From an uncultured Saprospiraceae bacterium (GTDB lineage: Bacteria; Bacteroidota; Bacteroidia; Chitinophagales; Saprospiraceae), in contig CALFUQ010000065.1 in NCBI GenBank assembly GCA_937929885.1, positions 1 through 34,092 on the forward strand: a stretch of DNA of 34,092 nt. Direction: 5' to 3'. Position numbers and translations under genes: made by a program. The notes below the pieces were generated by a model. The model saw nothing but the letters and a program-made list of their open reading frames with translations, ran no database searches and was not told the DNA's origin. Positions 1 through 34,092 of this stretch are shown in pieces (position 1 is the stretch's first letter; every line of letters begins with the position of its first letter).

Positions 1-153
1 ATGGTCATCGATGGTGAGATTGTAGCTCGACCCATGATGTACTTAGCATTATCCTATGATCATAGAGTTATAGATGGTAGTACTTCCGTAACATTCTTGG
101 TAAGAGTTAAAAATCTATTGGAAGATCCGATGGAGCTTATGATGGGATTGTAG
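1..153 (+). CDS. sucB: 2-oxoglutarate dehydrogenase E2 (dihydrolipoyl succinyltransferase), C-terminal fragment
   Basis: Frame 1 is open from the window edge to a TAG at 151-153, giving the last 50 residues of a protein whose start lies outside the window. It reads [17 protein letters not shown], the catalytic signature of 2-oxo acid dehydrogenase E2 acyltransferases, in which the His of DHR and the Asp of DG form the active site. The '[11 protein letters not shown]' wording is typical of the 2-oxoglutarate (succinyl) enzyme rather than pyruvate or branched-chain E2, so the likely role is succinyl transfer to CoA in the TCA cycle. The lipoyl and subunit-binding domains cannot be seen. The ORF track omits it because the start is missing. 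Family assignment is firm; substrate is inferred. Confidence 0.88.
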
Positions 154-186
154 AAGAATTATCTAACCACTTAGTATCTTAAAACT

Positions 187-708
187 ATGACGCTTCAAGA
201 TTTTTTTGATCTACTTTCTGCTAGTCCCTCGATTATCATATTCTATTTTGTGGCGCTGCCATTGACTGCATTCTTAGCTTGTGTATTTGGAAGGAATGAA
301 GGTCATCTTTCCCCTTGGAAGTATCTTTACTCTTTCTTGATTTATGCCGCTTGTTTACCAGGGATCTTCTCTATTTCTCTTAATGTTTACTTATTTCTAT
401 TCGAGCGACAGAGTATTTTAGATGCTAACTTATATACTCAGATTCTTCCCATAATAGTAATGGGTTTCACCCTTTGGTTTATTAGTAAAAATGTGGATCT
501 TGACAGGATACCTGGCTTTGATAAGGTAGGTGGTTTAATGATGATGATAGCAGGTATACTTGCTTTGATGTGGATGCTAGATAAGACTAGAATATTTGCT
601 ATTACAATTCTTCCATTCTGGGTAGTAATCTTAATAGTGGTCGGTCTTTTGATTGTGGCAAGAGTAGGATTTAAAGGTTTCTTTGCTTCTAATACTAAAA
701 CTAATTAA
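187..708 (+). CDS. small multi-pass membrane protein of unknown function
   Basis: A 173-residue protein with about five hydrophobic segments (roughly residues 17-35, 47-70, 82-100, 115-132 and 138-160), so an inner-membrane protein. I recognise no family motif. It starts 33 bases after the sucB stop on the same strand and is probably transcribed with it. It ends in an 8-base convergent overlap with the metallopeptidase gene on the other strand. The C-terminus (FFASNTKTN) is polar. Composition looks like that of the neighbours, with no sign of transfer. Confidence 0.75.
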   Translation: MTLQDFFDLLSASPSIIIFYFVALPLTAFLACVFGRNEGHLSPWKYLYSFLIYAACLPGIFSISLNVYLFLFERQSILDANLYTQILPIIVMGFTLWFISKNVDLDRIPGFDKVGGLMMMIAGILALMWMLDKTRIFAITILPFWVVILIVVGLLIVARVGFKGFFASNTKTN

Positions 709-1645
709 TCGACCACATCCCAAATTCTTGGATCTGAGTAAATTGACTAAACCCATCATTCCAAACTCTTAATATTGGTTCTTTATAGGCAGGGAACGAA
801 TGCATAAATTCTTCATTAACAAAAACAGTAGTAGTTCCATTTAACTGTCGTATCGTTAGTTTATTCTCAGCCATATTTTCAAATGGAATTCTGAGACAGC
901 CTCTTAAATCATTCCCGATAAACACATCATTGTTATCATGATTAAATTGAACAATATTATACTCAAGAGAACCACTTCCACCATAGAGTAAACTAGTAAA
1001 GGCCCCAGCACGGGTTCTAGTATGAGTAAATTCTATTTCAAAATTCTCTATACCCGCAGCTAAAAACTTATTGAAAGATTCTGTTTCTGGATCTAAAGTA
1101 AGGATCTCTTCTCCTCTTATAGGTTTATCATTGTAATCAAAAGTCTTAGATACCCAATCAGGAGCAACAGTATTCTCATCAAATAGCTCATCGATAAAAT
1201 ACTGGTCTCTATCCCAGATGTAGCACAATGGTATTCTGTTTTGGTTTCCAGTCAAATCACCACGCATCAAGCTCTTCCACATACCATTTTCGAATTGGTC
1301 ATTGCGGTGCGATCTGTCAAGGACACAATGTCCTAGCTCGTGATAGACCAGCCATTCTTTTCTTGATTCTGTACTTTGATCCCATTGCTCTTTATCTATA
1401 CCAATTTCATTAGCGCCAAGCCTATATCGACATATACCTGCATAGTCTGGTGTGGAAATATCTTCCTCAAAAAACATATCAAGACCCGACTCTGTAAGAT
1501 CTATATCCACCCCACGCTTAGATCCCTCAGCAAGAAATCGATCTACATAAGGTTGTAGTTCAGGATCGATGACTACATCATTAGCAGTCTCAGAGCAAGA
1601 AAATAAAATGAAGAAAACTAGAGAAAGGATATATACTCGACTCAT
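701..1645 (-). CDS. putative zinc metallopeptidase lipoprotein
   Basis: A 314-residue protein starting with a lipoprotein signal (lipobox LFSC, Cys17), so probably anchored in the envelope. Residues 102-113 read HELGHCVLDRSH, a zincin HExxH followed by a third His, and a Met (KSLM, about residue 127) sits where metzincin-like folds place their Met-turn. The third His is 11 residues from the first, one more than the classical metzincin HExxHxxGxxH. The C-terminal half (about 195-314) looks like a beta-rich carbohydrate-binding/LamG-like domain, but this is a guess from composition. It is the last gene of the minus-strand operon starting near 4582, 15 bases after the preceding gene. The substrate is unknown. 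Confidence 0.72.
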   Translation of the reverse strand: MSRVYILSLVFFILFSCSETANDVVIDPELQPYVDRFLAEGSKRGVDIDLTESGLDMFFEEDISTPDYAGICRYRLGANEIGIDKEQWDQSTESRKEWLVYHELGHCVLDRSHRNDQFENGMWKSLMRGDLTGNQNRIPLCYIWDRDQYFIDELFDENTVAPDWVSKTFDYNDKPIRGEEILTLDPETESFNKFLAAGIENFEIEFTHTRTRAGAFTSLLYGGSGSLEYNIVQFNHDNNDVFIGNDLRGCLRIPFENMAENKLTIRQLNGTTTVFVNEEFMHSFPAYKEPILRVWNDGFSQFTQIQEFGMWSIN

Positions 1646-1660
1646 AATATCCCGATGTAA

Positions 1661-2185
1661 TTATTTTACAAGTACAGCATCTTCTAGAAGATACATTAGT
1701 CTGTTTATGTCATCACTGTTTAATACCAATTTACCTTTGAGAACAACTTGTTCAGCAGAATATTTAACTGGTTCTTTTGATAAGACTTCCATCACTGTTT
1801 CAGGTCCTGCCCCACCACAGAAAAAACACATGTTATATGGATAAGCTGAGAAAATAAACTCTGTATGACTCTTATATCCCTCTACTGGGATGATATATCC
1901 TTTTACGGTTACTTCTTCTTCTGCGAGTTCTTTGACCTTATCACTAAAAACTGGCTTGTCAATTTTGAAACCCATGATCTCATCATACTCTTTGACATAG
2001 GTAATCTTTGCTAAAGTTTTCCACGTGTTTTCTTTCTTTAGTGTTGCCGTCGCAGCAGCTGGTTCTACGTCAGCTGCTTTTCTAGCTACTTCGATCGCTT
2101 CTTCTTTAGTGGTTGGTCTAGCATCTTGTGCATAGCTTACATTAAAAAACAATAAACCTGCGATGATGATATATATATGCTTCAT
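1661..2185 (-). CDS. secreted DUF3299-like protein with CFFCG motif (paralog B)
   Basis: A 174-residue protein with a signal peptide (cleavage probably after VSYA, before QDARP). An Ala/Glu-rich spacer (about 22-50) is followed by a domain shared with the next upstream gene: VTVKGYIIPVEG, then EFIFSAYPYNMCFFCGGAGPE, then VVLKGKLVLN and YLLEDAVLV. Alternating beta segments starting with GYIIP resemble the OB-fold-like DUF3299 family, but the family's usual Cys/Pro-rich motif is replaced by CFFCGxAGPET. The CxxC could bind a metal or be redox-active. It sits 19 bases after its paralog, in an operon with an ABC ATPase and FtsX-like permease, so an envelope role linked to that transporter is the best inference. 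The exact function is not known to me. Confidence 0.7.
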   Translation of the reverse strand: MKHIYIIIAGLLFFNVSYAQDARPTTKEEAIEVARKAADVEPAAATATLKKENTWKTLAKITYVKEYDEIMGFKIDKPVFSDKVKELAEEEVTVKGYIIPVEGYKSHTEFIFSAYPYNMCFFCGGAGPETVMEVLSKEPVKYSAEQVVLKGKLVLNSDDINRLMYLLEDAVLVK

Positions 2186-2204
2186 TTTTCTTTTTTGTCT
2201 GATT

Positions 2205-2648
2205 TTACAAAATTACGGCTTCTTCCAAGGTATAAAGTAAACCATTTGAATTTTGTTCATTTATTCTTAGGACTCCCTTGAGCCTTATTTTGTTATCTGA
2301 GTACTTTACTTTTTTGTCATTTGACATGAATACTTGCATAGCTGTCTCTGGTCCCGCCGCTCCACAAAAGAAACACATATTAGCAGGAAATAGCGAGAGC
2401 ATAAAGTGGCTCTGGCTTACTTTGCCAGTAAGTGGGATGATATATCCATCTATCTCTATCTCTTGTCCTTGATAGGACTTAGCCATGAATCCTACAGTGA
2501 TCTTATCTATTGTCATACCAAGTGATTCGTCGTAGGTCGACTCTTTCTCCACTGTACCTAAGGTTTGCCACATAGGCGAACCTTGTGCTAAGCAATTGGT
2601 ACTAATTCCAATGAAAAGAAACAGAATGATTAATCTCATCAAGTACAT
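2205..2648 (-). CDS. secreted DUF3299-like protein with CFFCG motif (paralog A)
   Basis: A 147-residue protein with a signal peptide (MRLIILFLFIGISTNCLAQ; a second ATG at 2639 is an equally good start). The mature domain carries IEIDGYIIPLTG, FMLSLFPANMCFFCGAAGPET, IRLKGVLRIN and LLYTLEEAVIL, aligning segment by segment with the 174-residue product downstream but lacking that protein's Ala/Glu-rich spacer. DUF3299-like beta-barrel proteins are known next to LolD/FtsX-type ABC pairs in other bacteria, which matches this context: the permease gene ends 57 bases upstream. The CxxC motif and conserved GPET are likely functional. A metal-binding or metal-delivery role is inference. Confidence 0.7.
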   Translation of the reverse strand: MYLMRLIILFLFIGISTNCLAQGSPMWQTLGTVEKESTYDESLGMTIDKITVGFMAKSYQGQEIEIDGYIIPLTGKVSQSHFMLSLFPANMCFFCGAAGPETAMQVFMSNDKKVKYSDNKIRLKGVLRINEQNSNGLLYTLEEAVIL

Positions 2649-2705
2649 GACCCTAAATTTCGTATTAATCTGGTTAAAATGCGGTTAAGACTTTATTAAA
2701 AAGGT

Positions 2706-3956
2706 CTACTTGCTAAGTGTATTGTGGATGTCAGTTTTATAAGCCTGAATAGCTGGAATAATTGCAGCTACAAATCCAATAGCCAAAGAAGCCAATAGCA
2801 CCCACCATTCTGTCGCTAAGAAGGTCTTACCTGTAAAACTGTATCGATAACTCGATTTGGCATATGACGCTAGGACTTCCATCCCAATATGGCTAATCAG
2901 TAAACCCACCAAGAATCCGAATAATGCCAAAACCATCCCTTCTAATATGATAAGAAAGAAAAGCTTGCCAGGCGATGCCCCCATAACTCTCATCAGCGCT
3001 AGCTCATACTTACGCTCTCTAAGTGATGTAAACAGTGAAATGAAAATACTGAAGGCGGAAACTAATGCAATAATGATGGCAAGATTCCTAAGCGCATCTA
3101 CGCCTATACCGATCATGCTGTATAATCGGTTAATCTCAATCGCAGGAGAAGCAGCTTGCATATCTGTATTCTCATTGATATTTCGCGGCATGTTTAGTGC
3201 TTGGAAGTTAGTTCGATTTTTAAACTGTACTAGGATAGAGGTAATATCCTTATCTGGATAATCTAACAAATTAAAATTACTTACTGCATGATCGCTATGG
3301 TCGTGCCCTTCATGATCTTCGTGACCTCCTCCATCATGATCATGGTTTTCCCATATAGTTGCTAGATTACTAAGTATTAACTGATCCAGTACAGATCCTG
3401 TGGGTTCTAATATGCCTACAACTTTAAATAACCCATCATGCTCCATGTCTTCGGCATCATCAAACCCATGTGAACTCTGAAAAGTATCGCCCAACTCTAA
3501 GCCAATATCAAGGGCTGCAGACTTACCTAGAGTAACTTCAAAATCATTTTCCCATAACTCACCTGATTCTATCTTCCCATCATAGAGATTTAAGATATCA
3601 TGATTAGTACCGACTATCCTGTGCGATTTATAGCTATCGCCTAAAGATAATGGGACATTAGTTTTGATTAGTGGGTGTTCCTTTCTCAAAAATGGCTTTG
3701 CCTCTTCCACATTAATATTTCCTGTAGGATTATCGATGTGATACATACTACACAAGATCATCTGGAGCGGACTCCCCTTTGCGCCAATGACCATATCTAT
3801 ATCCGCTAGATTACGATCAAAATTATTTTTCATTTGACTATTGAGAAGGAGTAATAGAATTATCAATCCTACTCCTAATCCAAACAACACCATACTCAAT
3901 ACCAAATTGAGTGGCCTATGGGTGATATTCTTCCATGCTAGTTTTAACAGATTCAT
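2706..3956 (-). CDS. FtsX-like ABC transporter permease with histidine-rich periplasmic loop
   Basis: A 416-residue MacB/FtsX-type permease: one N-terminal membrane helix (about 18-40), a large periplasmic domain, and three C-terminal helices (about 285-310, 335-360 and 385-408). The motif DMVIGAKGSPLQMILCSMYH marks the subgroup of FtsX-like permeases that pair with a LolD-like ATPase. Residues 205-223 are a run of His, Asp, Glu and Gly (HDHDGGGHEDHEGHDHSDH), as in metal-sensing or metal-chelating loops. The start overlaps the end of the ATPase gene by four bases (ATGA), so the two are translationally coupled. Such pairs usually do mechanical work on envelope substrates rather than import solutes. 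A zinc-related role is inferred from the loop. Confidence 0.85.
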   Translation of the reverse strand: MNLLKLAWKNITHRPLNLVLSMVLFGLGVGLIILLLLLNSQMKNNFDRNLADIDMVIGAKGSPLQMILCSMYHIDNPTGNINVEEAKPFLRKEHPLIKTNVPLSLGDSYKSHRIVGTNHDILNLYDGKIESGELWENDFEVTLGKSAALDIGLELGDTFQSSHGFDDAEDMEHDGLFKVVGILEPTGSVLDQLILSNLATIWENHDHDGGGHEDHEGHDHSDHAVSNFNLLDYPDKDITSILVQFKNRTNFQALNMPRNINENTDMQAASPAIEINRLYSMIGIGVDALRNLAIIIALVSAFSIFISLFTSLRERKYELALMRVMGASPGKLFFLIILEGMVLALFGFLVGLLISHIGMEVLASYAKSSYRYSFTGKTFLATEWWVLLASLAIGFVAAIIPAIQAYKTDIHNTLSK

Positions 3957-4582
3957 GATATCACGATTTGATTTTTGAATCTAGTTTTTAGTCTGTTGTC
4001 ATGAGTGACGATCATCAGGATCGAATTAGCATCCTTTGCCGTTTGTTCTAGTAAGTCAAGCACTTCATCGCAATTCTTGTCATCGAGTGCAGAGGTAGGT
4101 TCGTCAGCAAGTAGGATTGCAGGTTTATTAATGACAGCTCTTGCAATGGCTACTCTTTGCTTTTCTCCTACACTTAGGTCTTTTGTCAGGGCACTTTCTT
4201 TATGTCCCAAATTAAGTGTCTGCAATAAACTTTTGATACGCCCATCATCAACCGGATGACCAGACAGCTTTTGTGCTAACCGCAGGTTATCCATCACTTT
4301 CAAGGAAGAGATAAAATGTGCTGATTGAAAGACTACACCAATACTCTGACCTCTAAATTTATCAAGTTGACCTCCTGTGAGTTTGGAAAGTGATTTTCCT
4401 CCGATCGTTATGTCACCTTTCATTGGCTTAAGCAGACCACTCAGTAAGTGTAAAAAAGTAGTTTTACCTGTACCAGATTGACCTAGGATTAAGTAACTAT
4501 CCCCTGCACTGCAAGACATATCTGGAAATGTAATCCAGTTTGTTTTATCATAGGAATATGCTAGGTCTTTGGTTTCAAGCAT
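3953..4582 (-). CDS. LolD-like ABC transporter ATP-binding protein
   Basis: An ABC ATPase of about 209 residues with Walker A GQSGTGKTT, signature LSVGEKQRVAIARA, Walker B ILLADEPTSALD and H-loop VTHD, in the LolD/MacB/FtsE class that partners FtsX-like permeases. The ORF track starts at 4606, but that codon is TTG and forms the end of a -7 promoter box (TAAATTTG, 4611-4604), so it would lie upstream of the mRNA. The ATG at 4582 (MLETKDLAYSYD) is the better start and fits the family N-terminus. It is the first gene of the five-gene minus-strand operon and overlaps the permease gene by four bases. Confidence 0.9.
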   Translation of the reverse strand: MLETKDLAYSYDKTNWITFPDMSCSAGDSYLILGQSGTGKTTFLHLLSGLLKPMKGDITIGGKSLSKLTGGQLDKFRGQSIGVVFQSAHFISSLKVMDNLRLAQKLSGHPVDDGRIKSLLQTLNLGHKESALTKDLSVGEKQRVAIARAVINKPAILLADEPTSALDDKNCDEVLDLLEQTAKDANSILMIVTHDNRLKTRFKNQIVIS

Positions 4583-4603
4583 TGATTTCACTTTAGCGTC
4601 GCT

Positions 4604-4611
4604 CAAATTTA
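4604..4611 (-). promoter_or_regulatory. -7 promoter box of the ABC/FtsX operon
   Basis: On the minus strand the sequence reads TAAATTTG, an exact match to the Bacteroidota -7 consensus TAnnTTTG, placed about 22 bases before the ATG at 4582. A clear -33 TTTG at the usual 17-23 base spacing is not visible; the nearest TTG elements are 12 and 26 bases away. The box overlaps the TTG chosen as start by the ORF track. Confidence 0.5.
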
Positions 4612-4662
4612 TAATAACTGGGTCAATTTTATTAACTCAATTCTTTAATATGAATATAAAAC

Positions 4663-5568
4663 TTATAACAACGCAGCGCCAAACACTCCTGCACTATCGC
4701 CAAGCTTTGGTTTTATAAATAACGTCTCTACTTTTTTACTGTTAAATATGTGCTCCTTGACTTGCTCAACTCCATGAGTATATATCTCATCAATATTACC
4801 TAACCCCCCTCCGATCACTACCACTTCAGGATCTAGTACATTAAGGATTTGAGAGATTGCTTTTCCAAACATAGAGAACAGTCTTTCCATAGTCTTAATT
4901 GCAAATGGATCATTACCTGCTCGATAGGCAATCACTATATCTTTCATCTTCATATCCTTACCACTCACAGATTTATAATATCGCTGAAGTGCAGGACCTG
5001 AAAAAACAGTCTCATTACACCCTACTTTACCACAATAACAATCTTCACCATTATCATCGATGAAGTTATGCCCCCACTCACCACCTATGCCGTGACGACC
5101 GCTAATCACCTTGCCATTTACCACTACTCCACCTCCTACTCCAGTACCCATAATCACTCCAAACACTACTTCTGGTTTGGGTTCTATATCTCGCACTGCT
5201 CCAAACATGTTCTCTGCTAGGGCAAAACAATTCGCATCATTAGCCATCTTAATTGGTAAGCCTAATATATTTTCTACATCTTGTTTAAATCGCTGACCAT
5301 TCATGCAAGTGGTGTTACTATTCTTTAAAGTCTGAGTAGTTGGATCCAATGCACCTGGAGTAGAAAATCCGATCGTCGCAGGTTGTAATTGTGTTTTTTC
5401 TTTTAAGAGATCAACCAGCTTTTTGATTTGCTTTAAAATATGCTTATAGCCCTGATCAGCTTCTGTAGGAACTCTTAATCTCTCAACCACCTTAAAGTCT
5501 TTGTCATATTCCAAGACAGCGCCTTCGATTTTCGTGCCTCCTAAATCTATCCCCCATAAAATTTTCAT
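4663..5568 (-). CDS. ROK family sugar kinase (glucokinase-like)
   Basis: A 301-residue protein of the usual ROK length. The phosphate loop is WGIDLGGTKIEGAV (5-18), the catalytic Asp lies in ANDANCFALAE (about D111), and the ROK zinc site is visible as GGEWGHN (H167) plus CYCGKVGC (C177, C179, C184). It should phosphorylate a hexose such as glucose, fructose or an N-acetylhexosamine with ATP in the cytosol; the sequence does not settle which. Its ATG lies 3 bases after the stop of the RidA-like gene, so the two are co-transcribed. The final residues (LGDSAGVFGAALL) are typical of the family. Confidence 0.9.
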   Translation of the reverse strand: MKILWGIDLGGTKIEGAVLEYDKDFKVVERLRVPTEADQGYKHILKQIKKLVDLLKEKTQLQPATIGFSTPGALDPTTQTLKNSNTTCMNGQRFKQDVENILGLPIKMANDANCFALAENMFGAVRDIEPKPEVVFGVIMGTGVGGGVVVNGKVISGRHGIGGEWGHNFIDDNGEDCYCGKVGCNETVFSGPALQRYYKSVSGKDMKMKDIVIAYRAGNDPFAIKTMERLFSMFGKAISQILNVLDPEVVVIGGGLGNIDEIYTHGVEQVKEHIFNSKKVETLFIKPKLGDSAGVFGAALL

Positions 5569-5571
5569 AGT

Positions 5572-6123
5572 CTAATAAGTTTCTACAATCAATTCAATTT
5601 CAACGCAAATATTTCTTGGTAAAGAACCCATGCCTACTGCAGCACGAGCATGCTTACCTTTCTCCCCAAACACTTCTACCATAAGATCAGAAAACCCATT
5701 GATTACTTCTGGTTGGTTTGTGAAATCAGGTACTGCGTTTACCATACCTGTTACTTTAAGTATCCTTTTAACTTTATTGAGGTCGCCTAAGTGATCTTTA
5801 AGAACTGCGAGTTGATTTATTGCTGTGAGCTTTGCTGCTTCATATCCTTGTTCTTGGGTTACGTCTGCACCTATCTTGCCGGTAATGTATGTACCATCTA
5901 ATTTGCGAGGTCCCTTCCCTGCTAAGAACAAAATCTTGCCTGATTGAGTGATGTTTACATAATTAGCTTGAGGTGGTGATACTGGCGGTAGTTCTATTCC
6001 TAGTTCCTCTAATTTTTCATCAAAATCTACCTGATCCACCTGCGCTTTAAGTACCTCTACATTTGGTTTAGTATCACAAGAAAAAAGTAACAAGCCGACG
6101 AATAAAATACTTAGTATTCTCAT
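5572..6123 (-). CDS. RidA (YjgF/UK114) family protein with lipoprotein signal
   Basis: Residues about 35-183 form a full RidA-like domain (LFLAGKGPRKLDG, AAKLTAINQLAVLKDHLGDL, ARAAVGMGSLPRNICVEIEL). The Arg before the [AV]xxxLP segment that binds the carboxylate of imines in canonical RidA is present (HAR). The unusual part is the N-terminus: MRILSILFVGLLLFSC is a type II signal peptide with lipobox LFSC, so the product should be exported and lipidated. RidA proteins are normally cytosolic enamine/imine deaminases protecting PLP enzymes. The extra 35 residues and the export signal suggest a different, envelope role. It lies in an operon-like run with a ROK kinase (3 bases) and a DUF1015 gene (35 bases). 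Confidence 0.85.
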   Translation of the reverse strand: MRILSILFVGLLLFSCDTKPNVEVLKAQVDQVDFDEKLEELGIELPPVSPPQANYVNITQSGKILFLAGKGPRKLDGTYITGKIGADVTQEQGYEAAKLTAINQLAVLKDHLGDLNKVKRILKVTGMVNAVPDFTNQPEVINGFSDLMVEVFGEKGKHARAAVGMGSLPRNICVEIELIVETY

Positions 6124-6158
6124 AGGTTCTTTTTTGATTTGAATATACAGTCTTTAGA

Positions 6159-7403
6159 TCAATTTATTTGGTGAACAAATAAACCACTTCTAAGCTTAGG
6201 TTCAAACCAGGTAGATTTTGGAGGCATTACCTTACCAGAATCCGCTACATCAAATAACTCTATAATACTAACTGGGTGTATAGCAAAGGCAATTTTCATC
6301 TCTCCATTATCGACTCTTTTTTGTAACTCTCCAAGACCTCTTATTCCTCCTACAAAATCTATACGCTTATCTGTCCGCTGATCTTGTATATCTAGCAAGG
6401 CTTTTAAAACATACTTGTCCAACAGAGAAATATCGAGTTTTTCAACAGGATCATCCTGCATATCATAGGCCTCTCTAAGTTTTAATTCATACCATGATCC
6501 ATCTAAGTACATACCATATGATCGAGTTCGAGTTGGTTTAAAAACCTCTCTGCCTTTTTCTACTACTTCAAAAATTTGACTTAGAGCAGTAATAAATTCT
6601 TCTTTGGTATGCCCATTTAAATCCTTGATTAATCTATTGTAATCTAGGATGCTTAGCTGATCATGAGGAAAAATAACTGAGAGAAAATAATTATAAGGTG
6701 CATCCTCATTCAAACCTTTTTCTTCTCTCAACTCTAACCCAACTTTAGAACCACTTGCAGCTCTATGATGTCCATCTGCGATGTATATTTCTGGCACATC
6801 TTTTAAAATACTTTCTAATTTTTTGACCTTCTCATTTTCTGAAACTACCCATACCTGATGTAAGACTTTATCCTCAGACTCAAAGTCATATACTGGAGAA
6901 TTTTCTTTTCTATAGGTCTCTACAAACTCATCGACATCTTCTCTATTCTTATAAGCACTAAAAACAGGACCTGGTTGGATACCGCTAACTTTTATATTTG
7001 TGATACGATCTTTCTCTTTGAGAGGGCGCGTGTATTCATGCTTTTTAATTACTCCATTCCAATAATCATCAATTCCACATACGCAAACAATACCCGTCTG
7101 ATCGACCTCTCCCATTACTAATCTATAGATATAAAAACACGCTGCTTCGTCTTGCACTAGAGCTCCATCGTTTGCAAATTTTTGAAAGTTCTCTTTTGCT
7201 CGCTGATAAATCTCTGGTGCGTAAGCAGAAACCGAATCATCAAATTCTAGTTCAGGCCGAGTAATCCGTAAAAACGAAATTTCATTACCTGCAGCCATTT
7301 CTTTTGCTTCTGCACGATTCATCACATCATATGGTTTAGATGCGATCTTTTCTACTAGATTGCCAGGTGGTCTATATCCTTTGAATGGTTTAATGATAGC
7401 CAT
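6159..7403 (-). CDS. DUF1015 family protein
   Basis: A 414-residue soluble protein spanning the whole DUF1015 family, recognised from the N-terminus (MAIIKPFKGYRPP, then KPYDVMNRAEAKEM and FLRITRPE), the central YIADGHHRAAS motif, and the C-terminal MPPKSTWFEPKLRSG block. The biochemical function is not established; the conserved GHHR suggests an active site. In Bacteroidota the family is often near serine biosynthesis genes, but none are here. It is the first gene of the run DUF1015-RidA-ROK and is divergent from the MATE gene. A weak -7-like TAACTTTA on the minus strand (7440-7433) is the only promoter hint. Confidence 0.88.
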   Translation of the reverse strand: MAIIKPFKGYRPPGNLVEKIASKPYDVMNRAEAKEMAAGNEISFLRITRPELEFDDSVSAYAPEIYQRAKENFQKFANDGALVQDEAACFYIYRLVMGEVDQTGIVCVCGIDDYWNGVIKKHEYTRPLKEKDRITNIKVSGIQPGPVFSAYKNREDVDEFVETYRKENSPVYDFESEDKVLHQVWVVSENEKVKKLESILKDVPEIYIADGHHRAASGSKVGLELREEKGLNEDAPYNYFLSVIFPHDQLSILDYNRLIKDLNGHTKEEFITALSQIFEVVEKGREVFKPTRTRSYGMYLDGSWYELKLREAYDMQDDPVEKLDISLLDKYVLKALLDIQDQRTDKRIDFVGGIRGLGELQKRVDNGEMKIAFAIHPVSIIELFDVADSGKVMPPKSTWFEPKLRSGLFVHQIN

Positions 7404-7437
7404 GTGTTATTGTTACAGTATGAAATAAAGCCTAAAG

Positions 7438-7468
7438 TTAGTCCATGGCTGCACCTTTATTAATTTTG
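7438..7468 (+). promoter_or_regulatory. Bacteroidota-type promoter of the MATE gene
   Basis: TTAG at 7438-7441, one mismatch from the -33 TTTG, is followed after 19 bases by TAATTTTG at 7461-7468, an exact TAnnTTTG -7 box. Transcription would begin near 7475, giving a leader of about 13 bases to the TTG at 7488 or 40 bases to the ATG at 7515. Confidence 0.55.
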
Positions 7469-7487
7469 CACGCACATTTAATTTCAA

Positions 7488-8876
7488 TTGAATAAGTTTT
7501 TCAAATATTTCTTAATGGCCATAAAAGGTGAAGTTGAATCCTTCACCGAAGGCAGTATTAATAGTGCGTTATTTTTACTAGCGATACCTATGATTCTAGA
7601 GATGATGATGGAAGCCACTTTTGCACTTGCAGATGCCTACTTCATTTCGAGGTTGGGTAGTGATGATGCTCTGGCTACTATTGGGCTTACAGAAACCTTC
7701 ATGTTCATAGTCATGTCAGTTGCTCTAGGGATTAGTAGCGCTGCGACTGCTATGGTCTCTAGACGGATAGGGGAAAACAATGTAGATGAAGCCACCTTTG
7801 CAGGAGTACAGTCTATTTTTTTAGCAATCTTCACTTCTTTTGCTCTTGGTCTTGTAGGGTTTATATATGCCCCAGACTTGTTGCGATTAATGGGAGGAAG
7901 CGAAAGCCTTATCACAGAAGGCACCTCCTATTGCAGGATTATGCTCAGCTTTAATATAGTGTTGGTATTGCTATTTGTAATCAATGCCGTATTTAGAGGT
8001 GCTGGAAATGCATCTATTGCAATGCAAACCTTAATACTAGCTAACGGGATAAACATAATTCTAGATCCTTGTCTCATTTTTGGTCTTGGGCCATTTCCTG
8101 AACTTGGTTTAAAAGGCGCTGCTATCGCAACTTGTATTGGTAGAGGAATCGGAGTATTATACCAGTTATACTATTTGATAAATGGGAAATCATTAATCAA
8201 AGTAAGTGTCAGACACATCACTATCGTTAAGGACATGCTATTGAGACAAATCAAAGTAGCCATCGGTGGGGCAGGTCAATATCTACTAACAACGATAAGT
8301 TGGATCTTAGTGATTAGGATTATAGCGGTGTTTGGTAGTGACGCATTAGCTGGTTATACGGTGGCGATGAGAGTGATTATGTTTACCATTCTTCCATCAT
8401 GGGGTTTATCCATGGCTGCTTCAACTTTAGTAGGTCAAAACTTAGGCGCTGGTAAAGCCGATCGAGCAGAGCAGTCTGCATGGAAGGCAGCTTACTATAA
8501 TATGCTGTTCTTAGCATCAGTTTCTGTAGTTGCATTTTTCGTAGCTCCCCCAGTGATTAGTATATTCAGTGATAACCCAGATGTAATATTGAATGGAGTA
8601 CTTGCATTAAGAATCATTTGTGCTGGTTATATTTTTTATGCTTACGAAATGGTACTGGGTCAATCATTTAATGGGGCTGGTGATACCTACACGCCGACAT
8701 TACTTAACTTCATAGCATTTGTACTTATACAAGTACCACTTGCTTATGTACTAGCGATTAGTGCTGGGCTCGGGCCGATGGGAGTTTATATTAGTATAGC
8801 ACTCAGTAGCGCTATTCTTGCAATCATGGCCATTGTTGTGTTTAGAAAGGGAAAGTGGAAGCATATAGACATTTAG
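7488..8876 (+). CDS. MATE family efflux transporter
   Basis: A 462-residue polytopic protein with the two-lobed MATE architecture, about 12 membrane helices. Diagnostic segments are the N-lobe AIPMILEMMMEATFALADAYFISRLG, the start of the C-lobe LLTTISWILVIRIIAVFGSDALAGYTVAMRV, and FNGAGDTYTP near residue 395. It should export organic cations or drugs using a Na+ or H+ gradient; the substrate is unknown. The start is TTG (7488). I keep it because relatives have a similar stretch before the first helix; an ATG at 7515 (MAIKGEVESF) is the alternative. It is monocistronic: divergent from DUF1015 and followed by a hairpin and a gene-free gap. Confidence 0.92.
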   Translation: MNKFFKYFLMAIKGEVESFTEGSINSALFLLAIPMILEMMMEATFALADAYFISRLGSDDALATIGLTETFMFIVMSVALGISSAATAMVSRRIGENNVDEATFAGVQSIFLAIFTSFALGLVGFIYAPDLLRLMGGSESLITEGTSYCRIMLSFNIVLVLLFVINAVFRGAGNASIAMQTLILANGINIILDPCLIFGLGPFPELGLKGAAIATCIGRGIGVLYQLYYLINGKSLIKVSVRHITIVKDMLLRQIKVAIGGAGQYLLTTISWILVIRIIAVFGSDALAGYTVAMRVIMFTILPSWGLSMAASTLVGQNLGAGKADRAEQSAWKAAYYNMLFLASVSVVAFFVAPPVISIFSDNPDVILNGVLALRIICAGYIFYAYEMVLGQSFNGAGDTYTPTLLNFIAFVLIQVPLAYVLAISAGLGPMGVYISIALSSAILAIMAIVVFRKGKWKHIDI

Positions 8877-8892
8877 AATTATGGCATAAAAA

Positions 8893-8915
8893 AAAGCGGC
8901 TGTGTGGGCCGCTTT
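8893..8915. terminator. GC-rich hairpin after the MATE gene
   Basis: AAAGCGGC and GCCGCTTT form an 8-bp stem with a 7-base loop, 16 bases after the MATE stop, where a terminator is expected. On the plus strand only the stem's own TTT follows before AAAAC. The long A-run on the left side (about nine A) would be a U-tract for minus-strand transcription. Probably a terminator for the MATE transcript, possibly bidirectional. Confidence 0.6.
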
Positions 8916-9230
8916 AAAACTTTACTAGTGTAAGTGTTTTTAAATATTAAAAGTGTGTGTGTATCTTATAAATATATTTCAGTGTTCTTATTAACAAGCA
9001 ATGGATAGTTGCTTTGTTCTCTTTTGACTCTAGTTACGTACAAAGCCACATTATTTACATGATAATCCATTGAATCTGTAAGGCAGTTGTCATACTTAGA
9101 CTGATTTTAACAATTAAACTCATCAAACACTAACTCTAAAGGTGTGACTTAAGATAATCAAGAACTAACTAATCACCAAAAGCAAATCGATTTAGGTATT
9201 TTTGCTGCTTGCAAAATAGAAACTGTTTAC
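8916..9230. other. gene-free region upstream of ileS
   Basis: About 315 bases with no ORF longer than about 22 codons on either strand and no tRNA-like fold or T-box-like leader that I can see. It is AT-rich, with a short GT repeat near 8952. The ileS -7 box lies at its right end, so most of it is upstream of the likely ileS transcription start. The hairpin at its left end would terminate a minus-strand RNA from this region, but no matching minus-strand promoter is visible. Confidence 0.6.
9197..9204 (+). promoter_or_regulatory. -7 promoter box of ileS
   Basis: TATTTTTG matches TAnnTTTG exactly and lies 27 bases before the ileS ATG, implying a short leader of about 20 bases. No convincing -33 TTTG or TTG is seen 17-23 bases upstream, so this rests on the -7 element and its position. 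Confidence 0.45.
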
Positions 9231-12200
9231 ATGGCTAAGTATAGAGAATTTAAGGGATTAGATCTACCAGCAATAGATAAAGAAATCCTCGCATTCTGGG
9301 AGGAGCATCAGACTTTTCAGAAGAGTATAGAAGAGCGTCCTGCCGATAATACTTTCGTCTTTTACGAAGGGCCGCCTTCTGCGAATGGAAAGCCAGGTAT
9401 ACATCATGTCATGGCAAGGACTGTCAAAGATCTTTTCTGTAGGTATCATACTATGAAAGGTCAGCGAGTAGACAGAAAAGGTGGATGGGATACCCACGGC
9501 CTACCTGTCGAGCTAAAAGTAGAATCAGAGTTAGGAATCACTAAAGAAGATATAGGAAAAAGTATAACCGTAGAAGAGTACAATCAAAAGTGCAAAGAGA
9601 CTGTCATGCGCTTTAAGGATATGTGGGATGACATCACTGTCAAGATGGGCTACTGGGTAGATCTAGATAATCCATATATCACTTTTAAAAATGAATACAT
9701 AGAATCTGTATGGTGGTTGTTAAAGCAATTGTATGACAAAGATTTAATTTATAAAGGATATACAGTACAACCATATTCCCCAGCAGCGGGAACAGGATTA
9801 AGCACACACGAACTTAACATGCCAGGCGCATATCAAGACGTGAAAGACACTTCAGCAGTAGCACAATTTAAAGTAGTCCAGAACGAAAAGTCAGATTTCC
9901 TCTTTGAAGGAAAAGGGGAAGGAGATGTCTACTTTATAGCATGGACGACTACTCCTTGGACGCTACCATCAAATGTAGGATTAGCAGTAGGTAAAAAAAT
10001 AGAGTACGTAAGAGTCAGAACTTTTAACCCTTACACTAAAATTCCTGTCAATGTAATTTTAGCAAAAGACTTAGTCTCTAAGTGGTTTAAACCTGAAAAT
10101 GCAGATTTAAGTTTTGAAGAATTTAAACCGGAGGATAAAAATATACCTTTTGAGATAACAGGGACTTATAAAGGCAACGAGCTAGAGATGATAAGTTATG
10201 AGCAACTTCTACCTTATGTACAGCCTGACAATGGTGATGCATTCAAAGTAGTACTCGGCAATTTCGTTTCTACAGAAGATGGAACAGGGATTGTTCATAT
10301 TGCTCCTTCTTTTGGTGCAGATGATATGTTTGTCGGAAAGGAGAATGGTTTGGGTTCACTTACGCTTGTAGATAAACAAGGAAAATTTGTGGACGAGGTA
10401 ACTGACTTTGCTGGTAGATATGTAAAGGATTATAAGGACGAACCGGATTATAAAAATGTAGATATAGACATCAGCATTAAACTTAAGGAAGAGAACAAAG
10501 CCTTTAACGTGCAGAAGTATCAGCACAATTATCCGCATTGCTGGAGAACTGACAAACCTATCCTTTACTATCCCCTTGATAGTTGGTTTGTTAAGAACTC
10601 TTCTCAACGAGAGCATATGTCTAAACTCAATAAGACGATCAACTGGAAACCATCTCACACAGGAGAGAAGCGATTTGGTAATTGGTTAGAGAATATGCAA
10701 GATTGGAATTTATCAAGATCCCGCTACTGGGGTATCCCGCTTCCGATCTGGAGAACTGAAGATGGCGAGCAAGCCAAGTGTATCGGCTCAATGGAAGAGT
10801 TAGACCAAGAAATTTCTGCAGCAAATGCTGCTTTAGGGTTAGAACAGAAAATGCCTAAGGATTTGCATAGACCATACATAGATGGTGTCACCTTGGTCTC
10901 AGAAGACGGTAAAGCAATGACAAGAGAGTTAGACTTGATTGATGTCTGGTTTGATTCTGGCGCAATGCCATTTGCTCAGCTTCACTATCCATTTGAAAAT
11001 AAAGAAATGGTAGACTCTGGATCTTTTTATCCTGCGGATTTTATTTGTGAAGGAGTGGATCAAACTCGTGGGTGGTTCTACACTTTACACAGTATCTCAT
11101 CTATGGTCAAGGACAGTGTAGCCTTTAAAAACGTAGTGTCCACAGGCCTTGTACTAGATAAGAATGGAGTCAAAATGTCTAAACGATTAGGCAATGTGAT
11201 TGACCCATTTGAGACAATTGATAATCATGGAGCTGATGCACCAAGATGGTACATGATGTCTAACTCGCAACCATGGGACAATCTTAAGTTTGATCTAGCA
11301 GGTGTAGAAGAGGTAAAAAGAAAATTCTTCGGCACACTTTATAACACCTATTCTTTCTTTGCCCTTTACGCAAATATCGATGGGTTCGCTTATGAAGAAG
11401 ACACTATCCCATTAGCAGATAGAACAGAAATAGATCGATGGGTAATCTCTCTACTTAATACGCTAGTAAAAGAAGTGGATGCCGAGTATGCTAATTACGA
11501 ACCTACTAATGTCTGCAGGAAGATCATGTCTTTTGTAGATGATCATTTGAGTAATTGGTATGTAAGACTTTGCAGAAGAAGATTTTGGAAAGGAGAATAC
11601 ACAGCAGATAAAATAGCTGCTTATCAGACTTTATATGATTGCCTATTGACTATCTCTAAGTTGATGGCTTCTATAGCACCTTTCTTTTCTGACTGGTTAT
11701 ATCAAAATCTTAATAATGCTTCTAGCAAAGAAGCAGAGAAAAGTGTACATCTTACACTCATCCCTACCCCAGACCAAAGTGCAATCGATAAAGCATTAGA
11801 AGAAAGGATGGATTACGCTCAGCGCATTTCATCTCTTGTACTATCACTTAGAAAGAAGGAAAGCTTAAGGGTTCGCCAACCTTTGCAAAAAATAATGCTG
11901 CCAATCTTAGATAACAAATTCCAAGATCAAGTAGAAGCAGTGAAAGAACTAATCCTCTCAGAAGTAAATATCAAAGAGATAGAATACATCACCGACACTG
12001 CTGGCGTAATCAAGAAGAAAGTAAAACCAAACTTCAAGACACTAGGACGAAAGTTGGGTAAGCAAATGAAGGATGGAGCAAATATAATATCTGGGCTTGA
12101 TCAAGATGCAATTGCTGCCATCGAAAAATCAAATAGTTACAAGCTCGAAGTAAATGGAGAAACATTTAATCTATCTCTTGAGGATTTTGAGATAGTATCA

Positions 12201-12533
12201 GAAGATATCCCAGGATGGCAGGTAGCTACAGACAAGGATATCACTATTGCACTTGATATAAGCTTGACAGATACGCTTAAAGCTGAAGGACTTGCTCGAG
12301 AAATCGTTAATAGGATACAGAATATCCGTAAGACGCAGGACTTTAATGTTACAGATAAGATAGTAGTTACAATCGAAGCACACGAAAGTCTTAAGCCAGT
12401 GTTAAGTGAGTTTTCTGATTATATTTCTAATGAGGTATTAGCTACTGGATTAAGTTTAAGTGACAATGTAGCTGGCGATAAGATTGATCTAGTTGATGAG
12501 ATTGCTGTAGCGATTCAAGTAAAGAAAGCTTAA
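9231..12533 (+). CDS. ileS: isoleucyl-tRNA synthetase, type 2 with GIHH signature
   Basis: A 1100-residue class I synthetase charging tRNA-Ile. The active-site block SANGKPGIHHVMAR (about 51-63) carries the first signature and KMSKR lies at 648-652. The CP1 editing domain is between them, with TTTPWTLPSN near 238-247 and THELNMPGAYQDV nearby. The long C-terminal region (about 1000-1100) lacks the Cys-rich zinc finger of type 1 bacterial IleRS and looks like the type 2 (eukaryote-like) enzyme common in Bacteroidota. The first signature is GIHH (56-59) instead of HIGH, with Gly and His swapped at the outer positions. Type 2 enzymes generally resist mupirocin, and the swapped signature is reported in a hyper-resistant subset. 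It is probably transcribed alone. Confidence 0.97.
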   Translation: MAKYREFKGLDLPAIDKEILAFWEEHQTFQKSIEERPADNTFVFYEGPPSANGKPGIHHVMARTVKDLFCRYHTMKGQRVDRKGGWDTHGLPVELKVESELGITKEDIGKSITVEEYNQKCKETVMRFKDMWDDITVKMGYWVDLDNPYITFKNEYIESVWWLLKQLYDKDLIYKGYTVQPYSPAAGTGLSTHELNMPGAYQDVKDTSAVAQFKVVQNEKSDFLFEGKGEGDVYFIAWTTTPWTLPSNVGLAVGKKIEYVRVRTFNPYTKIPVNVILAKDLVSKWFKPENADLSFEEFKPEDKNIPFEITGTYKGNELEMISYEQLLPYVQPDNGDAFKVVLGNFVSTEDGTGIVHIAPSFGADDMFVGKENGLGSLTLVDKQGKFVDEVTDFAGRYVKDYKDEPDYKNVDIDISIKLKEENKAFNVQKYQHNYPHCWRTDKPILYYPLDSWFVKNSSQREHMSKLNKTINWKPSHTGEKRFGNWLENMQDWNLSRSRYWGIPLPIWRTEDGEQAKCIGSMEELDQEISAANAALGLEQKMPKDLHRPYIDGVTLVSEDGKAMTRELDLIDVWFDSGAMPFAQLHYPFENKEMVDSGSFYPADFICEGVDQTRGWFYTLHSISSMVKDSVAFKNVVSTGLVLDKNGVKMSKRLGNVIDPFETIDNHGADAPRWYMMSNSQPWDNLKFDLAGVEEVKRKFFGTLYNTYSFFALYANIDGFAYEEDTIPLADRTEIDRWVISLLNTLVKEVDAEYANYEPTNVCRKIMSFVDDHLSNWYVRLCRRRFWKGEYTADKIAAYQTLYDCLLTISKLMASIAPFFSDWLYQNLNNASSKEAEKSVHLTLIPTPDQSAIDKALEERMDYAQRISSLVLSLRKKESLRVRQPLQKIMLPILDNKFQDQVEAVKELILSEVNIKEIEYITDTAGVIKKKVKPNFKTLGRKLGKQMKDGANIISGLDQDAIAAIEKSNSYKLEVNGETFNLSLEDFEIVSEDIPGWQVATDKDITIALDISLTDTLKAEGLAREIVNRIQNIRKTQDFNVTDKIVVTIEAHESLKPVLSEFSDYISNEVLATGLSLSDNVAGDKIDLVDEIAVAIQVKKA

Positions 12534-12664
12534 CCTGTATTTTATTCTGAGTATAAGTTTTACTATTTGCTAATTGTCGTATTTACAATAAGTTGACATC
12601 CTTATGTTTGAAGGTAAAATCATATAGCCTTTACAATATTTAGCTTCGTAGAATTGGGTATCTT

Positions 12665-12688
12665 AATTTCTGTTCGCTTTCAGAAATT
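12665..12688 (+). other. hairpin just upstream of the DUF819 start codon
   Basis: AATTTCTG and CAGAAATT form a perfect 8-bp inverted repeat with an 8-base loop, ending 11 bases before the ATG at 12700. No T-run follows, so it is not an intrinsic terminator. It could be a leader hairpin affecting translation or an operator; the sequence does not decide. Confidence 0.35.
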
Positions 12689-12699
12689 AGGTTAGATCT

Positions 12700-13839
12700 A
12701 TGGAATTACTTAGTGTCATATTAGTCGTGCTCACCGTCATAAGTGTTCTCATCATAGATCAGAGTAAAGCGCCAGCAATTAGGAAAGTATTGAATTGGAT
12801 TCCTGCTATCCTGTTTGCATATATCATTCCTGCAATTGTTACTCATTGCTTTAGTTTAGACCTCTCATCAGTTAAACTCCATTCGTTTAGCAAAAACTTC
12901 ATTATGCCTCTTGCAATAGTTGTTCTCATGAGTGCTCTGTCATTCAGACAACTAAAGTCTGTAGGTCTACGTCCAATTTTAGTTTTTGTTAGTGGATCAT
13001 TTGCTATCGCTACTCTTCCTTTGCTATTATTGGGCCTTTTCAGCTTGTTTACCGATGTATTCTACAATTCTATTATTGGCGAAGACTATTGGCAGGGAAT
13101 GGTAACCATAGTCGGAAGCTGGATCGGAGGAAGTACTAGCCAGTTAATCTTGAAAGAGATTTCTGGGTGTTCAGAATCTGTATTTCTTGTAATACTAGTT
13201 ATGGATAATGTACTTATCAATATCTGGACTATCCTAATGTTTCAAAAAATAAAAAAGAGTGAAGCCATCAATAATCGTTTGAAAATTAATGATACTAAAA
13301 TTGATTTTATTCCAGATGAAATACTAATAACTGATGACTTCAATAAAAACATTCTACTTACTGTCAGTATCTGTCTATTGCTGGTAATTCTAAGTTATTT
13401 CTTTGTAGAACAATTTCTTAACAAGATAATTGTCCTTTCAATTGTTGGACTGGTTTTAGGTAATTCTTTTAAGTTTTGGAATCATAGTTTTATGATCAAA
13501 TGTGGTGGATACTTAATTATTTCAATAATGGCAATTCTCGGTTTGAAGCTTAATTTTTCAAATTTTAGTCTACCAGCATCTATCATTATCTTTTCTATTA
13601 TTTGGCTTATTCTACATTATGTAGTCATGATGGTCGTCGCATACTTATGTAAATTAAATTTCGCTTGGGTCCCGATTGCTAGTATGGCAAATGTAGGTGG
13701 TATATCTACTGCGCCAGCAGTAACGAAAGCCTACAATGAAGAATGGATGCCGCATGCTATTTTACTATCTATACTAAGTATGGTCACAGGGACTTACTGG
13801 GGGATGCTAGCTATATACTTATTTAGAACTTTTTACTAG
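12700..13839 (+). CDS. DUF819 family membrane protein (putative transporter)
   Basis: A 379-residue protein with ten or more hydrophobic helices. The block GQMVTIVGSWIGGSTSQLILKE (preceded by EDYW) and the second WVPIASMANVGGISTAPAVTKAYN are two half-repeats with Gly/Ser-rich turns, as in DUF819 (YjcL-like) proteins, which resemble sodium-coupled two-repeat carriers. Substrate unknown. A polar loop at about residues 185-215 (KIKKSEAINNRLKIND) separates the halves. It follows ileS by 166 bases and converges on crcB with 19 bases between stops. Local base use is more AT-rich than in ileS. Confidence 0.85.
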   Translation: MELLSVILVVLTVISVLIIDQSKAPAIRKVLNWIPAILFAYIIPAIVTHCFSLDLSSVKLHSFSKNFIMPLAIVVLMSALSFRQLKSVGLRPILVFVSGSFAIATLPLLLLGLFSLFTDVFYNSIIGEDYWQGMVTIVGSWIGGSTSQLILKEISGCSESVFLVILVMDNVLINIWTILMFQKIKKSEAINNRLKINDTKIDFIPDEILITDDFNKNILLTVSICLLLVILSYFFVEQFLNKIIVLSIVGLVLGNSFKFWNHSFMIKCGGYLIISIMAILGLKLNFSNFSLPASIIIFSIIWLILHYVVMMVVAYLCKLNFAWVPIASMANVGGISTAPAVTKAYNEEWMPHAILLSILSMVTGTYWGMLAIYLFRTFY

Positions 13840-13856
13840 ATGATTCTTAGAATCAT
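13840..13856. terminator. palindrome between convergent DUF819 and crcB genes
   Basis: ATGATTCT-T-AGAATCAT is a perfect 8-bp inverted repeat filling the 19-base gap between the two stop codons. Its position suggests a shared bidirectional terminator. The loop would need to open a few pairs and the T-runs are short, so efficiency is doubtful. Confidence 0.35.
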
Positions 13857-13858
13857 AC

Positions 13859-14218
13859 TTAATTGGCCAGCTTGAGTCCTAACCAAATGCATATCAAACA
13901 AACTATGATACTCACTCCAATGTATAACATTGCAGTTCCGATATTTCCATTTTGTAAAAGCTGAAAACTTTCAGCACTGAAAGTAGAGAAGGTAGAAAAG
14001 CCACCACAGAACCCTGTCATCAGTAGCAGCCTCATGTTCTCAGAGAGACCATCTTTGAGTGTTAATCCTACAAGATATCCTAAGATGATACAACTTATCA
14101 CATTTGCAATAAAAGTGGCTAGCGGGAAATCCATTTCGTAATTAGCCATCAATCTGGAAATGCTATACCTGCATAAACTGCCTAATCCGCCGCCAACAAA
14201 AACCCAAACTAGGTTCAT
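13859..14218 (-). CDS. crcB: fluoride exporter CrcB/Fluc
   Basis: A 119-residue protein with four membrane helices, the standard size for Fluc fluoride channels, which work as antiparallel dimers exporting F-. Visible motifs are GGLGSLCRYSISRL near the N-terminus and GFCGGFSTFSTFSAE (about 70-84), which contains the Phe/Ser/Thr residues lining the pore and the central Na+ site. It overlaps the WecA-like gene by four bases (ATGA), so it is translationally coupled to it. A leader fluoride riboswitch is therefore excluded at this position. Confidence 0.93.
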   Translation of the reverse strand: MNLVWVFVGGGLGSLCRYSISRLMANYEMDFPLATFIANVISCIILGYLVGLTLKDGLSENMRLLLMTGFCGGFSTFSTFSAESFQLLQNGNIGTAMLYIGVSIIVCLICIWLGLKLAN

Positions 14219-15276
14219 GCTTTGGGAGATTTAACCTTACGTTTATTAGAAGCTATTATACTGAGCATCGTGGAAAGCAAGACCGCTATTCCTATGATTA
14301 AGATTAGAAGATTAAGTGTACCAATATTTTGCATCATGACAGCTATAAAGATGAAAAATACGTTGACCAAGATGAGCGTAAATGTAGCTTGCATATGAGA
14401 CATCCCAGCATCTAGTAATAGGTGATGTATATGCGTCCTATCCGGTTGAAAGGGTGACTTACCTTTGATTATTCTACCTACAAATACTCGTAAAGTATCA
14501 AAAAGAGGCAAAATCAGAATCCCAAATGCAACTGAGGGGGCAGACTTAACAGCCCAATAGGAATCTCCAATGGTATTTTGTGATTCTATGAATAATATGG
14601 CTAGTATAGAGCAGACGGTTCCCAGTAATAGTGACCCCGTATCCCCCATGAAAATCTTCGCTGGAGTGATGTTGTATCTCAAAAATGCTATTGTAGATCC
14701 AGCAAGACTAAATGCGACACAAGCAATCTCTAATCTATCAATATTAAAAAACCACAGACCCAATGTAACCGATATCAAAGTCCCTACACTACCAGACAAA
14801 CCATTGATACCATCTATTAGGTTGAAGGCATTAATGATAACAATTATCGTAAAAACTGAAAGTATGATACTAAGCCAATCAGGAATTTGATAAACCCCCA
14901 TTATTCCATAGAGAGAAGAGATTTTCACATCTGCTTTGAAGACTAAAATAAAAGCTGCGAATACTTGCCCTAAAAATTTCTTGCCTGGTCCTGTTGGGTC
15001 GATATCATCTTTAGCACCTATCAAGAAAATGATAATGAAAGCACAAAGGATATACTGTAAAGGTCCGAAATACTCAAATGGCGTCCATAGAACGATAGAG
15101 AAAATAGTCCCTGCAAATATCGCAATGCCTCCAAGTGATGGCGTGCTTACTGTGTGAGATCTCCTTTCTCCAGGTTCGTCAAATAGGCCTTTCTTCTCTG
15201 ATACCTTTATGATCGATGGTATCGCAAAATAAGTCAAGAAAAAAGCAGTAATAAATGCTAGTATTATATCAAACAT
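14215..15276 (-). CDS. undecaprenyl-phosphate GlcNAc-1-phosphate transferase (WecA/MraY family)
   Basis: A 353-residue polytopic enzyme of the family that transfers a sugar-1-phosphate from a UDP-sugar to undecaprenyl phosphate at the inner membrane. Motifs in order: ERRSHTVSTPSLGG (about 38-51), DDIDPTGPGKKFLGQ (about 89-103, Mg-binding Asp pair), NAFNLIDGINGLSG (about 149-162), FMGDTGSLLLG (about 209-219) and DRTHIHHLLLDAG (about 275-287, the His-rich loop of WecA-type rather than MraY enzymes). It likely starts O-antigen, capsule or teichoic-like polymers. UDP-GlcNAc is the probable donor. crcB overlaps its 3' end. Confidence 0.92.
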   Translation of the reverse strand: MFDIILAFITAFFLTYFAIPSIIKVSEKKGLFDEPGERRSHTVSTPSLGGIAIFAGTIFSIVLWTPFEYFGPLQYILCAFIIIFLIGAKDDIDPTGPGKKFLGQVFAAFILVFKADVKISSLYGIMGVYQIPDWLSIILSVFTIIVIINAFNLIDGINGLSGSVGTLISVTLGLWFFNIDRLEIACVAFSLAGSTIAFLRYNITPAKIFMGDTGSLLLGTVCSILAILFIESQNTIGDSYWAVKSAPSVAFGILILPLFDTLRVFVGRIIKGKSPFQPDRTHIHHLLLDAGMSHMQATFTLILVNVFFIFIAVMMQNIGTLNLLILIIGIAVLLSTMLSIIASNKRKVKSPKA

Positions 15277-15333
15277 CGATGTATACCCAGTTCATAATCA
15301 GCCACTAAGATACAAACTATATCATGTATGATT

Positions 15334-16008
15334 TTACTTATTTTCTGCTGCCTCTTCTAATGCTTCCTTTAATTTTTCGCCAACACCTTCTAGATTCTTA
15401 CCCAACTCCTCAAATGTCTTCTTCAAGTCATCTTGAAATTCATCATCAAAGATGTCTTCGATCTTATTCTTGAATTCATCATCAAATAGATCTTCCATCT
15501 TATTCTTAAAATCCTCATCGAAGATGTCTTCTACTTTATTTTTAAAATCTTCATCAAAGAGATTTTCCATTTCCTTTCCTAAGCCCTCCATGTCTTTTCC
15601 AAACCCCTCCATACTCTTACCTAAATCTTCACCCATTTTTTCCATAGACTCTTCAAAATCCTCATCAAATACTTTCCCAATATTATTAGCTAAGCCATCT
15701 AAAGAAAACCCAATACTGTTATGAACTCTCTTAGCCAGATACTTAGCAGAGTTAGTCGCGATTTCTTCTTTCTCATTCTTAGAAAGGTCGTCCTCTAATC
15801 CTTCGAAGCAACTATCCATAAGCTTCTCAAATTCTTTGTCTTTTTCCTTCCAATCGTTCTCTGATAAGTCATCCGCCTTATCTATAGTTGAGGATACAAA
15901 GTTAGCATGTGCCTTTACGAAAGCATCAGGAGAGCTGCATGGATCAAGCGTCCCACAAGCAATAGTAGAAAACAAAGCCGTTGCAAATAATAGCATTACA
16001 TATTTCAT
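15334..16008 (-). CDS. lipoprotein with acidic 12-residue tandem repeats
   Basis: A 224-residue acidic protein with a lipoprotein signal (lipobox about STIAC, Cys18). Residues 20-100 form a helical region with DDLSENDWKEKDKEFEKLMD; something similar occurs in other Bacteroidota lipoproteins, but I cannot name the family firmly. Residues 115-145 are a Gly/Met/Glu-rich heptad-like stretch (MGEDLGKSMEGFGKDMEG). Residues 147-194 are four in-frame 12-residue repeats of the type [MVI]E[ND][IL]FD[ED][ED]FKNK. The protein is probably a long helical or coiled-coil surface protein. It lies divergently from uppS and appears monocistronic. Function unknown. Confidence 0.75.
   Translation of the reverse strand: MKYVMLLFATALFSTIACGTLDPCSSPDAFVKAHANFVSSTIDKADDLSENDWKEKDKEFEKLMDSCFEGLEDDLSKNEKEEIATNSAKYLAKRVHNSIGFSLDGLANNIGKVFDEDFEESMEKMGEDLGKSMEGFGKDMEGLGKEMENLFDEDFKNKVEDIFDEDFKNKMEDLFDDEFKNKIEDIFDDEFQDDLKKTFEELGKNLEGVGEKLKEALEEAAENK
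15427..15570 (-). repeat. four tandem 36-base coding repeats
   Basis: The region encodes MENLFDEDFKNK, VEDIFDEDFKNK, MEDLFDDEFKNK and IEDIFDDEFQDD in direct succession. The DNA copies differ at many third positions, so this is an old, in-frame expansion kept at protein level rather than a recent slippage event. Confidence 0.85.
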
Positions 16009-16163
16009 AATTGGTATGTTTAGTTTTTAGAAGTCAATTATATAATTCGAATATGCTAAGAAACATTCCATAATAGGCCATTTATTCGATATATCCTTGG
16101 ATTTTTCAGCCCAAAGCATGTGTTTTTTCAGTAACTTCGCGCTCCAATTGACAGGCTTTTCTA

Positions 16164-16907
16164 GTGTCCGAACTTATTTCTAAAATAGATGAAACAAAAT
16201 TGCCTAAACACCTAGCAGTGATTATGGATGGCAATGGGCGTTGGGCAAAGCAGCAAGGAATGGCAAGAGTCTTCGGTCATCGTAATGGTGTGAAGGCTGT
16301 TAGGGAGACAGCAGAAGCTTCAGCAGAGTTAGGAATTGAGTATTTGACTCTCTTTGCATTTTCTACAGAAAACTGGAATCGACCAGCGATGGAGGTAAAT
16401 GCTTTGATGAAGTTATTAGTAGACACGCTATCTAAAGAGGTAGAGACTTTGAATGAAAATGATATCAGATTAGAAGCAATCGGTGACTTAGATAAATTGC
16501 CAGCAAAAAGTCATAAAGCTTTGCTCAAAGGAATAGAGGATACTAAGACTAACTCTAGAATGACTATGATACTCGCATTAAATTATAGTGCAAGATGGGA
16601 GATTGTAGAAGCAGCTAGAAAAATGGCAATAGAAGTAAAAGAGGGAAAGCTTGACGCAAGACAAATTGAGGACAAAACATTTGAAAATTATCTCACCACT
16701 AAAAATTATCCTGATCCTGAATTGATGATTAGGACAAGTGGAGAGCAAAGAATAAGCAACTACCTACTTTGGCAATTAGCATATACAGAATTATACTTTA
16801 CAGATGTGCTTTGGCCAGATTTTAGAAAACAACACCTCTATGAGGCATTGATAGATTTTCAGAGTAGAGAGCGTAGATTTGGTAAAACTAGTGAGCAGCT
16901 AGCATAA
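16164..16907 (+). CDS. uppS: undecaprenyl diphosphate synthase (isoprenyl transferase)
   Basis: A 247-residue cis-prenyltransferase of normal length that adds isoprene units from IPP to farnesyl diphosphate, supplying the carrier lipid for peptidoglycan. The signature VIMDGNGRWAKQQG (about 19-32, catalytic D22), TLFAFSTENWNRP and RTSGEQRISNYLLWQLAYTELYFTD are all present. The start is GTG at 16164 (MSELISKIDETKLPKH), matching the family N-terminus. A near-consensus -7 box TAACTTCG lies at 16132-16139. It heads a plus-strand cluster with bamA and ompH, an arrangement common in Bacteroidota. Confidence 0.96.
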   Translation: MSELISKIDETKLPKHLAVIMDGNGRWAKQQGMARVFGHRNGVKAVRETAEASAELGIEYLTLFAFSTENWNRPAMEVNALMKLLVDTLSKEVETLNENDIRLEAIGDLDKLPAKSHKALLKGIEDTKTNSRMTMILALNYSARWEIVEAARKMAIEVKEGKLDARQIEDKTFENYLTTKNYPDPELMIRTSGEQRISNYLLWQLAYTELYFTDVLWPDFRKQHLYEALIDFQSRERRFGKTSEQLA

Positions 16908-17004
16908 GCTTAAGACAACGTTAAATAATCTATCAAGTAGCAGCAGTAAAAGAGGCTATTCGTTTCTTGTAAAGTGTTGATAATTAAAGAAATAAGAAAA
17001 TACA

Positions 17005-19602
17005 ATGCAGTTCAATAAGGCATTCTTGATTATAATTTTTTCATCCTTGTTTTTTGTCTCAGAGCAGTATGCTCAAGACAGGAATTACATAGACTATGGC
17101 ATAGAGGTCAAATCATATGAGCTCGGAGGAATAGAGATAGAAGGAGGAGGACAACGAGATGCCAATGCTATAAAATCTGTAGCTGGTCTCAGAGAAGGTA
17201 ACAAAATCGAAATCCCAGGAACTGATATTTCGAAAGGTGTGAAAGCGCTCTATCGTCTTGGTATCTTTTCTAACATAGAAGTGATACAGGACAGAGTGGA
17301 AGAAGACGTTTTATTCCTCAAAATAATTCTCACAGAACGCCCTACCCTTTCTAGGTTAAAATTTAGTGGTATCAAGAAATCTCACGAAGATGACCTTACT
17401 GAGATTGTACAAGATATTGTTACTCGAGGAAAAATAATATCAGATAATGACAAAGAGCTTGCTATCAAAAAGCTCAAACAATTTTACATCGATAGAGGAA
17501 ACTTGGATGCTACTGTAACGCTAGCAGAGGAGAAAGATACCGTAAGAGCAAACTCTATTGTACTAGCGTTCGATGTAGATCCACGCGAAAGAGTAAAAAT
17601 ATCTGACATCACGTTCACTGGAAACGATAACCTAAAAGATAAAAAGGTTAGAAAACTGATTAAGGAGACAAAGAGAAAAGGAACATTCTTTCGTAAGTCA
17701 AAATTTATAAAAGAAAACTTTGAAGAAGATAAAAAGAAACTAATCGCTCACTATAACAAGAATGGCTTTAGGGATGTAAAAATTACGAATGACAGTATCT
17801 GGCGTGATGCAGAAGGTTTAGTGAGAATCCATTTTGATATTGATGAAGGTGATAGATATTACTTTAGAAACATAACATGGAAAGGAAACTCTATCTACAC
17901 TGATGAGCAGTTAAGCCTTGTGTTAGGTATCGAACCAGGAGAAATTTATAATGAAGAATTACTGGAGAAGAGAATGAGCTTTAGTCTTGATGGTAGAGAT
18001 ATCAGTTCGCTCTATCTAGATCAAGGATACTTATTCTTTGATGTCAAGCCTACTGAGATATCTGTAGATAGAGATTCGATAGACTTAGAGATGCGTATCA
18101 GTGAAGGACCACAGGCGACGATTGATCGAGTAATCATAAAAGGAAATGACAGAACCAAAGAGCATGTAGTAAGAAGAGAAATTTACACTAGGCCTGGAGA
18201 AAAATTTAGTAGATCAGACATTGTCAGATCTCAAAGACAGATAATTAATCTCGGATACTTTAATCCTGAAACACTAGATATACAGACTCCAGTAAATCAA
18301 GCAAAGGGTACTGTTGATATAGAATACACGGTGGAAGAAACTCCGTCGGATCAGCTAGAGCTTTCTGCAGGATACGGAGGGTTTAATGGTCTGATCGGAA
18401 CTTTAGGGGTGACATTTAATAACTTCTCTATTCAGAATATTGGAAAGAAAGAATCTTGGAGTCCTTTACCTCAAGGTGATGGGCAAAAATTTTCTGTTAG
18501 GTTACAATCTAACAGTAGATTTTTTAGATCCTATAATGCTTCCTTTACAGAGCCATGGTTAGGTGGTAAGAAGGCTAATTCTTTTACGATTGGAATGGCG
18601 CATACTACTTACGACCAGTCATCATTTAATCAAGGACTCCTTAAGATTACTAGAGGGTTTATTGGTTTGGGTACACAGTTAAGATGGCCTGATGATTTCT
18701 TTGTATCAAATACAATTCTAAATCTAGAGAATATCTTCTTAGATAAATTCCGAACTAGATTCCCAGTAAACTCTGGTTCGTTTAAAAATTTCAACATAAG
18801 ACAAACTATCTCTCGTAGTAGTGTCAATGAACCCATTTTCCCTAAGAGAGGTTCGAAGGTTTCACTTTCTCTACAGTTGACTCCACCGTACTCCTTGTTT
18901 AGAGGCACGGACTACTGGCCGATGACAGATGCCGAAAAAGAAACTGCAATATTTGAAGAAAATCTTACTAGAGGATCGGAAAATGCTTTATCAGAATTCG
19001 AAGAGGTTGCACTTATAAATGAAAGAGAAACAGCAAGAAAATTTGACTACTTAGAATATCACAAGTGGAGATTTGACGCAGAATGGTATTTCCCTGTATT
19101 AGGAAATTTAGTCATGATGACTTCTATTAAAATGGGATACCTAGGATCGTATAATAAAGAGATAGGCAGTGTACCTTTTGAGCGATATGAGTTTGGAGGT
19201 GATGGATTATCAAATCAAAATAGTGGAATCACAGGTACAGATATCATCTCCGCTCGTGGCTATGAGACAACTGACTTTCCTGCTAACCTAACAGATGATC
19301 GTACCAGTACAGATGGAGGTACTGTATTTAACAAGTACACAGTAGAGTTAAGATATCCATTGAGTACTAATCCAAATAGTACAATCTATGTGCATTCCTT
19401 CTTACAGGCAGGTAATGTTTGGGATGATTTTGGACAGTTTAATCCTTTTGAGCTACAACGATCAGCAGGGGCAGGATTGAGAGTATTCCTCCCAATGTTT
19501 GGACTCTTAGGCTTTGATTATGGATTTGGTATAGATAAGATAGTAGGTGAGAATAATGGATATGGTAAATTTAGTATCGTTCTAGGCTTTGAGCCAGACT
19601 AA
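17005..19602 (+). CDS. bamA: outer membrane assembly factor BamA
   Basis: An 865-residue Omp85 protein with an N-terminal signal peptide (cleavage about after EQYA). Residues about 30-440 hold the POTRA repeats (visible boundaries near GGIEIEGG, LSRLKFSGI, ISDITFTGND, YFRNITWKGN and IDRVIIKGND, so five). The rest is the beta-barrel, starting near LELSAGYGGFNGLIG, with the conserved RGYE loop motif (SARGYETTDF). It inserts beta-barrel proteins into the outer membrane. A charged insert at about 635-685 (TDAEKETAIFEENLTRG) lies in the barrel as a long surface loop. It sits between uppS and the Skp-like chaperone gene; the 97-base gap shows no clear promoter. Confidence 0.95.
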   Translation: MQFNKAFLIIIFSSLFFVSEQYAQDRNYIDYGIEVKSYELGGIEIEGGGQRDANAIKSVAGLREGNKIEIPGTDISKGVKALYRLGIFSNIEVIQDRVEEDVLFLKIILTERPTLSRLKFSGIKKSHEDDLTEIVQDIVTRGKIISDNDKELAIKKLKQFYIDRGNLDATVTLAEEKDTVRANSIVLAFDVDPRERVKISDITFTGNDNLKDKKVRKLIKETKRKGTFFRKSKFIKENFEEDKKKLIAHYNKNGFRDVKITNDSIWRDAEGLVRIHFDIDEGDRYYFRNITWKGNSIYTDEQLSLVLGIEPGEIYNEELLEKRMSFSLDGRDISSLYLDQGYLFFDVKPTEISVDRDSIDLEMRISEGPQATIDRVIIKGNDRTKEHVVRREIYTRPGEKFSRSDIVRSQRQIINLGYFNPETLDIQTPVNQAKGTVDIEYTVEETPSDQLELSAGYGGFNGLIGTLGVTFNNFSIQNIGKKESWSPLPQGDGQKFSVRLQSNSRFFRSYNASFTEPWLGGKKANSFTIGMAHTTYDQSSFNQGLLKITRGFIGLGTQLRWPDDFFVSNTILNLENIFLDKFRTRFPVNSGSFKNFNIRQTISRSSVNEPIFPKRGSKVSLSLQLTPPYSLFRGTDYWPMTDAEKETAIFEENLTRGSENALSEFEEVALINERETARKFDYLEYHKWRFDAEWYFPVLGNLVMMTSIKMGYLGSYNKEIGSVPFERYEFGGDGLSNQNSGITGTDIISARGYETTDFPANLTDDRTSTDGGTVFNKYTVELRYPLSTNPNSTIYVHSFLQAGNVWDDFGQFNPFELQRSAGAGLRVFLPMFGLLGFDYGFGIDKIVGENNGYGKFSIVLGFEPD

Positions 19603-19654
19603 TATATCTTTCTTAATCTTACGTTAAAATAACTCAAAAATATTCTAAAGCTGA

Positions 19655-19662
19655 TACATTTG
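19655..19662 (+). promoter_or_regulatory. -7 promoter box of the OmpH/Skp gene
   Basis: TACATTTG matches TAnnTTTG exactly, 24 bases before the ATG at 19687. Its final TTG is the start codon chosen by the ORF track. No -33 TTG is seen at the usual spacing. Confidence 0.45.
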
Positions 19663-19686
19663 CGTCTCATTAGTAAAAACAGCATA

Positions 19687-20199
19687 ATGATAAATTCGAT
19701 TACAAAATTCTTATTTATAGCAGCATTTTTGACTGCAAGTACTTCTATGTTTGCTCAGAAGTACGGATACATTAACTCAGCAGAATTATTGGTAGGCTTA
19801 TCAGAAGTTAAGGCAGCTGATACTTCATTAGAGACTTACCAAAAGCAACTCCTAACTAAGGGTGAGCAAATGGTACAGACTTTCCAAAAGAAATATGAAA
19901 GTGTTGCAGCAGAAGTACAGCAAGGCACATTATCTCAAATCCAAATACAACAAAAAGAAGCTGAATTACAAACTGAGCAGCAGACAATCCAAAAGTATGA
20001 AGTAGAGGTACAGCAAAAGCTAGCTACTAAGCGAGAAGAGCTTTATAAGCCAATACTTGACAAAGTAAAAGATGTAATCATTGCCCATGGTAAAGCTGAA
20101 GGGTACACAATGATATTTGATACGAGTACTGGTGGCTTACTCCATGCATCAGATAGCGATAACCTTATGTCAGTAATAAAAGGAAAGCTAGGTCAATAA
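19687..20199 (+). CDS. OmpH/Skp family periplasmic chaperone
   Basis: A 170-residue protein from the ATG at 19687. Its signal peptide (MINSITKFLFIAAFLTASTSMFA) is followed by QKYGYINSAELL, the typical OmpH/Skp beginning, a long Gln/Glu/Lys coiled-coil region (about 50-125) forming the 'tentacles', and the C-terminal YTMIFDTSTGGLLHASDSDNL motif of Bacteroidota members. It holds unfolded outer-membrane proteins for delivery to BamA, encoded just upstream. The track's start at 19660 is TTG inside a promoter box and would place ten extra residues before a good signal peptide, so I reject it. Confidence 0.92.
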   Translation: MINSITKFLFIAAFLTASTSMFAQKYGYINSAELLVGLSEVKAADTSLETYQKQLLTKGEQMVQTFQKKYESVAAEVQQGTLSQIQIQQKEAELQTEQQTIQKYEVEVQQKLATKREELYKPILDKVKDVIIAHGKAEGYTMIFDTSTGGLLHASDSDNLMSVIKGKLGQ

Positions 20200-20203
20200 G
20201 ACT

Positions 20204-21274
20204 TTAAGACTTAATAAAATCTAAAATAATGTTACGGTCAACTGCTCCATGTAGTTGGCCGTTTTTTGTTACTGCTATTACACTAAGTCCTTCCGCTTGC
20301 ATTAGTTCTTTAGCAGATTCTACTGATTGATTTTCATCTACATATCTAATTTTAGGAGAGGCTAGCTGGCCAACCTGCATATCATCAGATAGATTCTCTT
20401 GGGCATCTTCTATAAAGTGAATTGGTAATGAGCCAATAGGATAGCCAGATTCATTAACTACAATATGGCTCTTCAATGGCCCATCTGCAGGTACATCTAC
20501 AATCAAGCTATCCGTCTTTAATGGTTGGAAATTTGTAACTGCTAATTCTCCGATGGTCGTAGCTTTTAATTTATCTAACAACTTAATCTGCTTGTACTCT
20601 GCATGTGCCATTAAAAAAATAAACACTCCAATAAATCCTAAAATCAAATGTTGATTTAAAAAAGCTGCTATTACAAACCCGACTGCTAACATCTTTCCTA
20701 TAGATGAAGCAATCAAAGTTGCTTTTACTCTTGTCATCTTTAGCGCCAGTAATGATCTTAAAACTCGCCCCCCATCCATGGGAAAAGCAGGGATTAAATT
20801 AAAAACAAACAGTGCAACATTGGTCAGAAAAACCATCTTAAGAAATTCTGAGAAAACATGTATCTGGCTAAAATTTTCAGAAATATCTAGTGGATTCTGA
20901 GTAAGGCCAAAGACGATAACTAACCCAAGCACAGTTGCGATGACTACATTGACCAGTGGACCAGCAATAGCAATGAAAAATTCCTGTAGCGGCTTATCAG
21001 GCAAACTCTTAAGTCTTGCCAAGCCACCTATCGGAGAGATGATAATATCTAAAGTTTCTACTTTATACTTCTTTGCAGCTAGGGCGTGTCCATATTCGTG
21101 TAAAATTACACAGAAGAATAAAACCAAGATATAAATGGCAAACCATACCATACGCTCAGCATTAAGGCCTATCGCTTGCCCTAAGAATAGGACATAGAAT
21201 AACATAAACCCAAAGCTCCAGTGAACCTTGACTGGGATCCCTGCGAATACTCCTATCTGAAATGATCTACCCAA
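20204..21274 (-). CDS. site-2 protease family (M50) protein with CBS domains
   Basis: A 356-residue intramembrane metalloprotease. The zinc site is HEYGH (59-63) with the third ligand in IPAFPMDGGR (D167), both in membrane helices, as in SpoIVFB/Rip-type proteases. About five helices precede a C-terminal pair of CBS repeats (about 240-356), which usually bind adenine nucleotides and gate activity. The substrate is unknown; relatives cleave membrane-bound regulators. The start is TTG at 21274, one codon after an in-frame TAA, so no longer N-terminus is possible, and FQIGVFAGIPVKVHW fits the family start. It follows the acyl-CoA dehydrogenase gene by 20 bases. Its 3' end contains the opposite strand's terminator. 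Confidence 0.9.
   Translation of the reverse strand: MGRSFQIGVFAGIPVKVHWSFGFMLFYVLFLGQAIGLNAERMVWFAIYILVLFFCVILHEYGHALAAKKYKVETLDIIISPIGGLARLKSLPDKPLQEFFIAIAGPLVNVVIATVLGLVIVFGLTQNPLDISENFSQIHVFSEFLKMVFLTNVALFVFNLIPAFPMDGGRVLRSLLALKMTRVKATLIASSIGKMLAVGFVIAAFLNQHLILGFIGVFIFLMAHAEYKQIKLLDKLKATTIGELAVTNFQPLKTDSLIVDVPADGPLKSHIVVNESGYPIGSLPIHFIEDAQENLSDDMQVGQLASPKIRYVDENQSVESAKELMQAEGLSVIAVTKNGQLHGAVDRNIILDFIKS
20235..20267 (+). terminator. intrinsic terminator of uppS-bamA-ompH, inside the convergent gene
   Basis: CGGTCAACT and AGTTGGCCG pair into a 9-bp stem (one G-U) with a 9-base loop, followed directly by TTTTTT at 20262-20267. It lies 36 bases after the ompH stop and within the last codons of the minus-strand site-2 protease gene. 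On the plus strand it has all parts of a Rho-independent terminator. Confidence 0.75.
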
Positions 21275-21294
21275 ATGTTATTTAAAGCTTTACC

Positions 21295-22443
21295 CTAAAG
21301 TAAGTCTTTTTGAATCTGTCTTGCTAGTACTAACTTTTGAATTTCTGAGGTGCCTTCATAGATCTGAGTGATCTTTGCATCTCTCATCAGTCGCTCGACA
21401 TGATACTCTTTTACAAATCCATACCCTCCATGAACCTGCACTGCCTCTACAGTTTGACGCATAGCCACATCTGAGGCATATAGTTTTGCCATACTACCTG
21501 CTGTCACATAATCTAGCCCTTGATCTTTACACCATGCTGATTTATATACTAAGTTTCTTGCAGCTTCTATCTCGGTTGCCATTACAGCTAACTTAAATCC
21601 AACTGCCTGATGCTGATTAATTTTTTTGCCGAATGCTTCTCTTTCGTCTGCATATGCTTTTGCTAGTTCATACCCACCTGCCGCTATCCCTAATGCTTGA
21701 GCCGCTATTCCTATCCTACCACCACCAAGGGTCTTCATGGCAAACTTAAATCCGAACCCATCTTCCCCTATTCTATTTTCTTTGGGTACCTTGACATCAG
21801 TATACATGATAGTATGCGTATCAGATGATCTGATCCCTAGCTTGTCTTCTTTAGCTCCTATGCTTACTCCATCCCATGCAGTCTCTACGATAAACACATT
21901 GATCCCCTTATGCCCCTTCTCAGCATCTGTCTGTGCAACTACCAGATGGATCTTAGATGTCCCACCACTAGTGATCCAGTTTTTAGTGCCATTTAATAGA
22001 TAGTGATCTCCTTTGTCAATTGCAGTCGTACGTTGGCTAGTAGCATCGCTACCTGCTTCTGGTTCTGACAAGCAAAAAGCTCCGATCGTCTCACCAGTAA
22101 CTATTTTGGGAATATATTTTTTCTTTTGTTCCTCATTAGCAAAAGTCTCAAGACCCCATAAAACCAGAGAATTGTTAACCGACATGATTACCGAACAAGA
22201 ATTATCAATCTTAGATATCTCCTCCATAGCTAGCACGTATGACAAGGTATCCATTCCCCCGCCACCATATTCTGGTGATGTCATCATACCCAAAAATCCT
22301 AGCTCTCCCATCTGCTTTACTTCTTCAGTAGGATACTTCATTTTAGAGTCTCGATCTATAACACCAGGCTTCAATACATTTTGGGCAAATTCTCTTGCTG
22401 CTTCCTTGACTGCTAGTTGCTCTTCTGATAATTCAAAATTCAT
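21295..22443 (-). CDS. acyl-CoA dehydrogenase
   Basis: A 382-residue FAD enzyme of standard length that introduces the alpha-beta double bond into acyl-CoA. Motifs: FCLSEPEAGSDA (about 121-132, FAD/substrate loop), GTKNWITSGG, and VHGGYGFVKEYHVERLMRDAKITQIYEGTSEIQ, where E363 in IYEGT is at the catalytic-base position of short- and medium-chain enzymes. It is closest in feel to butyryl/short-chain dehydrogenases, but chain length is not decided. It is the promoter-proximal gene of a pair with the site-2 protease (20-base gap); no functional link between them is known to me. Confidence 0.95.
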   Translation of the reverse strand: MNFELSEEQLAVKEAAREFAQNVLKPGVIDRDSKMKYPTEEVKQMGELGFLGMMTSPEYGGGGMDTLSYVLAMEEISKIDNSCSVIMSVNNSLVLWGLETFANEEQKKKYIPKIVTGETIGAFCLSEPEAGSDATSQRTTAIDKGDHYLLNGTKNWITSGGTSKIHLVVAQTDAEKGHKGINVFIVETAWDGVSIGAKEDKLGIRSSDTHTIMYTDVKVPKENRIGEDGFGFKFAMKTLGGGRIGIAAQALGIAAGGYELAKAYADEREAFGKKINQHQAVGFKLAVMATEIEAARNLVYKSAWCKDQGLDYVTAGSMAKLYASDVAMRQTVEAVQVHGGYGFVKEYHVERLMRDAKITQIYEGTSEIQKLVLARQIQKDLL

Positions 22444-22464
22444 ACTATGGGTAATTTAGACTTA

Positions 22465-22496
22465 CAAAGTTAATAGGAGTAAGTAGGGAGTTTCAA
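22465..22496 (-). promoter_or_regulatory. Bacteroidota-type promoter of the acyl-CoA dehydrogenase gene
   Basis: On the minus strand TTG (22496-22494), a 21-base spacer, then TAACTTTG (22472-22465), an exact TAnnTTTG -7 box. The start codon at 22443 would be about 15 bases from the predicted transcription start. Confidence 0.6.
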
Positions 22497-22519
22497 TAAT
22501 TAAAAATGATTGGTATCAA

Positions 22520-24319
22520 TTAAATATCATCACCACGGAGCAATCGATATCTTTTACGAGCTTGAATGGCAAGTGTACTATTAGAATACTCTACAAACAA
22601 CTTTTCGTATAATTCTGATGCTCGCTGAGGTTCGTCTAGTTGCTCTTCATAAATTCTAGCAAGTTCATAGATCGAGTTGTCACATCGTATCTCCTCTGGA
22701 TGATTAGCAATTACTTTTTCATACAAAGGTATAGCACTTACATAGTCTCTTTGCTTGACATAAATCTTTGCCTTTGCATAAAGGATATCATCTAGCAAGG
22801 TATGATCAGGATATGTTTTAGTAATATCATCTAACATCACAAATGCTTCGTCATACTTATTCTGAAAACTAAGTAACTCAGACTGTGCATACATCTTTAG
22901 TGGCACATCCGTAGTATCGAGGCCCATATTATCCATGATAAAAACAGATAAATCTATGGCATCATTAGAGATAAGTTTAGAGGTAGATGATTTAAGAATA
23001 TCAAATTGGGATTGAGCCCACTCAAAATCTCCGATGTAATATGACAACTTAGCATTTTTAAATCTTGCCATCTCTCCTAAGTAGGCTTCCCTAAACGTCT
23101 TATCTACCTGAGAGTAAAGTAGCGTAGCCTCCCACACATCTCCATCGATTACGTATAGATCTGCAAGACTTATCTTGCCCCTAGCTGCTATGGTTTTATT
23201 GACACCAGGCAGTGTGATCATCTCATTTAATAATTCGATTGCGCCATCAACATTGTCTAGGTAGTATGCTTCTAGATTAGCCAACTCTGATATCACATAG
23301 GCAGATTGATTATTCTTTCCTATTTCAGAAATAAAGGATTTATAATTTTCTCTGAGCTCAACTAACTCCTCCCTTGATAAACCTTTATTGGTAAGAATTC
23401 TTTTTTTCATCACCGAGAGGAGTTCCGTCCTAGAACTCATGTAGTATGTAGAGTTAGTCCCTTTATCTTGGATGATATAATTGTAAGCAGCAATAGACGT
23501 CTCAAAATCAAAATCATTAGCTGCAATCTGTGCTAAATCATAAATTCTAAACCCGTTCTCTCCTAGTCGCTTGTCGAGTGCTTTAGATTGTCTTAGAGCT
23601 TTGCTATAATCTTTGTCTTGTATGAATACCCACTCGAGCATTTCTGGGTAATCTATGTTATCTGGCTCTTCTTGTATCCGCTCATAAAGTTGAGCTTTGA
23701 GTTCTGCAAAGTCTTCTTTCTGCAGTGTCTGCATAAAGTAGGTCTTTAAAGAATTGACTCGCGATGGATTACTCTTAATGCTGATCAGATAATACTTGAT
23801 CATATTATTGACATCTCCTTTACGCTTATAGATATCAGCTAAGCTATATGCGAAGGTGCCTTGATTTTCTAATAAAGATTCCCCGAGGTGGAAGGTCTTA
23901 AGCGCAAGATCGTACTTAGCTAATCTTGTAAATGCGTTGCCAAGATTACTTACGACAACTTTATCGGGCCTTAAGTTTTTAATGGCTTTGGCGTATTGGG
24001 CATCTGCTTGAACTTGGTCACCTAGTCTTTCGTAGATATTGCCATAGGTGACGTAGAGTTGTACATTTTGAGGAAATCGCTTTATCTGCTTTTTGATTAC
24101 CTCTTCACTCTGCTCATACTCTTCTAGTGCTAATAATGACTCTACATATCTATTAAAATAAAAGTCATTGTAATTAGTCTTCTCTGATAGCATCTTATAC
24201 ATCTGAGCAGATTTCTCGTATTCTCCAGTACGGTAGTATTCATTAGCGAGCTTAGAGTCTTGACCGACTAGTAAGCTTACTTGAACTAATAAAAACACCG
24301 AGAATATAAATCTGAACAT
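22520..24319 (-). CDS. secreted TPR-repeat protein
   Basis: A 599-residue protein with a signal peptide (MFRFIFSVFLLVQVSLLVG, then QDSK). The mature protein is built of tetratricopeptide-like helical pairs: examples are EYYRTGEYEKSAQMYKML (27-44), YVTYGNIYERLGDQVQADAQYAKAI, NLGNAFTRLAKYDLALKTFHLG and, near the C-terminus, DDILYAKAKIYVKQRDYVSAIPLYEK and YELARIYEEQLDEPQRASELYEKL. It probably acts as a periplasmic or envelope scaffold. No enzymatic domain is visible. It stands alone: the tonB terminator lies just upstream and the acyl-CoA dehydrogenase promoter just downstream. The function cannot be named from repeats alone. Confidence 0.85.
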   Translation of the reverse strand: MFRFIFSVFLLVQVSLLVGQDSKLANEYYRTGEYEKSAQMYKMLSEKTNYNDFYFNRYVESLLALEEYEQSEEVIKKQIKRFPQNVQLYVTYGNIYERLGDQVQADAQYAKAIKNLRPDKVVVSNLGNAFTRLAKYDLALKTFHLGESLLENQGTFAYSLADIYKRKGDVNNMIKYYLISIKSNPSRVNSLKTYFMQTLQKEDFAELKAQLYERIQEEPDNIDYPEMLEWVFIQDKDYSKALRQSKALDKRLGENGFRIYDLAQIAANDFDFETSIAAYNYIIQDKGTNSTYYMSSRTELLSVMKKRILTNKGLSREELVELRENYKSFISEIGKNNQSAYVISELANLEAYYLDNVDGAIELLNEMITLPGVNKTIAARGKISLADLYVIDGDVWEATLLYSQVDKTFREAYLGEMARFKNAKLSYYIGDFEWAQSQFDILKSSTSKLISNDAIDLSVFIMDNMGLDTTDVPLKMYAQSELLSFQNKYDEAFVMLDDITKTYPDHTLLDDILYAKAKIYVKQRDYVSAIPLYEKVIANHPEEIRCDNSIYELARIYEEQLDEPQRASELYEKLFVEYSNSTLAIQARKRYRLLRGDDI

Positions 24320-24380
24320 CTGTAGTCTACTTATGTATGTCCTTATAACGGAAATATAGAAATAAGAGTTGCATTTCTAA

Positions 24381-24416
24381 AAACAAAAAAGGCTGCTCAA
24401 AATGTGAGCAGCCTTT
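24381..24416 (-). terminator. intrinsic terminator after the tonB pair
   Basis: GGCTGCTCA and TGAGCAGCC form a 9-bp GC-rich stem with a 5-base loop, extended by three A-T pairs. On the minus strand it is followed by TTTTTTGTTT. It lies about 33 bases after the stop of the second tonB gene and should end the long minus-strand run. Confidence 0.85.
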
Positions 24417-24448
24417 CAAATCTTAATTTTATTTTCTTTATCGAAGTG

Positions 24449-25375
24449 TTATCCTTCTAACTTAAATCTAACTGGTAAGGTGTAAAGTACCTTTACATTT
24501 CTACCTCTCTGCTTTCCAGGAGTCCACTTCTGCGGTAGATTGTTCATGTCTTTTACCACTTTTAGAGCAGCAGCTCCACAACCAGCACCGATATCTCTTA
24601 CAAGATTTGCTTCGGTAACAGATCCGTTTTTATCTACTACGAACTGTATTACACATGACCCCTCCACACCATTTTCTCTGGCGATTGCAGGATAGTTTAG
24701 ATTTTTATAGATGTACTGAAGCATTTTCTTTTTAGCACATTCCTCTTTAGCCTTGTTATCACCTGCTTCATTTTCACAACCAGGGAATCTTGGCATCTGC
24801 TCCACTACTTTGAATATCTCTTCTACTTCTGGCTCTGGTGGTGGTGGTGGTGGAGGCGGTGGTGGCGGTGCTTCTTCTTCTACCGCTACAGGTGCGTCTT
24901 CTACGACTGTCTCTTCCTCTACATCTTGATCTACGAACTCAGGCTCTTCTTCTTCTATAATTTCTTCCTCTGGCACTTCCTCTATCACTGGTGGAGGTGG
25001 TGGAGGCGGTGGAGGAGGTGGCTCTGCAGTTCTTGGAGGCTCAATCTCGATTTCCTCATCAAGCTCCAATGCATCATCTGGTATAAATATGTCATCCTCA
25101 TAAGTCGTCCAACTAAAACCGAGAAGCACTAACGCAAGCGCAGCTGCTAAACCAAATCTTAGAAAAGAACCACTCATACCGAATGCATTTACATCAGGAT
25201 ACTTGTTACGAGCTTTAAGAACAGATCCCCATTCCTTGTCTCGATACTTTTCTGTGAGATCACTACTCCCACTACTCTTAAATTGATTTCTCAAAAAGAG
25301 AATAATGCCTATCACAAGTAATACTAGCACGAGTGCTAGGATTGCTGTCATCTGCCCATTAAATTCTATATCCAT
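24449..25375 (-). CDS. energy transducer TonB (copy 2)
   Basis: A 308-residue protein from the ATG at 25375; the track's start at 25381 is a TTG two codons upstream. One membrane helix (about 9-28) is followed by a second hydrophobic stretch (LRFGLAAALALVLLGFSW), a periplasmic linker with two polyproline runs separated by acidic Glu/Val-rich segments, and a C-terminal TonB domain (MPRFPGCE, LNYPAIARENGVEGSCVIQFVV, PQKWTPGKQRGRNVKVLY). It transmits proton-motive energy to outer-membrane TonB-dependent receptors. Conserved Cys residues (FPGC, EEC, GAGC) are shared with the tandem paralog and may form disulfides. It is the last gene before the strong terminator. Confidence 0.93.
   Translation of the reverse strand: MDIEFNGQMTAILALVLVLLVIGIILFLRNQFKSSGSSDLTEKYRDKEWGSVLKARNKYPDVNAFGMSGSFLRFGLAAALALVLLGFSWTTYEDDIFIPDDALELDEEIEIEPPRTAEPPPPPPPPPPPVIEEVPEEEIIEEEEPEFVDQDVEEETVVEDAPVAVEEEAPPPPPPPPPPPEPEVEEIFKVVEQMPRFPGCENEAGDNKAKEECAKKKMLQYIYKNLNYPAIARENGVEGSCVIQFVVDKNGSVTEANLVRDIGAGCGAAALKVVKDMNNLPQKWTPGKQRGRNVKVLYTLPVRFKLEG
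24837..25021 (-). repeat. two GGN-type microsatellite tracts encoding polyproline
   Basis: Tracts at about 24837-24870 and 24990-25021 consist of GGT/GGA/GGC triplets on the plus strand and encode runs of about 10-11 prolines in TonB copy 2. Codons are mixed, which limits slippage. They make the rigid periplasm-spanning linker. Confidence 0.8.
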
Positions 25376-25393
25376 ATTCAAATAATTTTAAAT

Positions 25394-25410
25394 ACCTATT
25401 AAAAATAGGT
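25394..25410 (-). other. short inverted repeat upstream of tonB copy 2
   Basis: ACCTATT-AAA-AATAGGT is a perfect 7-bp inverted repeat 18 bases upstream of the ATG at 25375. It may be an operator or a leader hairpin. No T-run follows on either strand, so it is not a terminator. Confidence 0.35.
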
Positions 25411-25567
25411 CATTTAGACCTTATAATATTAACAATTAAATCTAAAAACTCATAATCACTTTGCCCATTTCCACATTATTCATCCCTATTGTTTAAAACT
25501 TATCTCAAAACCCTCACATGATGGTTTACATCAGCTTTTATTTAATGTGTAAACTACCTAAATAGCT

Positions 25568-26476
25568 CTATTTCAAGAGTTTAAATTTGATTGGTAGTGT
25601 ATACATCACTTTTACATTTCTGCCTCTTTGCTTGCCTGGTGTCCACCTTTGTGGAAGCTCATTCATATCACTGATAACTTTCGCTGCTGCTTCATCACAT
25701 CCTGCACCTACTTTTCTAACCACATTTATATCTTTTACTTTTCCTTCTTTGTCTATTACAAATTGTAAGACTACTGTACCCTCAATCCCATTACTCTGTG
25801 CCATCTGCGGGTAGTCAAGTTTACTGTAGATATACTCCAGCATCTTCTTATCGGCACATGCTCTTTTTTCTTTCTTTGTGCCTGAGATATCCTCACAGCC
25901 TGGAAACCTAGGCATACTATCTGGAATAAAAACTATTTCGTCAATTGGTTCTTCGATAACTGGGGCTGGAATTGGAATTGGTGCAACATCCTTTTCTTCA
26001 GCAATAGGTCCAGGTTCTTCTATTACCTCATCGTCTTCTATATCCTGATCTACAAAGTCTGGTATATCTTCTTCTATGACTTCTTCATCTGGTATCGGCT
26101 CGATTACTGGTGGAGGTGGAGGAGGCGGTGGTGGCGGTGTAAAAGGTAGTGTCCTTGGAATTACCAACAACTCAGTATCATCAATATCAGGAATCTCAAA
26201 ATAACTCACCTCATCATAAGTGGTCCAACTAAAACTTAGTAACACTACTGCCAGAGAACACATAACTCCGATTTTAAAATTAAACCCTATGTTCTTTAGG
26301 ATATCTACGCCTCCATACTTGTTTCTGCTTGCAAGCGAATTGCCTTCTTCTGTAGTATCTAGATTTTCTTTTCGTAAAAGGAAAAGTGCTCTCACAGAGA
26401 TTATAAATGCAATGATACAAATGGAGAGTAAACATATCGAGATCAATACATTTGTCCCACTAAGCTCGATGTCCAT
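25568..26476 (-). CDS. energy transducer TonB (copy 1)
   Basis: A 302-residue paralog of the following gene, taken from the ATG at 26476 (MDIELSGTNVL), which aligns with MDIEFNGQMTA in copy 2; the track's start at 26518 is TTG and adds 14 polar residues before the membrane helix. It has two hydrophobic segments, one polyproline run (about ten Pro), an acidic Ile/Pro-rich linker (IPIPAPVIEEPIDEIVF) in place of the second run, and a full TonB domain with MPRFPGCE, YPQMAQSNGIEGTVVLQFVI and PQRWTPGKQRGRNVKV. It lies 60 bases after the VanZ-like gene and 192 bases before copy 2. The linker divergence suggests different receptor partners or ages. Confidence 0.92.
   Translation of the reverse strand: MDIELSGTNVLISICLLSICIIAFIISVRALFLLRKENLDTTEEGNSLASRNKYGGVDILKNIGFNFKIGVMCSLAVVLLSFSWTTYDEVSYFEIPDIDDTELLVIPRTLPFTPPPPPPPPPPVIEPIPDEEVIEEDIPDFVDQDIEDDEVIEEPGPIAEEKDVAPIPIPAPVIEEPIDEIVFIPDSMPRFPGCEDISGTKKEKRACADKKMLEYIYSKLDYPQMAQSNGIEGTVVLQFVIDKEGKVKDINVVRKVGAGCDEAAAKVISDMNELPQRWTPGKQRGRNVKVMYTLPIKFKLLK
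26108..26139 (-). repeat. polyproline-encoding triplet tract in TonB copy 1
   Basis: A GGT/GGA/GGC triplet run encoding about ten consecutive prolines in the TonB linker. It corresponds to the first of the two tracts in copy 2. Confidence 0.75.
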
Positions 26477-26536
26477 ACTAAGTTTTGTTTGATTACTACT
26501 ACTTAGATGTGTGGACAAGTTTTTTTGGTGTGTGCC

Positions 26537-26920
26537 TTATAAGTTTTTAAATCTAGGCTGAAGGATCTTGCTGAAAATAAATGCTCCTGAGAGAGCACCA
26601 ATCAGATTAGCTATCATATCAGAATATTCTAGATAGCGATCTGGATAAAAATTATACTGCAGAAACTCCATAATAACTCCATAGACAAACACAATTGCTA
26701 TAGAAAGAATTAATCGAGGATTTAGCTTATCCATTTTATAAAATGCAAAACAAAGCAAACAGCAAAAAATAGCGTAAAAGACCAAGTGTCCTACTTTATC
26801 AATTCCTATGAAATCATACCAATCATCAGGACCCACTTCTAGAGGGGAGTTTGTAGAAAGCATAAAAATAACTGCTGCCCAGAATGCAGCAACAAGAAAG
26901 TACTTGTAGGATTTAACCAC
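26537..26920 (-). CDS. VanZ-like family membrane protein
   Basis: A 127-residue protein with four membrane helices. The family pattern is visible as IDKVGHLVFYAIF (about 40-52), the Glu of GVIMEFLQY (about 81-89), and RYLEYSDMIANLIGA (about 95-109). The start is GTG at 26920 (MVKSYKYFLVAAFW). Despite the name, most VanZ-like proteins have no part in glycopeptide resistance and their role is unknown. It lies between gcvH/GNAT and tonB. A gcvH-vanZ-tonB neighbourhood recurs in Bacteroidota, often beside the T9SS gene sprA as I recall, which hints at an envelope role. Confidence 0.88.
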   Translation of the reverse strand: MVKSYKYFLVAAFWAAVIFMLSTNSPLEVGPDDWYDFIGIDKVGHLVFYAIFCCLLCFAFYKMDKLNPRLILSIAIVFVYGVIMEFLQYNFYPDRYLEYSDMIANLIGALSGAFIFSKILQPRFKNL

Positions 26921-26952
26921 TAAAATATTTTATGATACAGGTGGATTTCTAA

Positions 26953-27432
26953 TTACAAATTCTTTTGCCAAAAGATTGCCTTACCCATCTCAGGGTTAAG
27001 CTCATAGCCTTCGAATCCGAATGTTTGATAAACCTTTTTCGCTCGATGATTATTATCCAAAACCTCTAGCGTAATCTTACAGCAGTCGTTTTCTTTAGCT
27101 AATTCTTCGACTTTGTCAAGTAGGTGCTTAGATAAACCTTGACCTCTAAACTTAGGCAAGATTGCAAAGTCATGTATGTTTATCAGTGGTTTAGCTTTGA
27201 AAGAAGAAAATCCAAAAAAGCAATTAGCTATCCCTGCTATCTCCTCATTGACATAGCAAAGCACCACTGTGTTATTTAACTGTTTCTTGAGTGCTTCTAC
27301 TAGATTATCTTGCGTATATGCAGAAAGGGGTCCGCCTCCACCCATAGGATCTTCGGCGTATGATGATAACACCTTCATGAAATCTGCAGCATCAGATCTA
27401 TCACTGAGGTCTGCGATTTTAATAGTGCTCAT
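26953..27432 (-). CDS. GNAT family N-acetyltransferase
   Basis: A 159-residue single-domain GNAT. The acetyl-CoA pyrophosphate loop is PKFRGQGLSKHLLDKV (about 93-108), preceded by the beta4 strand INIHDFAILP and followed by ITLEVLDNNHRAKKVYQTFGFEGYEL, the typical beta5-alpha4 segment. The N-terminal GGGGPLSAYTQDNL is a flexible acceptor loop. The substrate (small amine or protein) cannot be read from sequence. It starts 9 bases after the gcvH stop and is clearly in the same transcript. Confidence 0.9.
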   Translation of the reverse strand: MSTIKIADLSDRSDAADFMKVLSSYAEDPMGGGGPLSAYTQDNLVEALKKQLNNTVVLCYVNEEIAGIANCFFGFSSFKAKPLINIHDFAILPKFRGQGLSKHLLDKVEELAKENDCCKITLEVLDNNHRAKKVYQTFGFEGYELNPEMGKAIFWQKNL

Positions 27433-27441
27433 CTAAAAAGA

Positions 27442-27831
27442 TTATGCTATTAATTCTAAATAAGCATTGTTATCTAGTAACTCTGCTAGCTCTGTCTCAT
27501 CTTGAATTTCCACTTTCACTATCCAACCTTTGCCGTATGGATCTTCATTGATAATACCTGGATTGTCTCCATCCGTCTCCGAGATTTCGCTATTAAACTC
27601 TATGACCTTACCAGTGAGTGGCATAAAAAGATCGGAAGTAGTCTTAACCGCTTCAGCAGTGCCAAACACCTCATCCTTAGCTACAACCTCACCTACCGTT
27701 TCTACTTCTATGTAGACTAACTCACCTAACTCGCCTTGTGCAAAATCGGTAATTCCTATCGTAGCAATATTTCCTTCTACTCTTACCCACTCGTGCTCTT
27801 TAGTGTATTTTAGTTCTTCAGGTAAATTCAT
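27442..27831 (-). CDS. gcvH: glycine cleavage system H protein
   Basis: A 129-residue lipoyl carrier protein of standard length. The lipoylated lysine is K63 in FGTAEAVKTTSDLFMP, with the conserved KYTKEHEWVRVEG at the N-terminus and NEDPYGKGWIVKV near the end. It shuttles the aminomethyl group between the P, T and L proteins when glycine is split, and can also serve as a lipoate relay to other enzymes. No gcvP, gcvT or lipoate genes are nearby. It sits 9 bases after citrate synthase, another TCA-linked gene. Confidence 0.97.
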   Translation of the reverse strand: MNLPEELKYTKEHEWVRVEGNIATIGITDFAQGELGELVYIEVETVGEVVAKDEVFGTAEAVKTTSDLFMPLTGKVIEFNSEISETDGDNPGIINEDPYGKGWIVKVEIQDETELAELLDNNAYLELIA

Positions 27832-27840
27832 GACTTTTCT

Positions 27841-29148
27841 TTATGCAGATTTAATTATTGATCTCATCCAATCAGTATTGACAGACTTAGGTCGCTCAAG
27901 TGGGAATCCCATTGCTCTAGACCAGCAAGCTGATGCTAATACTCCTAATGCTCTTGATACTCCGAATAAAACTGTATAGTATTGATACTCTTTTAATCCA
28001 TAATGTACGAGTATCGCACCAGAGTGTGCATCTACATTTGGCCATGGGTTTTTCACCTTACCTAATCCTTGCAGTACTGGAGGTACAACTTCGAATAGTT
28101 GCCATACTAATTTTACAATGTTAGAGTCTTTGATATACTCCTCTGCAAATAATCGTTGCGCAGTAAATCTAGGATCTGGTTGTCTTAATACCGCGTGTCC
28201 ATATCCTGGAATCACTCTTCCAGATGCAAGGGTATCTTCTACGAATTTTTTTACTTGATCATTAGTCAGCTCATCACCACCACTCTTCTCTATCATCTCG
28301 AAGATGAATTTTATTACTTCTTGGTTAGCTAGTCCATGTAGTGGCCCTGCTAAAGAATCCATTGCCCCTGAGTAAGATAGATACACATCACTCAGCGTAC
28401 TACCGATCAGATGCGCCGTATGTGCAGAAGCATTACCCCCTTCATGATCAGCATGGATCGTCAGGTATAGCCTCATAAGACTTTTAAAATCTGGATCATC
28501 TATACCTAACATGTGAGCGTAATTACCTGCCCAGTCTAGACTCTTGTCTGCTTTGATATGATCACCATTATGGAAATTTCTTCTGTAGATATAAGCTGCA
28601 ACTGCTGGCAATTTCGCAATTAGATTCATAGCATCCTCATATGTAGGATCCCAGTAATCATTTTTACTCATTCCTGCTGCGTATCGTTTTACAAATTCAC
28701 TTTCAGAATTCATAGAAGCGATCGCCATCACGAACTGTGTCATCGGGTGAGCATCTTTAGGTAATGCCTCAAGTACCTTGAAGGTATGCTCTGGAATAGC
28801 ACTCCTGCGCTCCCACTCATCACTTAACCAGTTTACCTCTTCCTGCGAAGGCACCTCTCCCACTAGCATCAACCAAAACAATGCTTCTGGCAATGGCTCT
28901 GTACAACCATCTCTAGTAGGTAATTGCTTTCTTAATTCAGGGATACTTAATCCTCTAAATCTAATTCCCTCTTCTGAGTCAAGCTTAGAAGTCTCCCATA
29001 CTAAACTAGGTACTCCTCTCATCCCTCCGAATACTTGACTTAACTTAACATCCCCTACAATCTTACCACCATGTTCTTTGAGCTCAGATTTTACTTCTGC
29101 TTTAAGCTTGGACGATTTCTCAAAAAACTTCTCTTTTAAATTACTCAT
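27841..29148 (-). CDS. gltA: citrate synthase, type I (mitochondrial-like)
   Basis: A 435-residue enzyme condensing acetyl-CoA with oxaloacetate. The N-terminal KIVGDVKLSQVFGGMRGVPSLVWETS and the dimeric-type body resemble mitochondrial citrate synthases rather than the hexameric, NADH-regulated Gram-negative form. Catalytic parts are visible: HADHEGGNASAHTAHL (His of the first site), GRVIPGYGHAVLRQPDPRF (second His) and NVDAHSGAILVHYG (catalytic Asp). The gene symbol follows function, not orthology to E. coli gltA. It lies 15 bases after a small secreted-protein gene and 9 bases before gcvH. Confidence 0.95.
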   Translation of the reverse strand: MSNLKEKFFEKSSKLKAEVKSELKEHGGKIVGDVKLSQVFGGMRGVPSLVWETSKLDSEEGIRFRGLSIPELRKQLPTRDGCTEPLPEALFWLMLVGEVPSQEEVNWLSDEWERRSAIPEHTFKVLEALPKDAHPMTQFVMAIASMNSESEFVKRYAAGMSKNDYWDPTYEDAMNLIAKLPAVAAYIYRRNFHNGDHIKADKSLDWAGNYAHMLGIDDPDFKSLMRLYLTIHADHEGGNASAHTAHLIGSTLSDVYLSYSGAMDSLAGPLHGLANQEVIKFIFEMIEKSGGDELTNDQVKKFVEDTLASGRVIPGYGHAVLRQPDPRFTAQRLFAEEYIKDSNIVKLVWQLFEVVPPVLQGLGKVKNPWPNVDAHSGAILVHYGLKEYQYYTVLFGVSRALGVLASACWSRAMGFPLERPKSVNTDWMRSIIKSA

Positions 29149-29163
29149 GGACGTTAATGGATT

Positions 29164-29568
29164 TTATTTATGATCTAATTGTTTTAATATTTCAGCTTGG
29201 GTGTAGCCTTTCTTTTTTAAAAGCTCAATCGCTGCGATTCTTTTTTTTCTATTTTCAATAGTTTCTAACTGGGTAATTAGCTTTTGATCGTCATTAAGCA
29301 ATAGATTGATCGAACCATCAAAGCCTCTTGTAATAGAAGAACGTTTTATCTGCTTCTGCAGTTCATCTAATTCTTGATTAGAATCTACACCACTCAATTC
29401 AATATTCCTCTTTATAATTAACTGCTCAGCTTGAGCTTTTTGTACTTGAGTGAGTTGAAATTTAGAGGCAATTGTTTTTAGCTCTGCAGATTCATGAGTT
29501 GTGGCGGATTGAGCAACAAGACTACCTGTTAAAATGAAAAAGAAACTTATAGCTAATAGTCTGATCAT
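29164..29568 (-). CDS. small secreted helical protein (LTxxQ-like)
   Basis: A 134-residue protein with a signal peptide (MIRLLAISFFFILTGSLVA, then QSATT). The mature part is helical and charged. FQLTQVQKAQAEQLIIKR and LLNDDQKLITQLETIENRK resemble the paired LTxxQ segments of Spy/CpxP-like periplasmic proteins, but the match is loose. The C-terminal KKGYTQAEILKQL is a short extra helix. It is the promoter-proximal gene of the run leading to citrate synthase, with a promoter 29 bases upstream. Function not known. Confidence 0.7.
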   Translation of the reverse strand: MIRLLAISFFFILTGSLVAQSATTHESAELKTIASKFQLTQVQKAQAEQLIIKRNIELSGVDSNQELDELQKQIKRSSITRGFDGSINLLLNDDQKLITQLETIENRKKRIAAIELLKKKGYTQAEILKQLDHK

Positions 29569-29596
29569 GAAGAAGATAACGCAGGATTAATATCTT

Positions 29597-29623
29597 CAAA
29601 TTTACAATATAATCATTGAACAA
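29597..29623 (-). promoter_or_regulatory. promoter of the small secreted protein-gltA-gcvH run
   Basis: On the minus strand TTG (29623-29621), a 16-base spacer (one short of the usual range), then TAAATTTG (29604-29597), an exact -7 consensus. The start codon is 29 bases downstream of the box. Confidence 0.55.
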
Positions 29624-29645
29624 TTGATTAATAATGCTTCCTTTG
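29616..29645 (+). promoter_or_regulatory. promoter of the DUF3109 gene
   Basis: TTG at 29616-29618, a 19-base spacer, then TTCCTTTG at 29638-29645, one mismatch from TAnnTTTG. It overlaps the divergent minus-strand promoter, so the two may compete for polymerase. Confidence 0.45.
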
Positions 29646-29661
29646 TTAGGCAAATAACAAG

Positions 29662-30246
29662 ATGATTCTAATCGATAACATAATTGTATCTGATGAAGTC
29701 GTAGAGGAAGACTTTGTATGCAACATTAGCAAGTGTAAAGGTGCATGCTGTTGGGAAGGAGACTACGGTGCACCACTAGAAGATGAAGAGAAAGAGATAT
29801 TGGTAGAAATCTATGATAAGGTAGAACCATATCTCCATCAGGAGAATAAAAATGTTATTGCTGAAGAAGGACTTTACAAATACTATGATGAGCCCAAAGA
29901 ATATGGAACAGCTCTGATGCCTGACGGATCTTGTGTGTTTTTAGTTAAGAATGAAATCGGTATAGCTTCTTGTGGCATAGAGCTAGCTCATAAAGACAAA
30001 AAAATCAATTACAAGAAGCCCATATCTTGTGAATTATATCCGATAAGAATAGACAATAATGCACAAAATGGATTCATAAATCTCATCTATGACAAGTGGG
30101 AGATTTGTAGCAATCTGTGTAAAAATGATAAGTCAGTTAAAATCCCTCTTTACAAGTTTGTCAAGAATGCGCTAATCCGAAAATTTGGTCAAGCATTCTT
30201 TGATCAGCTAGATGGTGCTGCAAACCACTCAAAATCAACAAAATAA
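29662..30246 (+). CDS. DUF3109 family cysteine-rich protein
   Basis: A 194-residue soluble protein with the family's N-terminal IIVSDEVVEEDFVCNISKCKGACCWEGDYGAPLEDEE. Cysteines recur in pairs (CNISKCKGACC, about 20-30; ASCGIE and ISCELYPIRI in the middle; ICSNLCKN near 151-156), resembling the YkgJ-type zinc/iron-chelating cluster proteins. It probably binds a metal or Fe-S cluster; no reaction is established. It is divergent from the gltA run and followed 127 bases later by the foldase gene, which has its own promoter. Confidence 0.88.
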   Translation: MILIDNIIVSDEVVEEDFVCNISKCKGACCWEGDYGAPLEDEEKEILVEIYDKVEPYLHQENKNVIAEEGLYKYYDEPKEYGTALMPDGSCVFLVKNEIGIASCGIELAHKDKKINYKKPISCELYPIRIDNNAQNGFINLIYDKWEICSNLCKNDKSVKIPLYKFVKNALIRKFGQAFFDQLDGAANHSKSTK

Positions 30247-30271
30247 GGCAATATCATAAGCCTTCCGATTG

Positions 30272-30302
30272 TTTGAAAATATAGCGAAAGGGCTTACCTT
30301 TG
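30272..30302 (+). promoter_or_regulatory. consensus Bacteroidota promoter of the PpiD-like gene
   Basis: TTTG at 30272-30275, exactly 19 bases, then TACCTTTG at 30295-30302: a perfect match to TTTG-N19-TAnnTTTG. Transcription should start near 30309, leaving a leader of about 64 bases before the ATG at 30373. Confidence 0.8.
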
Positions 30303-30372
30303 CAACTCTTTACTCAAAATCCTAAAATCTGGGATAAAATGAGTCAATTATTAAAGAATACAATAGCATAAG

Positions 30373-32505
30373 ATGGCATTAATAGGTACTATTAGAAAGA
30401 ATTTTTGGTTTGTCTTAATCCTATTGGGATTAGCATTGGCAGCATTCATTATGATGGATATGACTTCCGCGCCTAGTTTAGGTGGTGGAGCCCCAGGTCA
30501 GATGGTGATGGGAGAAGTCAATGGAGAGAAGTTAGACTACAGAGAATTCCAAACAACAGAAAGTGTATTATTCAATGGTGCAGGTGATGTTTTCGACAAG
30601 AGAAATTCGCTTTGGAATTATATGATTGACAAAGCGATCGTATCTCAGGAATCTAAAGCCCTAGGAATGGGAGTGAGTGAGCAAGAGATTATGGATTTAG
30701 AGTTTGGTGCTAATATGAGTCCTATCATTCAGCAGAACTGGAGAAACCCTAACACAGGACAAATCGATGTAGCTCAGCTACAGCAAATGAAAAATGATAT
30801 AGAGACTGGTGCTGAGATAGATGAAAATCTAAGACAGTTTTGGATAGAGCAGAGAAAACAAATTATAACAACTCAACTACAAGAAAAACTTAATAGCCTT
30901 ACTACAAAGGCGATGTTTACTCCTACGTGGATGGCTGAGATGGCACACAGCGAGCAAAATGCAACAGTAGATTTTGAATTTGTGAAAATTCCTTTTTCTC
31001 AAATCAATGATCCATCTATAACTGTTACTGATGATGATTACAAATCTTATATCAGTAATCACGCGACTACTTATACTAATGATGAAGAAACTAGAGCACT
31101 TAATTTCGCAGTATTTAATGTCTACCCTACTGCAGAAGATTCTGCTACATGGCGATCAGAAGTAGCAGCTCTAGCGCAAGATTTTAGGACTACAACTGAT
31201 GATTCACTATTTCTTATTAGTAATGAGAGTGGGTATCAAAATGCATACTTCGATTTAGAGCAGCTTGGTGGAGCTAGCCCAATAATTAGAGATTTAGCGC
31301 CTACTTATGCAGTAGGTCAAGTATCTGAGCCTTTCATTGAAAATGGGAGATATAACTCTTTCAAAGTAATAGATAAGAAAATAGTCCCTGATTCAGTAAG
31401 GGCAAGACATATCCTAAAGTCAGCGGTACAAGGCAATGCATTAAGCATTTCTAATGCTGAGAAGGTGATAGATAGTTTAATAACGGTATTAAATAATAGA
31501 ACTGGAAACTTTGATGACCTAGCTGCAGAATTTAGTGATGATTCTTCTAGTAAAGAAGATGGAGGTGATTTAAACTACTTTGGTCAAGGTAGAATGTTAC
31601 CAGAGTTTAATGCTGTTTGCTTTTTTGATGGTCAACCAAGAAACTATTATAAAGTTAAAACTCAGGTGGGTGTACATCTCGTAGAGATCCTAGATCAGAA
31701 ATACTTAAACAGAGATCCTAAATATAAAATCGGAATAGTAGGTAAAACGATCATACCATCTACAGATACACAGGATGCAGCATATGAAGAGGTTGCAGAG
31801 GTTATCGGAGCAAATGTTTACTGGGATGGCTTATCAGCTCAACTTGCAAACATGCCCAACGTACAAATAGATGAAGTTAGAAATGTCAAAATGAATGACT
31901 ATAGTATTGCAGCTTTAGGTACTGGTGGCACATCAAGAGATATCATCAGATGGGCGTATGAGTCAACTACGGATATTAATGATGTTGCACCAAACGTATT
32001 CACTTATACAGATGAAATTAACTACTACAATAATAAATATGTAGTTGCTTCATTAAAAAGTATATCGGCAGCTGGACTTATGTCAGTAGAAGACGCTAGA
32101 GCTGATTTAGAATTTTTAGTGCTAAACCAGAAGAAAGGAAAATTCTTGGCAGACAAAATAGGAACATCGGATATCAGCTCAGTAGCTAGCCAAAATGGTA
32201 GCTCAATAGAAACTGCATCAAGTGTGGCTTTTGGTTCTTCTTCTGTACCTGTATTAGGTAGAGAGCCAGAAGTAGTAGCACAAGCATTTAAGACACCACT
32301 TAATCAGTCATCAACAGCAATAGTTGGTAATGACGGTGTATACGTAGTAAAACCTACTAACAAAACAGCAGCTACTGCGGCAACAAATATTGTAACATTA
32401 AGGTCAGCTAATACTGCTACTAGCAGAACAGCAGCAGGATTTAAACTATTTGATGGTTTAAGAAAATCTGCAGATGTAGATGATAAGAGATTTACCTTTT
32501 TCTAA
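30373..32505 (+). CDS. membrane-anchored peptidyl-prolyl isomerase (PpiD/SurA-like)
   Basis: A 710-residue periplasmic foldase. One N-terminal membrane anchor (about 11-30) is followed by a SurA-N-like chaperone region (about 45-200), where VMGEVNGEKLDYREFQ is the family's opening. A parvulin domain lies at about 343-450 (RARHILKSA, FDDLAAEFSDDSSSKEDGGDLNYFGQGRMLPEFN, VGVHLVEILD). The last 250 residues hold a second chaperone-like region with no clear second active parvulin. The role is folding of newly exported envelope proteins near the inner membrane. It has a consensus promoter and a strong terminator, so it is a single-gene unit. Confidence 0.92.
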   Translation: MALIGTIRKNFWFVLILLGLALAAFIMMDMTSAPSLGGGAPGQMVMGEVNGEKLDYREFQTTESVLFNGAGDVFDKRNSLWNYMIDKAIVSQESKALGMGVSEQEIMDLEFGANMSPIIQQNWRNPNTGQIDVAQLQQMKNDIETGAEIDENLRQFWIEQRKQIITTQLQEKLNSLTTKAMFTPTWMAEMAHSEQNATVDFEFVKIPFSQINDPSITVTDDDYKSYISNHATTYTNDEETRALNFAVFNVYPTAEDSATWRSEVAALAQDFRTTTDDSLFLISNESGYQNAYFDLEQLGGASPIIRDLAPTYAVGQVSEPFIENGRYNSFKVIDKKIVPDSVRARHILKSAVQGNALSISNAEKVIDSLITVLNNRTGNFDDLAAEFSDDSSSKEDGGDLNYFGQGRMLPEFNAVCFFDGQPRNYYKVKTQVGVHLVEILDQKYLNRDPKYKIGIVGKTIIPSTDTQDAAYEEVAEVIGANVYWDGLSAQLANMPNVQIDEVRNVKMNDYSIAALGTGGTSRDIIRWAYESTTDINDVAPNVFTYTDEINYYNNKYVVASLKSISAAGLMSVEDARADLEFLVLNQKKGKFLADKIGTSDISSVASQNGSSIETASSVAFGSSSVPVLGREPEVVAQAFKTPLNQSSTAIVGNDGVYVVKPTNKTAATAATNIVTLRSANTATSRTAAGFKLFDGLRKSADVDDKRFTFF

Positions 32506-32528
32506 GGGAAAGATATTTAGATAAATAA

Positions 32529-32558
32529 AAAGCCGAGCAATTTTGCTTGGCTTTTTTT
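32529..32558 (+). terminator. intrinsic terminator of the PpiD-like gene
   Basis: AAAGCCGAGCAA and TTGCTTGGCTTT pair over about 11-12 bp (one G-U) with a tight T-loop, followed by further T's. It begins 24 bases after the stop codon and is a textbook Rho-independent terminator. Confidence 0.9.
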
Positions 32559-32632
32559 GTTTGAGGTGGTTTTGAGTATTTAAATTAACGATCAATTACA
32601 ATCACAAATATTGACCTATCGTTTCTTAGTAT

Positions 32633-33253
32633 ATGAGCCAATACAAATTCTATTTAGCTAGTATTATTTTTTATGTTAGTTGTAGTCAATCAACTAAAAC
32701 CATAGAAGTAAAAAATGATGCAGGAGTTGTGACAGAGCAATATCAAATAAACGCTGATAGCTTGAAGACAGGAGAGGCTAAGGTTTTTGATGATGAAGGA
32801 AAGCTATTTGATTTATCAAATTATGTTGATGGCAAACTCAATGGAAAGCGCACTATCTTTTACCAAGACGGATCAATAGATACAGAAGAGCATTATGTTA
32901 ATGATGTCTTAGTCGGCGATTACAAGCAGTTTTATAAAAATGGCCAATTAATGCAGACAGGTAGCTATACAGAGGGTGTGCTCGAAGGACAAGTGGTAAG
33001 TTATTTTGACAATGGCGCAATGAGAGAGTCGGTCACCTTTGCCGAAAATATAGAAAACGGTCCATTTATAGAATACTACGAAAACGGCAAAAAACATTGG
33101 GAAGGAACGTACAGAAATGGGGATAATGAATTTGGACTGCTAATGGAATACGATTCACTAGAGAATGTCATCAAGAAGATGGACTGTGATACTTTAGGAA
33201 TGTGCAGAACCATTTGGACAAAAGAAAAAGGCGATATTACCCCAAGCTTTTAA
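32633..33253 (+). CDS. MORN-repeat lipoprotein (YwqK-like)
   Basis: A 206-residue protein with a short lipoprotein signal (lipobox about YVSC, Cys17). The mature part consists of MORN-like repeats of about 20-23 residues: GKRTIFYQDGSIDTEEHY, GDYKQFYKNGQLMQTGSY, GQVVSYFDNGAMRESVTF and GPFIEYYENGKKHWEGTY. Databases often label this family 'YwqK antitoxin', but nothing here suggests a toxin-antitoxin pair; it is more likely an envelope protein. It ends 7 bases before porQ and is probably co-transcribed with it, suggesting an outer-membrane or secretion-linked role. Confidence 0.82.
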   Translation: MSQYKFYLASIIFYVSCSQSTKTIEVKNDAGVVTEQYQINADSLKTGEAKVFDDEGKLFDLSNYVDGKLNGKRTIFYQDGSIDTEEHYVNDVLVGDYKQFYKNGQLMQTGSYTEGVLEGQVVSYFDNGAMRESVTFAENIENGPFIEYYENGKKHWEGTYRNGDNEFGLLMEYDSLENVIKKMDCDTLGMCRTIWTKEKGDITPSF

Positions 33254-33260
33254 TTGATCA

Positions 33261-34092
33261 GTGATTTATCAGTTTTTCATATTCGGAATATTTGTTCTGT
33301 GCGCAATTTCTACAGATGCACAATCTGGTGGTAATCATGTATTTGAATTTCTAAACCTCACCCACTCCGCACGATCTACTGCCCTGTCAGGCGGCATGGT
33401 CTCCGTGATAGACGATGATATCGCCTTAGCGTATGCTAATCCTGGATTGCTTAACGAGAGTATGCATAGACACCTTTCTATCAATCAGAATTTTCACTTT
33501 GCTGGTATCAAGCATGGATTCTTTAGTTACGGCCATCATCTTACTAGCCTAAATGCGACTGCTCATGTCGGTGTAAATTATATTGACTATGGCACCTTTG
33601 ATAGAATTGATGAATTTGAGAATCGGCAAGATCAATTTAATGCTAGAGGTATTGCATTAACACTAGGCGCTGGAAAACAAATCAATGAACGCTTAAGCCT
33701 AGGAGCAAATTTAAAATTCATCAATTCCACTTTGGAAGCCTACTCATCTTTTGGCGTAGGCGTTGATCTGGGTGCTACATTTAATAACCCTGAGAATCTA
33801 ATGACTTTTGGGTTTGTAATCAAAAATGTTGGCGTTCAGCTCAACAGCTTTACTGATAGTAGAGAATCGTTGCCAGTTGATATTCAGCTTGGCTTATCGA
33901 AGCGGTTTGAGCATTTGCCATTTAGATTTTCGATAGTGGCACACAGACTCGATGACTGGAATCTCAGTTACGATGATCCAACTCAGGTTACAAACGATCT
34001 TTTTGGTGAGCCTATAAATGAAGAGGGAGGTATATCTAAGTTTACCAATAACTTCTTTAGGCACTTTATCTTCAATGGTGAATTTCTAATTG
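33261..34092 (+). CDS. porQ: type IX secretion system protein PorQ, 3' truncated by window edge
   Basis: An open frame from a GTG at 33261, directly after an in-frame TGA (33255-33257), to the end of the window: 277 codons with no stop. The signal peptide (MIYQFFIFGIFVLCAISTDA) is followed by QSGGNHVFEFLNLTHSARSTALSGG, the diagnostic N-terminus of PorQ. A repeating beta-barrel of the FadL/PorV type follows (NYIDYGTFDRID, LTLGAGKQINERLSLGANLKF, FGFVIKNVGVQL). PorQ belongs to the T9SS attachment complex that anchors or modifies secreted cargo at the surface. The ORF track misses it because it lacks a stop. About 50 C-terminal residues are probably outside the window. Confidence 0.88.
   Translation, partial: MIYQFFIFGIFVLCAISTDAQSGGNHVFEFLNLTHSARSTALSGGMVSVIDDDIALAYANPGLLNESMHRHLSINQNFHFAGIKHGFFSYGHHLTSLNATAHVGVNYIDYGTFDRIDEFENRQDQFNARGIALTLGAGKQINERLSLGANLKFINSTLEAYSSFGVGVDLGATFNNPENLMTFGFVIKNVGVQLNSFTDSRESLPVDIQLGLSKRFEHLPFRFSIVAHRLDDWNLSYDDPTQVTNDLFGEPINEEGGISKFTNNFFRHFIFNGEFLI

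Follow-up and report, generated by a model that had tools for sequence, protein, structure and literature searches.

Two DUF3299-like exported paralogs and their MacB-like ABC transporter in Saprospiraceae, with a probable role in transition-metal handling

In a window of 34,092 nucleotides from an uncultured Saprospiraceae bacterium, two adjacent genes encode remote homologs of the DUF3299 proteins, although neither is a formal member of that family. The paralogs belong to a dedicated, co-inherited set made up of a MacB-like ABC complex and one or two OB-fold partners, which has a Zrg-type core and lies near zinc-type genes in other genomes. Our best reading is of a Zrg-like periplasmic module that lacks ZrgA and acts on zinc or another transition metal. 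The two proteins are probably periplasmic OB-fold accessory subunits of this complex.

The paralogs and their relation to DUF3299

The gene designated par1 (copy A; positions 1661 to 2185, minus strand) encodes an exported OB-fold protein of 174 amino acids, and par2 (copy B; 2205 to 2648, minus strand) encodes its exported paralog of 147 amino acids. In the direction of transcription par2 precedes par1, with a gap of 19 bases. The open reading frames and motifs are as given in a preliminary description of the sequence: both proteins contain GYIIP, a CFFCG[GA]AGPET motif, and a C-terminal beta segment. The motif reads CFFCGGAGPET in par1 (residues 120 to 130; positions 1796 to 1828, minus strand) and CFFCGAAGPET in par2 (residues 92 to 102; 2343 to 2375, minus strand). 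The likeness reaches far past the motif, as 43% identity spans 121 residues (E = 2e-35). An additional Ala/Glu-rich stretch described for par1 does exist as an N-terminal spacer after the signal peptide (2024 to 2125, minus strand), with 54 residues before the conserved Trp versus 26 in par2. Its conservation and meaning did not hold up: the length before this Trp ranges from 22 to 79 residues in 99 par1 orthologs, so the spacer is not a conserved feature, and its candidacy as a functional domain was dropped.

The two genes are the sole family members in the source assembly (4.1 Mb). No tandem repeats were found around the locus, and a plasmid search with par1 gave no match. A first scan for related loci with par2 alone as the query returned zero relatives; the related loci carry mostly Saprospiraceae labels. 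Directly downstream of par1, in the same orientation, lies a gene for an exported 314-amino-acid protein with an HELGH sequence (701 to 1645, minus strand), which matches the PhageMetallopep profile barely above its cutoff. Another tandem pair in the window consists of adjacent proline-rich, TonB-like paralogs with nearly identical C-terminal segments (24449 to 25381 and 25568 to 26518, minus strand).

When compared directly with the Pfam DUF3299 model (PF11736), par1 and par2 scored 16.2 and 15.2 bits, both under the gathering score of 22. Nearly all family members (71/72) match the model at an E value of ≤0.1 (best, 5e-6), and members over the Pfam cutoff occur in 6 of 41 relatives' genomes. 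Sequence searches of the PDB gave little: phmmer with par2 found no match, a narrow profile of the family (A2) ranked antibodies over the structure of the DUF3299 protein PA4066 (PDB entry 4HSP), and a broader profile (A1) placed 4HSP at the top, yet with an E value of 0.14. Because such searches alone prove nothing, profile-profile comparison, bridging sequences, and fold were required to place the paralogs. Profile-profile alignment of 172 family members with 11 proteobacterial DUF3299 proteins gave a probability of 96% and an E value of 3.9e-9, the latter for that comparison on its own; the leading Cys of CFFCG falls on the Cys of the DUF3299 motif C[IVS]HxPxPP. HMMs built from either side each retrieved the other, with reversed sequences as the negative control. 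Both paralogs lack the C[IVS]HxPxPPxNQ motif and carry CFFCG[GA]AGPET in its place and in register, in agreement with the proposed replacement of one motif by the other.

Bridging sequences from Bacteroidota, found beside the same permease as par1 and par2 (see below), span the range from CIHVPPPPxNQ to CFFCGGAGPET. They include CCYSVPPEPNE (loci L214 to L217), with E values down to 2e-19 against the DUF3299 profile, as well as CFFHMPGGPET (L207, L210, and L233), CFYCVPGSSET (L213), and CFFCGKNGIP (L206). At one further locus (L069, 5887 to 7111), two adjacent members show another form of the motif, CHFCGxGxIPE. The best PDB match of both single-chain AlphaFold models (pLDDT, 87 for par1 and 92 for par2) in Foldseek was 4HSP, followed by other OB folds; the 4HSP matches had a probability of 1.00, E values of 7e-4 and 2e-3, and a TM-score of only about 0.4, with about 19% of residues identical in the structure-based alignment. 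The top structural matches included no thioredoxin fold, and a thioredoxin-type function was dropped on these grounds. DUF3299 proteins also occur outside zrg-type loci in Proteobacteria, and a literature search found no paper joining DUF3299 with Saprospiraceae.

The CxxC and GPET residues had been proposed to mark a functional site, a proposal to be abandoned if the cysteines were not conserved in orthologs. CxxCG proved invariant in all 51 homologs of the first relatives set, the motif columns C, F, C, G, A, G, P, and E are invariant in 72 of 72 Saprospiraceae-type sequences, and the wider family set retains the first Cys without exception (172/172). The first Cys is likewise present in all 11 aligned DUF3299 proteins. 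The second position, at +3, is Cys in 165 of the 172 sequences, Ser in 4, and His in 3, and proteobacterial DUF3299 proteins have His at +2 from the first Cys. Of the metal or thiol chemistry suggested for the site, the variable second ligand and the His of DUF3299 favor the former, and the sequence comparison thus argues for metal binding over dithiol redox chemistry, with CxxC as the putative metal ligand.

A FastTree phylogeny of 172 family sequences unites the Saprospiraceae-group copies of the par2 type in a single clade (n = 30; support, 0.955). Within the par1-type group (n = 99), 97 sequences group at a support of 0.99 and the full group at 0.43. Both copies occur together at 30 loci, and wherever a tandem pair was classed as B plus A, copy B is the upstream gene. 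About 13 of the 37 genomes in the first family sample have tandem pairs. Copy A is the ancestral, near-universal copy and has a mean identity of 68%, versus 49% for copy B. Six positions around the motif (101, 104, 107, 109, 131, and 133 in par1 numbering) have a different fixed residue in each copy, including His107 in copy A and a His at 109 in copy B. The gene phylogeny thus points to one duplication in Saprospiraceae that gave rise to two diverged subunits, which bears out the earlier suggestion of a duplication kept for two roles. Independent duplications are seen elsewhere, with four copies at one locus (L206) and two DUF3299 genes at each of two Rhodobacterales loci (L241 and L242). At L206 (4996 to 7257), a Fur-family gene lies among the four tandem members, with permease, ATPase, and MerC genes upstream.

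The partner ABC transporter and its Zrg-type relatives

The main functional clue, absent from the preliminary description, is the adjacent MacB-like permease with its His-rich loop. Upstream of par2 and par1 lie a gene for a MacB/FtsX-like ABC permease of the ZrgB/PA4065 family with FtsX and MacB_PCD domains (2706 to 3956, minus strand) and one for an ABC ATPase of the LolD/ZrgC type (3953 to 4582, minus strand; alternative TTG start at 4606), whose last 4 bases overlap the start of the permease gene. Saprospiraceae-like genomes repeatedly show the arrangement ATPase-permease-(B)-A. When 396 Bacteroidota genomes were searched for the par family by alignment and separately for the permease, the par family was found in 64 and the permease in exactly the same 64 (Fisher P of about 1e-75, with no correction for relatedness). 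Among 61 relatives, 38 contain both, 2 the par family only, and none the permease only; the 61 include genomes in which the two lie on different contigs. The permease is therefore an obligate partner of the par family.

Comparison of 79 homologous permeases revealed a His-rich insert in the periplasmic domain (HDHDGGGHEDHEGHDHSDH; 3288 to 3344, minus strand). At least four His residues are present there in 67 of the 79 permeases, and His makes up 22% of the insert versus 2% elsewhere; two proteobacterial permeases have one or two His at this position.

The window permease is 26% identical from end to end to the permeases of the Pseudomonas aeruginosa and Phaeobacter Zrg loci (E = 5e-52 and 1e-43). 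With the Phaeobacter permease as the query in the source genome, the window permease scored 161 bits and the next match 30. Proteobacterial loci have the order ZrgA-ATPase-permease-DUF3299, one of them with a Fur-family gene in front. The Bacteroidota module thus shares with Vibrio ZrgABCDE an ATPase, a MacB-like permease, and a DUF3299 protein in one locus, with homology at the DUF3299 level and a permease family shared from end to end via the P. aeruginosa and Phaeobacter counterparts. It differs in lacking ZrgA (PF10986; in 0 of 61 relatives and over the cutoff in 0 of 396 Bacteroidota genomes, with a model control retrieving ZrgA at L161), in having no ZrgD that we could see, in carrying the His-rich sequence inside the permease, and, in the window, in having CxxCG rather than CIHVPPPP, two DUF3299-like subunits, and no Zur-type box found at the block. 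The PA4063-PA4066 operon of P. aeruginosa has the same order of ATPase, permease, and DUF3299 protein, and PA4066 is the best structural match noted above, but PA4066 is a single copy with CIHVPPPP, and PA4063 (ZrgA) is present. The Rhodobacterales zrg loci show a parallel duplication in the same place, with two adjacent DUF3299 genes after ZrgA-ATPase-permease; there, however, both copies have C[IV]H[TV]PPPP and ZrgA is retained. The FtsX and MacB_PCD domains are common to MacB and LolCDE (type VII ABC transporters) as well. The periplasmic His-rich insert sets the window permease apart from these, no MacA/TolC partner was seen, and the LolCE and MacB models match far under their cutoffs.

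Experimental work on the relatives is divided. In Vibrio, zrgABCDE is Zur repressed and induced by zinc limitation, with zrgE annotated as DUF3299 (PMC9817125), ZrgA binds zinc (PMC9820375), and zrg mutants behave like zinc-uptake mutants (PMC9817125, PMC9820375), although single zrgE knockouts are reported to grow unaffected with chelators (PMC9820375). The PA4063-PA4066 operon has instead been proposed to encode a pyochelin-cobalt exporter (PMC11481552), and PA4066 has no assigned function, is possibly tetrameric, and has a crystal structure with no evident sign of zinc binding (PMC11481552; PMC8561739). The direction of transport in these relatives is accordingly disputed between uptake (PMC9817125, PMC9820375) and export (PMC11481552).

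Metal-related neighbors and a candidate Fur-type box

Among 117 neighbor proteins scanned at distant loci, which were not selected by function, 5 were cobW and 5 were MerC, and Fur-family genes are present at two of the distant loci (L206 and L236). Counted over 39 family-bearing genomes, 14 of 42 cobW genes (0.16 expected) and 8 of 24 MerC genes (0.08 expected) have a family member no more than 5 kb away; related genomes in this count are not independent, and the linked cobW and MerC genes are each drawn from seven taxonomic families. Some COG0523 proteins have been tied to zinc homeostasis (PMC2770081). Because COG0523, MerC, and Fur genes neighbor family copies in other Bacteroidota, the transporter is tied to zinc. 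A literature search found no paper joining COG0523 with Zur in Bacteroidetes.

From upstream regions we derived a candidate Fur-type palindrome, TGCAACANTGTTGCA. In five genomes (G378, G331, G062, G243, and G393), sites that depart from it at zero to two bases stand ahead of family-member, MerC, or cobW genes. The sole one-mismatch site in the source genome lies directly before MerC, beside a Fur-family gene. The box is absent ahead of the main ATPase-permease blocks, that of the window included, and control of the window operon by it was therefore dropped as a candidate. With no such box and with a co-oriented ROK kinase gene upstream of it, the block may be expressed constitutively.

On another contig of the source genome (L243, 6408 to 7864; contig C194), a Fur-family gene, two 7-1-7 palindromes, MerC, and HupE/UreJ_2 together look like a small metal regulon of the source organism. 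Extra DUF3299 relatives, most with CFFCG, lie beside COG0523 and sometimes MerC at L244 (4143 to 6543), L245, L246, L248, and L250, with a TGCAACANTGTTGCA-like site nearby, and L244 has a second group of sites ahead of an ABC-2 (DUF3526) transporter. By eye, palindrome sites also precede probable TonB-dependent receptor genes at L253, L254, and L258, as is expected of a metal-uptake regulon.

Proposed mechanism and competing explanations

In the mechanism that we propose, the His-rich loop of the permease would gather metal, as ZrgA does in Proteobacteria, and the CxxCG sequence would serve as a metal knuckle that takes up the metal or passes it on. The knuckle would take the form C-x-H in DUF3299 and C-x-x-C, rarely C-x-x-H, in the par family. 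Copies A and B may sit on the transporter as two non-equivalent subunits, possibly as a heteromer, and a shared Cys4 site between them is possible. ATP hydrolysis would move the periplasmic domain of the permease and so drive handover of the metal, a step modeled on how MacB-type transporters are known to couple hydrolysis to mechanical movement. The substrate could be zinc or cobalt. In its most specific form, the two knuckles of an A/B heteromer would make up a shared zinc site atop a His-loop MacB-type ABC machine that moves or loads zinc without a classical binding protein; we regard this version as speculative and rather improbable.

Three competing explanations were weighed. The CxxC and GPET residues may be purely structural or form a loop that docks on the permease, so that the association with zinc belongs to the operon rather than to the motif. 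The Gly, Pro, and Glu that flank the cysteines without variation suggest a shaped loop, and no evident zinc binding is reported for PA4066 (PMC11481552); nevertheless, a second position that switches between Cys and His is what metal ligands typically show, and the constancy of the first Cys across all 172 family members and the 11 DUF3299 proteins also speaks against this alternative, which we consider somewhat unlikely. Unlikely, too, is that the same module exports a metal chelate or metallophore, as a MacB-like transporter might, with the OB-fold proteins as assembly or adaptor subunits that have no metal role of their own. The domain make-up of the permease, the pyochelin-cobalt reading of PA4063-PA4066, and the lack of an evident zinc site in PA4066 would fit, but inspection by eye of the loci examined showed neither an obvious MacA/TolC partner nor genes for metallophore synthesis next to them, the neighbors (COG0523, MerC, and Fur) are of the uptake or starvation type, and the phenotype of the Vibrio mutants is that of impaired zinc uptake.

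Improbable, in our judgment, is a redox-active dithiol/disulfide at CxxC, which would make the paralogs thiol oxidoreductase-like proteins or redox sensors for the transporter. Export of the proteins and the invariance of CxxC in Saprospiraceae-type sequences are what such a function would call for; against it stand the His and Ser at the second position in CFFHMPGGPET and CCYSVPPEPNE beside the same permease, the single Cys (CxH) of DUF3299, and the predicted OB barrel in place of a thioredoxin fold. The preferred reading, of OB-fold accessory subunits in a metal-handling ABC complex, has points against it as well: the missing Fur-type box at the window, the missing ZrgA, the Pfam scores below the cutoff, and the low TM-score, together with the lack of evident zinc in PA4066, the pyochelin-cobalt export proposal (PMC11481552), and the zrgE knockouts without a growth effect (PMC9820375).

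For DUF3299/ZrgE a crystal structure exists and a function is lacking, and import versus export by Zrg/PA4063-type MacB systems is disputed. In Bacteroidota the system is simpler, with no ZrgA, a predicted metal-binding sequence fused into the permease, and an invariant Cys site. Its two diverged DUF3299-like subunits belong to a family that is present exactly where the permease is across 396 genomes, and a putative Fur-type regulon in Bacteroidota is indicated. With the Bacteroidota pair, what the DUF3299 subunit and its Cys/His site do can be put to a direct test.
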